A DNA stretch of 64,000 nucleotides from Leptolyngbya sp. FACHB-321 (GTDB lineage Bacteria > Cyanobacteriota > Cyanobacteriia > Leptolyngbyales > Leptolyngbyaceae): assembly GCF_014695975.1 (NCBI RefSeq), contig NZ_JACJPI010000045.1, positions 1 through 64,000 on the forward strand, in the 5' to 3' direction. The notes under the pieces are model-generated. The model saw only the letters and a program-made list of their open reading frames with translations, was not told the DNA's origin and ran no database searches. Position numbers and translations under genes: made by a program. Shown piece after piece: positions 1 through 64,000 of this stretch (position 1 is the stretch's first letter; each line of letters opens with the position of its first letter).

Positions 1-29
1 GCAAAAAAGTGCTTCTAGACTAAGCATGA

Positions 30-78
30 GGGCAAACCAGGCATGAGATTTTGCATTTTCAGCCTATCGGGTTTGCCC
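30..78. other. Long stem-loop ahead of the first gene
   Basis: A 9-bp perfect inverted repeat (GGGCAAACC at 30-38, GGTTTGCCC at 70-78) is extended inwards by AGGC at 39-42 pairing with GCCT at 62-65. It lies 40 bases before the start at 119. It could be the terminator of a gene to the left, since a T-rich stretch follows, or a leader structure. The window edge prevents a decision. Confidence 0.4.
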
Positions 79-118
79 CTTTCTTGTCCCAGTTCTTATC
101 CCGAACTCAGGTTAATTT

Positions 119-493
119 ATGTCGCGCAAACGCTTTGTGATTGAGATGGGGATGGGAGTCGATCAGCATGGTCAGGAGCCGACTGTAGCGGCGGCTCGTG
201 CGGTACGAAATGCGATCGCTCACAATGCTCTCCCTGGTATTTGGGAAGTGGCTGGGCTAAGCGATCCTAACCAGATGATTGTCGACGTGCAGGTGGCAGT
301 GCCGTATCCCGATCAGGTGCGTGAAGCAGAGGTGCTGGCAGTGCTACCCTTTGGACGTAAGACGCTCAAGGTAGAAGCAGGCGGTATGGTGGTTCAGGGG
401 CGGGCGATCGCGTCACTGAATGACAAAAACGACGAAATGCTAGTTGCTGTCGCCTCAGTAACGGTATGGATTGAAACGCCGGAGGAACGGTAA
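119..493 (+). CDS. Lin0512 family protein
   Basis: This 124-residue protein matches the Lin0512 family of small conserved bacterial proteins, whose biochemical role is unknown. The N-terminal pattern KRFVIEMGMGVDQHGQ, then TVAAARAVRNAI and a glycine-rich C-terminal half (VVQGRAIAS), are as I remember for the family, and the length is usual. There is no signal peptide or membrane segment, so it should be cytosolic. It stands alone on the plus strand, followed by a purine-rich repeat and then a convergent response regulator. The family call rests on recognition of the motif; the function is not known and none is inferred. Confidence 0.75.
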   Translation: MSRKRFVIEMGMGVDQHGQEPTVAAARAVRNAIAHNALPGIWEVAGLSDPNQMIVDVQVAVPYPDQVREAEVLAVLPFGRKTLKVEAGGMVVQGRAIASLNDKNDEMLVAVASVTVWIETPEER

Positions 494-520
494 AAGGCAG
501 AGGGCAGAAGGCAGAGGAGT
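493..520 (+). repeat. GGCAGAA-type short tandem repeat
   Basis: Overlapping copies of a GGCAGAGG / GGCAGAAG heptamer-like unit follow the stop of the preceding gene. The same motif in reverse orientation occurs at 33078-33103. Such short tandemly repeated repetitive sequences are common between cyanobacterial genes. Confidence 0.6.
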
Positions 521-546
521 GGGAAAACAAAGCGAAACTCAAACTT

Positions 547-984
547 TTAGCCTTCATTTTTTAAGCGATCGCTGCCTGTGCAAAGGCGATCAATCAGTTC
601 CAGCAATGACTTGTAATTGGTAATGGGTTTGGCGCAGAGTGCATCGGCTTGCGATCGCTCCAGCAAGGTCTGACGCTCATCCATCATGGCGTAGGCAGTG
701 ACTAAAATAATCGGTAGATGGGCAGTGAGGGGATGGTTTTTCAGGACGTGTGCCAAGTCAGCACCGCTGACAGCCTGCCCTTCCCACTCGGCTCCGGGTA
801 AATTGACATCCATCAGCACGATATCAACGGGCTGCGATTGACAGCGCAAAACGATATCGGCTGGATCATCGCTAATGGTGACTTGATGTCCCCCCAATCG
901 CTGGATCAATTTGGCAGTTCCTTTTGCCAGCAGGACATCATCGTCAACCAGAAGCACGTTCCAACTAGACATCGCTTTTCCCAT
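547..984 (-). CDS. Single-domain response regulator (receiver)
   Basis: A stand-alone receiver domain of 145 residues. It shows the acidic cluster LLVDDD near residues 11-16, a probable phosphoacceptor Asp59 in IVLMDVNLPG, and the conserved lysine in CAKPI near residue 118. No output domain follows, so it probably passes the signal on by protein contact. It lies about 220 bases downstream of, and on the same strand as, a bilin-type GAF histidine kinase, its likely partner. The ATG at 984 and an ATG four codons later (972, giving MSSWNVLLVDDD) are both possible starts; neither has a clear ribosome site. A stretch of about 15 residues between beta-3 and alpha-4 (EWEGQAVSGADL) is slightly longer than average. 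Confidence 0.88.
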   Translation of the reverse strand: MGKAMSSWNVLLVDDDVLLAKGTAKLIQRLGGHQVTISDDPADIVLRCQSQPVDIVLMDVNLPGAEWEGQAVSGADLAHVLKNHPLTAHLPIILVTAYAMMDERQTLLERSQADALCAKPITNYKSLLELIDRLCTGSDRLKNEG

Positions 985-1207
985 TGTTTGGCTATAGTCA
1001 GTAGCCGTACATCATTCAAGACATTCTCTGTAGCCTACCTTGCTAAGGACGACAGCTAGAGGGTGCATAAAATACTTTACGCCCAGCGCCCTGTCCACCT
1101 TGTCTGACCGTCAGCCGTCAGCCATGAAAGAGATTTTCATTCAAGCCTTTTGGTGTTCCCTCCTGTCATACCGAGCGACAAATTGCTGTGCCAACGGTTT
1201 AGCTTGG

Positions 1208-3340
1208 TTAAAGCGGGCGATCGGGCAACGTAAAGGTAATCGTTGTACCCTTTCCTTTCCCAGGACTATGGAGCCAAATCTGCCCGTTTAGCAACTCCAC
1301 CAAGCGCTTGCAAATCGTTAGACCCAAGCCAGTGCCACCATAGCGCCGTTTAATCGAGCCATCTGCCTGCACAAAGGGTTCAAACAGTGAGTTAGCATCT
1401 TCACGATCGATGCCAATGCCCGTATCGGTAACAGCAAACTCAATCACTGACTGCGGTGACTGGTTTATCGTTTGGATGCATCGTTTCACACAAAGACGCA
1501 CCTCGCCTGCATTGGTAAACTTAAACGCATTTGCCAGCAGATTTGTCAAAACCTGCCTTAATTTGACCAGATCGGCTCGAACATACTCAACCTGACAATC
1601 AATCAGCAGTGGAATACCTTTTTGGCGGCTCTCTGGTTTGAAAAGACGTTCTTGGTGCTGTAAAAGCTCTCGCAGATTGACAGTTTCCCACTGGATATAC
1701 ATTCTCCCTGCTTCAATCTTTGCAATATCAAGAATGTCATTAATGATATCAACTAAATTTTCTGCCGAATGGTAAGCAACATTGATATATTCTTGCAGTT
1801 CTTCTTCGTTGTCATACAAGCCTTCTTTAAGTAGCTCAAGATAGTTCAGCGTGGAGGCAAGGGGAGTGCGTAGCTCATGACTGGTGGAGGAAAGAAAATC
1901 TGACTTGAGGCGGCTGGCTTCTTCTGCTGATGTGCGTGCGACGTTGAGTTCACGGTTTCGCATTTCTACGAGGATGCGCTGCTCTCGCTCACAACGGTAG
2001 AGCCGATTTTGCATGATTGCCATGGCTAAATGAGTGCCCAGCGATCGCACCAGTTCGATTTCGCCCGTTGCCCATGGTTGCGCTTGGTGCTGCTTGAGTT
2101 CTTGCCAAACTTCAAACGATTCTCGTACTCGTTGGTTGCGTTCATCCGAGTCAAATCTGCCAGCCCAGAGAATATTGGTATCTATTTCATTGCGAAAGAG
2201 GGTTAAGCATCCCAGTGGCAACTCGCCATAGCGCAGCGGCATGACTAAGAGACCACGAATCTGTGTCTCACTAAAAGCAGGCAAAACTGTTTCTAATAAA
2301 GGCTCCTGGTAGATGTCGGTTACTGCCTGCGGCTGATCGTCACCGGAGTTTTTTACAGCCATCCAATCCTGGTTGTGATTAGTTAAACTTAGCTCTGTCG
2401 GTTCAGCAGCAAGGCGTTCTACTTGCTGGTTCGGTTGTGTGTCAGAGACCAAGAGTTGCTGCCAGAAGGGTGTCGTCTCTAACAGTTGTTCGCAATTGGC
2501 GCTCTCTGGCTGTGGTCCTGTTATATAAAGCTGGGAGATTGCATCCGCCTCATTGGCTGCTACATAAAGGCGACCCGCTACACACCCATTGACTTTAACA
2601 GCCTGCTCTAAAACAAGCTGTAGCACTTCGTAGCTTGGCATGGGCGAGTGCAGCAGGGTGGAAATTTGGTTGATGACGGCTTCGCGGCTGGCTTTAGCAC
2701 GAGTGTTGGTCAACAGTTGAGATTGCGCGATCGCGATCGAAACATGATCTGCCACCAGTTGCACAGTCTGGAGCCGTTTTTCGGAGAAGCGCTTTGGGGT
2801 TGCATGATGTGACACTAGCAGCCCCCAAAGATCCTGACGGTGAAAAATTGGGATTACCAGTGATGACTGCACGCCCATTGCCGTCAGGTACTCGACGTGG
2901 CAGGGATCAACCGGACGAGACAGAATATCTTCGAGCGGAAAGTTGTGGACATCATCCACTGTAAGATCGCCCGTTGTACGTGGTTGCTCTAAACGGCTAA
3001 GTGTAATGCGCTGCGACGGAATATCAATAATGGAACGCTGCCGTGCCTTGATAAACAGCTCGCGTGCGTGGGGCGGAATGTCACCCGCTGGAAAGTGCAA
3101 GCCTAGCAGAGAGGGTAAGCGGTCTGGTCGCGTTGCTTCGGCAATAACTTGACCTGTTCCGTCAGCCTGAAACCGATAGATCTTGACGCGATCGGTGCCC
3201 AAGAACGACTGCACTTCCGCCACTGTCGCCGCGAGAATCTCTTGCAACTCCAACGTTTGCCGAATGCGATTCGTCATTCGGTTTAGCAAATTGCCTTGAG
3301 TTAAGCCATGAGCCACTACCGCTTGTCTACGCTCAACCAT
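1208..3340 (-). CDS. Phytochrome-like GAF sensor histidine kinase
   Basis: A soluble two-component kinase of 710 residues. A first GAF domain (about residues 23-208) has the phytochrome-type stretch FPAGDIPPHAREL and a Cys-His pair in DPCHVEYL (Cys147), where phytochromes and cyanobacteriochromes bind their bilin. A second GAF-like region (about 225-450), a short coiled coil, a HisKA domain with SSTSHELRTPL (His488) and a HATPase with NLLANAFKF and GGTGLGL follow. There is no N-terminal PAS and no recognisable PHY domain, so it resembles cyanobacteriochrome-type rather than Cph1-type sensors. Light sensing is inferred, not shown. A receiver gene lies just downstream. I chose the ATG at 3340; an in-frame GTG at 3412 would add 24 residues without a ribosome site. 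Confidence 0.85.
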   Translation of the reverse strand: MVERRQAVVAHGLTQGNLLNRMTNRIRQTLELQEILAATVAEVQSFLGTDRVKIYRFQADGTGQVIAEATRPDRLPSLLGLHFPAGDIPPHARELFIKARQRSIIDIPSQRITLSRLEQPRTTGDLTVDDVHNFPLEDILSRPVDPCHVEYLTAMGVQSSLVIPIFHRQDLWGLLVSHHATPKRFSEKRLQTVQLVADHVSIAIAQSQLLTNTRAKASREAVINQISTLLHSPMPSYEVLQLVLEQAVKVNGCVAGRLYVAANEADAISQLYITGPQPESANCEQLLETTPFWQQLLVSDTQPNQQVERLAAEPTELSLTNHNQDWMAVKNSGDDQPQAVTDIYQEPLLETVLPAFSETQIRGLLVMPLRYGELPLGCLTLFRNEIDTNILWAGRFDSDERNQRVRESFEVWQELKQHQAQPWATGEIELVRSLGTHLAMAIMQNRLYRCEREQRILVEMRNRELNVARTSAEEASRLKSDFLSSTSHELRTPLASTLNYLELLKEGLYDNEEELQEYINVAYHSAENLVDIINDILDIAKIEAGRMYIQWETVNLRELLQHQERLFKPESRQKGIPLLIDCQVEYVRADLVKLRQVLTNLLANAFKFTNAGEVRLCVKRCIQTINQSPQSVIEFAVTDTGIGIDREDANSLFEPFVQADGSIKRRYGGTGLGLTICKRLVELLNGQIWLHSPGKGKGTTITFTLPDRPL

Positions 3341-3602
3341 AAACTTTTTTAAGAAAGACTTACTAGAAGCGCGTTGTATACATACGAACGGATGCAACTT
3401 AAGACAGTCCACACGCGCTTACAGGGGCTGCCTTCATTGGCTGTTGCTTATATAAAGACTGTTGCTCAGAAAAATCCGTGAAATAACGGAATGATTGCGA
3501 TCGCCACCTTTAGCTTATGGAGAAAACAACGATTTCAGCGACGCGAAATCTACTGAATCTTCAGCTTAATCTCTTTAGCTTAGTCCGGGTGGTCAGTAGC
3601 AA

Positions 3603-4499
3603 TTACCGCAGTAGCACGCCCCAAGTGCCTGTACCGACAACGCCATCAGGAGCAAGTTTAAAGCGACGTTGTGCAGCTTTTACGGCTGCTAACGTTTCGG
3701 CACCAAAGACCCCATCGGCAGTGCCTTTGAAAACACCTAACGATCGTAGTCGTTCCTGTAGCGCAACGACTGCTGAACCCTTCATGCCTTGTCTCAAAAT
3801 CGGCAACGCAACAGTCTCAGGGGTAGCTGTACTAGGAGTGGCTGTATTTGCCGCTGCTGGGCGTGTTCCAGCAGGTTTGTTGGGCTTGGGTGCTGGGGTG
3901 CCAGATGCAGGGTTTGCAGCGGGTCGAGGGCTGGCAGCAGGTGTCGCCTTAGCGGGTGCAGGGCTAACTCCCGAAGGCGTTGGGAAGGAGGCTGCTCCGC
4001 TGGTTGCTGGCAATGGCGAGACGTTAGCGGCAGTTGGAGTTGGGGCAATACGGGCAGCACCTGCTGTCTCCACTGCGTCTGGAAAGAGCCGATTCCATGT
4101 TGCTGACCCCGTAATACCATCTGCATTTAAGCCAGCGGCTTGCTGAAACTGAGAAACAGCCGAAACAGTACTCTGCCCATAGACTCCATCGACTGTGCCA
4201 CTGTAATAGCCCAACAGTTTCAGGGCTGCTTGCAGCTCGGTCACTTCAGAGCCACGGCTACCAGGTTTCAAGGTCGAACGCAGCAGTGTGGTTCCAGACA
4301 CTTCAGGCGTGGTGGCACCTGTTGTTTGGCTTATAGTTGTTTGACTTGAGGTTAGCTGGCTTAACGCAGTTGCTGACGTAAGGGAAACCAGGGCAACGGT
4401 TAGCCAGCTCATGCTAAGCAGGCTTAACGTCACTCGACGTACCAGCCAAAAATTAATTGTTTGAGTCTTAGCTGCATACGCTCTTACATCACTACCCAT
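3603..4499 (-). CDS. Secreted or anchored peptidoglycan-binding protein
   Basis: A 298-residue protein with an N-terminal hydrophobic stretch (about residues 22-48) that looks like a signal or anchor sequence. It has two PG_binding_1 repeats, one at about 72-140 (GSRGSEVTELQAALKLLGYY...GVYGQSTVSA) and one at the C terminus at about 232-298 (GMKGSAVVALQERLRSLGVF...GVFGAETLAAVKAAQ). A Pro/Ala-rich linker of about 90 residues joins them. Each repeat carries the usual LQ.L..LG pattern and the D-G-V/I-G-x-T turn. There is no catalytic domain, so the protein probably binds the cell wall rather than cutting it. It stands alone, with 301 gene-free bases upstream. Confidence 0.82.
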   Translation of the reverse strand: MGSDVRAYAAKTQTINFWLVRRVTLSLLSMSWLTVALVSLTSATALSQLTSSQTTISQTTGATTPEVSGTTLLRSTLKPGSRGSEVTELQAALKLLGYYSGTVDGVYGQSTVSAVSQFQQAAGLNADGITGSATWNRLFPDAVETAGAARIAPTPTAANVSPLPATSGAASFPTPSGVSPAPAKATPAASPRPAANPASGTPAPKPNKPAGTRPAAANTATPSTATPETVALPILRQGMKGSAVVALQERLRSLGVFKGTADGVFGAETLAAVKAAQRRFKLAPDGVVGTGTWGVLLR

Positions 4500-4800
4500 T
4501 ACTGGAGTCCTTTATATAGCAGTTAAGTCGATCGCGGTTTGGTAAGAAGCCACAGAAGCCACGCCTAGTGAAAGACAGCCTCTACCGTCCTTCTAGAAAA
4601 CAGAGGCGGCGACAGTCAGACGTTACACAAAGTAATTTTTCATATCCAGGTATTTCAAAAGAAGACGCTAATCGTAGCGGTTTCATTCCAGTAAATTAAC
4701 CCTAGAGCTACTATAGGTGAGACAGGATTAATGCAACGAGAAAATTTCTTAAATCTCTTTACTGATTTGATGAACACGTGACAGGAGCGATCGACGATCG
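4500..4800. other. Gene-free divergent promoter region
   Basis: This 301-base interval separates two divergent genes and should hold both promoters. I see no open frame with coding character. A 9-base direct repeat (AGAAGCCAC twice, near 4544-4561) and overlapping cgatcg palindromes directly before 4801 are the only structure noticed. Confidence 0.5.
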
Positions 4801-5829
4801 ATGCGCTATTCACTATTAAGCCGCTTTCAGGGTACTTTTTGGGCAGCGGCGTTGGGGCATGAGTTGGGAGCGTACAGTCGATCGCGGCAAGCTATCGCCA
4901 AAAACAGAACAGATGGCTCAGAGGTGGCACGGCTGGCTGCTAACCTTACTAACTGGCATCCTGGTCTTGGGCGAGAAAGTGCTTCATCCAATCAGCCATC
5001 GTTAGGCGGCAGGATAGCAATTCATTGCGCCCGTTCCCTGGTTAATCCTGGCGGTTGGCATGAGCATGCGCTGGCAGCGATCGGCAAAGAGTTTGCCATT
5101 AGTGCACCTGAAACGGGTGTTGCAACGGGAATTCGATCGGGTGTGCTGCCTGAAACGATCGCGGCAGAATTGGCGATCGCCACACTCCCCATTGCCCTAT
5201 TCTTTCATGATGACCAAAACAGACAGCAACAACGCCTGCTACAAACGGTTAAGCTTTGGCGTTGCTTACCAGACGTAGAGGCTGGGCTGCTGGCAGTTGG
5301 GTATGCGATCGCACAAGCGCTGCAAGACTGTCTGGAACCACAAACGCTGCTGCCTCAAATCATTACTTACCTTAAACAGAGTACTGTCAGCCAATCTACT
5401 TCCTTACCAGAGTTAATAGGCACACTGGAACAAACTCAAACCCTTGTGAAACAGAGTGCTGGGCTCTACACTGCGATCAATCAAATACAGGTGAGGCAGC
5501 AGACAGGTAACGAGGCGATCGCACTTGCCTTTTACTGCTTTCTCAGCACGCCTTGCGATCTGCGGTTAGCGCTTCTACGAGCGGCACGTTGCGGCGAAGC
5601 TGCTCCAGTGATAGCTGCGTTAACAGGTGCCCTCGGGGGAGCTTATCAGGGTAGCGGCGGACTACCGTTGGTATGGCTGGCTACCGACTCTCAGTTGTGG
5701 GGCATAACAAATACAGCGCTGCACGAATTAGCAGCCCATTTGTTTGCTGCTTGGTCAGGTGTTTACGCTCCAGTAGGGCGAATGGCTGTCGCTGCGATCG
5801 CTGCTCCTGGTGTCATTCGTCCTCGTTAG
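4801..5829 (+). CDS. ADP-ribosylglycohydrolase-like protein, probably lacking catalytic residues
   Basis: The 342-residue protein has the overall pattern of the ADP-ribosylglycohydrolase fold. It opens with RFQGTFWAAALGHELGAY, matching the family's G-x-x-x-G-A-A-x-G-D-x-x-G start. An all-helical middle follows, and the C-terminal GALGGAYQGSGGLP matches the usual GAIAGAYYG.. helix. The metal-binding Asp of the first motif is replaced by His (ALGHELG), and I find no DDT-type motif in the N-terminal half, so hydrolase activity is doubtful. The SD-like AGGAG at 4783 is rather far (13 bases) from the ATG. The gene is followed on the same strand by a PgpH-type phosphohydrolase 227 bases away. The fold is recognised with moderate confidence; no substrate is inferred. 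Confidence 0.6.
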   Translation: MRYSLLSRFQGTFWAAALGHELGAYSRSRQAIAKNRTDGSEVARLAANLTNWHPGLGRESASSNQPSLGGRIAIHCARSLVNPGGWHEHALAAIGKEFAISAPETGVATGIRSGVLPETIAAELAIATLPIALFFHDDQNRQQQRLLQTVKLWRCLPDVEAGLLAVGYAIAQALQDCLEPQTLLPQIITYLKQSTVSQSTSLPELIGTLEQTQTLVKQSAGLYTAINQIQVRQQTGNEAIALAFYCFLSTPCDLRLALLRAARCGEAAPVIAALTGALGGAYQGSGGLPLVWLATDSQLWGITNTALHELAAHLFAAWSGVYAPVGRMAVAAIAAPGVIRPR

Positions 5830-6056
5830 AAGGGCAATCATGGGTAAGTTCTTTGTTGGTGGGTAAAGCGGTAAAGGGATGAAGGGATAGCTTGCTTTCT
5901 GAAGGAGCAGTCGATCGCACCTCTCAGGTCAAGCTCACAACGCAAATCGAAAGGTGCAACGACTTTCTATAATGAAAGGGCTATGCTAACTGTTCTCGTT
6001 CAGTCCCGTGATCCATTCAGGAGTCGCTGCCATCAACGGGGCGATGGTGTGCTGTT

Positions 6057-8582
6057 ATGAAACTGCTTCAGCGACTGACGCAGCCGTTAGAGACTCAGGG
6101 GCTTCGTGCAAGGCAGCTGTGGACGAAATGGGAAACGCAGCTACATCAAATTACTGACCAGCATTTAAGGCAGCATTCACTTTTGCCCGTGGCGCGATCG
6201 ACCCACCCATCGTCAGGGCAGTCAAACGGTTCGTCTGGGCAACCAAATAGGCACGTGATCAGGAACGTTTCTTCTGGTACCGCATCTCGCTCTTCATTGC
6301 TGGTAGCTGCAACAGTTCTTGTTATTACTAGCGCGATCGGTCATAGGTTCTATAACGCGCCGAAGCTTGATGTTGGTAAAGCGGCACCCCAAACCATTGT
6401 TGCTCCTGCCTCAGCCACGGTTGAAGATGCCAAAGCAACAGAGGAAAAGCGCAAGGTCGCTCGTAGAGAAGCAACGTCTGTGTTGATGTTGGATCAAGCC
6501 ATCAATCAAAAGATTGAGCAAGCAATTCAGCAGCAGCTTAACCAGGCAAATGAACTAAGACAACTAGCAGGGGGCTTTCCCTTCGCTAAAACCGCAACGC
6601 TGTCTAACTCTGTGCAAACCTACCTACGAAAAGCATCGGCACAGGACTGGTCTGAGGTTGCTATGGCTGTAAACCAGGCAACTCGCTTAGGGAAGCGAGC
6701 CTCACAAGAACCAAAGCCGACGGCACTAGACGCAAATCAGCAGAAAGCGTTTGCCGAACTGCGATCGCATCGCCGCGCCGTATCTGCTGCTGACTACATC
6801 GCTTTGGTGGACACAATTAATGAGGCGCGATCGCAATATCAGGCTGCGCTTAAATCACTGCCTAAATTAGTGCTTCCAGAAACAACACCTGTTTTTGATG
6901 CCTCGCTGCTTGATCTGAGCAACTCAGAATGGCGGCGGCTGCAAACCCGCCTTCTGCAGGCGGTTGATCGTATTTTGGCTCAAGGCATCCCTTCAGGGCT
7001 ACCGCAGCCTCTTTTGGCTGAAGCAGTAAGACTTCAGGTGACGGACTGGGTGCCAACAGGGACAGAGACGATCGCCACAAACCTTTTGCTAGCATCGCTC
7101 CAGCCTAACCTGGTACATGATGAAACCCAAACTCGCCTAAGCGCCGAACGAGCCGCACAGGATGTGAAGCCAGAGATAGTGACAATCAAGCAGGGTGAGG
7201 CGATCGTCTATGCGGGTGAAAGTATTACAACGGCTGATTTTGCCTTGCTCGATCACTTCAAGCTCAGTCGTCGCGGTGTCGATTGGGTGGGACTAATTGG
7301 TTTTGGTGTTGTAGTCGGCGGTGCTGTTGGCATCTATTGGTTAGTTGAGCGTCGGTTTCATCCAGGGATGCGTCGTCGCGATCGCACCTTGATTGTGCTG
7401 CTCACGCTGAGTACGCCGTTGCTGGTGGCACTCAATGTCCCTTCAACGAATCTTTCGGCGATCGGTTTGTTAGTAGGTAGCTTCTATGGCTCACCTCTGG
7501 GCATTGCTGTTGCTGCGCTCTTGGCATTTTGTCTGCCGTTGGGCACTGTACTGCCCTGGAGCCACCTACTTTCGAGTGCAGCAGGCGGCATCCTATGTGG
7601 GTATATGGCAGGGCGGCTGCGATCGCGCGAAGAACTGGCTTTGCTAGGTGCGGCTGTTGGTGTCCTTCAAGGTGCTCTTTATCTCGCACTTAATGTTGTC
7701 TCAGGTGTAGGCATTTATACTCTCTTGGGTGCCACGGTAATTCATGGGCTGATTGGGCTTGCTTGGAGTATTGTCGCGATCGGGGTGAGTCCTTATCTAG
7801 AACAACTGTTTGATCTGGTCACCACCATTCGCTTGGTCGAACTGTCAAACCCCAATCGTCCCCTGCTTAAAAAACTCGCTGCCAAAACTCCTGGCACCTT
7901 TCAGCACACGCTGTTTGTCGCAACTCTGGCAGAAGCTGCCGCACGAGCACTGGGCTGCAATGTTGAGCTAGTGCGGACAGGTACGCTGTATCACGACATT
8001 GGTAAAATGCACGATCCGCTAGGCTTTATTGAAAACCAGATGGGCGGACCTAACAAACACGATTTAATCGACAATCCCTGGAAAAGTGCCGCAATTATCA
8101 AAAAGCACGTTACCGAAGGCATTGTGATGGCGCGGAAGTATCGCTTGCCCAAAGCCGTGCAGTCCTTTATCCCTGAACATCAAGGCACGATGCTGATTGC
8201 TTACTTCTACCATCAGGCGCAGCAGCGATCGCAGGAAGCAGTCGCACAAGGCAAACCTGCCCCAACTGTAAACGATGCTGATTTTCAATACGATGGACCT
8301 GCCCCTCGATCACGTGAGACAGGCGTTGTCATGCTGGCAGATTCGTGCGAAGCGGCGCTGCGATCGCTCAAAGATGCCACACCTAAAGAAGCGCTTGCCA
8401 TGATCAACAAAATTCTTCGTGCGCGCTGGCAAGATCAACAACTAGCTAACTCCGGTCTGACCCGCGAGGATATGTCCAAAATTGCCACTGTCTTCGTGGA
8501 AGTCTGGCAGCAGTCTAACCATCAACGCATTGCTTATCCATCCAAGCCCATTAACATCCAGCCGTCAGCTAGTAAGGTTTAG
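6057..8582 (+). CDS. PgpH-type 7TM HD-domain phosphohydrolase (probable c-di-AMP phosphodiesterase)
   Basis: An 841-residue membrane protein with the layout of the PgpH family: one N-terminal transmembrane helix (about residues 80-102), a long extracytoplasmic 7TMR-HD region (about 105-410), seven membrane helices (about 415-590) and a cytosolic HD domain (about 600-800). The metal motif is clear in TLYHDIGKMHDPLGF (His646-Asp647), and FQHTLFVATLAEAAA, FIPEHQGT and MLADSCEAA supply the other HD-family metal and core positions. Known PgpH proteins degrade cyclic di-AMP, which sets potassium and osmotic balance; that activity here is inferred from the family. The hydrophilic N-terminal 75 residues are longer than usual. 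No clear ribosome site precedes the ATG. Confidence 0.88.
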   Translation: MKLLQRLTQPLETQGLRARQLWTKWETQLHQITDQHLRQHSLLPVARSTHPSSGQSNGSSGQPNRHVIRNVSSGTASRSSLLVAATVLVITSAIGHRFYNAPKLDVGKAAPQTIVAPASATVEDAKATEEKRKVARREATSVLMLDQAINQKIEQAIQQQLNQANELRQLAGGFPFAKTATLSNSVQTYLRKASAQDWSEVAMAVNQATRLGKRASQEPKPTALDANQQKAFAELRSHRRAVSAADYIALVDTINEARSQYQAALKSLPKLVLPETTPVFDASLLDLSNSEWRRLQTRLLQAVDRILAQGIPSGLPQPLLAEAVRLQVTDWVPTGTETIATNLLLASLQPNLVHDETQTRLSAERAAQDVKPEIVTIKQGEAIVYAGESITTADFALLDHFKLSRRGVDWVGLIGFGVVVGGAVGIYWLVERRFHPGMRRRDRTLIVLLTLSTPLLVALNVPSTNLSAIGLLVGSFYGSPLGIAVAALLAFCLPLGTVLPWSHLLSSAAGGILCGYMAGRLRSREELALLGAAVGVLQGALYLALNVVSGVGIYTLLGATVIHGLIGLAWSIVAIGVSPYLEQLFDLVTTIRLVELSNPNRPLLKKLAAKTPGTFQHTLFVATLAEAAARALGCNVELVRTGTLYHDIGKMHDPLGFIENQMGGPNKHDLIDNPWKSAAIIKKHVTEGIVMARKYRLPKAVQSFIPEHQGTMLIAYFYHQAQQRSQEAVAQGKPAPTVNDADFQYDGPAPRSRETGVVMLADSCEAALRSLKDATPKEALAMINKILRARWQDQQLANSGLTREDMSKIATVFVEVWQQSNHQRIAYPSKPINIQPSASKV

Positions 8583-8584
8583 GC

Positions 8585-9418
8585 TCACCCTTTGACACCA
8601 CTACCGGATTCAGTGGGGACAATGTAGCGCTGCATAACGACAAAGAACAGCAGAATGGGCGCGATCGAAATAACAGAACCGGCTGCAATCAAGCGCCAGT
8701 CAAGCGAGAAGGTGCCTGCCAGTGTTGCTACCCCAAGCGGCAGCGTGTAGTATTCCGGTCGATCGAGCACGATCAATGGCCACAAAAAGTCGCTCCACGA
8801 GCCAATGAAAACAAAGATTGCCAGCGTCACCAGCGCCGGACGAATGGCGGGAATCATCACATACCACCAGATCCCGAGTTCTGAGCAGCCATCCATGCGA
8901 CCCGCTTCCTCCAATTCTTTCGGGACACCTTGAAATGCCTGCCGCAGCAGGAAGATACCAAAAGCAGACGCGATCGCAGGAAAAATCACACCCAGATAGG
9001 TATTTCGTAACCCCAACTGCACCGCCAACACATACAGCGGAATCATTACAATCTGAAAGGGAATCATGATCGTGGTGACAATCAGCGTGAAGAAAACTTC
9101 GCGTCCCCGAAAGTTAAGCCTTGCCAGCGGATAAGCCGCCAGCGCACAGAAGAGCAGGTTTAAGCCGACGGTCAGCACTGCCACGAGCATACTGTTAAAC
9201 AAGTAGCGCCCAAAAGGATTGGCATTCCAGACGGTGACAAAGTTTTGGAAGGTGGGCTGGCTAGGGAATAACTGCGGCGGAAACTGAAAAATATCTTCAG
9301 TGGGGGACTTAAGCGACGTGCTGATGAGCCATACCAGCGGGATGAGCATCACGATCGCGATCGCACCCAACAGCCCATAAAGCCAGACGTGTTGCCACCG
9401 TGAGCGCTGTTGCGTCAT
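8585..9418 (-). CDS. Carbohydrate-type ABC transporter permease (MalG/GgtD family)
   Basis: A 277-residue inner-membrane permease with six predicted helices. Its EAA loop, EELEEAGRMDGCSELGIWWYVMIPAIRPAL, is near residues 160-190, where the ATPase docks. The N-terminal pattern PLVWLISTSLKS and the length are typical of the second permease (MalG-like) of sugar or polyol importers. No partner permease, binding protein or ATPase is adjacent, so it probably works with subunits encoded elsewhere. It starts 8 bases after the stop of a methyltransferase gene on the same strand, suggesting joint transcription. It converges with the HD phosphohydrolase, whose stop is 2 bases from its own. Confidence 0.88.
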   Translation of the reverse strand: MTQQRSRWQHVWLYGLLGAIAIVMLIPLVWLISTSLKSPTEDIFQFPPQLFPSQPTFQNFVTVWNANPFGRYLFNSMLVAVLTVGLNLLFCALAAYPLARLNFRGREVFFTLIVTTIMIPFQIVMIPLYVLAVQLGLRNTYLGVIFPAIASAFGIFLLRQAFQGVPKELEEAGRMDGCSELGIWWYVMIPAIRPALVTLAIFVFIGSWSDFLWPLIVLDRPEYYTLPLGVATLAGTFSLDWRLIAAGSVISIAPILLFFVVMQRYIVPTESGSGVKG

Positions 9419-9426
9419 ATCACTTC

Positions 9427-10230
9427 CTACTTTGTAGCGACTACTGCTAGATTCCAGGCAAACCGCTTTGTGAATGGTAAAGCTTTTAAGGCGCGATCGA
9501 GAGTTTCGAGACGCTCATAGCTAGGCTTCAAGCGCTCGTGCTCCAGGATGATTTTTTTCCAGTAGCGTTCCTCGTTTGGGTTCACCTTTTCAATCAGATA
9601 AAAGCGTAGGAAGATCCAGAGGCTTGCCAGCCAGAAGGTATCGTAGTAGGTTTCGGCAAAGCGCGACTGCACGAAGTTAACAAGATTAATATCAAGCGGT
9701 GTTTCGTCCTCTGTCCGTACTTTTGTGGCAATGCGTCGATAGACATTGATGACCGGGTTGTGCTTCAGCGGGTCCCAAAAACAGGCTTTGCCGCCCGGTT
9801 TTAGAATGCGATGCATTTCCTGAATAGCAAGGCGGGGATCGGGAATATGGTGCAGCAGATTCGAGGCATACACAATGTCAAAGGTGTTGTCAGGGAAATC
9901 GATCGCCATCGCATTTACCACTCGCCCCTCGACTTCTACTTGATTAGCAGCGGCTAATTTAAGTGCCACATCCACCATTCCCGGTGAGTAGTCAGCCGCA
10001 ACACAGCGTGCCCCTTTCGTCGCAAAGTACACGCTGTTTTCGCCTGCGCCACAGCCTAAATCAAGTAAATATTTACCATCCAAAGCGCCAAGCTGACTGA
10101 GAATAAAGCGGTTTTCGGGAGCGGTGCAGGCTTCAAAATAGTCCGCCACACAAATGCCATCTACGTCAATCACAGCCGCCCACTGATCGTGAAACTGCTG
10201 CTCTTTTTGGAGAATTTTGTCTTGCGTCAT
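9427..10230 (-). CDS. Class I SAM-dependent methyltransferase
   Basis: A 267-residue soluble enzyme. Motif I (LLDLGCGAGENSVYFA, about residues 55-70) binds S-adenosylmethionine. Motif II-like ADYSPGMVDVA and motif III-like IVYASNLLHHIPD follow, then LKPGGKACFWDPL, giving a Methyltransf_11-type core. The C-terminal 90 residues are rich in aromatics (FAETYYDTFWLASLWIFLRFYL), which may bind a lipid or hydrophobic substrate, but this is speculation. The acceptor molecule is unknown. It is the upstream gene of a probable two-gene unit with the sugar-type permease (8-base gap). Confidence 0.85.
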   Translation of the reverse strand: MTQDKILQKEQQFHDQWAAVIDVDGICVADYFEACTAPENRFILSQLGALDGKYLLDLGCGAGENSVYFATKGARCVAADYSPGMVDVALKLAAANQVEVEGRVVNAMAIDFPDNTFDIVYASNLLHHIPDPRLAIQEMHRILKPGGKACFWDPLKHNPVINVYRRIATKVRTEDETPLDINLVNFVQSRFAETYYDTFWLASLWIFLRFYLIEKVNPNEERYWKKIILEHERLKPSYERLETLDRALKALPFTKRFAWNLAVVATK

Positions 10231-10389
10231 GGTCTATGTACGACAGCGATCGGCTAAGTTAATGATGTGACTACATCACGTTAGCAGGTAATCTATGCCG
10301 TCAACTGTGGCTGCTGTGATCCTGATGGCTGCACAGCCTACTTGCCCAGGATAATTTCTTCGGTTGGAATGTTCTTAAGGACAGGCAAT

Positions 10390-10854
10390 CTATGGGTTGA
10401 CGCGTTCGGTGTAGCCTGCTTTCACCCAACCTTCACGACCGCTCTCTTCCAATCTCACTCGCTGCCATTCTCCATCGGAGCTATCTTCTAGCACTGTAAT
10501 GCGTGTATTGACAGCCACACCACCGATACGAGCCGAATCTTGACTGGCGCTTTCCCGCAAGTTTAAACCCTGTGAAAGCGTAATGCGGGCACGGTAGCCA
10601 GCCGCTTCAGTAGGTTGGGGTGAGGGTGAAGGGGTGACGCTAGGCTTTGGCGAGGATTTTGTGGCAGGTTTAGCTGCTGCTGTCGGTTGCAGCTTTGCTT
10701 TGGCACCAGGATTATCATTTGGAAAGGTCGGTTTAGGCGGTGGTGCTGTGAACTGAGCAATGACGTGCTGGGCAGCAAAAAAGCACCCGCTGACAATCAG
10801 GGCGATCGCCAGCAAAACGCCACTCAACAACTTCGTTAAATTCCCCCAACTCAT
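10390..10854 (-). CDS. SH3-domain lipoprotein
   Basis: A protein of 154 residues with a lipoprotein signal: a hydrophobic stretch ends in LIVSGC, a good lipobox with Cys24 as the lipid-modified residue. A Pro/Lys/Ala/Ser-rich linker (about 40-85) leads to a C-terminal bacterial SH3 domain (about 90-154) with LRESASQDSARIGGV...ITVLEDSSDGEWQRVRL and GWVKAGY. Such domains bind cell-wall peptides. The chosen ATG at 10854 has GAGGAAGG a few bases upstream; an earlier in-frame ATG at 10875 is less well placed. It lies downstream of ycf46 on the same strand, 42 bases away, and may be transcribed with it. Confidence 0.78.
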   Translation of the reverse strand: MSWGNLTKLLSGVLLAIALIVSGCFFAAQHVIAQFTAPPPKPTFPNDNPGAKAKLQPTAAAKPATKSSPKPSVTPSPSPQPTEAAGYRARITLSQGLNLRESASQDSARIGGVAVNTRITVLEDSSDGEWQRVRLEESGREGWVKAGYTERVNP

Positions 10855-10896
10855 AGCCTTCCTCAGAACTACCATGCTGCAGAATTGTAGCGTTTG

Positions 10897-12420
10897 TTAG
10901 TCAGGTTGATGCATTTGTCGCTGAATACGGTTGCTCAGGCTACTGTGCCGTGATGCAAGGCGTGCTTTTCCTGCTGCTGCCCACTCTTGCAAAAATTGAA
11001 TTTGTTCTTGAGCAGTACGAGCAAGTGGCACAATCTGGCTGGCAGCTTCTAAAACATCTTCGGTGGTGAAGTCTCGGTTCTGGCTAAAGCCCAGGTGCAT
11101 TGCCTCAATGAGCGTCTGTTCAATTTCTGCCCCCGAGAAATCAGGGGTTTCATACGCGAGACGCTCCATGTCATAGGCTTTTAAGTTAGGAAGCCGCAGC
11201 CGCGACAGATGCACTGCAAAAATCTCCTGCCGTTCTTCCTGGCTGGGCAAGCCGACAAAAAAGATCTCGTCAAACCGTCCTTTTCGCAGCATCTCGGCGG
11301 GTAAAGATTGAATGTTGTTTGCAGTAGCAACTACAAAAACAGGCGTAGTCTTTTCGGCAAGCCAGGTGATGAAGGTGCCAAACACACGACTGGTCGTGCC
11401 AGCATCACCTCTGCCATCGACCCCAGCAAACGCTTTGTCAATTTCATCAATCCATAGAATGCATGGCGCAAGCGCTTCTGCTAACTGAATCATTTGGCGA
11501 GTGCGAGACTCCGATTCACCAACCAAGCCAGCAAACAACCGCCCAACATCTAAACGCAGAAGCGGTAAGTGCCAGTGATGGGCGATCGCCTTCGCGGTTA
11601 AGGACTTGCCCGTACCCTGAATGCCAACCAGTAGTAGCCCTCTGGGATGAGGCAAGCCATACTGTCGCGCCCGTTCAGAAAAGGCACCTCCGCGACGTAG
11701 CAGCCAATCTTTCAAGTTATCCAAACCACCAATGTCAGAAATGTTGGCAGTAGTGGGATAAAAATCGAGGATTTGGGTTTGGCGAATGGTCTGCCGCTTT
11801 TCTTCTAAAATCAGCTCTACATCTTCAGGGCGAAGTTCGCCGTGGGTTGCGATCGCCTTTGCTAGCACACGCCGAATCCGCTCCATTGACAAGCCCTGGC
11901 AGGAACGCACTAACTCATCCAAAACTCGATTCTCGAGCGATCGTCCAGTTGCTGCAAGTAGACGCTCAACCTCAACTTGAATTTCAGCAGGGGCAGGTAG
12001 TGGAAACTCTAGAACTGTCAGCACTTCGCTGAGTTCATCAGGGATCGTCAGTTGGGACGATAGAATCACAATGTTCTTGGGCTGTGACTTCAGCAACCGT
12101 GCCAAGTTACGCAACTTGCGCGAAATTGCCACATCTTCTAGAAAGCGGTGAAAGTCTCGTAGAATAAAGACCGCTGCCGCTGTTGCTGGAAGTTTCTCGA
12201 CAAATTCTAGCGCTTGCAATGGGTTGCGCTTACCAAAGCCAGCATCGTTAGGATTGCCCTGATAGCCATCCACAAAATCCCAAATATAGACAGCGCGATT
12301 GCCCTGCTGTTTGGCAGAGTGGGCGATCGCAACCTCCAACCGCTCTTCTTCGCGAGTGGGGATATAAATCAGCGGATACCGTGCCCGCAGCAACAATTCA
12401 AATTCATCGCTGAAGCTCAT
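10897..12420 (-). CDS. ycf46: Ycf46-like AAA+ ATPase
   Basis: A 507-residue AAA+ ATPase of the cyanobacterial and plastid Ycf46 type. The N-terminal third (SFSDEFELLLRARYPLIYIPTREEERLE) is a degenerate ATPase-like domain. The C-terminal AAA domain has Walker A GIQGTGKS, Walker B CILWIDEIDKAF, a sensor-1 Asn in VVATANN and an arginine-finger region near EMLRKGRFDEIF. A Synechocystis homologue has been linked to carbon-dioxide acclimation, but the molecular role is unsettled. It sits in the conserved order behind the DUF177 gene. The start at 12420 (MSFSDEF) matches the family; a start at 12444 would add eight residues. Confidence 0.88.
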   Translation of the reverse strand: MSFSDEFELLLRARYPLIYIPTREEERLEVAIAHSAKQQGNRAVYIWDFVDGYQGNPNDAGFGKRNPLQALEFVEKLPATAAAVFILRDFHRFLEDVAISRKLRNLARLLKSQPKNIVILSSQLTIPDELSEVLTVLEFPLPAPAEIQVEVERLLAATGRSLENRVLDELVRSCQGLSMERIRRVLAKAIATHGELRPEDVELILEEKRQTIRQTQILDFYPTTANISDIGGLDNLKDWLLRRGGAFSERARQYGLPHPRGLLLVGIQGTGKSLTAKAIAHHWHLPLLRLDVGRLFAGLVGESESRTRQMIQLAEALAPCILWIDEIDKAFAGVDGRGDAGTTSRVFGTFITWLAEKTTPVFVVATANNIQSLPAEMLRKGRFDEIFFVGLPSQEERQEIFAVHLSRLRLPNLKAYDMERLAYETPDFSGAEIEQTLIEAMHLGFSQNRDFTTEDVLEAASQIVPLARTAQEQIQFLQEWAAAGKARLASRHSSLSNRIQRQMHQPD

Positions 12421-12500
12421 GACAGACCCACTAAACAGTGCCAATTAAAATGCCAATTAAACAGGGTACCAACCTGCTTTAACTTAGCGCGTTTACTTTA

Positions 12501-13007
12501 TTAATTGCGAAGTTGATTTTTAAGCGATTCTAGAGGAGCCCAGCGGCGATCGACCGATGGCGCAGGTGCATTGGTGCCCGACAACTCTATACCTGTACAG
12601 GCTTGGTCGCAGAGTTGCCGCTGTGGAAGTTCCAGGCACAACTGTTCGTAAAGCCAGGTTGCGGGTTCAAAGTAACCTTTGGGCGGCAAGGTCTCAACCA
12701 AATCCTCCGGATCGATATCTTGGTCAAGTGGCAATGCTTCAGCTAAATCAGCGGTTTCATCCAGCCAGATCAGTTCAGATGGGGCGATCGACAGCCGGTA
12801 ATTGTATTGTTGCAAGCAGCGATGGCACACAAGAGTCACAATCGTGTCTGCAAACGCAGACACCTCAAGGTAGTTTCCCTGATGCGTCACTCTAAGCTGC
12901 CCTTGTACTGGAGTAAGAGTTTCTAACCCCGGAATTGCTTCACTAAAGTCAATCACCTCAGTCTGTTGCGGCGCTTTTGTCAACTGTGGAATGTAAATAG
13001 CGTCCAT
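12501..13007 (-). CDS. YceD / DUF177 family protein
   Basis: A 168-residue soluble protein of the DUF177 (YceD) family, which bacterial and plant studies link to 23S rRNA accumulation. The hallmark CxxC pair is in VTLVCHRCLQQY, and a second Cys group is in LCLELPQRQLCDQACTG near the C terminus, where the family usually carries C-x6-C-x3-C. The acidic middle (DQDIDPEDLVE) and the closing RWAPLESLKNQL are as expected. It lies between khpB and ycf46 in the conserved cluster, with about 110 bases to khpB. The ribosomal role is inferred from family and from linkage with rpmH. Confidence 0.85.
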   Translation of the reverse strand: MDAIYIPQLTKAPQQTEVIDFSEAIPGLETLTPVQGQLRVTHQGNYLEVSAFADTIVTLVCHRCLQQYNYRLSIAPSELIWLDETADLAEALPLDQDIDPEDLVETLPPKGYFEPATWLYEQLCLELPQRQLCDQACTGIELSGTNAPAPSVDRRWAPLESLKNQLRN

Positions 13008-13125
13008 CTGTTTTACTCCCTTCTCTCAACGCGGTTTTCCACGGAGTCAGTTAGCGCTGTCTTTACCAACGCAAAACTGTATGTTTCTCAGCCTTTTCGA
13101 ACCACAGGCAGCGAATCGCGCCACA

Positions 13126-13617
13126 CTAGCTTTGCAAGGGGCGAATCACCAGCCTCCGATCAGGTTCCTGTCCACGACTGAAGGTTTCCAGATCTCCGTA
13201 TTCCTTCAGCATTGTATGTACCTGACGACGTTCAGCCGATGAAAGTGACTTAAGTTCAAACTCTTCACCGCTTTCCCGCGCATCAGTCGCTGCCTGTTCA
13301 GCAAGGGCTTTAAGTTCAGCATAGCGACGCAGTCGATAACCTGCCAACTCAACTGTAAAAGCCTGCTGCTGCTCACGCTCCTGACTCAAGTTCAAAATAG
13401 CGTTCGTCAAGTACTGAATTGAATCCAGTACAGAGCCACCGGCTCCCGTAAGAATTTGTATCTGTTCGGGCAGCAGCGTTGCCTCATTGATAGTCAGCCA
13501 GCAACTCTCCTCAGCAAAGTTTGCATTCATTTCAGCTGTCACATCTGAGCTAAGACCAGACAGACGCAAGAGGGTTTCTAACCATTGCTGTCCACGCTGC
13601 ATTTGATCAACATCCAC
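13126..13617 (-). CDS. khpB: KhpB/Jag-type KH and R3H RNA-binding protein
   Basis: An RNA-binding protein with a KH domain (about residues 10-95, with LLPEQIQILTGAGGSVLDSIQYLTNAIL in place of the GxxG loop region) and a C-terminal R3H domain (about 100-160, LKSLSSAERRQVHTMLKEY). In other bacteria KhpB/Jag binds many mRNAs and affects cell-wall growth. The frame stays open into yidC, but a GTG at 13617 is preceded by GAGGTG just behind the yidC stop, giving VDVDQMQRGQQWLE as in relatives; the ATG at 13602 is the alternative. The gene directly follows yidC, as is usual. Confidence 0.85.
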   Translation of the reverse strand: MDVDQMQRGQQWLETLLRLSGLSSDVTAEMNANFAEESCWLTINEATLLPEQIQILTGAGGSVLDSIQYLTNAILNLSQEREQQQAFTVELAGYRLRRYAELKALAEQAATDARESGEEFELKSLSSAERRQVHTMLKEYGDLETFSRGQEPDRRLVIRPLQS

Positions 13618-13627
13618 TGGCAGCACC

Positions 13628-15025
13628 TCAAGCTTCTTTTTCGGACGGTTCTGCTGTTGGCAAAACGTCTTCGCTCTCATCAACTGCGGCACTCTTGAGT
13701 TCTACGGTTGACTCAGAGTGAGCAGTCTTAGGCTCAGAACGGTTGACTTTAGATGCTGTACTTACCTTCTCAGGAATCACTTCAACCTTAACGTCTTTCG
13801 ACTTCGCCTCTCTAACTTTAGGTTCCTTCGTTTTAGATTCTTTCGCCTTGGCTTTTGGCTCCGAACCCTTCTTAGAAAGCTTAGCTTCAGCGTCTTTCTT
13901 CGTTCGACCTGGTTCAAACGGTAGAACAGCTGCTTTACTTTCGATCGCCTTTTCCTCAGCCTCTACTAGCTTTTGGATCTCTTCGGGCAGCGGTTCGCGA
14001 GACAGAATGAAGGTCTGAGCTGTTTGAAAAACGTTGGCGATCGTCATGTACATCAGCACCCCAGCAGGCAAGGGGAACCAGAAGAACATACCTGAGAACA
14101 GTACAGGCGTAATCTTGTTGATGGTTTCTTGCTGTGGGTTAGCGTTGGCACTCTTGCCCTGACCCGAAAGCAACTGGTTGACATAGAGACTGAGACCGAA
14201 GAACACGATCATGCCCACAATGTCCCAATGAATGACACCATCCGGATCGATCGCGCCAACCCGCCCAAGCTTGTCGATAAACAGAAAGCCCTTATTAGCT
14301 GCCAAACCCGGAACTAGGCTCTTGATCGTCACATCACCTGGCTGTAAGGCTTCGATCGTGCCATCGTCGTTCAGCTTGACTCTTTCAGCACCGCTTGCTA
14401 CTTCAAAACGGGGCGATAGTTTCGTGTCAGGATATTCTTCCAAAAGCGACTGTAACGACTTGCCTTCAACCGTTTGAAAGTCCACTTTCGTTTTTTCACC
14501 AACAGCTAGTTTGTTACCACCTGGGAGCACGGCTGTGATAGGTGCATGAACGCCGTCAGAAACATAAATATTTTGTGGCGCAGTCGCAAAAGCCTGAGGT
14601 TGAATTTGCTCAACCTGCTCTTTCGGCAAAATCTGGAGGTTGATGGAGTAAGGCACATCTGAGAAGGGTGATCCTCGCAGTGTGGCAAACAGAGCAAATA
14701 GAATGGGCATTTGAAACAGGAGTGGCAGGCATCCAGCTAGTGGATTGCCAAACTCCTTCATGACCTTGCCCATTTCCTCTTGCTGTTTCGCAGGATCATC
14801 CTTGTAGCGATCGCGGATTTCCTGCTGGCGCTTCTGCATCACAGGCTGAACGACCTTCATGCGGCGCATACTTCGGATTGAGCCAGCACTTAATGGATAG
14901 AGTGCAAAGCGAATAACCAGGGTCAGAGAGACAATAGCTAATCCGTAGCTTGGAACGATCCCGTAGAAAAAATCCAGGATCGGCAGCATTATATTGTTGG
15001 AAATAAACCCAATACCAAAGTCCAT
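13628..15025 (-). CDS. yidC: YidC/Oxa1 membrane protein insertase
   Basis: A 465-residue insertase that places proteins into the cytoplasmic and thylakoid membranes. Membrane helices are visible at about 20-42 ([19 protein letters not shown]), 98-115 ([19 protein letters not shown]), 270-290 and 315-345. The conserved positively charged region [19 protein letters not shown] and the helix-2 LP.L.QMPI.FALF pattern are present. The long C-terminal tail (about 370-465) is very rich in Lys, Glu and Ser, as in other cyanobacterial forms that contact ribosomes. A large loop between helices 2 and 3 (about 120-265) carries a periplasmic-type insert. It lies in the rpmH-rnpA-PH-yidC-khpB order. Confidence 0.95.
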
Positions 15026-15163
15026 GCGCCGAATGTAGCCTCTCGTACGTTGTGCAGTTTGAATTTCAAGTGTAGCTAATCTTAGCCAGCATACCTATAG
15101 GCAGATGCAAGAAACGCTAGCGCCCGCTGGATACCATACCAACTGACACGATCGCCTCCTGCA

Positions 15164-15562
15164 CTAGCTCTTGCTACCTAGTGCCCCACTTGCAGCCTGA
15201 GCTCTGGGTGTTAGCTTCTCGTTAATGTAATCGTACGTCGCTCGAAAGTTAGGCATTGAGCGTAGTTCGATACGGCTACCATCTTTCAGCGTGAGCACCA
15301 TATCGCCCCACAGCCCTAAGCCACGAGGAACCGTTACTACTTTGGCAATTTCAGAATAGATGATGTCTGCGCGATCGCGTCCCATCCAGCCGCCAATTAC
15401 AGAAATCCGCCGACTGGTAATGCGATAGCGCAGCCAAAAAGCTCTCACGATGGAACCAACCGTAAGTGGCAAGCAAATCACCGTAAAGCCCAAAAGTAAG
15501 TTGAAAATGAGATCTCCTACATGAGGACCGCCCTCGTAGTAGATATCTTCGCTAATCCCCAT
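15164..15562 (-). CDS. PH-domain membrane protein (YdbS-like)
   Basis: A 132-residue protein with one hydrophobic stretch of about 30 residues (LIFNLLLGFTVICLPLTVGSIV) followed by a bacterial PH domain (about 45-115: YRITSRRISVIGGWMGRDRADIIYSEIAKVVTVPRGLGLWGDMVLTL). Its start overlaps the end of rnpA by 11 bases, so the two are translationally close. This small PH protein is a regular member of the rnpA-yidC cluster in cyanobacteria. The role is unknown; a membrane-anchored cytosolic binding domain is the reasonable reading. Confidence 0.82.
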   Translation of the reverse strand: MGISEDIYYEGGPHVGDLIFNLLLGFTVICLPLTVGSIVRAFWLRYRITSRRISVIGGWMGRDRADIIYSEIAKVVTVPRGLGLWGDMVLTLKDGSRIELRSMPNFRATYDYINEKLTPRAQAASGALGSKS

Positions 15563-15962
15563 CGCATACCTCAGCGTTTATCAGCAACTGCTCTAATTCT
15601 TGCAGAAATTGTCGATAATCGCACTGTGTTGCTTCTGGCTGGACAAGCACAACGATATCCCACCCAACTGGAAACTTCCACAACAACGATCGTGCTGCTA
15701 CCTTTAACCAGCGCTTTAGGCGGTTGCGTACTACAGCGCGCTTGCTCACTTTTAGGCTGATCGAGATCCCTACCCGCGTAGGTGCTGCCGATGCAGTCTC
15801 AGGCGTTGGACGCGTAGAAACATTACCTGATAAAAATTTCTCGCTATGCAGTTGTTGCAATGCAAGTAATGTCAGATGCCTACTCTTCCGCCGAATACCT
15901 CTGCGATAAACAGCATTAAAGTCCTGTCTAGACCGGAGACGATTTACTTTGGATAGCGCCAC
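15552..15962 (-). CDS. rnpA: Ribonuclease P protein component
   Basis: A 136-residue basic protein that binds the RNase P RNA and helps remove 5' leaders from tRNA precursors. It begins LSKVNRLRSRQDFNAVYRRGIRR and has the RNR signature as RVGISISLKVSKRAVVRNRLKRWLKVAAR at about 64-92. It is preceded 24 bases upstream by rpmH, the classical bacterial arrangement, and overlaps the PH-domain gene by 11 bases. A 15-residue insertion (SGNVSTRPTPETASA) before the signature is typical of cyanobacterial forms. Confidence 0.95.
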   Translation of the reverse strand: MALSKVNRLRSRQDFNAVYRRGIRRKSRHLTLLALQQLHSEKFLSGNVSTRPTPETASAAPTRVGISISLKVSKRAVVRNRLKRWLKVAARSLLWKFPVGWDIVVLVQPEATQCDYRQFLQELEQLLINAEVCDGD

Positions 15963-15986
15963 GTCCTAGACCCCAGAATAATGGGA

Positions 15987-16127
15987 TTAGGCAGCAGCTA
16001 GACGAATACGCCCTTTTGTTCTGCGTGCTTTGATAACGCGTCGCCCGGTTGCAGTACGCATACGAGCGCGGAAACCAGAGGTGCGTTTGCGTTTGCGACT
16101 GGTGCCGCCTAAAGTCCGTTTTGTCAT
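15987..16127 (-). CDS. rpmH: 50S ribosomal protein L34
   Basis: A 46-codon frame on the minus strand encodes a very basic peptide starting [19 protein letters not shown], with [21 protein letters not shown] behind it. These are the hallmark sequences of L34 (TLGGT in place of the usual TYQPS is the cyanobacterial and plastid form). It lies directly upstream of rnpA on the same strand, as in most bacteria. L34 is a small structural protein of the large ribosomal subunit. Start ATG at 16125-16127, stop TAA at 15987-15989. Confidence 0.96.
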
Positions 16128-16283
16128 GGTTGATATTTCCCCAAGTTCCCAGCAGAGGCTCTCAAAGCCACAGCTTTCGATTGTACCACCGCTTTAGTAA
16201 GCTGAAGCACATTCGTCATGATTCAGGTCTAAGTCAGCGATCGTCAATCAGTCGTGATGCTACGTTGAGCCATGTTGAGAGTG

Positions 16284-16835
16284 TTACTGATTGCCGATCG
16301 AAATCACCCAGGTGCCTAGATAACGCAAAAGAGGAGTATCGCCGGGTGAAAGCACCTGACAGTTGAAGTAGTAAACGCCAGCGTCTGGGTTACGCACGTT
16401 GGCAAGCTGAATTTCGACACTACTGCCTGCGGGCACGGGGTCAGTTGGGAAAATCTCGATAAAGTTGTTTTCCTTATTCCAGTTCACTTCTTGTAGCGGC
16501 ACCGCTTTGTTTTTGACGATCACTTCTACATCTTTTGGATCAAATTCCCCTTCAAAGTAATCGGGATAGGCGATCGAAAATTGAGCCACTGCCAGCTTCA
16601 TTTTCTTAGCAGGAAGTCTTAAACGGTAGCGCTCACCAGCAACGTTAGCTCTGCCGCCAAAGTCTAAACGGTAGTTCAGGTTATCTTCACCTTTAACACC
16701 GCCAAAAATAGTGAGACCTGGTAGCCCCTGAGCAAAACTAAGCAGTGGAAGCCCTGTCACTAACACACCTGCGATCGCAAGTCCCGACAGAGCACGTTTA
16801 ACAAAGGATCTAGAAAACATAAGCGGATTACTCAA
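16284..16835 (-). CDS. Secreted DUF2808 protein
   Basis: A 183-residue protein with an N-terminal signal peptide: basic RSFVKRALS, a hydrophobic core LAIAGVLVTGLPLL, and probable cleavage after SFA. The mature part matches DUF2808, a family seen mainly in cyanobacteria: LRLPAKKMKLAVAQFSIAYPDYFEGEFD, VNWNKENNFIEIFPTDPVPAGSSVEIQL and NPDAGVYYFNC. Members are predicted envelope or periplasmic proteins of unknown function. It stands apart from rpmH (156-base gap) and has a long gene-free stretch upstream. Confidence 0.85.
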   Translation of the reverse strand: MSNPLMFSRSFVKRALSGLAIAGVLVTGLPLLSFAQGLPGLTIFGGVKGEDNLNYRLDFGGRANVAGERYRLRLPAKKMKLAVAQFSIAYPDYFEGEFDPKDVEVIVKNKAVPLQEVNWNKENNFIEIFPTDPVPAGSSVEIQLANVRNPDAGVYYFNCQVLSPGDTPLLRYLGTWVISIGNQ

Positions 16836-17589
16836 GTGGCAGAGATTGGTTAACAGTTCGCTAATCTTCGCGCTAAGTAGACTCTATCAGGATTGATGAG
16901 TTAATGACTCATGCGCGTACTCGCTCAGACGACTCAAGACCAGCATTAAGGTCGTCAGTCCTACGCTAAGAGTATGTATCTATAAGCACAGGTCAAGCAG
17001 CTAGACGATGATGACGGCTAAAAGTGCCCTGCCAGGAACGCACCTCGCCTTGCAGTCGTTTGCAACCGTTTATGCTCACAATTAGCTTATGCTTGCAATT
17101 TGTTTGGTCAAGCACCTTTAGCGCTCTGCTTCGTCCTGAATGTAGCCTTGCATCACGAATGAAACCATACGGTTGTCAATGAAACTATACGGTTGTCAGC
17201 TACTTCTTTGGGATAAATGAGCTTCAAAAGAAATCCTCTAGCAGCAAAAATCTTATCTATTAGTGCTTAATCTATAAGTGACAATCATAAGACAAGTTAA
17301 AAAAACGACTGCGCTTTTGAGAATTAACGTAGGATACAGGGTTAGTGCGATCGTTTAGGGTGAGCGCTTGAGTGCTTTGGCGTTGCCGGGTGCATTGGTA
17401 AAATCAGGTGCGCTAGCAACATCTGTGCTGCCAAAAGTCTGTGCTGCCAAAACTGGTGTGCAAAAGTGATACTCAACGGCTGAACGCTTTGGGAGTGGAT
17501 GCACCCCGGTGGCAGTTTCACAGCTTTTCTGCTGCTGAAGCAATGATCAAAACCACTCTTTAACAATCACAGTTTGAAAAGGAGCATTC
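16836..17589. other. 754-base gene-free region upstream of pntA1
   Basis: No convincing coding frame is seen on either strand. It lies between the divergent DUF2808 and transhydrogenase genes, so it should hold both promoters. It contains a perfectly spaced 20-bp tandem repeat (listed separately). A good ribosome site, AAAGGAG, lies a few bases before the pntA1 start at 17590. Confidence 0.5.
17159..17198 (+). repeat. 20-bp tandem repeat, two copies
   Basis: Two adjacent 20-base units (AATGAAACCATACGGTTGTC and AATGAAACTATACGGTTGTC) differ by a single base. They lie about 390 bases before pntA1. The two-turn spacing would place two identical protein-binding faces on one side of the helix, but a binding protein is not known. 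Confidence 0.7.
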
Positions 17590-18750
17590 ATGAAGATCGG
17601 TGTCGCGAAGGAAGTCGAAATGGGAGAGCGTCGCGTTGCGTTAATCCCAGACACTGTAAGCCGGTTGGTCAAGCAGGGGTTAGAAGTTTGGGTAGAAGCA
17701 GGCGCAGGCGAACAGGCATTTTTTGCGGATGCTGCCTACGAAGCCGCAGGAGCAACGATCGTCACCGATACAGCACACTTGTGGCGTGAAGCAGATGTGC
17801 TGCTAAAGGTAAGCCCACCTCGAGAGCGGGCAGATGGGCAACACGAGACGGATTTGCTGCACGAAGGCGCAACGCTCATCAGTTTTCTTGATCCACTGGG
17901 CAATCCAGGTGGCATCAAGCGATTAGCCGATCGCAAAGTGACAGCTTTTGGCATTGAACTGATTCCGCGTACCAGTCGGGCACAAAGCATGGATGCGCTC
18001 TCATCGCAGGCAGGGTTGGCTGGCTACAAGGCGACACTAATTGCAGCAGCAGCACTGCCCAAATTCTTCCCAATGCTGACCACGGCGGCTGGCACAATTG
18101 CGCCTGCCAAAGTGTTTGTTATTGGTGCAGGGGTGGCAGGTTTGCAGGCGATCGCCACTGCCCGTCGCCTCGGTGCGGTTGTAGAAGCCTTTGACATTCG
18201 CCCCGCTGTGAAAGAAGAAGTGCAAAGTTTGGGCGCTAAATTTGTTGAAGTGAAGCTGGAAGAAGAAACTGTGGCAGCGGGTGGCTACGCCAAGGAAGTT
18301 TCGGACGCTGCGAAACAGAAGACTCAGGAGGCGATCGCCGAACACGTCAAACTGTCTGATATTGTCATTACCACGGCTCAGGTGCCCGGACGCAAGGCTC
18401 CCCGGTTAGTCACAGGTGACATGATTGCCCAGATGAAGCCTGGTTCTGTAGTCGTTGATATGGCAGCAGAGCAAGGTGGTAACTGCGAGGGCTCAGAGGC
18501 AGGTAAAGATGTAATTCGCAACGGCGTGACGATTATTGGTCCTACTAATTTGCCGTCCACAATGCCTGTCCACGCTAGCCAGATGTATGCCAAAAACCTC
18601 CTGACGCTGGTGCAGTATCTCATCAAAGATGGCGTACTCATGCTGAATTTTGAGGATGACATTATCAGCGGCACTTGCGTTACTCACGCTGGCGAAGTAA
18701 GAAACCAGCGCGTGCGCGATTTGTTGGGTGAACCTGTGGCAGCCAAATAG
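17590..18750 (+). CDS. pntA: NAD(P) transhydrogenase subunit alpha, part 1 (NAD-binding)
   Basis: A 386-residue cytosolic subunit (PntA1) of the proton-translocating transhydrogenase, which moves hydride from NADH to NADP and uses the proton gradient. The AlaDH/PNT N-terminal domain starts MKIGVAKEVEMGERRVALIPDTV. The NAD-binding Rossmann motif is KVFVIGAGVAGLQAIATARRLGAVVEAFDIRP near residues 175-205, and RSRAQSMDALSSQA is a family signature. In cyanobacteria the alpha subunit is split; the membrane part follows as a separate gene. AAAGGAG is a good ribosome site. First gene of the pntA1-pntA2-pntB operon. Confidence 0.95.
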   Translation: MKIGVAKEVEMGERRVALIPDTVSRLVKQGLEVWVEAGAGEQAFFADAAYEAAGATIVTDTAHLWREADVLLKVSPPRERADGQHETDLLHEGATLISFLDPLGNPGGIKRLADRKVTAFGIELIPRTSRAQSMDALSSQAGLAGYKATLIAAAALPKFFPMLTTAAGTIAPAKVFVIGAGVAGLQAIATARRLGAVVEAFDIRPAVKEEVQSLGAKFVEVKLEEETVAAGGYAKEVSDAAKQKTQEAIAEHVKLSDIVITTAQVPGRKAPRLVTGDMIAQMKPGSVVVDMAAEQGGNCEGSEAGKDVIRNGVTIIGPTNLPSTMPVHASQMYAKNLLTLVQYLIKDGVLMLNFEDDIISGTCVTHAGEVRNQRVRDLLGEPVAAK

Positions 18751-18753
18751 AAA

Positions 18754-18869
18754 GTTGTTAGCTGTTAGCCTTTAGTCATTAGGGGTTTTCTTGCTAATGG
18801 CTAAAAAGCGGTAATTAGGAGCAACTAAAACGTTTGTTTTTAGAAAAACTCTTACTAACAACTAACAAC
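18754..18869 (+). repeat. 15-bp inverted repeat between pntA1 and pntA2
   Basis: GTTGTTAGCTGTTAG at 18754-18768 is the reverse complement, with one mismatch, of CTAACAACTAACAAC at 18855-18869. In the transcript the two arms could close a hairpin with an approximately 86-base loop, and a second smaller pairing (CTAAAA with TTTTTAG) lies inside. The arms resemble TTAGTTGTTAG-type short tandem repeats found in many cyanobacterial genomes. Confidence 0.6.
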
Positions 18870-18902
18870 CAAAAACTAAAAACTATATTGGAGTTTTGAA
18901 CA

Positions 18903-19196
18903 ATGGCAGAAGGATTAATTGCCGGACTGGTTGTTTTTGTGCTGGCATCATTTATTGGCTTTGAGGTCATCAACAAAATTCCACCAACGCTGCATACACC
19001 GCTGATGTCGGGGTCAAATGCCATTTCGGGCATTGCGATCGTTGGTGCTTTGCTCGTTTCAGGCGAGCGCAATTGGAGTTTGACGGTCATTCTCGGACTA
19101 ATTGCGGTAGTACTGGCAACGATTAACGTAGTGGGCGGCTTCTTAGTGACTGACCGGATGCTGCAAATGTTTAAGAAAAAAGAGGTGAAGGCATGA
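18903..19196 (+). CDS. pntA: NAD(P) transhydrogenase subunit alpha, part 2 (membrane)
   Basis: A 97-residue membrane protein (PntA2), the part of the alpha subunit that crosses the membrane. Three helices are visible: LIAGLVVFVLASFIGFEVI, SNAISGIAIVGALLVSG and VILGLIAVVLATINVVGGFLV. The stretch IPPTLHTPLMSGSNAISGI is the strongly conserved signature of this subunit. A GGAG sequence 9 bases before the ATG serves as ribosome site. Its stop overlaps the pntB start by 4 bases (ATGA), so the two are translationally coupled. A 152-base spacer with an inverted repeat separates it from pntA1. Confidence 0.95.
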   Translation: MAEGLIAGLVVFVLASFIGFEVINKIPPTLHTPLMSGSNAISGIAIVGALLVSGERNWSLTVILGLIAVVLATINVVGGFLVTDRMLQMFKKKEVKA

Positions 19197-20596
19197 CGGA
19201 TTTTTTGCCAACTGGCATTCAGCTTAGCTATCTCACTGCATCAGCCCTCTTTATTATTGGCTTAAAGCAGCTGGGATCGCCTGCCACCGCACGAAAAGGC
19301 AATTTACTCGCCGCGATCGGGATGCTGATTGCGATCGTCGCAACGTTGCTCGACCAAGCTGTGCTGAACTACGAAATGGTGCTACTTGGCATCGCGATCG
19401 GGTCAGCGATCGGTGCACTTATGGCTCAACGGGTGGAAATGACCGCCATGCCACAGATGGTCGGTTTGCTGAACGGTTTTGGTGGTGCAGCTTCAGCACT
19501 CGTCGCCGTCGGTGAATTCTGGAAAGTCATCCACGGCTTAACCGCTATTCCAGCCGATGAAACGATTACGATTATCCTTAGCGTCCTAATTGGTGGCATC
19601 ACGTTTACAGGCAGTTTACTTGCGTTTGTAAAACTGCAAGGGCTAATTAGTGGCTCACCCATTACCTTTCCGTTTCAGCAGCCATTCAATATCACGCTGT
19701 TGGCTGGGTTCTTGGCAGGTAGTGCCTATCTCATTTTTAACCCCAAAGAAACGACAGTTTTTCTGGCTTTGGTCGCCGTTTCCCTAGTCTTGGGCGTGCT
19801 GTTTGTGCTGCCGATCGGTGGTGCAGATACCCCTGTTGTCATCTCGCTGCTGAACTCCTTCTCAGGCTTGGCAGCCAGTGCAGCAGGCTTTGTGCTGATG
19901 AACAATATGCTCATTATTTCGGGCGCGTTAGTCGGCGCATCGGGCATCATCCTGACCCAGATTATGTGTAAGGCAATGAACCGCTCGATCACGAATGTCT
20001 TATTTAGCGCATTCGGTTCCGGTAAAAAGGTCGAAGGCAGCACCGCAGCTGGCACTGAGGACAAGGCGCTGCGATCGATCGACGCAGAAGAAGGCGCAAT
20101 GATGCTGGGCTATGCTAAATCGGTTGTCATTGTGCCGGGTTACGGGATGGCAGTCGCTCAGGCACAGCACGCCGTTCGTGAGTTAGCCGATCAGCTAGAG
20201 CGTTTGGGTGTAGATGTGAAATACGCCATTCATCCTGTCGCTGGACGGATGCCAGGTCACATGAACGTGCTGCTGGCGGAAGCAAACGTGCCGTATCCCC
20301 AGCTTTACGATATGGATGATATCAATCCTGAGTTCGATCGCACGGATGTGGCATTAGTCATTGGCGCAAACGATGTGGTCAATCCCGCCGCCCGTAGCGA
20401 TGCTGGCAGCCCCATTTATGGGATGCCGATTCTGGAAGTCGATCGCGCCCAACATACGATCGTCATCAAGCGCGGTATGAGCAACGGCTTTGCCGGAGTC
20501 GAAAATGAACTGTTCTACAAGGACAAAACCATGATGCTGTTCGGCAGCGCTAAAGACATGGTGACGCAGCTTGTGTCCTCAGTAAAAGAGCTATAG
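19193..20596 (+). CDS. pntB: NAD(P) transhydrogenase subunit beta
   Basis: A 467-residue subunit with an N-terminal membrane domain of about eight helices (residues 5-260) and a C-terminal NADP-binding domain (about 295-467). The NADP motif is VVIVPGYGMAVAQAQHAV; AIHPVAGRMPGHMNVLLAEANVPY and VALVIGANDVVNPAAR are strongly conserved. Together with PntA1 and PntA2 it forms the proton-translocating transhydrogenase, which supplies NADPH. Last gene of the operon, overlapping pntA2 by 4 bases. Confidence 0.97.
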   Translation: MTDFLPTGIQLSYLTASALFIIGLKQLGSPATARKGNLLAAIGMLIAIVATLLDQAVLNYEMVLLGIAIGSAIGALMAQRVEMTAMPQMVGLLNGFGGAASALVAVGEFWKVIHGLTAIPADETITIILSVLIGGITFTGSLLAFVKLQGLISGSPITFPFQQPFNITLLAGFLAGSAYLIFNPKETTVFLALVAVSLVLGVLFVLPIGGADTPVVISLLNSFSGLAASAAGFVLMNNMLIISGALVGASGIILTQIMCKAMNRSITNVLFSAFGSGKKVEGSTAAGTEDKALRSIDAEEGAMMLGYAKSVVIVPGYGMAVAQAQHAVRELADQLERLGVDVKYAIHPVAGRMPGHMNVLLAEANVPYPQLYDMDDINPEFDRTDVALVIGANDVVNPAARSDAGSPIYGMPILEVDRAQHTIVIKRGMSNGFAGVENELFYKDKTMMLFGSAKDMVTQLVSSVKEL

Positions 20597-20849
20597 AACG
20601 ATCGTTCAAACAACTGCCTGAATCTACGTGAGGTGCGGAGAGTCTTTAACAAGCCTCCTGCACCTTACAACTTTTATGGGCTGGTGGTGGTGCATTCAGT
20701 CAAGACGCTGCATTCAGTCAAAGCAGGCTTGGATCAAAGGCAAAACCCAAAATTTAGCAGGCTTTTTGCGTTGCAAAGCTCTGTCCACAATCTAAAATCG
20801 AGACTTTAGTGGTCGTGCGTCGTTAGTTGTGTAAAGAGGAAGCACCGAC

Positions 20850-22355
20850 ATGAAGTTGCGAGAGTTGCTGGCAAGCATTCCAAATATGGTGCCGTTGTCA
20901 GAGCATCCGGCACTAGAGGCAGACGTTAAGGGTTTGTCAACCAATTCCCACACATGTCAGCCGGGAGACGTGTTCATTGGCATGCCAGGAATGCGCATTG
21001 ATGGTGGAGACTTTTGGGCAAGCGCGATCGCGGCAGGGGCGATCGCTGCGGTTGTTTCACCTCAAGCAGCAGCGAAGGCGAGGCAAGAGCAAGGTGTTGC
21101 CATGCCTTACATTATTGCTGCGAACGATATGGTGCAGGTTTCAGCCCAATTGGCAGCAGCGTTTTATGGCAATCCAGCACAGCAGCTTAAGTTGGTCGGT
21201 GTGACCGGAACCAACGGCAAAACGACAACCACGCATCTCATTGAGTTTCTACTACAACAGGCGCATAAGTCTACAGCCCTCTTAGGGACGCTTTATACGC
21301 GCTGGCAGGGCTTTCAGCAGACCGCGTTGCACACCACACCCTTTGCAGTTGAGCTACAGCGGCAGTTGGCAGAGGCACTAACCGCAGGCTGTGAGTTTGG
21401 TGTCATGGAAGTAAGTTCTCATGCGCTGGCTCAGGGGAGGGTATTGGGCTGTACGTTTGAGGTGGCAGTCTTTACAAACCTGACGCAAGACCATCTGGAC
21501 TTCCACCGAGATATGGATGACTATTTCGCAGCGAAAGCGCTGCTGTTTAGTCCCAGCTACCGCAAAGGGCGAGCGGTAGTTAATTTAGACGATCCCTATG
21601 GACAACAGTTGTTGCAGCATTTAGACAACGCTTGGAGCTACAGCACCGACGACACGACAGCCGATTTGTATACCAGCAATTTGTCCTACGGCTCGGATGG
21701 CGTGAGTGGAATGCTGCACACGCCACTGGGCGAGATGGCTTTTCAATCGCCCCTAGTTGGTCAATTTAATCTTGCTAATCTGTTAGCAGCAGTGGGCGCG
21801 GTGCTGCATCTAGGGCTGGATTTGTCTGATATTGTGACGGCACTGCCTCAATTTAGCGGTGTACCGGGACGGATGGAACAGGTGCAGATTGTGCCTAACC
21901 AGGATATTAGTGTGATTGTCGATTATGCTCACACGCCCGATAGTTTGGAGAATTTGCTCCGGGCAGCGCGACCATTTATTCAGGGCAACATGATTTGTGT
22001 GTTTGGCTGTGGGGGCGATCGCGATCGAGGTAAGCGTCCTCAGATGGGTCGCATTGCTGCCGATCTCGCCGATCGCGTCATTGTCACCTCAGATAATCCT
22101 CGTACTGAAGATCCACAACGCATTTTGCAGGATGTGGTGGCAGGTTTTCCTGCATCCGTAGAACCTGTGGTAATGGGCGATCGTGCGGCTGCCATTCATA
22201 CCGCCATTCTGGAGGCACAGCCAGGTGATGGGGTTCTGATTGCAGGAAAGGGGCATGAAGACTATCAAATCCTGGGTACTGAGAAGATTCATTTTGACGA
22301 TCGAGAACAAGCGCAAGATGCTCTGAAGCAGCGCTTAGGTATGGTCAAGCCATAG
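20850..22355 (+). CDS. murE: UDP-N-acetylmuramoyl-tripeptide synthetase
   Basis: A 501-residue Mur ligase that adds the third amino acid of the peptidoglycan stem in the cytosol. The ATP loop GVTGTNGKTTTTHL is at about residues 117-130. NLTQDHLDFHRDMDDYFAAKALLF carries the family's carbamylated-Lys region. The C-terminal TSDNPRTEDPQ contains DNPR, the motif that marks enzymes using meso-diaminopimelate. The N-terminal UDP-binding domain is complete and the length is normal. It lies 253 bases behind pntB and seems to have its own promoter; an AGAGGAAG ribosome site precedes the ATG. A 13-base direct repeat (TGCATTCAGTCAA) lies in that spacer at 20691-20721. Confidence 0.96.
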   Translation: MKLRELLASIPNMVPLSEHPALEADVKGLSTNSHTCQPGDVFIGMPGMRIDGGDFWASAIAAGAIAAVVSPQAAAKARQEQGVAMPYIIAANDMVQVSAQLAAAFYGNPAQQLKLVGVTGTNGKTTTTHLIEFLLQQAHKSTALLGTLYTRWQGFQQTALHTTPFAVELQRQLAEALTAGCEFGVMEVSSHALAQGRVLGCTFEVAVFTNLTQDHLDFHRDMDDYFAAKALLFSPSYRKGRAVVNLDDPYGQQLLQHLDNAWSYSTDDTTADLYTSNLSYGSDGVSGMLHTPLGEMAFQSPLVGQFNLANLLAAVGAVLHLGLDLSDIVTALPQFSGVPGRMEQVQIVPNQDISVIVDYAHTPDSLENLLRAARPFIQGNMICVFGCGGDRDRGKRPQMGRIAADLADRVIVTSDNPRTEDPQRILQDVVAGFPASVEPVVMGDRAAAIHTAILEAQPGDGVLIAGKGHEDYQILGTEKIHFDDREQAQDALKQRLGMVKP

Positions 22356-22431
22356 TGGAGCTATTAGCTTGTGGCATTGCGGTGCGAAGAATTCGTTTAA
22401 CCGAGCGTGCCATCTGCTTCTAGCTACTCTT

Positions 22432-23292
22432 CTAGCTGCTGGTATGGAGCGCCTGAATAATCGTGCGTTTAATTTGAATAAACTCAGGATCAAGCTTTAT
22501 TTCTAAATCTCGATGCTCTGGGAGCGAAACGCGAACATCGTGCTTAATTTTTCCTGGATGGGCACTCATTACATAGATTCGCTGTGAGAGAAAAACAGCT
22601 TCTTCTAAATCATGGGTAATCATCAGAATTGTGGTGTGGGTTTGCTCCCATAACTCCAGCAAAAACTTCTGCATTTGCTCTTTGGTTTGGGCATCTAGTG
22701 CGCCAAAGGGTTCGTCCATTAGCAGCACGTCTGGTTCATTTGCTAGCGCACGGGCGATCGCTACCCGTTGCTTCATCCCACCCGACAGCTCTTTCGGATA
22801 AGCTCTGGCAAATTTAGTCAAGCCTACTACATCAAGATAATAGGATACCCGTTGCTTGATATCTCCTTTGGGCAGGCGACGCAGCTTTAGCCCAAACGCA
22901 ATATTGTCTGCTACCGTGAGCCAGGGATAAAGCGTGTAGCTCTGAAAAATCATCCCCCGATCAGCTCCGGGACCGGGCACTGCTGCACCATCAATCAATA
23001 CTTTGCCCGAAGAGGGCAGAATCAGACCAGCAATAATGTTAAGTAAGGTCGATTTACCACAGCCTGAGGCACCAACAATGCAAACCAACTCTCGCGGCTG
23101 CAAGTAAAGATCGATAGTGTCCAGCACTGTGAAAGCGCTGCCTGCATGCGAAAAGCATTTAGACACGCCTTGCACTTCAAGTTTAGGAAGCTGGGATGAT
23201 TGAACGGATGGCAGGCTTGTGCTGGTAAGAGTCAAAGCAGTACTTGCATCGTTAAGGGCTGGGCGCGATCGTGGAAAAGGCGCTGGGGTCAT
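22432..23292 (-). CDS. ABC transporter ATPase, nitrate/sulfonate/taurine type
   Basis: A 286-residue ATP-binding subunit of the NrtD/SsuB/TauB group. Walker A is GASGCGKST, the Q-loop is [12 protein letters not shown], the signature is [15 protein letters not shown] and Walker B is [13 protein letters not shown], followed by the H-loop [13 protein letters not shown]. The first 40 residues are a Ser/Pro-rich extension without known role. It is divergent from a matching permease gene, 177 bases away, so a shared control region is likely. No periplasmic binding protein gene is near, so the substrate cannot be assigned. Confidence 0.88.
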
Positions 23293-23469
23293 GCTGCTTC
23301 ATTCAAACATTTGTAAGCAGGGCACGGCAACGGTACATTTAGTCCATCAACGTTAAGTCTATTAAACGAATGTCCGTCGCCTAAAATTGTTGCAGTTGCT
23401 ACGGTTAAACTGACTGACCCTGATAATCTGTGACTGCTTAATCAATTCTTTACTCGCCTTGACACTGCC

Positions 23470-24306
23470 GTGCTTAAAGCTCCTTCCACGTCACGCAAGC
23501 GCTATCTCATGCCGTCTAGATTCTGGGGCATTCGTCAGAACTTGCCTCGCTGGCTAAAAATAGTTATTTCCACTACGGCTTTGCTCGTGCCGCTTGCTGT
23601 TTGGTCGCTCCTAAGTTACCGCGCTTGGGTGACACCGATCTTTCTACCAACACCAACAGCCGTACTGCAAGCTGGCAGACAGATGTTCACTGAAGAAAAT
23701 CTGCTGCTAGACGTAGCTGCCAGTTCTTACCGTGTCTTTCTGGGTTTTATGGTTGCAGCAGCCGTTGGCGTACCGATCGGCATTGCTATGGGCACCTTTC
23801 AAAGCATGGAAAGCCTGTTTAGCCCGATCGTTGGCACCGTGCGCTATATGCCTGTCGCCGCTTTTGTACCGCTCATTGTGCTCTGGCTGGGGCTGGAGGA
23901 ACAGACCCGCGTCACCATTATTTTTCTCGGCATCGTCTTCTACAACGCGATCATGGTGACAGATGCCGTTAAATTCATTCCAAATGAACTTTTGAGCGTA
24001 GCGTATACGTTAGGCGCAAATCGGCTGAATGTGCTGATGCGAGTGATTGTGCCAGCCATCATACCGAGCATTATTGATACTCTGCGGGTCAATGTGGCTG
24101 GAGCGTGGAATTACCTGGTGATCTCAGAACTGATTGCCTCTGAAAACGGCTTGGGCTTTCGTGTGGTGCAGTCGCAACGCTATCTCCAAACCGATAAAGT
24201 GCTGTTTACGATCGCCCTGATTGGTCTGATTGGTCTGCTTACAGACTTAGCCTTTAAGCTACTGTTTAACCTTGTTACGCCGTGGGCAGAGCGATCGACC
24301 ACCTAA
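23470..24306 (+). CDS. ABC transporter permease, nitrate/sulfonate/taurine type
   Basis: A 278-residue inner-membrane permease with about six helices: LLVPLAVWSLLSYRAW, FLGFMVAAAVGVPIGIAMG, PVAAFVPLIVLWLGL, ITIIFLGIVFYNAIM and others. The EAA-type docking loop is SVAYTLGANRLNVLMRVIVPAIIPSIIDTLRV near residues 178-208. It probably pairs with the divergent ATPase at 22432-23292. The start is a GTG; an ATG at 23509 (MPSRFWG) is an equally possible start with no better ribosome site. The substrate is unknown because no binding protein is adjacent. Confidence 0.87.
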   Translation: MLKAPSTSRKRYLMPSRFWGIRQNLPRWLKIVISTTALLVPLAVWSLLSYRAWVTPIFLPTPTAVLQAGRQMFTEENLLLDVAASSYRVFLGFMVAAAVGVPIGIAMGTFQSMESLFSPIVGTVRYMPVAAFVPLIVLWLGLEEQTRVTIIFLGIVFYNAIMVTDAVKFIPNELLSVAYTLGANRLNVLMRVIVPAIIPSIIDTLRVNVAGAWNYLVISELIASENGLGFRVVQSQRYLQTDKVLFTIALIGLIGLLTDLAFKLLFNLVTPWAERSTT

Positions 24307-24348
24307 GGAGTTTGCATCGCTGAGTCGGTTCGAGATTGCTGTAATGAC

Positions 24349-25089
24349 TTATGCCAGCAAAATGCGATCGATAAACTTTTTCACCAACTGGTTCGCGATC
24401 GGGGTCTCTTGCAAATCTTGCAGCATAGTGGCAAGCGTAGCAGTACTGTCAAAATAACGGCTCTGATACCGTGTAAGGCGAACCCTTAAATCGGGTGGAT
24501 CGATTTCTGGATGGAACTGAAACGCATAAAAAGGTTTGCCAGCGACCCGAAACGCTTGATAGGGACAAAGTGCTGAAGATGCTAGCAAAACTGCTTCCTC
24601 TGGCAGCGAAACCGCCCGCTCTTTATGTCCCAACACTGCCCAAAAACCGTTGGGAACGTCATAAAACAGCTTATCCGTCAGCGCTGCTTCCGTTAGCTGA
24701 AGCGGATACGTACCCATTTCCATGCTGGCAACATCAACAATAACCTGACCACCCAACGCCTCGATCGCCGCTTGAAACCCAAAGCAAGAGGCAAAAACAG
24801 GTATGCTTTCGTGCAAGCAGTGTTTCAGCAACCGTTTTAGATGCTCTACAAAGGGATATTGTTCTGGTTGTGTCACAGACGCATCGCTGGAACCCCCTAC
24901 CAACAGAGCGTCAAAACCCTCCATACATGTTGCATTAAACACAGGAGTCTCAAACACGTTTAGCACCGTAAACTGTGCCGCCTCCAGATGACTGTAGCGA
25001 ATAAATTCGTTTAATTCTTCCTCGCAAGTAATGGCGTCATCCCGAATTTGCAGCAAGAGAAGTCTAAGCTGAGAGCGTTGCTTTGTCAT
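24349..25089 (-). CDS. Class I glutamine amidotransferase-like protein
   Basis: A 246-residue cytosolic protein with a class I GATase triad: the nucleophile Cys102 in VFASCFGFQAA, and His193 with Glu195 in FQFHPEID. The oxyanion region VGGSSDAS is near residues 64-71. It resembles the stand-alone GMP-synthase-like amidotransferases that hydrolyse gamma-glutamyl compounds, but the real substrate is not known. No synthase domain is fused. It is convergent with the ABC permease (42-base gap) and is probably monocistronic. Confidence 0.83.
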   Translation of the reverse strand: MTKQRSQLRLLLLQIRDDAITCEEELNEFIRYSHLEAAQFTVLNVFETPVFNATCMEGFDALLVGGSSDASVTQPEQYPFVEHLKRLLKHCLHESIPVFASCFGFQAAIEALGGQVIVDVASMEMGTYPLQLTEAALTDKLFYDVPNGFWAVLGHKERAVSLPEEAVLLASSALCPYQAFRVAGKPFYAFQFHPEIDPPDLRVRLTRYQSRYFDSTATLATMLQDLQETPIANQLVKKFIDRILLA

Positions 25090-25401
25090 GCGATCAACTA
25101 GAGGAACCCTATGTGCAAAAGATAGCGTTAATGCATCTCAGTAATAATGCAGAAGTCTCCGTAAAATCTACACTAACGCAAAGCTTTTGTGAATGCCTTC
25201 GCTCCCGTTCGTTTAACTATTTCATCCTGAGGCGTTAATAACCGTGGCGGTAAGTCGAGCCGTCTCAAAACTCGAATGCCGTTCTACCATCTATGGCAGC
25301 TTGTACGGCGTTGGCTTAACTGAAGTATAAAGCCCCAAGCGATGCTTTTGTAGAACATCTCTTAGGGCTAAGTGCTAAATTGATTGAGCTAAAACAAGCA
25401 G
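25090..25401. other. Gene-free region between amidotransferase and HlyD genes
   Basis: In 312 bases I see no coding frame. An imperfect inverted repeat (AGCCCcAAG near 25335 with CTTaGGGCT near 25370) could form a hairpin downstream of the HlyD gene, but no T-run follows on that strand, so it is not called a terminator. Confidence 0.4.
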
Positions 25402-26772
25402 CTAGCGTACTGAAAAAGCTTCACTAAAGCGGCGAGTAATTGGTTCAATCATGAAGTCTAGAACCGACTTCTTACGAGTCACAATCTCGGCAGTCGCTTG
25501 CATACCAGGAGTGAAGTTGACCGACTGCCCCCGGACATCAACAGCACGTTTATTTAACCGAATCCTGGTTGGAAAGACAAGACCAACATCTTTCTCAACG
25601 ATCGCATTAGGGCTTACTCCAATGACTTTCCCTTCTACAATGCCAAATTCCTGGTAGGAGAAGGTTGCTAACTTGACTTTAGCTCTCATCCCTTCTTTGA
25701 TAAACCCGATGTCTCGGTTGAGAATCTTGACCTCTAACACGATATTTTCATCTTTTGGCACTATCGATACTAGCTCTTCGCCAGTCTGCACAGGACCTCT
25801 AGTTGCTTTTACGTTGTAAACGGTGCCATCAAAGGGTGCGGCGATCGTTTCACGCTCTTGCTGTTTTTTGGCTTGTGCTAGCTGCCCCTCAACCGATGCC
25901 TGCTCTTCCTGCCGTTTAGTAAATTGCGTAAGGATTTCGCTTTGTCGCTGAGAGACTAGACCCGTGGCTGTATTTTGAGCTGACGAGTAAGCCGATTCCG
26001 CCTGGCGAATCTTTTCCCGTTGGACGTTGATTTCTTTTTCGTAAGAAACAACGCGGTCTTTCGCCTGAGTCACTTCATCCTGTGCCCGAATGTAGTCAAG
26101 TTGAGGGACGGCTCCACTGCCCTTGAGCGAGGATAATGCCTGTTCGCGTATGTTGGCGTTTGCGAGACCATCTTTGGCATTAACTAAGTTCGCTTGTAGA
26201 CGCGATAGCGTAGCTAGGGCTTCATCACGAGCCGATAGTTGACGTTGTGCCTCATCAATAGCGGCAGCTCTCTTGCGATCGAATTCGCCAAGACGGGCTT
26301 GCAGCAATTGATCTTGTACTTGAGTGCCAGCGTTGGCGCTACCCGTTCGTTCTGCTTGCAGACGGGCAATGTCTTCACGAATTAGTTTAGAGGCTTGGGT
26401 GAGACGAGCAACCTCCGCCTGGGGCAAGGCAGAATCCATAATCACCATGACTTGACCCTTGCGAATCTGATCACCCTCTTTAACATTGATTTGCTGAATG
26501 CTGCCAACCGAGCCAGCGCGAATAGGTCGTACTTCAGTGCTTGGAATCAGTTGCCCTTGAGCGATCGCGACTTCATCAATTTTGCTGAAGTGTGCCCAGG
26601 CGATCGTGCCAAACACAAGTGCGCTAATGCCGCCTGCCAGCAAGCGTGTATATAGCGGCGGCAATTCTTGTACAGCTTTGCCTAGCTCATAGGAGAGAGA
26701 CTCCTTAGGGTTCGCTAGCTGCTGTTTGATCTGCCTGGACTGTGCCGGTGTGGAAGAGATGGAGACTTTCAT
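25402..26772 (-). CDS. HlyD-family membrane fusion (adaptor) protein
   Basis: A 456-residue periplasmic adaptor of type I secretion or efflux systems. One N-terminal membrane helix is at about residues 45-65. A lipoyl-like half motif follows (VGSIQQINVKEGDQIRKGQVMVIMDS), then a long coiled coil (about 105-310, rich in Gln/Ala/Arg/Glu), the second lipoyl half (IAAPFDGTVYNVKATRGPVQTGEELVSIVP) and a beta-barrel part near MRAKVKLATFSYQEFG. In the known systems it joins an inner-membrane ABC exporter to an outer-membrane TolC channel. No exporter or TolC gene is adjacent. The start at 26772 (MKVSIS) fits; an upstream start at 26799 would add nine residues. Confidence 0.87.
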   Translation of the reverse strand: MKVSISSTPAQSRQIKQQLANPKESLSYELGKAVQELPPLYTRLLAGGISALVFGTIAWAHFSKIDEVAIAQGQLIPSTEVRPIRAGSVGSIQQINVKEGDQIRKGQVMVIMDSALPQAEVARLTQASKLIREDIARLQAERTGSANAGTQVQDQLLQARLGEFDRKRAAAIDEAQRQLSARDEALATLSRLQANLVNAKDGLANANIREQALSSLKGSGAVPQLDYIRAQDEVTQAKDRVVSYEKEINVQREKIRQAESAYSSAQNTATGLVSQRQSEILTQFTKRQEEQASVEGQLAQAKKQQERETIAAPFDGTVYNVKATRGPVQTGEELVSIVPKDENIVLEVKILNRDIGFIKEGMRAKVKLATFSYQEFGIVEGKVIGVSPNAIVEKDVGLVFPTRIRLNKRAVDVRGQSVNFTPGMQATAEIVTRKKSVLDFMIEPITRRFSEAFSVR

Positions 26773-26983
26773 CGAGGTTATGGTCTCTGCTAAACGCAAG
26801 AGGTTTACGGATACTGACAGCGTAAACGCCTAGATTTAAGGTGCCTACTTTACAAAGAATTCCGACTTTTGTTACGAAAACTTAATACTTCTTTAAGGTT
26901 TCAAACTAAAACTCAGGTCACAATCGCGACCTAAGCTTCACACTAGAGATCTAGCTCCTTATTTATCACACTAATCTACTGCC

Positions 26984-27298
26984 GTGTTTCAACTTCTGCA
27001 ACCGCTTGTACATGCCATACAGCCCCTGCTGGTGCCGCTCTGCTTTCTTTCTGCCTGGTTTATTGTGATGCTTGTGGGCTGGAGTGCCTGGACAGCAACC
27101 CGTGATACCGTGGCTCGCGGTCGGCAAATGCATCGTATTCCCTGTGCTAACTGTCAGTTTTTTACCCGTGATTATCACCTTAAATGCACGGTACGACCGT
27201 CTACAGCGTTGACAGAAGAAGCCATTGGTTGCCCAGACTATGAGCCAGTGACGAGTGCTTACACATCAAAGCCTCAAACTTATAGCAGGATGCAGTAA
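26984..27298 (+). CDS. Conserved small cyanobacterial membrane protein with four cysteines
   Basis: A 104-residue protein with one N-terminal membrane helix (LLVPLCFLSAWFIVMLVGWSAW) and a soluble tail with IPCANCQFFTRDYHLKCTVRP and IGCPDYEP. The spacing C-x2-C-x10-C and a later Cys suggest a small metal-binding knot. I recognise this as a protein conserved among cyanobacteria, but it has no assigned function. The start is a GTG; the next Met lies inside the helix. It stands alone. Confidence 0.7.
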   Translation: MFQLLQPLVHAIQPLLVPLCFLSAWFIVMLVGWSAWTATRDTVARGRQMHRIPCANCQFFTRDYHLKCTVRPSTALTEEAIGCPDYEPVTSAYTSKPQTYSRMQ

Positions 27299-27505
27299 TG
27301 TACGCTAAAACAGCCTAGAGCGGTGGCTTTGAGACTGAGAGGCGTAGTAATTCGGTTCGGAACCAAACGTTGGTGCTATCCTCCCGTTAGGAGTGCTTCG
27401 GCTTGCAGCATGAACAGTTCAGACTGACAGCGATCGCGTTTCATAGCTTGCTGTTTGAAACTAGATGAAAATGACAGCAGGAAAGAGCTAAAGGAAGTCA
27501 GATTT

Positions 27506-27877
27506 ATGTTGATTCAAAAGTTGAGTGAGTGCCCAGAGTTTACGGCAGGCGACGGCACCTTACTACGTGAGTTGCTTCACCCAGACAAACAAGCGATCGC
27601 GCTGCGCTACAGCCTGGCACACGCGATCGTCCCTGTTGGTCAAACGTCGTTACCTCATGCGCTGACAACATCTGAGGTCTACTACATTCTTAGTGGTCAG
27701 GGTGAGATGCATATCAATGACGAACATCAGGCTGTAGAACCTGGAGACACTGTGTACATCCCACCCAATGCCAAACAGTTTATTCACAACAACGGCACAG
27801 AGCCATTGGTGTTCATCTGCCTAGTTGATCCGGCATGGCGTAAAGAGGATGAAACGATTTACCCATCTAACGACTAG
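27506..27877 (+). CDS. Cupin-domain protein
   Basis: A 123-residue single-domain cupin. Motif 1 corresponds to PHALTTSEVYYILSGQGEMHIND and motif 2 to PGDTVYIPPNAKQFIHNNG. Metal ligands are probably His in PHAL, Glu in SEVYYI and His in FIHNN. The reaction is unknown; cupins of this size are often isomerases, dioxygenases or sugar sensors. The chosen ATG has AAGGAAG eight bases upstream; a TTG at 27455 would add 17 polar residues and is less likely. The stop overlaps the convergent DUF gene by four bases. Confidence 0.8.
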   Translation: MLIQKLSECPEFTAGDGTLLRELLHPDKQAIALRYSLAHAIVPVGQTSLPHALTTSEVYYILSGQGEMHINDEHQAVEPGDTVYIPPNAKQFIHNNGTEPLVFICLVDPAWRKEDETIYPSND

Positions 27878-28188
27878 TCGGGGTTTGAATCTGGAAAACG
27901 ATTGTTGGGAATTTGCTCAGCTTCGGGGCAATCATCAGAGACAGCAGGCTCAACATTGCCTTTTGGAACAGCGGCTAGCTTTTGAGTGACAGCCCCTATG
28001 CTTTCTAGACGAACCATTTCTTCCCACGAACAGTTTTCGTCTTCTTCTTCAGTTTCGTAACGCAGGGTCACTAGGTCTCCTTCGATGTCGAGGATACGTG
28101 CCCGCTCAATCCAACGTTGCTGGTCCCGCAAGAAGATCCAGACTTCGCGACCGTCGCAACACAGTTGATAGATCTTGCGGTGTAACAT
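27874..28188 (-). CDS. Conserved cyanobacterial protein of unknown function
   Basis: A 104-residue soluble protein starting MLHRKIYQLCCDGREVWIFLRDQQRWIERARIL and continuing with an acidic stretch (TEEEDENCSWEEMVRLESIG). I recognise this sequence as strongly conserved in cyanobacteria, possibly the family called DUF6679, but I know no function. The variable, acidic C-terminal tail (after QKLA) is poorly conserved in type. An upstream start at 28218 would add ten residues not typical of the family. It converges with the cupin gene, overlapping four bases at the stops. Confidence 0.7.
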   Translation of the reverse strand: MLHRKIYQLCCDGREVWIFLRDQQRWIERARILDIEGDLVTLRYETEEEDENCSWEEMVRLESIGAVTQKLAAVPKGNVEPAVSDDCPEAEQIPNNRFPDSNPD

Positions 28189-28872
28189 GTTGCTTCTCCT
28201 GAGCAGTGAATGTGTCAAATACTTCGTGCAATGTCTCTATTGCAGGCATGGCTTTCACCGTCGTTGGGGCTTCCGTGCCTTGCTCCTTTAAGAAGCAAAA
28301 ACAGGGGGAAAGGCGTGTTGCCCTTATCCCACCCAGCGATCGAAGTATACCCAGCGGAGCGGCACTTGAAAAAACTTGAGCAGCTTTCATTGGATAGACC
28401 AATGTTAACTGAAAGGTGAAAAACAGCTTTAGGTTGCGCTTGAAGCGGAAAAATGTTTTTCGAGGTCATTATTCAAGTAAGGTTCAGTAGTTTCAGTAGG
28501 TTCTGCGTCGGCTAAGGACATCAGCACAGACCCTTACAGAGAAGAAAAACTTGGCGTATGGAGCAGTACAGATAAAGAGGCGCTGACAAAGAGAAACCCG
28601 TCACGAGCGTCTGTAGATCTAGCCATTTGCCTTAGCATTCTCCTTCACTAAACGTACAACAGACAATGTTGATTGAAGCCTCTTCAACTTAGACGATCGG
28701 TTTAAATCTCTTAAGTATCGGATTGTACCAACTATTCTAGCGATTGTTAAGCACGATGCGAGTGATTAGTGCCTAACTGAGGGCAAAGTGCAGATTGGAC
28801 CGGCGCTTACGCAACGAAAGTTTATTTTTGGTAGGGTAGCTGCAAGATCTTAGGACAGTGGAGGTGATTAAA
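28189..28872. other. 684-base gene-free region
   Basis: Neither strand shows a frame with convincing coding character; the open frames on the minus strand at 28215-28469 lack a ribosome site and a recognisable product. The region should hold the promoters of the divergent DUF gene and the creatininase homologue. A very good ribosome site, GGAGGTGA, is at 28860-28867. I see no tRNA-like or clear terminator hairpin in it. Confidence 0.4.
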
Positions 28873-29619
28873 ATGTTGCTGCAATTGAGTACCTGGCTTG
28901 AAGTAGAGGCATATTTGGAGCGATCGCAGGGTATTATCGTGCCGATCGGTTCCACTGAGCAACATGGTCCAACGGGGTTGATTGGCACCGATGCGATTTG
29001 TGCAGAAGCGATCGCGCGTGGAGTGGGTGAGGCGACACAAGCGCTCATTGCGCCGACGATCAACGTAGGCATGGCACTCCATCACACTGCGTTTCCGGGA
29101 AGTATGAGTCTGCGACCCAGTACGCTCATTTTGGTGATTCGCGATTACATCACCTGCCTGGCACGAGAAGGGTTTACACGCTTTTTCTTCATTAACGGGC
29201 ATGGGGGCAATGTGGCGACGCTAAAGGCAGCGTTTTCTGAGGTCTACGCCACTTTGGTTGATTTGCACGTGCCTCAGGCAGAGCAAGTTCAGTGCCAGGT
29301 AAGCAATTGGTATCTGTGCAGCCCTGTTTACAAGCTAGCGAAGGAGCTTTACGGCGACCAGGAAGGCTCTCATGCAACGCCTAGCGAGGTTGCCCTGACG
29401 CAATACGTTTACCCAGAAGCAATCAAACATGCCCCTTTAAGTGAACCCGTGGCGAAGGGACATCGGATTTATGGCGCGGCTGATTTTCGACGACACTACC
29501 CCGATGGACGCATGGGGTCAAATCCGGCGTTAGCAACGCCTGATCACGGCAAACAGTTTTACGAACTAGCCGTCAAAGATCTAAGTAAGGCGTATTTGGA
29601 GTTTCTCGCCGCAGTATAA
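28873..29619 (+). CDS. Creatininase-family amidohydrolase
   Basis: A 248-residue enzyme of the creatininase family, metal-dependent amidases that act on cyclic or linear amides. The signature is IIVPIGSTEQHGPTGLIGTDAICAEA (Glu and His as metal ligands), with ALHHTAFPGSMSLRPSTL and FFFINGHGGNVATLKAAF (second metal site) and EGSHATPSEVALTQYVYP. The cyanobacterial members are mostly uncharacterised, so creatinine is not an assured substrate. The ATG at 28873 follows GGAGGTGA by five bases, a strong ribosome site that decides this start over the GTG at 28858. Confidence 0.88.
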   Translation: MLLQLSTWLEVEAYLERSQGIIVPIGSTEQHGPTGLIGTDAICAEAIARGVGEATQALIAPTINVGMALHHTAFPGSMSLRPSTLILVIRDYITCLAREGFTRFFFINGHGGNVATLKAAFSEVYATLVDLHVPQAEQVQCQVSNWYLCSPVYKLAKELYGDQEGSHATPSEVALTQYVYPEAIKHAPLSEPVAKGHRIYGAADFRRHYPDGRMGSNPALATPDHGKQFYELAVKDLSKAYLEFLAAV

Positions 29620-29675
29620 AATGGCGCAAGTGGTAGAAAAATGTGAGGATTAGCCATTGGTTTCTGGCAAGGCGT

Positions 29676-29734
29676 GAAGGGGTGAGGGGTGAAGAGGGGA
29701 AAGAGTATGGCGTGAAGAGGGGAAAGAGTATGGC
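29676..29734 (+). repeat. Purine-rich repeat with a perfect 23-bp tandem duplication
   Basis: The 23-base unit beginning GTGAAGAGGGGAAAGAG and ending TATGGC occurs at 29689-29711 and again directly at 29712-29734. Related GTGAAGAG / AAGAGTATGGC segments lie at 45613-45676, 46507-46548 (reverse), 46890-46962 (reverse) and 57832-57893, all between genes. Confidence 0.75.
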
Positions 29735-29936
29735 GTATTCTAATCGGAAGTGGCTGTAGATTGCTTTTGCCCTTCTCGTTGGGCTTGACCAATAATCGTG
29801 GTTTTCCGTAGTGTCACTAGCTAAGGCAAGCGCGTTTAAGCAGATGCATAGTCCTAATGACAAAAAGGGCATTCTCAGTCATGTAGCCGTTTGCGTTAAG
29901 ACATAATTATTTCGCGTTACCGGAATGCCAGTAAGC

Positions 29937-29970
29937 CATGATGTGGCTGTAATCATGATGTGGCTGTAAT
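29937..29970 (+). repeat. 17-bp tandem repeat, two perfect copies
   Basis: CATGATGTGGCTGTAAT occurs at 29937-29953 and immediately again at 29954-29970. It lies 48 bases before the start of the downstream gene at 30018, where a promoter would be expected. The rest of the interval 29620-30017 shows no coding frame. Confidence 0.75.
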
Positions 29971-30017
29971 ACAGTGGCGCAACGATTGCCGCGATCGTGC
30001 AAAGCTCGGAGAATAGG

Positions 30018-31895
30018 ATGTTAGAAACCGATTCATCGCCTTCTTCAATGGATGCTATCTCACAGCAGCAATGCCTACAGCAGTTAGCACAGCAGTTACA
30101 GGCGTTGCTGCGATCGCACCCTCATGCGTCTCTAATGCAGATCCAATGTGTTGTGAAGCAAGGGCACTTGATGGTTCTTGGTCAGCATCCATCTGAGGGC
30201 GCGCCCGATTCGCAGGCAATCTTTGGCACGTTGGAGCAAGCGATTCCCACTCTGTTGCCCACGTTTCAAGAGCATTTAGGGCTAGGTACAGACGCTCCAC
30301 CGCAAGCAAAACTTTATCTAAGAGCGCTAGGACAACGGCAACCCCATGCTACTCACACCTTTCCCTTGCCGTTGATCGCGAAGCCGTTTGAGCCTTTGAC
30401 CGAGACGACAGACGCTGATTGGATGCTGGGCAGGGACGAGTCTACTGCCAACAAAAATGAGTTGCACGATCGTGAGGTGGGTCATGATCATGATGGGGGT
30501 AGCAGTGATGATATTCACGCTGCAACACCGCTGGAGACGGAAACCGCTGATCTGGCTCACTTGAACCCTGACTTGACACCGATCGCCCATCCAACACAGG
30601 CTGAGCGATCGTCCCTTTTGCCGTGGATCATTGCTGGTATTGGAGTCAGCATTATCGGCTTTGCAGGCGGGTTGTGGTTCATGTCGCGCCCCTGTATGGC
30701 TGGGGCTTGTGAACCATTACAAGCTGCACAAACGCTGAATCAGCAGTCTTTACAAACGTTGCAAACGGCAAAAACACAGCAAGATTTGCAGCGGGCACAG
30801 CAACAGCTTGCAGACTCAAAGCGGCAGCTTCAAGGCATTCCTAAATGGTCACGCTATTACAATGAGGCGCAGGCATTGCAGCAAGCTGCCCAAACGCAAG
30901 CACAGACGCTTGATCTAGCGTTGGGTGCTGAGAGCAAAGCCAACACAGCCATCCAGAAAAGCCAGGCGCTACCGCAGTCAACGGCTGATCTACGAGCAAC
31001 GCAGGGACTCTGGCGCGAGGCGATTGCTCAATTGCAAACAATTCCCCAGTCAAACCCTCTCTATACCTATGCCCAGGCGCGATCGACCGCGTATGCAGCG
31101 AACTTAGCAGCAATCGGCAAACTCTCGATCACGGAACAACAGGCACAGAAAAAATTGGAAGCAGCGAAAGAAACCGCCAAAATTGCGGCAGCTAGACAGG
31201 GTATTGCCCAAACCTCAGAAAACTGGCAGTTAGCGCAAGTAACGTGGCAAGTAGCCATCAATACCCTACGGCAGATTTCTAGCAGCACCACGAGCTATGC
31301 CGAAGCGCAGCGGCTCTTGTCAGACTACCAACCCAAGCTAGCGGCAGCCCGCGATCGCGCAACCCGAGAACAACTTGCCCAAAAAGCTTTCAATCAGGCG
31401 ATCGGGCTGGCGCAGAGAGCCGAAGCTGCACAAACTAGAAACCAATGGTCACAGGCAGTCGCTAATTGGAGAGACGCACTCACCAATATCAAGCAAGTGC
31501 CTGACAACACTGCCTATGCTGAACTAGCACAACCTCTGGTCGCCTCCTACAGCACCGCAGCGCAGCAAGCAGAAGCCCAACTTCAAGTTGCGGCTGCCAG
31601 ACAACGAACGCGGGATGACCTGAACCGCATTTGCACTGGGTCGCCCAGGATGTGTACCTACGCGATCGACAACGATGTCATTCGCGTGCAGTTTACCAGC
31701 GCTTACGAGCGGAAGCTCCGAACCGCATTCATCATTGGTCAATCCGGCGATCGAGGCACTTTGGGTGGAGCCGTCAACCACATTGAGACGCTACAAACTG
31801 CTCTGCAAGCGATTACTGACAACGCAGGCTTGCCACTCGAAGTTTATAGCGCCGACGGTAGCGAATTAATTGGGTCGTTTAATCCAAAAGGGTGA
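30018..31895 (+). CDS. Large membrane protein with coiled-coil extracytoplasmic region
   Basis: A 625-residue protein of unknown function. The N-terminal 190 residues are soluble, beginning with a Ser/Gln-rich stretch and a compact region (LMQIQCVVKQGHLMVLGQHP...LYLRALGQRQPH). One membrane helix is at about residues 196-218 (LLPWIIAGIGVSIIGFAGGLWFM). A long Ala/Gln-rich helical region (about 225-540), with repeated SKRQLQGIPKWSRYYNEAQ-, QLQTIPQSNPLYTYAQ- and DALTNIKQVPDNTAYAEL-type units, may form coiled coils. A compact C-terminal domain (about 545-625) carries two Cys close together (CTGSPRMC). I recall similar proteins only in cyanobacteria. GGAG precedes the ATG at 30018; a GTG at 29997 is the alternative. 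Confidence 0.65.
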   Translation: MLETDSSPSSMDAISQQQCLQQLAQQLQALLRSHPHASLMQIQCVVKQGHLMVLGQHPSEGAPDSQAIFGTLEQAIPTLLPTFQEHLGLGTDAPPQAKLYLRALGQRQPHATHTFPLPLIAKPFEPLTETTDADWMLGRDESTANKNELHDREVGHDHDGGSSDDIHAATPLETETADLAHLNPDLTPIAHPTQAERSSLLPWIIAGIGVSIIGFAGGLWFMSRPCMAGACEPLQAAQTLNQQSLQTLQTAKTQQDLQRAQQQLADSKRQLQGIPKWSRYYNEAQALQQAAQTQAQTLDLALGAESKANTAIQKSQALPQSTADLRATQGLWREAIAQLQTIPQSNPLYTYAQARSTAYAANLAAIGKLSITEQQAQKKLEAAKETAKIAAARQGIAQTSENWQLAQVTWQVAINTLRQISSSTTSYAEAQRLLSDYQPKLAAARDRATREQLAQKAFNQAIGLAQRAEAAQTRNQWSQAVANWRDALTNIKQVPDNTAYAELAQPLVASYSTAAQQAEAQLQVAAARQRTRDDLNRICTGSPRMCTYAIDNDVIRVQFTSAYERKLRTAFIIGQSGDRGTLGGAVNHIETLQTALQAITDNAGLPLEVYSADGSELIGSFNPKG

Positions 31896-31942
31896 GGGGC
31901 GAGAAGGAAAGGATGAAGAGAGAAAGGAGGCATAAGGAGCGT
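31886..31942 (+). repeat. Purine-rich GGTGAGG/GGAAAGGATGAAG stretch
   Basis: A run of degenerate purine-rich units starts at the stop of the preceding gene and runs into the spacer before the initiator tRNA. It resembles the other GTGAAGAG-type stretches of this window. Confidence 0.45.
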
Positions 31943-32060
31943 TTTAAGTTTGCTGCTTCCTGTTTGAGACTGTCTCCGCCCCCTGTTTGCGAGTCTCTCA
32001 AAAGAGATTTGAGAATAATTGCCACAATCTCGCTATTTATCGTTATACTGAACAAGTTGA

Positions 32061-32137
<77 letters not shown>

Positions 32138-32150
32138 AAGATTAAATTCA

Positions 32151-32190
32151 CAGAGCCTTGTTAGTTGAAAAGCTGACAAGGCTCTGTTTT
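32151..32190 (+). terminator. Rho-independent terminator of the initiator tRNA
   Basis: A 14-bp stem (CAGAGCCTTGTTAG with CTGACAAGGCTCTG, one G-T pair) with an 8-base loop is followed by TTTT. It lies 13 bases behind the tRNA. On the opposite strand no T-run follows, so it does not serve the convergent glycosyltransferase. Confidence 0.85.
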
Positions 32191-32241
32191 AGCTATTTAA
32201 ATTGCAAACATGGTGTGAACTGCTGCGAACGATCGCCTGCC

Positions 32242-32976
32242 TCAGCGGATGTCTTCATAAAAGCGCTTGAGGGTTGTGGCAGATGCGCCCATGCCCCAAA
32301 GAAAGCCCACAGAAAGATAGATCGCCGTTGCTTTGAGTGCCCCCCATTTAGCGACTCGTCGATCGGACGATTGTACGACTCGGTTCACCTGGCGAATGCG
32401 TCCATGCGGCAATAGCTTAAGGCACAAATCAGCCTCTTCCATGATGGGTAGCGCTGGATCAAAACCTCCACATGCCCAAAAAGCTTCACGACGACAAAAC
32501 ATTACCTGGTCGCCAAACAGGAGCCGCAACCCTTTGAAGGTAAAGAGATACGGGTGAAAGAGCAGAGGAGCATAATAGGTCTTCAAATAGTTGTGCAAGG
32601 AAACGCCCCAGCGCGTGGTTTCAGTGCCAGTCATGAGTGAAATAAAGCCACCGCAGGCGATCGCAGGGTTCCCCAACGTCCGTTCAATTACTGTGACCAA
32701 ATCATCAGGCACCAATGTATCCGCATGGAGAAAGCAAAGAATTTCTCCTGTTGCCGCCTCTGCACCTCGATTCATTTGAATCGAGCGTCCAGCCTGCTCG
32801 GAGTGAATGACGGTTGCAGATATGGAGGCAGCGATCGCAGTAGTTTCGTCTCGACTACCACCATCCACTACCAAAATTTCCCACGCAGGCGGGTCAAGCA
32901 CACTCAAGCAGCGCAGCGTCCGTCCCAGTGCCGCCGCCTCATTTAGGGTAGGGATAATGATGGAAACGCGGGGCAT
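32242..32976 (-). CDS. Glycosyltransferase 2, arsenosugar / rSAM-associated type (TIGR04283-like)
   Basis: A 244-residue GT-A glycosyltransferase. It starts MPRVSIIIPTLNEAAALGRTL, has the nucleotide site ILVVDGGSRDETTAIA, the DXD-like HADTLVPDD (about residue 90), and GDQVMFCRREAFWACGGFDPALPIMEEADLC with the catalytic acidic ED region. This is the 'transferase 2, rSAM/selenodomain-associated' type that travels with ArsS and the transferase-1 protein. Both lie just upstream on the same strand. A hydrophobic C-terminal segment (AIYLSVGFLWGMGA) may touch the membrane. Its exact sugar step in arsenosugar formation is inferred. Confidence 0.86.
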   Translation of the reverse strand: MPRVSIIIPTLNEAAALGRTLRCLSVLDPPAWEILVVDGGSRDETTAIAASISATVIHSEQAGRSIQMNRGAEAATGEILCFLHADTLVPDDLVTVIERTLGNPAIACGGFISLMTGTETTRWGVSLHNYLKTYYAPLLFHPYLFTFKGLRLLFGDQVMFCRREAFWACGGFDPALPIMEEADLCLKLLPHGRIRQVNRVVQSSDRRVAKWGALKATAIYLSVGFLWGMGASATTLKRFYEDIR

Positions 32977-33077
32977 AGAATAGATTTCACATAGTAGATT
33001 CCAATGAGTGACTGAGTGAGCGGCCAGCTAACCCTACGGGAAGCAAGCTACAGCTATCAGCAGTCAGCCCTTTAACC

Positions 33078-33103
33078 TTCTGCCCTCTGCCTCCTGCCTT
33101 CTC
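33078..33103 (-). repeat. GGCAGAA-type short tandem repeat (reverse orientation)
   Basis: Pyrimidine-rich TTCTGCCCTCTGCCTCCTGC is the reverse complement of the GGCAGAA/GGCAGAG units at 493-520. It abuts the stop of the arsS gene. Confidence 0.55.
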
Positions 33104-34242
33104 TAAATGATCGCCCCACTACACGAACTTCCTGCGCCAGCCGTACAGCCAAAGCAATGGTGCCCGGTTACAATCTCACGTTGGGCAAGGAGGGCTGCAT
33201 TGAAGTCGCGAATGTGGGGGCGTTGTCCATGAGGCTGCTGTGCTTCGAGATCCAGCATTTGATTGAAATCGCAGTCAAAAATGCGCCCATCCCAAGAAAT
33301 TGACAATGTGTTGCGGCACATTAAGCCTGCGATCGTGCCAGGGTTAAACGCATTCACCAGCCGTTCCATATACGCTTGCAGGCTGCCAGATGCCTCCAGC
33401 CATTCCAGGTAGCGCGAAATCGGCATATTGTTGAGGGCTATGAGGCGATCAAACGTAATCCCATAGTTTTCCTGCAACCCGTTTTTCCATTCTTTTTCAA
33501 TGCAAGGGTTATTTTTAGCGAGGCAAGTACCCACTGGATTAGTTACTAACACTAATTGCCGCTGCGGATCGCCCTGTCCGTAGCCTGCGGCATTCAGCCG
33601 TTGGAGAGCCTGAATGGATTTCTCGAACGTACCATCGCCACGTTGGGTATCCGTTCCTTCCTGCCGGTAGTGCGGTAGCGAGCAGACAATCTCTACGCCT
33701 CTTGCTGCTAGCCATTCAGGGAGATCCTGCATTCGTGGTAGCAGTAGTACGGTCAAGTTGCAGCGATCGATGACATGTTTGCCACGCGCCACACATTGAT
33801 CCACCAGATAGCGAAAATGGGGATTCATTTCTGGTGCGCCGCCCGTGATATCGACCGTGTGAGCCTCTGTTTGATCCAGCGCTTGCAGACAGGCATCGAT
33901 CGTTGATCGATCCATATTTTCAGCCGTGCGTGTAGGACCTGCATCCACATGGCAATGGCTGCACGTCATATTGCACAGCTTGCCGAGGTTAATTTGAAAG
34001 ATCTCCAGTTTGCCGGGTTGCAGGGTTTGCCATTGGTGCGCTGCCAGAGTTTGAGCAAAATTACCCTGCTGTGGCGTTTGGGACAAATCCACGGCGGCTA
34101 GATCTGCAAGCTGTTGGTGTGGGTCAGCCAACCGCGATCGACCATACAGCGTAGCTGTTGTCGCTTTGGACGAAGCCGTTGAGGATTGTCTTTTAGAAGT
34201 ATTCTTGCTGCCTAACGCCAAGTCTTGTACCGTTTCAGACAT
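33103..34242 (-). CDS. arsS: Arsenosugar biosynthesis radical SAM protein ArsS
   Basis: A 379-residue radical SAM enzyme. The 4Fe-4S cluster motif is Cys90-x3-Cys94-x2-Cys97 in GKLCNMTCSHCHVDAGP. SAM-binding signs follow (VDITGGAPEMNPHF). The C-terminal region is Cys-rich, with LMCRNTLSISWDGRIFDCDFNQML and HCFGCTAGAGSSCSGA, as in the ArsS family, where a Cys or selenocysteine near the C terminus is diagnostic. In cyanobacteria ArsS is needed to make the 5'-deoxyadenosyl dimethylarsine precursor of arsenosugars. The Ser/Lys-rich 30-residue start may be disordered. It is flanked by both associated transferases and an ArsM-like methyltransferase. Confidence 0.9.
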   Translation of the reverse strand: MSETVQDLALGSKNTSKRQSSTASSKATTATLYGRSRLADPHQQLADLAAVDLSQTPQQGNFAQTLAAHQWQTLQPGKLEIFQINLGKLCNMTCSHCHVDAGPTRTAENMDRSTIDACLQALDQTEAHTVDITGGAPEMNPHFRYLVDQCVARGKHVIDRCNLTVLLLPRMQDLPEWLAARGVEIVCSLPHYRQEGTDTQRGDGTFEKSIQALQRLNAAGYGQGDPQRQLVLVTNPVGTCLAKNNPCIEKEWKNGLQENYGITFDRLIALNNMPISRYLEWLEASGSLQAYMERLVNAFNPGTIAGLMCRNTLSISWDGRIFDCDFNQMLDLEAQQPHGQRPHIRDFNAALLAQREIVTGHHCFGCTAGAGSSCSGAII

Positions 34243-34343
34243 TAAAAATCCTTTGCAGTCTGCCTGTGGTCTTCTGTTAAAAGCTTATCGTTTACAAAGA
34301 GTTGCTGACCGCTTCACGTTGAAATCGCTTTTGGAGGTGCCGG

Positions 34344-34790
34344 ATGGAACTTGAGCGCTATGAAAAATGGGAACCTGTAGAAGGGATCATAACCCCTGCC
34401 TCTCGTGCCTGGATCAGAGATGATTATGAAGGTCTAGCGGTCACACTAGTTTTCTCTAAGATCATTGATGGGCTAGATAAAGAACTCGAAATATGGTTTG
34501 GTCGCGTGCCAGCTTACACCGTTCATGAAGAATTCGTCCATCCCTGGAATACCTATGGTTCTGAACCTGCCCCAAAGCTTGATAAAGGACAGTGGGATAA
34601 CTACAATTTTCCGCTCCGTATTGTTAAGAATTCTGTGTGGCTGCGATCATTCTCAGAGATGCAACTACTCCATTATCCAGATAGTATTCACTACAACTTC
34701 GTGACGCTAGACCAGACAATTGATGTTCTTTGCAACGAAGAGCCTGAAGTATCTTGGATCGATCCGTTATACGAATTTCCTAATCGATGA
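34344..34790 (+). CDS. Hypothetical protein inside the arsenosugar locus
   Basis: A 148-residue soluble, acidic protein that I do not recognise. It is rich in aromatic residues (MELERYEKWEPVEGIIT, LEIWFGRVPAYTVHEEF, DKGQWDNYNFPLRIVKNSVWLRSF) and ends EVSWIDPLYEFPNR. There are no membrane segments or known motifs. The ribosome site GGAGG eight bases before the ATG supports expression. It is divergent from arsS (101-base gap) and overlaps the end of the transferase-1 gene by 11 bases tail to tail. The composition resembles small immunity-type or SMI1-like proteins, but that is only an impression. Confidence 0.65.
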   Translation: MELERYEKWEPVEGIITPASRAWIRDDYEGLAVTLVFSKIIDGLDKELEIWFGRVPAYTVHEEFVHPWNTYGSEPAPKLDKGQWDNYNFPLRIVKNSVWLRSFSEMQLLHYPDSIHYNFVTLDQTIDVLCNEEPEVSWIDPLYEFPNR

Positions 34791-35406
34791 TCGTCTGAGC
34801 CGTGACTCGCTCCCAAACAGGCAAATCATCGGGTCGATCGACATCTGTCAGCGTCGGCAGAGTGGTCAGAGACAGATTAAAATTGCTCGCAATGTCTGCC
34901 GTTTGTTGAAACACGCGATCGGTGCTCCAGGCGATCGCTTTAAATAACTCAGGCACCATCCGTCGCAGCCCAATCAGATAATACCCACCATCCTCTGCGG
35001 GTCCCACCACCAAATCGGTTTGCTGTAATGCCTGAAATGCCTCTACCAGCAAAGCGGTAGTCAATTCTGGGCAATCGGTGCCAATGATGACCGCAGCCTT
35101 CATGCCACTATCAAACGCGGTTTGGAATGCCTGCGCCATACGATTGCCTAAATCCCCTTCGGGTTGTGGTTGGCAAACAAGATCTGTTCCTAACCAGGTC
35201 TGCATTTGGGCGCGATCGCCGCCTGCAAACCAGCATTCTACTGTTAACGATCGGTTTTGCTGTAAGGGCTTGACCTGAGCCAGCGTATGTTCCGTCATCT
35301 GGCGATGAAGCTCTGCGGCAGCTTCAGCGCCCAATGCCGGAATCAGCCGAGTCTTTGCCTTTCCTGGTTCTGGGTAGCGTGTGAAAAAAATGAGGCGTTC
35401 GCTCAC
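34780..35406 (-). CDS. Arsenosugar / rSAM-associated transferase 1 (DUF2064, TIGR04282-like)
   Basis: A 208-residue GT-A fold protein. It starts MSERLIFFTRYPEPGKAKTRLIPALG, the signature of DUF2064, resembling nucleotidyltransferases such as CofC. Further signs are GDLGNRMAQAF, VIIGTDCPELT (metal-binding Asp) and VVGPAEDGGYYLIGL. This family is found together with ArsS and transferase 2. Its gene is on the same strand but separated from arsS by the hypothetical gene on the other strand. Divergent from the methyltransferase gene by 72 bases, with a shared promoter region. The exact step is unknown. Confidence 0.87.
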   Translation of the reverse strand: MSERLIFFTRYPEPGKAKTRLIPALGAEAAAELHRQMTEHTLAQVKPLQQNRSLTVECWFAGGDRAQMQTWLGTDLVCQPQPEGDLGNRMAQAFQTAFDSGMKAAVIIGTDCPELTTALLVEAFQALQQTDLVVGPAEDGGYYLIGLRRMVPELFKAIAWSTDRVFQQTADIASNFNLSLTTLPTLTDVDRPDDLPVWERVTAQTIID

Positions 35407-35478
35407 GATCGTCCCTTTATGGTTAACGTCTTATGATTAACGTTGCCAGCATACCTGTAACCGCAACGGAAGCGAAGC

Positions 35479-36111
35479 ATGATCGAAACAACGGTGCGCG
35501 ACCAGTATAACCAGATGGCAGAGCGGTATGATCGCCGCTGGAGTCGCTATCTTTTCAATACACTGTCGTTTCTTAAAGACTGGGTAGCGATCGTGCCAGA
35601 AAGCACTGTGCTCGACATTGGCTGTGGTACGGGAGAGTTTGAACGGTTAGTGCTGTCAGAACAACCCGAACACACGATGGTCGGCGTAGATCTTTCAGAA
35701 GGAATGCTAGAAATGGCTCAACAAAAATGCCGCGACTATCCTCATGTTTCCTTTCAAAAAGCGTCTGTCGTTGCGTTACCATTTGTTGATCGCAGCTTTG
35801 ATGTCATTGTCTCTGCCAGCGCCTTTCATTACTTTGATGACCCGATCGCCGCACTGAAAGAAATGCAGCGATTGCTCAAGCCCAATGGTGAAATCGTGAT
35901 TTTGGATTGGTGCAAAGATTACATCATGTGCCAACTGTATGACGTTGTGCTGAAGCGGGTTGATCCGGCTTATCGGCAGAGCTACACGCAGGCTGAGTTT
36001 CACCACTTACTAACCCAGGCTGGTCTGGTCATCGATCGTGCCGCTAAAGTCCGCTTCGGTCTTGCCTGGGAATTGATGATTGCCACAGCCAAGACAGACA
36101 CTCCTCTGTAG
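35479..36111 (+). CDS. ArsM-like class I SAM methyltransferase
   Basis: A 210-residue methyltransferase. Motif I is VLDIGCGTGEF (about residues 44-54), then GVDLSEGMLEMA, FDVIVSASAFHYFDD and LLKPNGEIVILDW. Cysteines lie at 49, 84, 145 and 151; the pair in DWCKDYIMCQ recalls the cysteines conserved in small cyanobacterial arsenite methyltransferases (ArsM). Its place next to arsS and the two arsenosugar transferases supports an arsenic-methylating role, supplying dimethylarsenic to ArsS. I am sure of the methyltransferase fold and less sure of the substrate. Confidence 0.8.
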   Translation: MIETTVRDQYNQMAERYDRRWSRYLFNTLSFLKDWVAIVPESTVLDIGCGTGEFERLVLSEQPEHTMVGVDLSEGMLEMAQQKCRDYPHVSFQKASVVALPFVDRSFDVIVSASAFHYFDDPIAALKEMQRLLKPNGEIVILDWCKDYIMCQLYDVVLKRVDPAYRQSYTQAEFHHLLTQAGLVIDRAAKVRFGLAWELMIATAKTDTPL

Positions 36112-36136
36112 CTTCCTAATAACGAAAGAGCAGCCA

Positions 36137-37966
36137 CTACCAAAGCTCAAAGGTGACTTCTCGGTGCGACAGGTTGGGATTGTAGTACGGGTCGCCATTG
36201 AGTTTGGCGAAGTAGTGGCTCCACTTTTGGTTCAAGGTTTCCCACTCGTTAGGTTGTAGCCCTGGTTTGCGGCTGAGTGATTCGTAGTGGATCAACTGAG
36301 CATAAGGCGTGACAACGTTGCGGTAACCCGCCTCATGCACTTTCAAGCAAAAGTCTACATCGTTATAGTTGAGCGGAAAAATTTCATCCATGCCACCCAC
36401 TTGATGGAACACTTCCGTGCGGATCATCAAGCAAGCCGCTGTTACCGCCAAGTAGTTGCGATTGACCAGATTGGAGCAAAAGTAGCCGGGATGATCACCA
36501 TCAAAACCGTGAAACGCATGACCTGGATTGCCACCCAGCACCATCACCCCACCATGCTGAATTTTGCCATCAGGATAGAGCAATTTTGCCCCCACTGCGC
36601 CGATCGCCTCTTGCTGGGCAAACTCCACCATCGACTCTAACCAGGCAGGTGTTGTGACTTCCGTATCATCATTCAGCAGCAAGAGAAACTCTCCCCTCGC
36701 GTTAGCAGCACCCTGATTAATGCGGTGAGCAAAGTTAAACGGCTCCTCAGAGCGTACGAGCCGAACATTTGCTACCGGAGAACCATCGGCAGGCTGCATG
36801 ATGGCTGCTAGCGTACTGTCTGGGATGTCGTACCCATCCACCAGCACCAGCTCAAACTTGCGATAGGTACTGCGTTCTTGAATGCTACGGATGCAGTTCT
36901 CCAACGCGACTAGAGAACCTTCTGACGTATGCAAGGCTTTGCCAGCACTGGGGATAATAATGCTAATTAAGGGTTCGCCCAGAATGTGACGGCGTACGCG
37001 CCAAAAGCCAGGGCGATCGGGTGCTGCCTCAACCCAACCGGGATAGGGGCTGCGTGCCACCATTGCTTCCAACGCCTGACGCGCTGCAATATATGCCCAC
37101 GGCTTTGCTTGCTCGCCTCCGGCTGTCACCGACGCGGGAATAATGCGCCAGTGATACAACACCTTCGGGATGTGGTAGATCTGCTTGGTTCGCTCGACCA
37201 TACGCAGCACTAGATCATAATCCTGAGAGCCATCGTAGCCTGCGCGAAAGCCATTAATCTCGCGGATAAGGCTTGTGCGGTAGACACCTAAATGGCAGGT
37301 GTACATGCAGGCGTGAAAGTAGTCAGGCGACCAGTCGGGCTTGAAGAATGGATCGAGCCGTTTCCCAGCCGTATCCATTTTGTCTTCATCGCTGTAGATA
37401 AAGTCAGCTTCTGGATGCTCGTTGATAAGTTTGGCGTTCTCAAACAGTGCATTGACGGCAAGCTCGTCATCGTGATCGAGCAACGCAATGTAGTCGCCCG
37501 TTGCTAGCGCCAGTGCATCATTGCTGGCAGCCACAATCTGACCATTTTCTGAACGAAAGACGACCTTAATGCGAGGGTCGAGCTTGCTGTAGCGGGTCAG
37601 GATTTGCTTGATATGAGGCTTGGGAGAGGCATCATCAGCGATGCAAAGTTCCCAATGGGGGTAAATCTGGTTTTGTACCGATCGAATTGCTTTTTCTAGC
37701 CAAACTGCCTCAACGTTGTAAACGGGCATGATCACTGAGAAGGTTGGGCGTATAGACCAACCTTCGATCGCGCGTTGGGCAGCCAGCAGATCGGCGCGAG
37801 TAAGGCACTCACGCGCTACCCATTTTTGATAGTTCGCCTGACCGCGAAACTTTTCTAAGCTACGTCTGTAGAGAAACTTTAGCAGACCGATCGTATTGCG
37901 TTCGCGCCAGACCCGCCATAGCTTGACAAGTTTACGGCTGATAGAAACGAGAGGGTTGGCGCTCAT
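36137..37966 (-). CDS. Tandem glycosyltransferase family 2 protein
   Basis: A 609-residue protein with two GT2 domains. The first (about residues 75-315) starts PTFSVIMPVYNVEAVWLEKAI and has the DXD-like LLDHDDELA and IYSDEDKMD. The second (about 340-600) starts PLISIIIPSAGK and has LLLLNDDTEVTTPAWL and NDVDFCLKVHEAGYR. The N-terminal 70 residues are basic. Such double transferases build surface polysaccharides, O-antigen or rhamnan-like chains, using nucleotide sugars at the cytosolic side. No other polysaccharide gene is adjacent. Its stop lies 26 bases from the convergent methyltransferase. The substrate is unknown. Confidence 0.88.
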   Translation of the reverse strand: MSANPLVSISRKLVKLWRVWRERNTIGLLKFLYRRSLEKFRGQANYQKWVARECLTRADLLAAQRAIEGWSIRPTFSVIMPVYNVEAVWLEKAIRSVQNQIYPHWELCIADDASPKPHIKQILTRYSKLDPRIKVVFRSENGQIVAASNDALALATGDYIALLDHDDELAVNALFENAKLINEHPEADFIYSDEDKMDTAGKRLDPFFKPDWSPDYFHACMYTCHLGVYRTSLIREINGFRAGYDGSQDYDLVLRMVERTKQIYHIPKVLYHWRIIPASVTAGGEQAKPWAYIAARQALEAMVARSPYPGWVEAAPDRPGFWRVRRHILGEPLISIIIPSAGKALHTSEGSLVALENCIRSIQERSTYRKFELVLVDGYDIPDSTLAAIMQPADGSPVANVRLVRSEEPFNFAHRINQGAANARGEFLLLLNDDTEVTTPAWLESMVEFAQQEAIGAVGAKLLYPDGKIQHGGVMVLGGNPGHAFHGFDGDHPGYFCSNLVNRNYLAVTAACLMIRTEVFHQVGGMDEIFPLNYNDVDFCLKVHEAGYRNVVTPYAQLIHYESLSRKPGLQPNEWETLNQKWSHYFAKLNGDPYYNPNLSHREVTFELW

Positions 37967-38100
37967 GGCATCGGTTGCATTGGGGGCACTGTCAATTCTT
38001 GCCTATTCTCCAACGTTTGGTTGCTAAAGTTATGCCAAAAGCTCTGTTGGTTTCAGTTCTAGTGTGATTACAGTTCTCATCAAGTTCTCATCAATAGTCG

Positions 38101-38358
38101 TCACAGTTCTGATGGCGAATCAGGCGCAACGATCTCTCCTTCACCGATAGTCAGCATTTTCTGCTGATCGGTAATCAAATCGGTCAATTCATTGAACTGC
38201 ACCCCCATCGACTGACAGGCTTGCTGTAGCTCGTGCTTGAACGTGTTGAGATCAGCACCATAACCGCAAAGATTAGCAGCCGTCTCTGTTCCCTGCTTTG
38301 CATTTGCGCGCGCACAATCAACGAGTTCTAAACCTTTCAGCGGTGCGGTTGCTGCCAT
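38101..38358 (-). CDS. Small hypothetical protein
   Basis: An 85-residue soluble protein, MAATAPLKGLELVDCARANAKQ..., with two or three Cys (DCARAN, NLCGYG, QQACQSMG) and an acidic tail. It is predicted mainly helical. I recall similar short proteins in other cyanobacteria but no function. It lies 71 bases downstream of the M20 amidohydrolase on the same strand and could be its co-transcribed partner. Confidence 0.6.
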   Translation of the reverse strand: MAATAPLKGLELVDCARANAKQGTETAANLCGYGADLNTFKHELQQACQSMGVQFNELTDLITDQQKMLTIGEGEIVAPDSPSEL

Positions 38359-38429
38359 GTTGGTTTCACTAACGCTACGCCTATCACTATCTTATGGACA
38401 GCGCTGCTAGCTATCCACCAACAGGCGGA

Positions 38430-39623
38430 TTATTCACTACGACTGCTGGGAGACTGCCAATACTGACAGGCAGCATACGCCATTGTGACAACACCTGTGA
38501 TGATCGCCGTTTCATCGATCGCAAACTGTGGATGATGCAGCGGATAGTTCTGCCGATCCTTAAACCCAACGCCAAGCCGAAACATGCTGCCCGGAGCATG
38601 TTGCAGGTAAACCGAAAAGTCCTCCGCACCCAGTGATGGTTCATGCAGCATCTGAATGCCTTGAGTACCCCAGGCATCAACAGCGGCACTTTCTAGAAGC
38701 TGAGTCATCACGGTATCATTTTGCACGGACGGTGTACCGTGTCGGTAGTGGAGTTCGTAACGGGCACCGTATGTCTGGCAAAGGTTCGCCACGATCTGCT
38801 CAATCCAGCCAGGTAGAGCAGCACTGGTTTCGGGGTGGAGCGATCGCACCGTGCCCAAAAGCTGCACTCGATCAGCAATTACATTGGGGGCACGTCCACC
38901 GTTAATTTGCCCGATCGTCAGCACAACAGGACGTAGCGGATTTTGCGTCCGGCTGATGGCTTGCTGGAGGGTAGTGATCACCTGAGACGCAATCCAGATC
39001 GCATCGATCGCCTCATGAGGTCGTGCCCCATGCCCCGACTCTCCCAGAATCGTGATCTCCAAATCATCGGCTGCGGCAGTCAGTGCGCCGTAGCGAATGC
39101 CAATGACCCCTGCCGGAATGGATGGAAACACGTGCAGCGACAAAATGCCCGCCACATCTTCCATCACGCCATCTTCCACCATCCACTTGGCACCCTGAGC
39201 AATCTCTTCTGCCGATTGAAACAGAAAGCGAATGTTGCCCGGTAGGGCTAACCCCAGTTGCGACAGCACCATCGCGGTACCCAAACCGACGGTTGTGTGA
39301 ACATCGTGCCCACAGGCGTGCATAATCCCAGCCTGCCGTGACGCAAAGACTAGCTCAGTTTTTTCATGAATGGGCAGCGCATCCATATCAGTGCGAATTG
39401 CCAAGCGGCGGTCATCTGTGCCTTGACCCAGTAGTTCGCCAACGACACCAACTTTGCCAATCCCTTCTTGTACGTGCAGCCCGCAGGACGACAACACCCC
39501 TGCCACGTATGCTGCTGTCTTGTGCTCTTGCCCGCTTAGTTCGGGGTGGCTATGCAGGTGGCGACGAATTTCGATCAGTCGAGGAGCCAGTTTAGCAGTG
39601 ATGTCTTTAATTTGGGCAAGCAT
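38430..39623 (-). CDS. M20-family amidohydrolase (N-acyl-amino acid / IAA-amide hydrolase type)
   Basis: A 397-residue di-metal amidohydrolase. Metal ligands are in MHACGHDVHTT (Cys and His), QSAEEIAQGAKWM (two Glu) and ILSLHVFPSI (His), with a last His in the C-terminal region where SLGAEDFSVYLQHAPGSMFRLG also lies. The dimerisation domain is at about residues 190-310. Known relatives cleave acyl or indole-acetyl amino acids or N-acetyl-diaminopimelate; the substrate here is unknown. The length is normal and the start MLAQIKDITAKLAPRLIEIRRHLHSHPELS is typical. Confidence 0.92.
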   Translation of the reverse strand: MLAQIKDITAKLAPRLIEIRRHLHSHPELSGQEHKTAAYVAGVLSSCGLHVQEGIGKVGVVGELLGQGTDDRRLAIRTDMDALPIHEKTELVFASRQAGIMHACGHDVHTTVGLGTAMVLSQLGLALPGNIRFLFQSAEEIAQGAKWMVEDGVMEDVAGILSLHVFPSIPAGVIGIRYGALTAAADDLEITILGESGHGARPHEAIDAIWIASQVITTLQQAISRTQNPLRPVVLTIGQINGGRAPNVIADRVQLLGTVRSLHPETSAALPGWIEQIVANLCQTYGARYELHYRHGTPSVQNDTVMTQLLESAAVDAWGTQGIQMLHEPSLGAEDFSVYLQHAPGSMFRLGVGFKDRQNYPLHHPQFAIDETAIITGVVTMAYAACQYWQSPSSRSE

Positions 39624-39714
39624 GAATCAAGTGTAGTGTGCGTTACTCCCATAGTAAAAGAGTAAAAGTTTTTACATGAATCTTGGCAGGGCGCGATCGC
39701 CGGATCGAAATGAG

Positions 39715-42195
39715 CTAATCTCGCACCCTCCCAAGCAAGAGTTGCTGTTCTGCCTGCGCGATCGCCCAGTAGGTTGCTTCTACAGCCCCTGGATCAACCG
39801 ATATTGACGTAATACCCCAGCGCACTAGATCTGCGACGAGTTCAGGGTCTTGAGAGGGTGCTTGTCCACAAATGGAACAGGGAATACCAAGCTGGATTGC
39901 CTGCTCGATCAAGCGGGAAATTGCCGCCTTCACTGCGGGATGTCGTGCCTTAAAGCTGCTTGCTAGTAAAGCGTGATCACGATCGACACCTAGCAATAGC
40001 TGCGTCAGATCATTAGTGCCAATGGCAATCCCTTGCGCGCCTGCGCTGACATAGTCTGGCAGCAAGAACAACACTGAGGGCACCTCTGCCATAATCCAAA
40101 GCTGAAACTGGGAGTGGCGCGTTAGCCCTGCCGCCTGCACCCGCTCACGACAAAAGGCGAATTCTTCTACTGTGCGAACAAACGGCAGCAGCAGGTGGAT
40201 ATTGGTATACGTTGCCTGTACCTGAGCCAGAGCAGCCAGCTCCAGATCAAACAGCGTGGGGTCAAGGCAATAGCTGAAGGTGCCGTGTAAACCAAGCGTT
40301 GGGTTCACCTCGATCGGTACCACTTCACCGCCTATTAACCCTCTTGCTTCGTGCGATCTTAAATCAAGCGAACGATAGAACACAGGACGTGGTGCTAAAG
40401 CGGCTGCAAATTGGCTGATACGTATTGCCAGACGCTCAACCAGTGCTGCGCTACGTCCGCTATGTACCCATTGGAGTGGATGCTGGTAATCCAACGCTGC
40501 AATGGCTAGCAGCTCACCGCGCAACAAACCAATGCCATCGATCGGTAAGGCAGCAATCATCTCAAGGGTTTGGGGTTGGCTCAGGTTCACCATTAGCTTG
40601 GTGAGCAAGGGAGGGCGATTGGCAGATCTAGGTGTCTCAGTGGGTAGGGTCATTGGAAGCGTTGCTTCTGCCTCCTCAGCCTGGAGTTGGTCGACAAGGC
40701 GATAGACGTTGCCACGATCGCCATCGACCAGAATCAACTCACCTGTTTGAATCTGCTGTGTCGCATGAGTGGCTGCCAGCACGGCGGGAACGCCAACTTC
40801 TCTCGCAATAATGGCGCTGTGCGAGGTCATGCTGCCTTGCTCTAGCACAAGACCAGCCGCCTGCTTGATCGACAGTAACCAGTGCGGCGGTAGCATCTCA
40901 GCAATCAAGATTGTTCCAGGCATCAGTGTGTCGATCGCCTCACCCAGCGCAATGACTCTTGCCTTGCCGATCACCTGCCCCGGCGCAGCGGCTAGCCCAG
41001 CCAACAGCAGCACTCGATCGGCAACCGCAACGGGTGGCTCTGCAACCAATGGTTCTGAGTCTGGAGGCGCAGCACGATCAGGTCTCACCATGACTTGAGC
41101 CGATGAGTCCAGCAAGGGATACGGCTGGCGCGTTGCTGGTGTAATCAGTTGAGTCAGGTAAAACTGGGGTGAACAACCCTGCTCCTCACAGAACGTCCAT
41201 TCCAACACCGTCGCCTGATTGAAAGTAGCTACGACAGCGCGCACAAGCTGCACCAAAGCACCAAGCTGCGCCTCCTTGAGGGCGAACTCTACTTGCTGTG
41301 TTTCGTTGAGTAAATAGGCTTGCAGCAGCGGTAAGTGAGCATGAGGCAGCAACGGTGTCATGTAAGACGATCGCACAGCTTCATCGCTAGCGGCTCCAAC
41401 ATTAACGGTTGCAGTCTCCGCTACCTGATAAACGATCGTTCGTTTTCCAAGTTGCTGCGCCTGCACTATGCCGCTACTGGCATGAACCTTATAGACATCT
41501 GGCGACACTTCACCCCAGTCGATCGCCATGCCCAGCCCAGCCGTTGCCTGCACTTGCAACGTATCGCCCAGTCGTTGCACCGTGCCAGAGGCGATCGCTG
41601 ATCGTAGCGGCTGCACCAGCACTGCCAGCTTGACCTGCTGCAATTGAATGCCCAAACGTTGCCAATAGAATAAACTCTTAGCACGAAAAAGTTGTGCCCA
41701 AAGACGCTTTAGCCCTTGAGCAAGCTCGGCTTCCGTTGCCCGACAGACCTGAATGTCAAAGAGCGCTGAACTTCTACCGTTTGCGATCGCCTCTGTTGCT
41801 GCGGTTCTAGTGGTCGTCTTCACAAACAGAGAAGGGCGCAGCACTATCACAGGCGTTTGTAACTGCTGCATTGCATCTGTGATCTCTGCTAGACAATCGG
41901 TTGGTAAGGTTGGTGCTTCGATGGACTGCCGCAGTCGTTGGGCGATCGCCTGAAGTTGCCGTGGATTCTCGATGTCTAGCCGCAGCGACGAGTGCGGTAA
42001 ATCAGCAAAGAGGGGTTCTGACCAGTCGATCGTTTCCAGAAACTGCTGTAAAACGCGGGCAGAAACAACAAACCCTGGTACAACAGGAAAGCCCTTTTGC
42101 AGCAACTGGCTCAGGTACAGCGCTTTGTTACCGACTAAACTTCGATCGTGCGGTTGAATCTGGTTGAGCCAGTAGAGATTAGCCACAGCAGCCAT
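39715..42195 (-). CDS. PEP-utilising enzyme family protein with degenerate ATP-binding part
   Basis: An 826-residue relative of PEP synthase and pyruvate phosphate dikinase. The swivelling phospho-His domain is well kept (GSMTSHSAIIAREVGVPAVLA, about residues 450-475), as are the C-terminal parts GIGLLRGEL, FYRSLDLRSHEARGL, IGTNDLTQLLLGVDRD and CGQAPSQDP with the catalytic Cys. In contrast the N-terminal ATP-binding part lacks the usual RSSAT.ED and SFAGQ loops. The family's GxRG Arg is His in NPTLGLHG. I recall this long, divergent form as 'putative PEP-binding protein' in other cyanobacteria. It may have lost full synthase activity. The upstream 394 bases hold an imperfect direct repeat. 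Confidence 0.82.
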   Translation of the reverse strand: MAAVANLYWLNQIQPHDRSLVGNKALYLSQLLQKGFPVVPGFVVSARVLQQFLETIDWSEPLFADLPHSSLRLDIENPRQLQAIAQRLRQSIEAPTLPTDCLAEITDAMQQLQTPVIVLRPSLFVKTTTRTAATEAIANGRSSALFDIQVCRATEAELAQGLKRLWAQLFRAKSLFYWQRLGIQLQQVKLAVLVQPLRSAIASGTVQRLGDTLQVQATAGLGMAIDWGEVSPDVYKVHASSGIVQAQQLGKRTIVYQVAETATVNVGAASDEAVRSSYMTPLLPHAHLPLLQAYLLNETQQVEFALKEAQLGALVQLVRAVVATFNQATVLEWTFCEEQGCSPQFYLTQLITPATRQPYPLLDSSAQVMVRPDRAAPPDSEPLVAEPPVAVADRVLLLAGLAAAPGQVIGKARVIALGEAIDTLMPGTILIAEMLPPHWLLSIKQAAGLVLEQGSMTSHSAIIAREVGVPAVLAATHATQQIQTGELILVDGDRGNVYRLVDQLQAEEAEATLPMTLPTETPRSANRPPLLTKLMVNLSQPQTLEMIAALPIDGIGLLRGELLAIAALDYQHPLQWVHSGRSAALVERLAIRISQFAAALAPRPVFYRSLDLRSHEARGLIGGEVVPIEVNPTLGLHGTFSYCLDPTLFDLELAALAQVQATYTNIHLLLPFVRTVEEFAFCRERVQAAGLTRHSQFQLWIMAEVPSVLFLLPDYVSAGAQGIAIGTNDLTQLLLGVDRDHALLASSFKARHPAVKAAISRLIEQAIQLGIPCSICGQAPSQDPELVADLVRWGITSISVDPGAVEATYWAIAQAEQQLLLGRVRD

Positions 42196-42387
42196 ACGTA
42201 GCGAACAGTCTTCAATCTTAGAATTTTCGCTGCCGATATGATAGCCATTTGATGGTTGGCGTTGCTGTGGGGTACGAACGGATGCTTTTGCTTCCTGGTT
42301 GCAGTGCTATAGCACAAGGATGACGAGGGACGAAGGATAAGAGATCAATAAAAGCCCTTGTTCAAAGGAGGTTTCAAAGTTTAGGTT

Positions 42388-42502
42388 TGTCTTAACAGTC
42401 TCTTCGACTGCTATGGCAAAAGGCTAAAGGATTAAGTAGAACCCTTACCAGAAGCAGAACTAGGAACCCCAATCTGTCCTAACGTTCTCTTCGATTGCTA
42501 CG
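42388..42502 (+). repeat. Imperfect 28-bp direct repeat upstream of the PEP-utilising gene
   Basis: Two 28-base segments (42388-42415 and 42475-42502) share the pattern TGTCyTAACrkTCTCTTCGA followed by yTGCTAyG, with 5 differences. They are 87 bases apart in a 394-base gene-free interval (42196-42589). Nothing else was seen in the interval. Confidence 0.6.
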
Positions 42503-42589
42503 TACGTCCCTACAAAATTTGCACTATCAAGCGGCCTCTACTGGCTTCCTAACTAATTAGTCGTGAGGATAAAGGATACCTTGCCGTCA

Positions 42590-45469
42590 CTACGTTGCTG
42601 TGCGATTAACCAACGCTAAAACAGCTTGCGCGATCGCGGCAGGATCGATCGGTTTCGCAAGGTGCATTTGAAAGCCACTGGTTAAGGCTTGCTGGCGATC
42701 GTCGTCCGTCGCATATGCCGTCAGCGCCAGTGCTGGCAAAAAGGTACCCTGTGCCGCGTCTAGTGACCTGACTTTGCGGATGAACGTGTAGCCGTCTTCA
42801 TCAGGCATCCCAATATCACTCACCAGTGCATCGGGTTTCCAGCTTGCTGGGGCAGCATCCAATGGTTGAGTGAGCAGACTTAAGGCTTCTGCTGCCGACG
42901 CTGCTACGGTCACGATCGCGCCATAGTGTGACATGGCTGCTTGTAAAAAATCTCGGGTATCCGGTTCGTCATCCACTACAAGGATGTGTAGTCCTGAGAG
43001 TAAGTCTAACGAGTCGCTGCCCGATGCCGCCCTGGGCAGAGCAAGACCGGAGTTCTTAGCCTGCGGTGTCGGTTGGGCTGAAGAAGGCACAGCGTGATCG
43101 CTGCTGGAAGGAGTTCCACCATCATTTCCGCTGTCTATGGCTGGGCTGTCTAGTCGTGCTTGGGGGCTGACCGTTTCCGTCGCTACATTCATCAAGGGCA
43201 AGGTAATCATAAATTTGGCTCCCTGTCCCAGACCCAAACTATCGGCATGTACGGTGCCGCCATGCAGCTCTACCAGGTGCCGGACGATCGCTAATCCCAG
43301 TCCTAACCCTCCTTCTGCCCGTGTTGATGATGAATCTGCCTGCCGAAAGCGATCGAACACGAAGGGAAGAAACGCCTCGCTGATACCTTTACCTGTATCT
43401 GTGACGCTAATGTGGGCATGGGAAAGGTGAGGCGTGGATCTTGCAGCCTGTAGTTTTACATCCACACGCCCACCCTCAGGTGTAAATTTAATGGCGTTAG
43501 CAAGCAGGTTCCAGACTGCCTGCTGCAAGCGATCCGGATCACCCAGCACCATTAACGGCATAGTCTCTAGTGGGGCATCTTGCAACCATGTCACAGTAAT
43601 CGACTTTGCAACGGCAGCCGGACGCATTGTGTCGATCGCGGCTGTTACGACCGTCGCCAGATCAACGGGTTGCGGTTGCAGGCGCAGTCTGCCCTGCGTA
43701 ATGGTTGAAACGTCCAGAATATCGTTGATGAGCTGGTTTTGTAACCGGGCGTTGCGTTCGATCGTTTCTAAGGTGCGTGCGGTGGTGACTGGGTCAAACT
43801 GGCGTGTCCGCAGCAACCGTGCCCAGCCCAGAATTGAGTTGAGCGGTGTACGCAACTCATGCGAAAGGACAGCGAGGAACTCATCTTTCATCCGGTTTGC
43901 CTGAGCAAGTTCTTCCGTTTGGGTACGGAGGGTTTGCTCTAACTGCTTGCGCTCAGTCAGGTCGAGAATGAAGGCAATCGTCTGCTGTTTCGCCTCGCCC
44001 AAAAGCCCAAAACCTATAAGAACAGGCACCCGGCTACCATCTTTGCGGATGTACTCTTTTTCGTAAGGAACGCAGTGTTCTCCTGCTTGTACCGTCAAAA
44101 TGCTTTGCTCATCCAGAGGTAAATATTCGGCTGGAGTTATCTCAGTCCAGCGGAGCTTGCCTGTACACAGATCGTCACGCGAATACCCAACCATGCGAAG
44201 AAATTCATCATTGGCTTCGTTAATATCTCCGTTAATTTGACCAAAAAGAATGCCGATGACATTCGCTTCGACCAGACTGTTTAGCCGTTCCTGGCTCAGT
44301 TTTAGCGCTACTTCTGCCTGCTTACGGGCGCTCAAATCAGCCACGATCGACAGAACGCAATCTTCTTCCGCCGTCAACCCTCGCAGCACTGCCGTCCAGA
44401 TGCCCACATAAATGAAAGCGCCATCTTTACGCTGGCGGTACGTTTCCATGCCATCTAGCAGCGTGCCGTTAAGAGTAGCAGCAATGTTCGCGGCGAATTC
44501 TGCTTGTTTCTCCTCTGGCACCGTAGGCATCACATGATTGATCGTCTCGTTTGCCCGCCAGCCAAAAATTTGCTCGGCGGCTGGGTTCCATCGTTTCACA
44601 ATGCCCTGACGATCGAGTACTGTAATGGCGACTGGCGATGCCTGAATCAACGCTTGAAGTTCCTGGTTGGTTTCTTGCAGCGATCGCTCTACCTGCTTGC
44701 GTTCTGTAATATCAATACCGGTGCTAATGACATGGCTAACGGCACCCCACTCATCTAGCAAGACATTGCTCGACCAGGTAATTAAACGCCGCCTGCCGTC
44801 TCTGGCAAGCCAGTAGTTCTCATACTCACTGGGTACAGCATTGACGCATAGATTTCGGAAGACCTGCTTCACGGGTTCGATATCTTCTACCAGCAAAAAC
44901 AGATCCCAAACGTATTTGCCTCGCACTTCTGCAAAGGTATAGCCTGTGAGCTGTTCACATGCCCGGTTGAACTGAATAATCCTGCCCCAATGATCGAGCA
45001 CAACGATAAAGCTACCCGCTGTACTGACGATCGCCGTAATCAAATCTCGCTCATGCCGCAGCGCTCTCACCAATTCCCGTCGCGTTGAACTAAGTGAAAC
45101 CAACAACAGTGAGGTCAGTACAAAGATGCCTAATCTCACCAGGTCACCCGGAGCGCTAACTCTCAAGACGTAGATTGGCGGCAAGAAAAAGTAGGTCGCT
45201 GCCAACGCTGCGATCGCAGTAGCACAGAGTCCGGCACCCAACCCGCCATACCAGGCACTCACCATGACAGCCGCAAAAAATACTAAGAATGGTGAGCTAC
45301 CTATAGGCATCCAGGAGCCTAACCCTAGCATTAGCACCAGCGCCAATAGAACACAAAAAAGGGCGACACCATACCGTAGCCACCGGGGGCGTTCTGGCTT
45401 AAGCGTCGGTTGCGTTACTAAGGGCGCGAGTGGTGGTGGAGAGGGAGCGTGAGACTGACGGGACAGCAA
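42590..45469 (-). CDS. Membrane PAS-rich hybrid sensor histidine kinase
   Basis: A 959-residue hybrid kinase. An N-terminal DUF4118-type set of four membrane helices (about residues 30-125) is followed by three PAS/PAC units (about 135-260, 265-390 and 395-515). A HisKA domain follows (FLAVLSHELRTPLNSILGWARLL, His near 545), then a HATPase (NLLANAIKF, GGLGLGLAI, about 640-755), a Pro/Ser-rich linker and a C-terminal receiver (about 830-955) with ILVVDDEPDTR and the phospho-Asp in LVSDIGMPDEDGY. The middle PAS units could sense redox state or a small ligand, but no heme or flavin residues can be claimed. The missing DNA-binding output suggests a separate partner. Confidence 0.93.
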   Translation of the reverse strand: MLSRQSHAPSPPPLAPLVTQPTLKPERPRWLRYGVALFCVLLALVLMLGLGSWMPIGSSPFLVFFAAVMVSAWYGGLGAGLCATAIAALAATYFFLPPIYVLRVSAPGDLVRLGIFVLTSLLLVSLSSTRRELVRALRHERDLITAIVSTAGSFIVVLDHWGRIIQFNRACEQLTGYTFAEVRGKYVWDLFLLVEDIEPVKQVFRNLCVNAVPSEYENYWLARDGRRRLITWSSNVLLDEWGAVSHVISTGIDITERKQVERSLQETNQELQALIQASPVAITVLDRQGIVKRWNPAAEQIFGWRANETINHVMPTVPEEKQAEFAANIAATLNGTLLDGMETYRQRKDGAFIYVGIWTAVLRGLTAEEDCVLSIVADLSARKQAEVALKLSQERLNSLVEANVIGILFGQINGDINEANDEFLRMVGYSRDDLCTGKLRWTEITPAEYLPLDEQSILTVQAGEHCVPYEKEYIRKDGSRVPVLIGFGLLGEAKQQTIAFILDLTERKQLEQTLRTQTEELAQANRMKDEFLAVLSHELRTPLNSILGWARLLRTRQFDPVTTARTLETIERNARLQNQLINDILDVSTITQGRLRLQPQPVDLATVVTAAIDTMRPAAVAKSITVTWLQDAPLETMPLMVLGDPDRLQQAVWNLLANAIKFTPEGGRVDVKLQAARSTPHLSHAHISVTDTGKGISEAFLPFVFDRFRQADSSSTRAEGGLGLGLAIVRHLVELHGGTVHADSLGLGQGAKFMITLPLMNVATETVSPQARLDSPAIDSGNDGGTPSSSDHAVPSSAQPTPQAKNSGLALPRAASGSDSLDLLSGLHILVVDDEPDTRDFLQAAMSHYGAIVTVAASAAEALSLLTQPLDAAPASWKPDALVSDIGMPDEDGYTFIRKVRSLDAAQGTFLPALALTAYATDDDRQQALTSGFQMHLAKPIDPAAIAQAVLALVNRTAT

Positions 45470-45776
45470 TGCTTACTCCTTTGTGGGTACAGCAGTAGCC
45501 ATATTTGGGCATACTCAAGCGGGTATGTCATATTTCCATCGGTACAAGTTGATACCATAACCTGCCGTAAATTGCCAACAGAGACGCCATAGTGGCTTGT
45601 CTGTAAGCCAAGCGGTGAAAGGTAAAGAGGGGACAGTTGCAAAGAGTATGGCTTCTTTACTTAGAAATGGCTGTAAGCGAATACAAGGGCTGGGGCATCC
45701 ATATTCATTCTGACTCCTGACTCATACTTTCCGTTCTACCAGACTAAAAGAATGCGTTTTTTGAGGTTCTCCCTTC
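45470..45776. other. Gene-free divergent region with repeats
   Basis: 307 bases between divergent kinase and comF genes. At 45613-45676 it holds a member of the AAGAGTATGGC repeat family, with CAAAGAGTATGGCTTCTTTA followed by GAAATGGCTGTAA, closely matching 29720-29760. No coding frame is seen. Confidence 0.5.
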
Positions 45777-46493
45777 ATGAGTGGCTTTAGCGATCGGTTC
45801 TATGGGCTGGTCAATCTGTTGTTACAAGCTCAATGCCCGCTTTGTCAGCGTACAACCGCAGATACCTTCTGCCAGGATTGCCAACGTCAAGTCCAACGGT
45901 GCCAATTTCCCAGTCCTGGGTGGATGCAGCAAGAGCAACTACCTGTATTCGCGTGGGGACGCTATAACGGCGCACTGCGACGCACGATCGCTGCCTTCAA
46001 GTACGAAAAGAAGCCCCACCTGTCGCAACCGCTAGCGCAGTGGTTGGCTCATGCCTGGTTAAACGCTACAGACCGCACTACAACCTTCACTGTTGTGCCA
46101 ATTCCGATGCACCCTAGTAAGCAACGGCAGCGCGGTTTTAACCAAGCGGAGCTATTGGCAACGCATTTCTGTGACCAAACTCGACTGTCGCTTCAAGCAC
46201 AGGGGTTAGCTCGATCGCGTGAAACCACGGCTCAGTTTGAGCTTTCAGCCAACGATCGTGAACAAAACCTGGCAGATGCCTTCAGCCTCGGTGCTGCCTT
46301 TCAGAAGCGATCGCCTACTGGCTCTGTTCTGCTCCTGGACGACATTTACACCACTGGCGCAACCGCTCGCTCCGCTGCCCAAACCCTTCGCCGTCATGGC
46401 ATTCGAGTACAAGGGCTAATCGTTCTAGCACGAGCGGAGCAAGAGCGTCAGGAGAATTCGCCACCAACATTATTTGACCAAAAGTACCGCTGA
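45777..46493 (+). CDS. comF: ComF-family phosphoribosyltransferase
   Basis: A 238-residue protein of the ComF family. A zinc-finger-like start has CPLCQRTTADTFCQDC, and the C-terminal phosphoribosyltransferase core has VPIPMHPSKQRQRGFNQAE and the PRPP motif VLLLDDIYTTGATARSA. In other bacteria ComF is needed for DNA uptake during natural transformation, though its enzymatic role is unclear. The length is normal. It is followed, 57 bases on, by the acylphosphatase gene, possibly in one transcript. Confidence 0.9.
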   Translation: MSGFSDRFYGLVNLLLQAQCPLCQRTTADTFCQDCQRQVQRCQFPSPGWMQQEQLPVFAWGRYNGALRRTIAAFKYEKKPHLSQPLAQWLAHAWLNATDRTTTFTVVPIPMHPSKQRQRGFNQAELLATHFCDQTRLSLQAQGLARSRETTAQFELSANDREQNLADAFSLGAAFQKRSPTGSVLLLDDIYTTGATARSAAQTLRRHGIRVQGLIVLARAEQERQENSPPTLFDQKYR

Positions 46494-46506
46494 AACGTTT
46501 TCGCTT

Positions 46507-46548
46507 AAACTAAGCCATACTCTTCACCCTCCACTTCTTCACCACCCA
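46507..46548 (-). repeat. GTGAAGAGTATGGC repeat, reverse orientation
   Basis: GCCATACTCTTCACCCTCCA and the following ACTTCTTCACCACCC are the reverse complement of the purine-rich unit found at 29676-29734 and 45613-45676. It ends two bases before the acylphosphatase start codon. Confidence 0.65.
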
Positions 46549-46550
46549 GC

Positions 46551-46826
46551 ATGGAACTGATTCGCGCACACGTATGGATTTCGGGACGGGTACAGGGTGT
46601 TGCTTATCGTATTTCGGCTACCAAAATTGCAACGCACCTGGGGTTAATGGGTTGGGTACGCAACTTGCCCGATGGTGGCGTGGAAGCGGTCTTTGAGGGC
46701 GAGGAAGCGGCGATCGAATCGATGCTACGCTGGTGCCATGAAGGACCACCAGAGGCGATCGTGGAACAGGTAAGAGCCTCGTATGAAACGCCAGAGGGTT
46801 TACAGTCGTTTAATATTCGGCGCTAG
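46551..46826 (+). CDS. acyP: Acylphosphatase
   Basis: A 91-residue enzyme that hydrolyses carboxyl-phosphate mixed anhydrides. The active-site Arg is in WISGRVQGVAYR (about residues 9-20) and the catalytic Asn in GWVRNLPDGGVEAVFEG. The family's usual GVGFR is GVAYR here. The length is exactly that of the family. No Shine-Dalgarno sequence is present because a repeat fills the 40 bases before the ATG. It may be translated from the comF transcript. Confidence 0.92.
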   Translation: MELIRAHVWISGRVQGVAYRISATKIATHLGLMGWVRNLPDGGVEAVFEGEEAAIESMLRWCHEGPPEAIVEQVRASYETPEGLQSFNIRR

Positions 46827-46889
46827 TGCAGAGCTATCTCAGAGGTCGCGTACGTGCATAGCTGCACGGCTTAACGACCTATAGTACTA

Positions 46890-46962
46890 CCCTGTCACCT
46901 CTTTACCTCTTCACCCCATCACCCTTCCACTCCATTACCTCTTCACCTTCCCAAGGTTCACC
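46890..46962 (-). repeat. CACCTCTTTACCTCTTCACC pyrimidine repeats
   Basis: Several degenerate copies of TACCTCTTCACC fill the spacer between two convergent genes. In reverse they read GGTGAAGAGGTA, the same family as the copies at 57832-57893. Confidence 0.6.
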
Positions 46963-46974
46963 GTCACGCACTTG

Positions 46975-48033
46975 CTAATGCGCCAGTTGCAGCGGTGTCG
47001 CAACCCGCTGGAGGTCGCGCAGTTTTTGCAGCACCAGCCCTTCTGTCAGTAGCCGCTTAGCTTCCTGGATGCCTGCTTCTAGCGATCGACAACTGCCGCA
47101 GCGCCACAGATAAAACCCACCGTTCCAGAGGGTTGACTGCATCAACTCAGAGGGCTGCCCTGCCAGCACAGTTAGCATTGCCTCAACAAACGTCGGTGTT
47201 GCTTCCAAGGCGACATTCTTACCCTCAAAGCCATAGTCACGGGGATGTAAGGTCAGGCGCTCAAAACCGATCGTCGGTGCACCCAAGCCAATAATCGCGG
47301 TACGCTCCCTGGGTAGATCGCAACTACCCTCCAAGCCTTTCACGCTGGTAAAGTGGGTGATGCCTCGCAGCGCGATCGCCTCCTGAAACATCAACTCCGT
47401 CGGCGGATGCACGAAACCAGAGACCAGGTGAACTTCTCCGGCATAAGGCGACCAGAGAAGTTCCATCGTTGCCAGGGGCGGACGCTTGCCAATCTGCTCC
47501 CGGTACGGCACCAAGCCATGTGCCAGCGGAAAGTGGGACGGTAAGTAAAGAAACCCAATGCCCGTGCTTTCTAAGACGTGTTGTACCTGTGCCAGGCTTA
47601 ACTGGCTCCAGTCAATGCCCAAGCCCCGCCAATAGTCAATGAGTGGTTCGCCCTCTTTCGTCGGCATCCGATCGCCCCCATGCGAAACCACCGGACAATT
47701 TGCGGTTGCTAACAGCAGCGCAAGTAACGGACTGAGGGGCGCCGTGCGCGATCGCCCGTCGTAGGGCACAGACAGCACCGTCACCGGATGCGCTGCCCCA
47801 ATCGGTTGCAGACGGGGACCGAGTGCCTCATACGCATCCAGCATTCCAGCCAGTTCAGTACCAGTCGGTCGCCGAATCCGATGGGCAATCATGAAGGCAC
47901 CAATTTGAGCAGGCGTTGCTTCCTGTAACAACATCATGCGGGTGGCAGCAGCAGCCTCCTCACGCGTAAGGGATTCGCTGGTGTGGGTGCCGCTACCGAC
48001 TTTGCGAAGCAGTTCTCTAAAGGCGTGACTCAT
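46975..48033 (-). CDS. Anthranilate phosphoribosyltransferase-like protein (TrpD2/YbiB type)
   Basis: A 352-residue protein with the glycosyltransferase family 3 fold. The N-terminal helical part is SLTREEAAAATRMMLLQEATPAQIGAFMIAHRIRRPTGTELAGM. The C-terminal core includes TANCPVVSHGGDRMPTKEG. The family's PRPP-binding GTGGD loop is replaced by VPYDGRSRTAPLSP, so it is unlikely to be the tryptophan-pathway enzyme. It resembles the nucleic-acid-binding TrpD2/YbiB group or a cyanobacterial variant. It is convergent with acyP and lies 134 bases from a LysR gene on the same strand. Confidence 0.78.
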   Translation of the reverse strand: MSHAFRELLRKVGSGTHTSESLTREEAAAATRMMLLQEATPAQIGAFMIAHRIRRPTGTELAGMLDAYEALGPRLQPIGAAHPVTVLSVPYDGRSRTAPLSPLLALLLATANCPVVSHGGDRMPTKEGEPLIDYWRGLGIDWSQLSLAQVQHVLESTGIGFLYLPSHFPLAHGLVPYREQIGKRPPLATMELLWSPYAGEVHLVSGFVHPPTELMFQEAIALRGITHFTSVKGLEGSCDLPRERTAIIGLGAPTIGFERLTLHPRDYGFEGKNVALEATPTFVEAMLTVLAGQPSELMQSTLWNGGFYLWRCGSCRSLEAGIQEAKRLLTEGLVLQKLRDLQRVATPLQLAH

Positions 48034-48167
48034 GACATTTGCTGAATGGATGCGATAAACGGGTGAGGCAATGGGGCAAGGCGATCGGGCGATACATTGC
48101 TGCTGACCAGAGCACTAGCAAACCGACGGCTTAACAGTTAACTAACAACCGTCACCTCATATTCGCC

Positions 48168-49139
48168 TCACTTGACGCTGACCGCCAGAGGCAACTCAAA
48201 TTTGGGCGGCAGTAAGGCAGCAACAAGGTTGAAGAAGTGCTGAATCGGTGGAATTTGCAGGCGATCGCGCGTTGTCACCAGTACGACCTGACGGGTGAAG
48301 GGCAGATCTACCATTGGTGGAGTGCTCGTGCCATTGGTAGAAGGCAAGCTGGGAGACAGCGATCGTACTGCTAACGTTGAGTCAGTATATGCCTCTGCTA
48401 GTGCCGTTTCGGGCAGTAGTGCTACCAGTTCACCCTGGCGTACTACGCCTCGGAAGGCATCTGGCGTATTCAGTTCCAGTGCGGCTCGTAGCGTGATCCC
48501 TCGCCGCTCAAATTGCTCTTGCACCAGCCGCTGCATACCATACCCATCCTTAAAGACGACCTGCGGATAGTTTGCCAGTTCATCCCAGGGAATCGTTTCA
48601 AACGCAGCTAGCGGATGGTTTGCGGCAAGCAATACTTTAATTGGCTCATCGTATAGCACCTGCACGACCATCTCTGGGCTAGTCGTCAAAAAGCGGTTGT
48701 GCATGACGATCGCCACATCTACCAACCCATCCCGCAGGACCTTGAGCGAGCGATCGCTGCCCAACGCTGTCACCCGCAGTTGCACATTAGGGTAATCGTG
48801 ACAGAACTGTTGCAGGACAGGCGGCAAGTGGTACGCGCAAATCGAATGAATGGCAGCAACGCAAAGCTCTGGCTGCTTGCCAGCAATTAAATCATCCAGA
48901 TCTTGAACCGCATTCAGCCATTCTTGACAAATCTTTTTGGCGCGAGGCAACAGGCGATCACCTGCGACCGTTAGCTTCGCCTGCGTTGTGCGATGAAACA
49001 ACGATATCCTCAGTGCTGTTTCCAGGCTTTGAATCTGACGACTAATAGCGGATTGGGTTACACCACAGCGTTGAGCAGCTTGCTGAAAGCTACCCGTCTC
49101 TGCCACTGCCAAAAACGCTTGCAATTGCTCTAGGCGCAT
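48168..49139 (-). CDS. LysR-family transcriptional regulator
   Basis: A 323-residue regulator. The N-terminal winged helix (MRLEQLQAFLAVAETGSFQQAAQRCGVTQSAISRQIQSLE) binds DNA, and a substrate-binding domain (about residues 90-300) with LCVAAIHSICAYHLPPVLQQF and VDVAIVMHNRF senses a small molecule. LysR proteins usually control neighbouring or metabolic genes and themselves. The nearest genes (TrpD-like downstream, COP23 upstream) give no clear target. The effector cannot be read from the sequence; CmpR/NdhR-like carbon or NtcB-like nitrogen roles are possible. Confidence 0.9.
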   Translation of the reverse strand: MRLEQLQAFLAVAETGSFQQAAQRCGVTQSAISRQIQSLETALRISLFHRTTQAKLTVAGDRLLPRAKKICQEWLNAVQDLDDLIAGKQPELCVAAIHSICAYHLPPVLQQFCHDYPNVQLRVTALGSDRSLKVLRDGLVDVAIVMHNRFLTTSPEMVVQVLYDEPIKVLLAANHPLAAFETIPWDELANYPQVVFKDGYGMQRLVQEQFERRGITLRAALELNTPDAFRGVVRQGELVALLPETALAEAYTDSTLAVRSLSPSLPSTNGTSTPPMVDLPFTRQVVLVTTRDRLQIPPIQHFFNLVAALLPPKFELPLAVSVK

Positions 49140-49254
49140 GAAAGGAGAAAAATGTAGTGAAGATCACAGCAATCGCTAAAAGTGACCTTAACGGATTTGT
49201 CCCTCTCGTTCGGTAGAGCTTGATACAGCCAATCGGCTCAATCGCCCCTGCTAA

Positions 49255-49280
49255 ACAAAAAGCCCTGCGAGGGCAGGGCT
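49255..49280 (-). terminator. Rho-independent terminator behind the COP23 gene
   Basis: On the minus strand an 8-bp perfect stem (AGCCCTGC / GCAGGGCT, 4-base loop) is followed by TTTTTGTTT. It lies about 70 bases behind the stop at 49352 and would end that transcript before the LysR gene. Confidence 0.85.
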
Positions 49281-49351
49281 AACGAATCATCAAAGCGCTC
49301 AGTCTAACAATTGCTCCAGTAACGTCAAGGCACTACTGAAACCTCAGATCG

Positions 49352-50185
49352 TTAGCGGAAGTTACCAGGATTCAGCCGTCTAGGAGCAGACGGAGTTGCT
49401 GCGCCACTGCGAAGCAGTTCTCCTGTGCCGCCATCACGTCGATCAAGGAACGGACGCAGGTTAATGCTATCGGAACCGCGAGTGGATTGCTGGGTATTCG
49501 CCAACCCACCAATCGCGCGTCCAATTTGATCAAGAATGCCGTTGCCACCACCACCCGTATAAGTATTTACACCCTGAGTTTGCTGACCGCTATCGGCGAT
49601 CGTCAGGTTTTGAAAAACACGATCGCGAGTAGATGTAGGGTCTTGACCATTCGGCACTGTCAACACAATGCGGCAGCTTGAAACCTTTTCAGTCGTGACG
49701 CAGACAGTGTTATAGCCATTCTCAACACCCGTCTTCATTTCTAGCAGCCCATCGGGACGGTACGACTCTAAGCGGCGGCTAATTTCAGCACAGCGACGAT
49801 TGGCATCCCAGCCACCGCCCATGTTGCTGGGCACTGCCCAGGGATACGCCTGGGATGCCTGGCTTTCGGGACGATACATTACCGTGGGCTGACCATTGGT
49901 TGTCTCACAGGTAAAGCGCGTGCCAGCAACGGTTGTCGTTGAGCCACTTGATGGGCTGGTTGTTGTACCGGGACGCTGTGGTTCTGTATCAACAATGACA
50001 TCACCCGAATTAGTTGGTGTGGTCGTACTTTGAGCAATTTGGAGCGTCTGTGCAGATGGAACGAAGGTCGGTGCCGCGATCGCAGCACTGCTTCCTAATA
50101 GCAACAAGGTAGCTAGCGAGGCTCCAATGCCGCTAGAACGCAAAACTGATCGCCCCAAACCGTTTCCTAACCCCTGTGACAACAT
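49352..50185 (-). CDS. COP23-domain secreted protein
   Basis: A 277-residue protein with an N-terminal signal (SVLRSSGIGASLATLLLLGSSAAIAAP, cleavage after AIA). The middle (about residues 85-215) matches the COP23 domain of a circadian-oscillating membrane protein described in unicellular cyanobacteria: FTCETTNGQPTVMYRPE, WAVPSNMGGGWDANRRCAEISRRLE and NTVCVTTEKVSSCRIVLTVP. Four Cys may form disulfides outside the cytosol. The flanks are Gly/Thr/Ser-rich. Function unknown. GAGGT eight bases upstream is the ribosome site, and a strong terminator follows. Confidence 0.86.
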   Translation of the reverse strand: MLSQGLGNGLGRSVLRSSGIGASLATLLLLGSSAAIAAPTFVPSAQTLQIAQSTTTPTNSGDVIVDTEPQRPGTTTSPSSGSTTTVAGTRFTCETTNGQPTVMYRPESQASQAYPWAVPSNMGGGWDANRRCAEISRRLESYRPDGLLEMKTGVENGYNTVCVTTEKVSSCRIVLTVPNGQDPTSTRDRVFQNLTIADSGQQTQGVNTYTGGGGNGILDQIGRAIGGLANTQQSTRGSDSINLRPFLDRRDGGTGELLRSGAATPSAPRRLNPGNFR

Positions 50186-50740
50186 AGCAAAGACCTCAAA
50201 AATACAGTGGTGACTAAAGCGACGACAAAGAAAGCAAAAAACTAATCAAGCGGCTACTGGCAATAGCGAAACCTCAGCATCAAAGCAGTATGGGCAGCGT
50301 TTGACACAGACCAGAGGGGGCAGGCGGCTTTGTAACTTAGGCACAGCTACTACTGTCTCGAACGACTTATCCACATCACTTAAAGTTCCTGCAATCAGGA
50401 ATGTTGAACGCTTTATCAACATTTCTTTGTATAGACAAGGTAAAAAGGTTTGTTCGTGAGTCTTTAGGCGTTAGCCTATGTGGGCTTTAAAGCTGAAAAC
50501 TGATGCTAATGAGGGCTAAAGAGGCACTATCATACTTAGCGCGATCGCCTGCACAAACGCTTGGTGAGAAGTGGTGAGGAGATAGTTGGCGCGATCGTTA
50601 GGTAAGGTCTATAACTTGTGCTGCTGCCTCACGTACACAGATAGCTGACTCAAACAACTGAGTTTCTTTCACAAAACTTTATTTCCAATCGTCAGGTATC
50701 GTATACTACGCCTTGGTGATTAGAAGGAGCAGAACTGTAA
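50186..50740. promoter_or_regulatory. 555-base divergent control region of COP23 and crtR genes
   Basis: No coding frame is seen. Close to crtR, TATACT at 50702-50707 is a good -10 candidate, but a clear -35 box is absent 17 bases upstream, so an activator may be needed. A strong ribosome site (GAAGGAG near 50722-50728) precedes the ATG at 50741. Confidence 0.4.
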
Positions 50741-51703
50741 ATGTCGGAGGCAGTGAAGCCCCTGACGGTGCCTAAGGAGTTGCTGGGTCCCCCTAGCAAT
50801 TTCAATCCAACCCTGCTGATGTTTCTGGTATCAGTAGTGCTGGCAGCGGTATCTACTCTGGGTTACTTTTGTTGGCACTGGTCTCACTGGTGCAGTTTCT
50901 TGCTCAATTTTGTGGCACTGCACATGGTTGGCACAGTGATTCATGATGCTTGCCATAACGTTGCACACCGAAACAAAACACTCAACGCTGTCTTGGGTCA
51001 CGTTAGCGCGCTGATGCTCTGCTTTTCGTTTCCAGTGTTTACACGGGTACATATGAAGCATCACGCTCATGTGAATGATCCTCATAACGATCCGGATCAT
51101 GTTGTGTCTACGGCTGGACCGTTGTGGATTATTAACGCCCGCTTTATGTACCACGAGTTCTACTTCTTCCAGCGCAAGCTATGGCGGAAGTATGAGCTGT
51201 GGGAGTGGCTCGTGGCTCGGTTAATCTTAGGGACGATCGTTTGGTCGTCGTTCCGGTTTGGCTTTACAGACTACGTGTTTAACTATTGGTTTGTGCCGCT
51301 TGCCCTAGTGGGACTGGCGTTAGGGCTGTTCTTTGACTACTTGCCGCATCGCCCCTTTGATGAGCGCGATCGCTGGAAGAACGCAAGGGTCTACCCAAAT
51401 AAAGCGCTCAACCTGCTAATCATGGGGCAGAACTACCACTTAGTCCATCACCTTTGGCCCTCTGTTCCCTGGTACCACTATCAAACTGCCTACTTTGCAA
51501 CGAAGCCGCTGCTAGATGCCAAAGGTTCGCACCAATCGCTCGGCATCTGCCAAACACCGAAGGACTTTTTTGGGTTTCTTTACGACGTTGCTGTAGGTAT
51601 CCGCTTCCATAAAACACAACCGCCTGTAGTAAGCTTGCCCAACGAAAATGTTGTCGTTTTACAGACCGTTCAACCGGAAGCGGAGGCTGCCTCTAACCTA
51701 TAA
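50741..51703 (+). CDS. crtR: Beta-carotene hydroxylase
   Basis: A 320-residue membrane di-iron oxygenase that hydroxylates beta-carotene rings to zeaxanthin. The three His boxes are HDACHNVAH (about residues 68-76), HMKHHAHVN (104-112) and NYHLVHHLWP (about 227-236). Four or more membrane helices surround them (LLMFLVSVVLAAVSTLGYF and others). The sequence is much closer to cyanobacterial CrtR than to the CrtZ type or to fatty acid desaturases. It has its own promoter and a good ribosome site. Confidence 0.94.
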   Translation: MSEAVKPLTVPKELLGPPSNFNPTLLMFLVSVVLAAVSTLGYFCWHWSHWCSFLLNFVALHMVGTVIHDACHNVAHRNKTLNAVLGHVSALMLCFSFPVFTRVHMKHHAHVNDPHNDPDHVVSTAGPLWIINARFMYHEFYFFQRKLWRKYELWEWLVARLILGTIVWSSFRFGFTDYVFNYWFVPLALVGLALGLFFDYLPHRPFDERDRWKNARVYPNKALNLLIMGQNYHLVHHLWPSVPWYHYQTAYFATKPLLDAKGSHQSLGICQTPKDFFGFLYDVAVGIRFHKTQPPVVSLPNENVVVLQTVQPEAEAASNL

Positions 51704-51882
51704 AAGCGCTATTCAGAAACCGCAAATATCGCTATCCTGCTTTACAGATTAGTTACTTCTGTAGAGCGATGGCGATCGTGCTACAAAATCTATCCAGGTA
51801 GAGAGACCTTCGACCGGGCGTTTCCTCAATAATAGGGGTATAACAAGAACTCTAAATCTTGAGTCAATTTGAGGAAAAAACT

Positions 51883-52263
51883 ATGGTTGGAAGTCTCTTA
51901 ACCGTGTTGGCTACAGCACTCAGTCTGCTTGTAGTCGATCTAGCTGTCCCTGGCGTTGATCTTGCTACCTTTCCAGCAGCGTTGATTGCAGCCGTTTCAA
52001 TCGGGCTAGTGAACGCGTTTGTGAAGCCCGTTCTATCCACCCTGTCTTTGCCACTTAACTTCCTCACGCTAGGCACTTTTTCTCTAGTCGTAAACGGTCT
52101 TTGCTTCTGGCTCGCATCAGTGCTGGTACCTGGCTTTAGAGTTGATGGGTTGCTTGCATTCATTCTTGGTCCAGTTGTGCTGTCTCTAGCTAGCACATTC
52201 TTGAACCGCTACTTTGCTGAACGTAACGTTGGCGTACTGCCAGAAGCAAAGCCTGAGGTTTAA
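51883..52263 (+). CDS. Phage holin family 4 / YvlD-like membrane protein
   Basis: A 126-residue membrane protein with four hydrophobic segments (VGSLLTVLATALSLLVVDLAV, FPAALIAAVSIGLVNAFV, NFLTLGTFSLVVNGLCFWLA and LLAFILGPVVLSLASTFL). The patterns VNAFVKPVLSTLSLPLNFLTLGTFSLVVNG are diagnostic for this family, which despite its name is chromosomal and of unknown function (YvlD in Bacillus). The ATG at 51883 follows a GAGGAAA ribosome site; a TTG at 51859 is less likely. Confidence 0.85.
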   Translation: MVGSLLTVLATALSLLVVDLAVPGVDLATFPAALIAAVSIGLVNAFVKPVLSTLSLPLNFLTLGTFSLVVNGLCFWLASVLVPGFRVDGLLAFILGPVVLSLASTFLNRYFAERNVGVLPEAKPEV

Positions 52264-52329
52264 TATCTGACAACGTTTGGCGCTTGCGATAGAGAGCGCT
52301 AAAGCGTGTTGTTAAAATTTGGAGTCAGC

Positions 52330-52367
52330 AAAAAGGGGCATCATAATCAACTGTGATGTCCCTTTTT
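52330..52367. terminator. Bidirectional Rho-independent terminator
   Basis: A 14-bp stem (AAAAAGGGGCATCA with TGATGTCCCTTTTT, one G-T pair) with a 10-base loop lies between the convergent holin-like and aroH genes. A and T tracts on the two sides let it stop transcripts from both directions. Confidence 0.88.
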
Positions 52368-52422
52368 ATCGATCGCTTGAGAGCATTCGGCAGCAAGCAG
52401 GCGTACAAGTTTTAAACTGAAT

Positions 52423-52827
52423 CTACAGAGTCGATTTTGCAATCAAGTTAGCCTGAGCGATCGTCCAATCAGGGCGCAAACTTCTAGCATGACGCAGATA
52501 CGGATGGTAGATCTCCAGGTCTGGGTTGGGCGTATTGAAATGGATCAAGAAGCGGATACAACGCTCCATGCTTCCTTCGACGTGCATTTGCTGTACATCT
52601 AGCAAAGGAACATTTGACCAATGTGGTCGTTCGCGAGCGATCGAAGCTGGAAATGTGGCATCCAGATCGCGGGTAGCTGAAAAAGTGGCACTCACAATTT
52701 CATTAGGATCGAGTTGATTATGGTTCTCCAACTCATCTAGCAGTTCATGCACCGCTTCTCGAATCGCCTCAATGGAATTTTCCGAGACGGTTGTTGCCCC
52801 GCGCACTGCTCGCACTTTCCAACCCAC
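52423..52827 (-). CDS. aroH: AroH-type chorismate mutase
   Basis: A 134-residue enzyme that turns chorismate into prephenate for phenylalanine and tyrosine synthesis. The AroH-class start is WKVRAVRGATTVSENSIEAI. Other active-site parts are SATFSATRDLDATFPA and VPLLDVQQMHVEGSMERCIRFLIHF, with Arg and Cys/Glu residues as in the Bacillus enzyme. The GTG at 52827 follows GGAGG by seven bases, which decides it over the ATG at 52863. It ends in front of a bidirectional terminator. Confidence 0.93.
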   Translation of the reverse strand: MGWKVRAVRGATTVSENSIEAIREAVHELLDELENHNQLDPNEIVSATFSATRDLDATFPASIARERPHWSNVPLLDVQQMHVEGSMERCIRFLIHFNTPNPDLEIYHPYLRHARSLRPDWTIAQANLIAKSTL

Positions 52828-53030
52828 GCTTAATCCTCCGCACTCAACTAAGGTTTTAATCATATCCAGAACTGAATAATGGCTCCCTGGCTCTGCAAGA
52901 ACCTGAGTTCAATCATGGCTGATCTTTATTGTGGCTGCCAATGCTTTGGTCAAGATTTCACAGCACCAGCAGGAACAGCGATCGAAATAAAGAACTGCTG
53001 CACATAAGAAAGCATTTGCTTAAAGTGCAC

Positions 53031-53870
53031 TCAGGGTCGATACAACCAAAGCGGTAAACCACTCGTTGCCAATTCAAACTCTAACCATTCCATGCCAACT
53101 GATAATCCTGGTATTGCGGCAAGCTGACCAACGTTACTAGCATCCCGCGAAAACAAGCGATTGAGCAGAGGTTTACGCTCTTCTAGCGTGAAACAACGAG
53201 TCTTCTCAGGATCTAGCCCTACAAGTTCTGCTGCCCAACAACGGGCATCCTCTTCAGTGCCCAGTCGATCGACCAATCCAAGTGCCAACGCTTGCTGTCC
53301 TGTGAACACACGCCCATCCGCGAAGCTTCGTACTGTTTCTGCAGCTAATTTGCGCCCATCCGCTACTGTTTGGACAAACTGCTGGTAGCTGACATCAATC
53401 AGCTCTTGCAAAATTGTTTTTTCAGATTCAGTGATTTCGCGATCAAACGCGAGAATGTCCTTATAGGGACCCGACTTCACAACTTTGAAGGAGACACCAA
53501 CCTTTTCTAGCAGTCGTTCCAGGTTATTGCCCCGCAAAATCACCCCAATACTGCCTGTGATCGTGCCAGGGTTTGCCACAATATATTCAGCACCCATACC
53601 GATGTAAACGCCGCCGGATGCTGAGATGTTGCCAAAGCTCGCCACAATTTTGGTTTTGCGTTGCAGTTTCTTCAGTGCTTCGTAAATTTCCTGCGAATCG
53701 CCGACAGTACCGCCAGGGCTGTCAATTCGCAGCAGTAGGGCAGGAAACCGTCGCTCTTCAACGGTCTTGAGTGCTTCTAAAACGCGCTTTCGGGTTGCAC
53801 CCGCGATCGCGCCATTAATTTCAATGCGAGCAATTTGTTTTTGAAAGCGGGGCTTAAAGGGCCAGATCAT
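53031..53870 (-). CDS. sppA: Signal peptide peptidase SppA (short form)
   Basis: A 279-residue S49-family serine protease that degrades cleaved signal peptides at the membrane. The Ser nucleophile is in SGGVYIGMGAEYIVANPGTITGSIGVI, and the catalytic Lys in the short form is expected in the conserved RIDSPGGTVGDSQEIYEAL or SGPYKDI region. There is no strong N-terminal membrane helix, only IWPFKPRFQKQIARIEINGAI, so it may be soluble or peripheral. The length fits the single-domain bacterial SppA. It stands alone. Confidence 0.92.
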   Translation of the reverse strand: MIWPFKPRFQKQIARIEINGAIAGATRKRVLEALKTVEERRFPALLLRIDSPGGTVGDSQEIYEALKKLQRKTKIVASFGNISASGGVYIGMGAEYIVANPGTITGSIGVILRGNNLERLLEKVGVSFKVVKSGPYKDILAFDREITESEKTILQELIDVSYQQFVQTVADGRKLAAETVRSFADGRVFTGQQALALGLVDRLGTEEDARCWAAELVGLDPEKTRCFTLEERKPLLNRLFSRDASNVGQLAAIPGLSVGMEWLEFELATSGLPLWLYRP

Positions 53871-54390
53871 AATGAGTTCGTGCAGATTAGTTTCGATGTC
53901 GTTGAGCGGTCAGCCTTTGCTTTGGAGCTATAGCCTACATCTGGGAGCATAGCCAGAGCTTAAAAGCTGAAAACTAACATTGGAGGCAGTTTGCGCTGCT
54001 AAGAGAGTGACTATAGCTTGATATTATGTAGCTGCGATCGCCATCGCCAGATGCAGAACAGCGGCATCGACACATAACACTTAACTAGCGCTTAACCTTT
54101 AGTGTGCCTTATTCTCAGACTTTAAACTAATGAATGGGTAATCAACCACTGGGCAAAGAAGCTGCCAACTCTTACTCTGGTCGGTATAGCTTTAGCCTTA
54201 GAGAGCTAGTGAAACAACGTTGCCACAGTAAGCATTAAATCACGCTCTAATTTACTTAACATAACTACAAGTTTAGCTACAATTACTGAAAAGCTGTGCG
54301 ATCGCTGTATGACATGAGCGATCGCGCGTCTAAAAGGATACGTTCTGAGCGATTCGCTCCTGCAATACTTACGGTACGCCTTGCTGACCT
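53871..54390. other. 520-base gene-free region
   Basis: This spacer separates the divergent sppA and exporter genes. I see no gene. A 34-codon frame at 54134-54238 has no ribosome site or recognisable product and is not called. Scattered gcgatcgc sites are the only feature. Confidence 0.4.
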
Positions 54391-55506
54391 ATGGACTCAA
54401 CGTCAACCCGATCGCCTCAAAAATCCTCGTTTGGAGCGTCCTTCATAACACCACTCTTATTGATCGCGCCCTTTTTCTTTTGGGGTACGGCAATGGTGGC
54501 GATGAAGGGCGTCATTCCCAATACAACGCCACTCTTCATGGCGGGGGTGCGTTTGGTGCCAGCGGGTGCCATGGTGTTAGGCACCGGTATGCTCATGGGC
54601 AGACCGCAACCTAAAGGCTGGGCGGCATGGCTTTGGATTGCCCTCTTCGCGTTAATTGACGGCACTTTGTTTCAAGGCTTTTTAGCAGAAGGGCTGGTCA
54701 GAACGGGCGCGGGCTTAGGCTCAGTAATGATTGATTCACAGCCGCTGGCAGTAGCGCTCCTAGCGTTATGGCTCTTTGGTGAACGGATTGGGCTTTGGGG
54801 TTGGTTAGGGTTGTTGTTAGGTGTCGTTGGCATTAGTTTACTGGGCTTACCAGAAGCTTGGCTGCTGGGTCTTTGGCAGCAGCGATCGCTACCTGATGGG
54901 TTACAGCTTGGTGAGAATTTGATTCACGACCTGTTCCAAAATGGTCAATGGCTGATGCTGTTAGCAGCGTTGTCAATGGCTCTGGGCACAGTGCTGATGC
55001 GCTACGTCAGTCGCCATGCTGACCCTATTACAGCAACAGGCTGGCATATGATTTTGGGCGGTTTGCCTTTGTTTGCGCTGTCGTCCCAGATTGAAGTTGA
55101 GCAGTGGGTACACCTAGATCTGTCAAGCTGGGTGGCAATGGGTTACTCCACCGTGTTTGGTAGCGCGATCGCTTATGGGCTCTTCTTTTACTTTGCCTCT
55201 AGCGGCAGCCTTACTAGCCTCAGTTCGCTGACGTTTTTGACACCCATCTTTGCGCTGCTGTTTGGTAACCTTTTTTTGTCAGAAATGCTGACTTCGCTGC
55301 AATGGTTTGGAGTGAGTCTCACGCTCGTTAGCATTTACCTCATCAATCAGCGGGACGTTTTGGCAGCAAAATTCCGTCGTTCGACCCTTCCTGCTGCTGC
55401 TACGTTTGACCAAGCAGACGCGGCTTCTTTGGAGCTGACAACAGGCAACTTGGCAAAAATAGCTGTGCAGACGACAGAGACGGTGCAAGTGACCAAACCA
55501 GAATGA
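54391..55506 (+). CDS. DMT-superfamily (EamA) transporter
   Basis: A 371-residue inner-membrane protein with ten predicted helices in two EamA repeats (about residues 20-145 and 185-305). LLIAPFFFWGTAMVAMKGVIPNTTPLFMAGVRLVPAG is the typical first helix pair, and FLTPIFALLFGNLFLSEMLTSLQWFGVSLTLVSIYLIN closes the second. DMT proteins usually export amino acids or metabolites. A 40-residue hydrophilic tail follows. The last four bases overlap the start of a family 4 glycosyltransferase, so the two are coupled. Confidence 0.9.
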   Translation: MDSTSTRSPQKSSFGASFITPLLLIAPFFFWGTAMVAMKGVIPNTTPLFMAGVRLVPAGAMVLGTGMLMGRPQPKGWAAWLWIALFALIDGTLFQGFLAEGLVRTGAGLGSVMIDSQPLAVALLALWLFGERIGLWGWLGLLLGVVGISLLGLPEAWLLGLWQQRSLPDGLQLGENLIHDLFQNGQWLMLLAALSMALGTVLMRYVSRHADPITATGWHMILGGLPLFALSSQIEVEQWVHLDLSSWVAMGYSTVFGSAIAYGLFFYFASSGSLTSLSSLTFLTPIFALLFGNLFLSEMLTSLQWFGVSLTLVSIYLINQRDVLAAKFRRSTLPAAATFDQADAASLELTTGNLAKIAVQTTETVQVTKPE

Positions 55507-56594
55507 TACCCCCGTTGGATCGCCCGTTGCGTGTACTGTTCCTCTCTACATCGGTCGGGGCACTTGGCTCGGGACTGGGTGGTGGTGTCGAGCTGACGTT
55601 GCATAATATGGCTCAGGCATTGAGCGAGCGACAGCACACAATCGTCATTGTGGCTCCGACTGGCTCAGTCTGTGCGCCTTTTTCGGTGGTTGGAATTGCG
55701 GGTGCATTGCAAACGACTGCCCAAAGCGAAGGTCGGGATGCCGTGATCGTAATGCCTGCAAACGCTGTGCTAGCAAGAATGTGGGACTATGCACGGCAGG
55801 TACAAGATCAGTACGATTTGGTGGTAAATTTTGCCTACGATTGGCTGCCCTTTTATCTGACACCATTTTTTGATTGCCCAATCGCCCACTTAGTTAGTAT
55901 GGGTTCGCTGACCGACGCAATGGATGGCATCATCGAGCAGACGATCGTGCAGTTTCCCAGTAGCATTGGTGTTCACAGTCGGGCACAGGCAGACACCTTC
56001 TCGTTTGGCGATCGATGCCACGTGCTGGGCAACGGGTTTGACCTGTCGCTCTACGAATTTTGCTCTGCACCAGAACAGAGCCTTGCTTGGGTGGGTCGCC
56101 TTGCACCAGAAAAAGGGTTGGAGGATGCCGTTGCAGCCGCTCAAGTGACGCAAACGCCGCTCAGAATCTGGGGCGCAATGCAAGACCCTACCTACTGGCA
56201 GCAGATTCAGCAGCAATACCCAACGGCACCCATTACCTATGAGGGCTTTTTGCCAACCGCTGCACTTCAAAAAGCACTACGCAAGTGTCGGGCACTGATC
56301 ATGACACCGCGCTGGGTAGAAGCGTTTGGCAACGTGGCGATCGAAGCGCTTGCCTGTGGTGTACCCGTTATTGCTTACCGTCGTGGTGGTCCTACAGAAA
56401 TTGTTCAGGATGGCAAGACAGGATGGCTGGTAGAACCCGACAGCGTTGCAGGTTTAGTTGAAGCTATCGCTCAAATCGACTTAATTGATCGCCGTCTCTG
56501 CCGACAGCAAGCAGAGGCTGAGTATTCCCTCACTGCAATGGGCGATCGACTAGAGCAATGGTTTGCTGCCCTGCTGACCCAAGCTAGAACGTGA
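55503..56594 (+). CDS. Family 4 glycosyltransferase (tetrahydrobiopterin glucosyltransferase-like)
   Basis: A 363-residue GT-B glycosyltransferase. It starts RVLFLSTSVGALGSGLGGGVELTLHNMA (sugar-donor loop). The C-terminal domain has LAWVGRLAPEKGLEDAVAAAQ, then MTPRWVEAFGNVAIEALACGVPVIAYRRGGPTEIVQDGKTGWL with the catalytic E-x7-E motif. It is close in style to the cyanobacterial enzyme that links glucose to tetrahydrobiopterin, and this is the best guess, but other acceptors are possible. It overlaps the EamA transporter by four bases; together they could make and export a glycosylated metabolite. Confidence 0.8.
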   Translation: MIPPLDRPLRVLFLSTSVGALGSGLGGGVELTLHNMAQALSERQHTIVIVAPTGSVCAPFSVVGIAGALQTTAQSEGRDAVIVMPANAVLARMWDYARQVQDQYDLVVNFAYDWLPFYLTPFFDCPIAHLVSMGSLTDAMDGIIEQTIVQFPSSIGVHSRAQADTFSFGDRCHVLGNGFDLSLYEFCSAPEQSLAWVGRLAPEKGLEDAVAAAQVTQTPLRIWGAMQDPTYWQQIQQQYPTAPITYEGFLPTAALQKALRKCRALIMTPRWVEAFGNVAIEALACGVPVIAYRRGGPTEIVQDGKTGWLVEPDSVAGLVEAIAQIDLIDRRLCRQQAEAEYSLTAMGDRLEQWFAALLTQART

Positions 56595-56694
56595 TGGCAG
56601 CTCTTGATGTACTTGATGGCACCGTTACTTAAAGCCAGGTACTACCAGCTAAAGGCTCCAGTTAAGCACTTAGGCAGTTTACTGGGTAGATCGA

Positions 56695-56710
56695 TGTGAT
56701 CAAAATCACT
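56695..56710 (+). promoter_or_regulatory. CRP-like operator, copy A
   Basis: TGTGATCAAAATCACT fits TGTGA-N6-TCACA, the consensus of CRP and of cyanobacterial SyCRP1, with one mismatch. Its left end lies 71 bases before the conserved core of small RNA A. Copy B has the same distance. The centre is near -62 to -64 from the inferred start, as for class I activation. Confidence 0.6.
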
Positions 56711-56765
56711 CACACGAATGATCTCGATCGCGTTAACTACCTAGCTCTGAAGACATACTCTAAAG

Positions 56766-56842
56766 GACTCAACTTTAGCCGAGTCATCAACAGGGAACAC
56801 ACGACTGACCGACGGTCTCTTTCGAGGGCTGTCGGTTTTTTT
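56766..56842 (+). ncRNA. Candidate small RNA, copy A
   Basis: No protein frame fits here. A 48-nt core (56766-56813) is identical in copy B, 164 bases away. It begins with a GACTC/GAGTC hairpin (10-nt loop) and has a single-stranded middle containing CAACAGGGAACACACGACTG. It ends in a Rho-independent hairpin (ACCGAC at 56808-56813 with GTCGGT at 56831-56836, an inner stem with a bulge, then seven T). A -10-like CATACT at 56754-56759 ends seven bases before the core; a conserved TGATCTCGATCGC is at 56719-56731 and a CRP-like site at 56695-56710. The transcript is inferred to be about 77 nt. It could be a known cyanobacterial small RNA type; no similarity to Yfr1 is visible. Confidence 0.65.
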
Positions 56843-56858
56843 GTACGGTACTTTATTG

Positions 56859-56874
56859 TGTGACGAAGATCACG
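56859..56874 (+). promoter_or_regulatory. CRP-like operator, copy B
   Basis: TGTGACGAAGATCACG again fits TGTGA-N6-TCACA with one mismatch. The six spacer bases differ from copy A, but both half-sites and the 71-base distance to the core are kept, which argues for selection on the site. Confidence 0.6.
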
Positions 56875-56929
56875 CCAATCACTGATCTCGATCGCCTCTG
56901 CTGCAAGGTTAGAAGAAGATACTTTAAGA

Positions 56930-57005
56930 GACTCAACTTTAGCCGAGTCATCAACAGGGAACACACGACTGACCGACAGGTTTCTTACGAAGGCTGTCGG
57001 TTTTT
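56930..57005 (+). ncRNA. Candidate small RNA, copy B
   Basis: Second copy of the unit, with a 48-nt core (56930-56977) identical to copy A and a terminator hairpin that extends further (ACCGACAG at 56972-56979 with CTGTCGGT at 56994-57001, then TTTTT). Inside the terminator a C-G pair of copy A is replaced by a T-A pair, a compensatory change that supports pairing in RNA. A GATACT at -10 and the TGATCTCGATCGC element (56883-56895) occur at the same distances as in copy A. About 76 nt long. No coding sequence follows before the convergent gene at 57120. Confidence 0.65.
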
Positions 57006-57119
57006 ATTTAACTTCATCTTTCCCTCGATTGCATGGATAGCAAGCATGACTGTAGTGAGTAGTTTACAGACTCCAAGCTTTAACGCAAGAGGGTTCTGAC
57101 CCTCAATCCGCCATAGTGC

Positions 57120-57722
57120 CTATCGCATTGCACCCATCGTTTCCTTCCACGATAACTCTTTGCAGAGAATATTCAGCGCTCGCTGCTCCTCTCCCTTAAA
57201 GAGGTGGCTGTCGATCAGCTCAAGCAATACCTGTCGCGTGAGTTGAGCCGCAAATGTGCCGCCGCAACGTAGTAAATGGCTGTAATAGCAAAACTGAGAT
57301 TGCCCCTCTCGATTGCGATGAAAGCGATGAATCTCATCCTCCGTCATCGTTTCGACAGGCGTGTTGATTGGCACAACTACTCTAGGGATGCCGTGTAAAC
57401 CGTAGGAAATCCCGTTTTCTGCTTCGAGTGTACCGATCAGCACCGTCCATAACAACGTCCGGGTTTCACTGATTAAATCGGGTGCAAACACTGGATCAGG
57501 TTCGCTTGACAGCCGGGGACCCATGTTCAAAAACATTGGGTTGAATAACTGAGTGTTGTAGACAAGTCCGACAGCCCAATGGCGATCGCTGTCATTAAGC
57601 CGCACAAAACAACCAAAGCCATAGTCATCTGGTGTCGGTGAATTGGCTCGACTCCGTTCATCGTCCAATTCCACAATGTAGTCGCAGTGCGAGTTTGATT
57701 TAACAACTTTGCCTAGACGCAT
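57120..57722 (-). CDS. Conserved cyanobacterial protein of unknown function
   Basis: A 200-residue soluble protein. It starts MRLGKVVKSNSHCDYIVELDDERSR, continues with DYGFGCFVRLNDSDRHWAVGLVYNTQLFNPMF and has a helical C-terminal half (FCYYSHLLRCGGTFAAQLTRQVLLELI). I recall this as widespread in cyanobacteria without assigned function. The beta-rich N-terminal half recalls the HAS-barrel found at the start of HerA-like ATPases, but I cannot verify this. It converges with the candidate small RNA pair. Confidence 0.7.
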   Translation of the reverse strand: MRLGKVVKSNSHCDYIVELDDERSRANSPTPDDYGFGCFVRLNDSDRHWAVGLVYNTQLFNPMFLNMGPRLSSEPDPVFAPDLISETRTLLWTVLIGTLEAENGISYGLHGIPRVVVPINTPVETMTEDEIHRFHRNREGQSQFCYYSHLLRCGGTFAAQLTRQVLLELIDSHLFKGEEQRALNILCKELSWKETMGAMR

Positions 57723-58136
57723 AGTGAGCGGTTCTTTAGCAACAACTTAGAGCCTTTTACTAAGCATACGCATGAATCGCTGATAAGAACAGTTGTACGG
57801 GGAGTTGCAGAAAGTTTAGAGGGGAAGCTATTGGTGGTGGGTAAGGATAAAGGGGTGAAGAGTGAAGAGGTGAAGGAGTGAACGGGGATGGTTGATTTAA
57901 TTGAAAGGTGCAAGTCTATAGCAGACAAAGCTTCTAGTTTGGTGGCACGAAATCCATAATTGTGGGAGTGCTGTTTTGTTAATGCGAACGCAATCAAGCT
58001 AGAGCGATCGAGGCTGGGTTCACTCGTGACAGTTCAACTTCTGTCCACTGTAAAGCAAGATTTCGTTAGGGTAATCTGGTCTCTAGGGAACACTAGCGAA
58101 ACTTAACCGTCGTCACTCACCGTTTAGAAAGCACGC
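57723..58136. other. Gene-free divergent region with GTGAAGAG repeats
   Basis: A 414-base interval between divergent genes. At 57832-57893 it holds several degenerate GGTGAAGAGTGAAGAGGTGAA units of the dispersed purine-rich repeat family. No coding frame or hairpin of note was seen elsewhere. Confidence 0.5.
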
Positions 58137-58805
58137 ATGAACCCGAAACTTAGCTCATTTGAACCCCAAAAGCAGCAAGCTGACTCGCACTCTATAGCAG
58201 CTCAGGTTTCTCCTTCAGTGACTCAGGCGGAATATGCTGATGTGTTTGCCGAGGGTGATGAGGCTTCGTTTGCTAAAGCTGCCACTCTGATGATGGATTT
58301 GCCAGTCAGCCAGCCAGAGGCAGTTCCAACTGAGACACTTTCTGAACCGCAGAAATACATCCAGGGTGTGGTGCAGGGAAAGCAGGCGTTTATTATTACC
58401 AATTTGCCTGATGAATCTCAAACGTTGGCTCAACCACAGATGGTTTGGACGATCGGGCGTAACCGCGAAGCTGCAATTCCGCTGAGAGATCGTGCAATGT
58501 CTCGTCGTCATGCAGTAATTTTATATATTCAGGATGTGGGCTTTCAGTTGATTGACCTGAATAGCATGAACGGCTCTTTTGTAAATGGTGAGCGGCTTCA
58601 GCAGCGTCATATATTGAAGGATGGCGATCGCATTCGCGTTGGCAGTATTAACTTCACCTTCTACGTTAGCCATCGATCGCGTGCCCTTACTGCAATTCAT
58701 CCCGAAGTACTCGCTCGCTTTAATACGGCTGAACCCCACGCAGGCTCGTTTGTTGACTATGCTGAACTTGAGGATCCTGAAGTGTTGTTTAAGACGCGGC
58801 AATAG
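58137..58805 (+). CDS. FHA-domain protein
   Basis: A 222-residue protein. The first 100 residues are low in structure and rich in Gln, Ser and Glu. The FHA domain (about residues 98-185) reads WTIGRNREAAIPLRDRAMSRRHAVILY, DLNSMNGSFVNGERLQ and LKDGDRIRVGSINFTFYV; its Gly-Arg, Ser-Arg-Arg-His and Asn-Gly sites are those that bind phosphothreonine peptides. A 35-residue tail follows. FHA proteins usually act with Ser/Thr kinases or secretion systems; no kinase lies near. The partner is unknown. Confidence 0.9.
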   Translation: MNPKLSSFEPQKQQADSHSIAAQVSPSVTQAEYADVFAEGDEASFAKAATLMMDLPVSQPEAVPTETLSEPQKYIQGVVQGKQAFIITNLPDESQTLAQPQMVWTIGRNREAAIPLRDRAMSRRHAVILYIQDVGFQLIDLNSMNGSFVNGERLQQRHILKDGDRIRVGSINFTFYVSHRSRALTAIHPEVLARFNTAEPHAGSFVDYAELEDPEVLFKTRQ

Positions 58806-58933
58806 CGATTGAGCAATCAGCGGTCAGCAGTCAGAACTGAATTTACACTGCGCTAACACCTCTAAACTTAAACTTTAAGCTCAGAGATCCACTGTCTTTG
58901 CGCCTCTGTCTCCCTGGCGTCCACTGCCGCCTT

Positions 58934-58967
58934 AAAAAAATCCTGCCTCAGAAGGCTGAAGCAGGAT
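58934..58967 (-). terminator. Rho-independent terminator behind ahcY
   Basis: Read on the minus strand, ATCCTGC pairs with GCAGGAT, with an inner TTCAG/CTGAG stem and a short loop, followed by a run of seven T. It lies about 60 bases behind the ahcY stop. Confidence 0.86.
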
Positions 58968-59024
58968 ACTAATGTTTGCCTTTGTCAGGCTATAAGACTT
59001 CTTCCGCGTTCGCTTTTGTTGCGA

Positions 59025-60428
<1,404 letters not shown>

Positions 60429-60598
60429 TTAGAGAAGTACCACTCTAACCTTAAGCGATGATCCGAATTTCATCAATTCGTGAGCAATGATGCCTGAGCA
60501 AGCGCGATCGACTCCTTATGACTCGCTTCATTCTAAGAACTCACAAATAAGTGAGCGATCGTGTGACAAGGCTTTGGTATGATAGTCTGGCTAGATAA

Positions 60599-60680
60599 GC
60601 GGATGTGGCGGAATTGGTAGACGCGCTAGATTTAGGTTCTAGTTTCGTAAGAAGTGAAGGTTCAAGTCCTTTCATCCGCA
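60599..60680 (+). tRNA. tRNA-Leu (anticodon TAG)
   Basis: An 82-base class II tRNA without encoded CCA. The acceptor stem is GCGGATG / CATCCGC with discriminator A, the D arm GCGGAATTGGTAGACGC, the anticodon stem CTAGA / TCTAG with loop TTTAGGT (anticodon TAG), a long variable arm (TTTCGTAAGAAGT), and the T arm GAAGG-TTCAAGT-CCTTT. A TATGAT box at 60578-60583 is a possible -10 element. Convergent with the receiver gene at 60702. Confidence 0.97.
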
Positions 60681-60701
60681 TAGCTCAAAAACATAGAGGG
60701 T

Positions 60702-61130
60702 TTATCTCTGATATAAGCCAATTGCTTGCAAGATTTCCGCTAACGAATCAGCTTCGGCGGGTTTAAGCAGGTAAAAATTAATGCCTAGCTCATAGGCGCG
60801 GGGTAGGTCGCGGTTGCCGTAAGCGGTTAAGGTAATAATCGGCAAGTCTTTGAACTGGGATTGCTCGCGTATCCATTTGAGCAGGTCTAAACCTGACATA
60901 CCTGGCAACCGCAGGTCAAGCACAATCAAGGCGGGTAAAGGAAATTGAGAGCGATCGCTATAAGGTGCCTTTCCCTCAAGGTAGGCAACCGCCGCTTGCC
61001 CTGTTTCAACCACTTGAAGCGAAAATTCTGGACCCAATTGGTGGAAGGCTCTTTCTAGGGGGAAACGATCGGATGCCTCATCTTCTATGACCAAAACTGT
61101 CTGCTGCTGTCGTGCTTGTAGTTGCGTCAT
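60702..61130 (-). CDS. Rcp1-like response regulator (second of two)
   Basis: A 142-residue stand-alone receiver: TVLVIEDEASDRFPLERAF at the start, the phospho-Asp in LIVLDLRLPGMSGLDLL, the Thr in IITLTAYG and the Lys in FYLLKPAEAD. The style (long VIEDEASDRF start) is that of the Rcp1 group which pairs with phytochrome-type kinases. It is the last gene of a kinase-receiver-receiver unit, 30 bases from the previous receiver. I chose the ATG at 61130; a TTG at 61154 would add eight residues. Confidence 0.9.
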   Translation of the reverse strand: MTQLQARQQQTVLVIEDEASDRFPLERAFHQLGPEFSLQVVETGQAAVAYLEGKAPYSDRSQFPLPALIVLDLRLPGMSGLDLLKWIREQSQFKDLPIITLTAYGNRDLPRAYELGINFYLLKPAEADSLAEILQAIGLYQR

Positions 61131-61160
61131 CTTGATTTTTCTCTGGAAATTCAAACTGTC

Positions 61161-61616
61161 TTAGCTAAACCTGGCTTTTGGTAAACGGTTAAAAAGAAGC
61201 CAATAAAGACCAATAGTCCGCGCCATTTCTAGTAATTCAGTCGGACTCGGCGGCTTGGCTAAGTAAGAATTGGCTCCTGCGGCGTAGGCTTGATCAATAT
61301 CACTTTGTTGCTCAGACGAGGTCAAAACCACTACAGGCAGGAGTTTTGTATCAGACTCATTCCTCAGCCAGTTAAGGACATCGAAGCCAGAGCGTCGGGG
61401 GAGTTTAAGGTCAAGTAGGACAAGCACTGGTAATGGATAGCAATCCCGATTGTGATAGTCTGCTTGCCCGCTTAAGTAATAAATGGCTTTTTCACCATCA
61501 TCTACCACCTGCATCGGGCTGGTGATGTCCGCTTTGCGGAAGGCTCGCTGAATTCTAAAGACATCTGCTGGATCGTCTTCTACAAGCAAAATTGTAGAAC
61601 TGTGCAGGCTATTCAC
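61161..61616 (-). CDS. Rcp1-like response regulator (first of two)
   Basis: A 151-residue receiver with ILLVEDDPADVFRIQRAFRKADI, the phospho-Asp in VLLDLKLPRRSGFDVL, the Thr/Ser site VVLTSSEQQSDI and the Lys in SYLAKPPSP. This is the classical Rcp1 type. Its start overlaps the end of the kinase gene by four bases, so the kinase and this receiver are translationally coupled and very likely signalling partners. Confidence 0.93.
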   Translation of the reverse strand: MNSLHSSTILLVEDDPADVFRIQRAFRKADITSPMQVVDDGEKAIYYLSGQADYHNRDCYPLPVLVLLDLKLPRRSGFDVLNWLRNESDTKLLPVVVLTSSEQQSDIDQAYAAGANSYLAKPPSPTELLEMARTIGLYWLLFNRLPKARFS

Positions 61617-63553
61617 GGCTTCACTCCTTGTAACTCCACCCAGAAGCGGCTTCCTTTACCAAACGTAGATTCTACGCCCGATCGCCCACTTAGACGTTCT
61701 ACCCCTTTACGGACAATGGCTAGACCAATGCCAGTACCAGGGTAAGCATCTCTAGCATGTAACCGCTCGAAAACTCCAAAGATCTGCTGTTGATACTGTG
61801 GTTCAATGCCAATGCCGTTGTCTTCGACCCAAAGACGCACCTGATGCTGCTTTGCTTCAGCCCAGATGTAAATTTGTGGCTTACTTGCCATGGTTGTAAA
61901 TTTAGCGGCGTTAGACAGCAAGTTAACAACGACTTGCACGAGGGTAGAGTGATGTCCCATCACTTTAGGTAAGGGTTCAGCTACGGTGATTTCAGCTTGT
62001 CGTTCTTTTAAGGCTGATTCTAGTTGCGTTTGAGCTTCTGCTAGCACGTGTGTTAAAGAAACGGGTACAAGCTCAATCTCTTCCCGACTCAGGTGACTAT
62101 ACGCCAGCAAGTCTTGGACGAGGTTATTCATGCGGTGAATGCTTGCAATGACCTGATGAATGTAATCTTGCGCGACTTCATCTAATTGCGCTCCATAATC
62201 TTCAATCAGCGCTGACGCATAGCCTTCAACGCCTCTCAGCGGTGCTCTCAGATCATGAGCCACTGTGTAAGAGAACGCTTCTAACTCGTCATTGGCTGCC
62301 TGCAAACGCATAGTACGTTCTGCCACTCGCTGCTCCAGTTCAGCCGCATATTGTTGCAGTTGCGATCGCAGCCTCGACTGTTGAATTGCGATCGCTAACT
62401 GAGCCGCCACTTCACGAAAAACTTCCTGCTTCTGAGCATCGAAAGCATCCACTGGGCTAGCAAACCAATGAAGATCACCGATCGAGTTCCCTTCTACGCG
62501 CAGAGGCACCGTCAGGAGACTGTGATAGCCCTTGGCTAATAATGCTTCTAGAGCCGATGAACGATGAGGCAGGGTAGAGATGTCTTGGACGTAGCAGAGA
62601 GAGTCACTGCATTCAAGCGAGTTTAGTGCCTCTTGCTCGGTCATGAGTACGATCATGCCAGCTAATTCTTGGTCAACATCCTCCGCTAAAACCTGGGTTT
62701 CGTTGAGGTCAGAACTAGGCTTGAGCAGAATTACTGCCCCTTCTTTGTAAGCAGAAATGCCTTTCAGCTTGGATAGCGTTTCATGGGCTAACAACTCAAC
62801 CGATTGCGCGGCTAAAATTGCCTGGTCAATCTCATGCAGAATTTTGAGGCGCTCAGCCGATCGTTGTACCGATTGAGTTTGTTCATGAGCTACCTTTAAG
62901 GCGTCTTCGTAAAGACGAGAAACTGAGTAAATTTGACGCCAGATAAAATAGGCAAGTATGGCTCCGAGTACACCAGCCAGCACAAGACTACTGCCAACTA
63001 CCGTTTGGGTCGTACGTTGCACCATTGCAGAGCGGGTCGTTCGCAGTTGCTCCTCTGTTTGAATAAACTGGCTCATCTCTTGCCGGATCGCGACCATGAC
63101 CTGATTGCGCTTCTTTAAGACTGCGCTTGGTAAGGCTACGTTATTTTGTTTGCCAGCGATCAACGAAGGAATATAGCTGCTCCACTGCTGATATTGTGTT
63201 TCAACCTGAATTAAACGTTGACCCTGGGACGGGTTGTCTGAAACCAGATCGACTAGGTTCTTGAATGAAGGTTCTACCAGTACCTCTGCTTGTTTATACG
63301 GCTCAAGCAGTTCGGCTTCCCCCGTGAGTAAATAGCCTCGCAGCCCAGACTCCACCTCCGAAAATAGTCTTTCCACGCGGTTTGCTTGAGCAATGACCTG
63401 ATCGGTATGCTCAACCCACCGCATCACGAATAGAAGACGACTGATCTGCCAAATAGATACGCCTGCCAAGAACAGCATGAGCGAGACTGGCAGCGCGATC
63501 GTGCGGATGAGGCGACGTCTAAATGATAGTTGGGGCGTCAGAGTACTCGACAT
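61613..63553 (-). CDS. CHASE3-GAF sensor histidine kinase
   Basis: A 646-residue membrane kinase. Two membrane helices (about residues 18-40 and 185-205) frame a CHASE3 sensing domain (about 45-180; SGLRGYLLTGEAELLEPY is its signature). A GAF domain (about 240-395), a coiled coil and a HisKA of the phytochrome type (FSYTVAHDLRAPLRGVEGY, His433) follow, then a HATPase (NLLSNAAKFT...GTGIGLAIVRKGVERL). The GAF lacks the bilin Cys-His pair, so it is unlikely to bind a chromophore. It heads a three-gene unit with two Rcp1-like receivers. Confidence 0.92.
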   Translation of the reverse strand: MSSTLTPQLSFRRRLIRTIALPVSLMLFLAGVSIWQISRLLFVMRWVEHTDQVIAQANRVERLFSEVESGLRGYLLTGEAELLEPYKQAEVLVEPSFKNLVDLVSDNPSQGQRLIQVETQYQQWSSYIPSLIAGKQNNVALPSAVLKKRNQVMVAIRQEMSQFIQTEEQLRTTRSAMVQRTTQTVVGSSLVLAGVLGAILAYFIWRQIYSVSRLYEDALKVAHEQTQSVQRSAERLKILHEIDQAILAAQSVELLAHETLSKLKGISAYKEGAVILLKPSSDLNETQVLAEDVDQELAGMIVLMTEQEALNSLECSDSLCYVQDISTLPHRSSALEALLAKGYHSLLTVPLRVEGNSIGDLHWFASPVDAFDAQKQEVFREVAAQLAIAIQQSRLRSQLQQYAAELEQRVAERTMRLQAANDELEAFSYTVAHDLRAPLRGVEGYASALIEDYGAQLDEVAQDYIHQVIASIHRMNNLVQDLLAYSHLSREEIELVPVSLTHVLAEAQTQLESALKERQAEITVAEPLPKVMGHHSTLVQVVVNLLSNAAKFTTMASKPQIYIWAEAKQHQVRLWVEDNGIGIEPQYQQQIFGVFERLHARDAYPGTGIGLAIVRKGVERLSGRSGVESTFGKGSRFWVELQGVKP

Positions 63554-63790
63554 ACTGTCATCTTACTGATTCAGCTCAATCGAACCCTACTGAAAAAGAC
63601 AGTAATCTACTCAATGCATTGAGATTGCTGGATCGCTAGGGCGCTTTAGCATTCGATCGTAAGTATGCGTTTGTAACGCTATCCTCAGCAGTAGGAAACA
63701 CTCGTAAGCTAGATGATTCATTGAGGAGACAGTTGCTCACTTCGCTTAGAATTGGTGCTACTAAACGTCGAGTGTGATGGAAGACCGTTT

Positions 63791-64000
63791 ATGAAAAGCG
63801 GTAAGCAGCGTCGTCAAGAAATTAAAGCCAGGCGAAAGAAAGCAGCAGCCCAAACAATTGCTCAACAAGTGGCTGAACAAGCAAAATTGGAAGTAGCACT
63901 GGGTGGAGTCTTGGTTGATGGAGCTGCCCTTGCTCCAGATAACAGCTATGGTGCACCAGACTTTGTTCAACGTGGCTATTACCTCGATCGCCCATTCGTG
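63791..64000 (+). CDS. Zinc-ribbon domain protein, 3' part outside the window
   Basis: The first 70 codons of a frame starting MKSGKQRRQEIKARRKKAAA, followed by ALGGVLVDGAALAPDNSYG and APDFVQRGYYLDRPFV. This matches a small conserved family in which a Cys-x2-Cys zinc ribbon follows this sequence; the Cys part is beyond the window edge. It is cytosolic and of unknown function. The gene lies 237 bases from, and is divergent to, the sensor kinase. Confidence 0.82.
   Translation, partial: MKSGKQRRQEIKARRKKAAAQTIAQQVAEQAKLEVALGGVLVDGAALAPDNSYGAPDFVQRGYYLDRPFV

Follow-up and report, generated by a model that had tools for sequence, protein, structure and literature searches.

Tandem genes of a predicted small RNA preceded by paired CRP-type sites in Leptolyngbya sp. 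FACHB-321, with relatives across Cyanobacteriia

Two short units lie head-to-tail, with a period of 164 bp, on the forward strand of a 64,000-nucleotide stretch of the Leptolyngbya sp. FACHB-321 genome, which is referred to here as the window. Each contains a predicted small RNA (sRNA) gene, copy 1 at 56766..56842 (~77 nt) and copy 2 at 56930..57005 (~76 nt). The two cores (56766-56813 and 56930-56977) match in all 48 nt at an offset of 164 bases (alignment columns 3-50), exactly as had been claimed from the letters alone. As +1 we defined the G of GACTC (56766 and 56930), deduced from the location of the -10 box. The remaining elements named in that sequence-only reading were found in the same order in both units: the 13-mer TGATCTCGATCGC 47 bases 5' of the core (56719-56731 and 56883-56895), a -10-like box at -12 to -7 (CATACT, 56754..56759, and GATACT, 56918..56923, both on the + strand), the core, a hairpin and a terminator with a T-run. 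The predicted fold of copy 1 comprises a 5' hairpin GACTC/GAGTC (56766..56785), a mostly unpaired segment with CAACAGGGAACACAC as the putative pairing region (56786..56804), and an intrinsic terminator with its T-run (56809..56842). Copy 2 has its own terminator and T-run, and the exchange of a C-G for a T-A pair reported for it is located in the inner stem (alignment columns 56 and 66). The upstream neighbour is a glycosyltransferase gene on the same strand as the sRNA genes; downstream, on the opposite strand, lies a gene for a 200-aa protein (57120-57722, -), for which no Pfam or NCBIfam match was obtained.

The exact 36-nt core was detected on 24 contigs of other genomes (two of them from one MAG), all labelled cyanobacterial and many Leptolyngbya or Leptolyngbyaceae. 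This gave 37 copies, 39 including those of the window, and the 33 distinct ones were used to build covariance model R1. With it, 51 positives were obtained among 386 genomes from across the phylum, including three weak ones from outside the class (f31, with E between 1e-4 and 0.006). The broader model R2 drew on 39 sequences, of which 15 had been in the first set and 24 were new, and used terminator pairs only. Using it, the search of cyanobacterial genomes that had been proposed along with the original observation gave matches in 191 of the 388 genomes taken from the class Cyanobacteriia at E <=0.01, in 185 of them at E <1e-5; the other 197 gave none, with filters that miss weak matches. Of the 42 genomes in the family to which the window belongs, 39 were positive, and among the positive families are f18 (genus g28, genomes of 2.1-2.8 Mb) and f7 (~4.6-9.4 Mb).

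Tandem units with identical cores might be thought a functionless intergenic repeat or a mobile element, the more so as 40 of the 191 positive genomes hold 2 to 5 R2 matches, not all of them tandem and some far apart or on separate contigs (e.g. G513). We find this scarcely credible, since the promoter, core and terminator are conserved as a set, the same neighbours recur in several families, and the window's genome shows no dispersal, a point that had been named beforehand as one that could overturn the sRNA interpretation. When the 321-base region was searched as DNA against the 6.7-Mb assembly, it matched only its own place, which rules out a dispersed repeat for this genome, and model R2 gave just two copies there, both in the window. 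A third copy, indicated by R1 at G000:C83 (E 0.005), was absent with R2 and is taken as a chance match.

When open reading frames from the fetched loci were clustered, the 200-aa gene turned up close to the RNA at 20 loci, spread over several families; its product is an uncharacterised cyanobacterial protein family. A second cluster, from 23 loci, consists mainly of apcD-like genes in convergent orientation to the RNA. The ApcD start motif is present in 19 distinct members, the member at L015 looks CpcA-like by eye, and the best solved-structure matches of the neighbour protein at L044 are ApcD (allophycocyanin alpha-B) chains. Beyond the apcD-like gene there is an RNA methyltransferase-like gene at 15 loci; on the far side, 9 loci have a purL-like gene (both named by eye). 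In one Leptolyngbya-like group the RNA sits behind a superoxide dismutase gene. Because some neighbours (the apcD-like, 200-aa and purL-like genes) are common to several families, gene order lends support to descent of the RNA gene from one ancestral locus.

Both copies of the window fold into the GACTC/GAGTC hairpin and the terminator, with z-scores of -2.28 (copy 1) and -3.71 (copy 2). The intrinsic terminator is conserved in its pairing: in 39 sequences, 5 of its 10 pairs show two-sided changes and 95.1% of cells pair. When the partner was slid by -1 as a control, 5 two-sided pairs were obtained too, but the paired cells fell to 48%. Taken over the entire structure, covariation scored higher than in any of 500 shuffles, and 29 of the 500 had at least as many two-sided pairs. 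The 5' hairpin, described earlier as GACTC/GAGTC, folds as stated in both copies, but its strict conservation did not hold. It is exact in 33 of 33 sequences of the first set, which had been selected by that very core; in the wider set its first and last pairs are broken in 14-15 of 39. In the minimum-energy fold of most sequences with a broken hairpin, the 3' half, GAGTCA, pairs instead with TGA and CTC, a 5' partner in shifted position, so a 5' hairpin tends to persist in another register. Such a predicted switch, with the GAGTCA strand fixed, was noticed in L047, L048, L054, L056-L062 and L064-L066 (and L043). The segment GGGAACACA is invariant in alignment A2 (39 sequences).

A small peptide gene or an mRNA leader could also be read into the units, given that open reading frames of the window overlap them and that, when no start codon is demanded, two of the three frames contain no stop over the length of the transcript, one in 20 and the other in 19 of the 39 copies. 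This is nevertheless very improbable. A start codon is missing in 33 of the 39 aligned copies over the stretch that begins two bases 5' of +1 and ends shortly after GGGAACACA, and the core-to-terminator distance differs modulo 3 in 6 of 39; on these grounds peptide coding was rejected. The next gene of the window is, moreover, on the opposite strand. No open reading frame is conserved, and the core is judged non-coding, as had been asserted.

The 13-mer was correctly placed by the sequence-only reading, but it is not the anonymous element it seemed to be there: it belongs to the promoter-proximal member of two CRP-type operators. The proximal sites span 56717..56732 (+, centre -41.5) in copy 1 and 56881..56896 (+) in copy 2, and a second palindrome, unmentioned before, is found 22 bp 5' of each 13-mer: TGTGATCAAAATCACT at 56695..56710 (+, centre -63.5) and TGTGACGAAGATCACG at 56859..56874 (+). 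These distal sites are the only exact occurrences of TGTGAN6TCAC in the window; with one mismatch the motif is not enriched across the whole window (11 vs 14.95 expected). The pattern TGATCNNGATCGC occurs three times in the window against 0.02 expected, and two of these occurrences are the 13-mers. The third, TGATCCGGATCGC, is located at 43529-43541 (-), away from the sRNA genes.

In 39 core-aligned copies two informative blocks precede a -10 box that is informative as well, one TGTGA-N6-TCACA-like and centred at -63.5, the other TGATC-N2-GATCRC, centred at -41.5; both fit the CRP palindrome and their spacing is 22 bp. The spacers between the palindromes and the -10 box have low information content, and the intervening bases, already described as diverged, are not kept across several cyanobacterial families, unlike the promoter elements, core and terminator. 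We scored 85 distinct upstream regions, leaving aside copies with fewer than 320 bases upstream, identical upstreams and copies without GTCAT before the core. The distal 16-mer reached at least 8/10 in 76 of them, compared with 3 of 680 control windows taken from the same sequences. For the proximal site at least 7/10 was reached in 43 of 85 regions versus 33 of 680 controls, and it often has just 5-7/10 of the CRP consensus letters, i.e. it is weak in many copies. The count was repeated on 81 regions, from loci L002-L094 and the window (102 copies, 4 dropped for short flanks, the remaining difference being duplicates), with a distal site of at least 8/10 in 72 and either site at that level in 78.

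Nine of the 85 regions are without a good distal site. Four of these, L046, L049, L050 and L051 (f18, genomes of 2.5-3.3 Mb), have one perfect 10/10 site near -43; the proximal site scores 9/10 in L019 and L093 and only 7/10 in L078 and L067, and the ninth region has a distal score of 7. An altered unit was observed in the middle of a three-unit array at L075 (~1560-1720, contig of L004), which retains the distal-type site, the 3' half of the core and the terminator, with other sequence in place of the proximal site, the -10 box and the 5' hairpin.

The site of SyCRP1/AnCrpA is TGTGAN6TCACA, with a -10 box ~22 bp downstream according to PMC2633013, and the distance from the proximal site to the -10 box in the present promoters matches this geometry. 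Together with the absence of any conserved separate -35 element across the 39 aligned copies, this spacing is as expected of class II activation. The -10 box and both operators are kept in the alignment and in the 85 upstream regions, and at the level of sequence the units carry the combination of TGTGAN6TCACA and -10 box that marks the cyanobacterial CRP-cAMP regulon, which suggests that the sRNA would be activated by CRP-cAMP. The joint conservation of promoter elements, core and terminator, with no open reading frame conserved, makes paralogous sRNA genes, each with its own promoter, the best reading of the two units, as initially put forward.

The genome of the window encodes 12 CRP/FNR-type proteins above the Pfam cut-off. 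As its CRP we counted the SyCRP1-like protein L026 (G000:C80:226912-227610), for which the best NCBIfam model is CRP, at 80 bits and far under the curated cut-off of 266, and which in the PDB matches 4ev0, a Crp-family regulator, at 5.8e-29 and chains of the catabolite activator of E. coli at ~3e-16. Its recognition helix is RETVTR, and RETVxR, which we assume to mark CRP-like proteins, is present in L026 alone among the 12. Another factor of the CRP/FNR type might drive these promoters instead, for example NtcA (assigned to L027 by the curated NCBIfam cut-off), which also accepts GTN10AC. The number of such proteins leaves room for this, and NtcA sites as described in PMC6166021 have GT-N10-AC and the -41.5 spacing in common with those found here. 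We consider it quite unlikely, however, in view of the distal TGTGA/TCACA in 76 of 85 upstream regions, of the helix restricted to L026, and of the NtcA-type GTAN8TAC, which lies within -80 to -1 in only 1 of 81 upstream regions (L053).

The assignment to CRP is consistent with the distribution of the protein. In the genome draw used for the R2 search, relatives of L026 at E <=1e-45 occur in 281 of 388 Cyanobacteriia genomes. With 6 weak RNA matches scored as RNA-negative, 173 genomes have both a strong RNA match and the protein, 12 the RNA only, 108 the protein only and 95 neither, so that the SyCRP1-like protein accompanies 173 of 185 strong RNA matches (Fisher p 2e-20, relatedness of the genomes being ignored). 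The 12 genomes with a strong RNA match and no SyCRP1-like match at E <=1e-45 are G103, G432, G442, G491, G511, G540, G563, G579, G580, G607, G617 and G627; nine of them are less than 90% complete, and G103 is at 99%, G491 and G607 at 96%. Both these 12 genomes and the 108 with the protein but no strong RNA match weigh against the CRP reading.

A scan against Rfam 15, proposed together with the original observation, covered the window and 10 further loci and gave no sRNA family at the gathering score; only two tRNAs in the window, the sole genes found there by ARAGORN, passed it. Membership in Yfr1, Yfr2, Xoo2, Hrs13 or other Rfam families was rejected, all being below the gathering cut-off, with the best scores for Xoo2 (25.6 bits against a cut-off of 45) and Hrs13 (19.4 against 52). 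No cyanobacterial sRNA controlled by CRP-cAMP was found in the open PMC literature among the matches listed, and pieces of the RNA sequence led, among the matches listed and judging by title and start of abstract, to no cyanobacterial work in print. CyaR of enterobacteria is a CRP-activated sRNA; Hfq of cyanobacteria differs. By analogy, the present RNA resembles CyaR in being a short, presumably trans-acting sRNA gene with a CRP-dependent promoter, here predicted, and an intrinsic terminator; unlike CyaR it matches no Rfam family, and CyaR is therefore comparable in working and not a relative by membership.

The sRNAs named in cyanobacteria, NsiR1, NsrR1, PsrR1/SyR1, SyR2, Yfr1 and Yfr2, differ from this one in size, promoter, position or motif. 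The letters TCCGGA, which we take to be those of the DIF1 motif, were found between -55 and -15 in none of 81 upstream regions, which sets NsiR1 apart by its promoter. NsiR1 of Nostoc is similar as an sRNA of ~60 nt in tandem copies, each with a promoter and several identical, but its promoters are of the HetR-dependent DIF1 type upstream of hetF (PMC9045159), whereas here CRP-type sites and other neighbours are present. NsrR1 of Nostoc is likewise a conserved cyanobacterial sRNA under a CRP/FNR-family factor; it is, however, ~110 nt long, has an NtcA site over the -10 box, lies between alr1709 and all1710 and is reported, in the parts of PMC6166021 used here, only from heterocystous and closely related strains. 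The single GTAN8TAC occurrence in L053 means that promoters of this kind are not general in our set. PsrR1/SyR1 and SyR2 of Synechocystis, cyanobacterial sRNAs with start sites of their own, are ~130-140 nt long and located near fabF and apcC (PMC2662882), and their primer sequences have words of at most 7 letters in common with these transcripts. Yfr1 and Yfr2 are widely conserved cyanobacterial sRNAs, Yfr1 with a fully conserved unpaired motif, CACUCCUCACACC (PMC4734099), which shares a word of at most 5 letters with these transcripts; for Yfr2 the oligonucleotides given in PMC2662882 share at most 7-letter words, and no Rfam match was obtained. The family is apparently new and seemingly unnamed, with an unexpected predicted regulator, although, still without a name, it may already be among the 327 sRNAs predicted in Nostoc (PMC4734099).

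The prediction of mRNA targets of the conserved segment, also suggested by the sequence-only reading, gave no signal in our complement searches and leader duplex scans, which were coarse, with one seed from the window's lineage applied to all genomes. Perfect complements of an 11-mer from the core numbered 27 in 12 genomes. Of these, 16 fall in the RNA's own genes; the 11 that remain, compared with 14 for the reversed pattern, indicate no enrichment, comprise no gene recurring by eye, and two of them have no sense open reading frame. A 12-mer with one mismatch gave, in six genomes, 31/38, 12/25, 19/30, 46/37, 66/60 and 17/14 sites for the true and reversed patterns, i.e. totals, the RNA's own sites included, that are below the control in three and above it in three. 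In duplex scans with 40 shuffles per leader, the mean z was 0.04 for crp leaders (18), 0.63 for apcD (19), 0.23 for the 200-aa neighbour (12) and 0.46 for sodB (8), with -1.89 for the best single leader.

That no complementary mRNA sites stood out, while GGGAACACA is invariant in 39 aligned sequences, agrees with a real RNA which titrates an RNA-binding protein through this segment and does not pair with mRNAs. Known protein-titrating RNAs (CsrB-like) carry repeated motifs, whereas each RNA here has a single one, and the searches which returned no mRNA sites were of limited resolution; we therefore regard titration as unlikely. Pairing with mRNAs, probably through AUYAAYAGGGAACACAC, is by analogy preferred.

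We thus favour, with a probability of roughly 0.78, the interpretation of the two units as tandem genes of a ~77-nt sRNA family, activated by CRP-cAMP via two sites and probably pairing with mRNAs in trans. In the proposed mechanism a SyCRP1-like protein would bind the two sites arranged in tandem, their centres near -63.5 and -41.5, where the proximal site would take the place of the -35 element, as in class II activation and not repression, and the distal dimer would sit two helical turns further upstream on the same face of DNA. RNA polymerase would then start near 56766 (or 56930) and end at the hairpin and T-run, releasing an RNA composed of a weak 5' hairpin, the mostly single-stranded segment and the terminator. 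This single-stranded segment would most likely pair with several mRNAs and in that way relay the cAMP signal post-transcriptionally, and the tandem copies may raise the dosage.

The functions described for cyanobacterial CRP in PMC2633013 are pili, motility and nitrogen genes. In the parts of PMC4734099 used here only Yfr1, Yfr2 and ncl0160 are named as widely conserved across cyanobacterial lineages, although the map of that paper contains 151 predictions that have 10 or more homologues, and the presence of this family in about half of the class genomes (191/388) may be set beside those three. More tentatively, and with somewhat less than even confidence, we propose that the RNA predates the division of Cyanobacteriia into its main lineages, is largely confined to genomes that keep CRP, and forms the RNA arm of cAMP signalling, which would carry the signal to many mRNAs via a core unchanged between distant families. 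A single RNA that can be deleted, with its core delimited and its activator predicted, would open the wider role of cAMP in cyanobacteria to direct testing.
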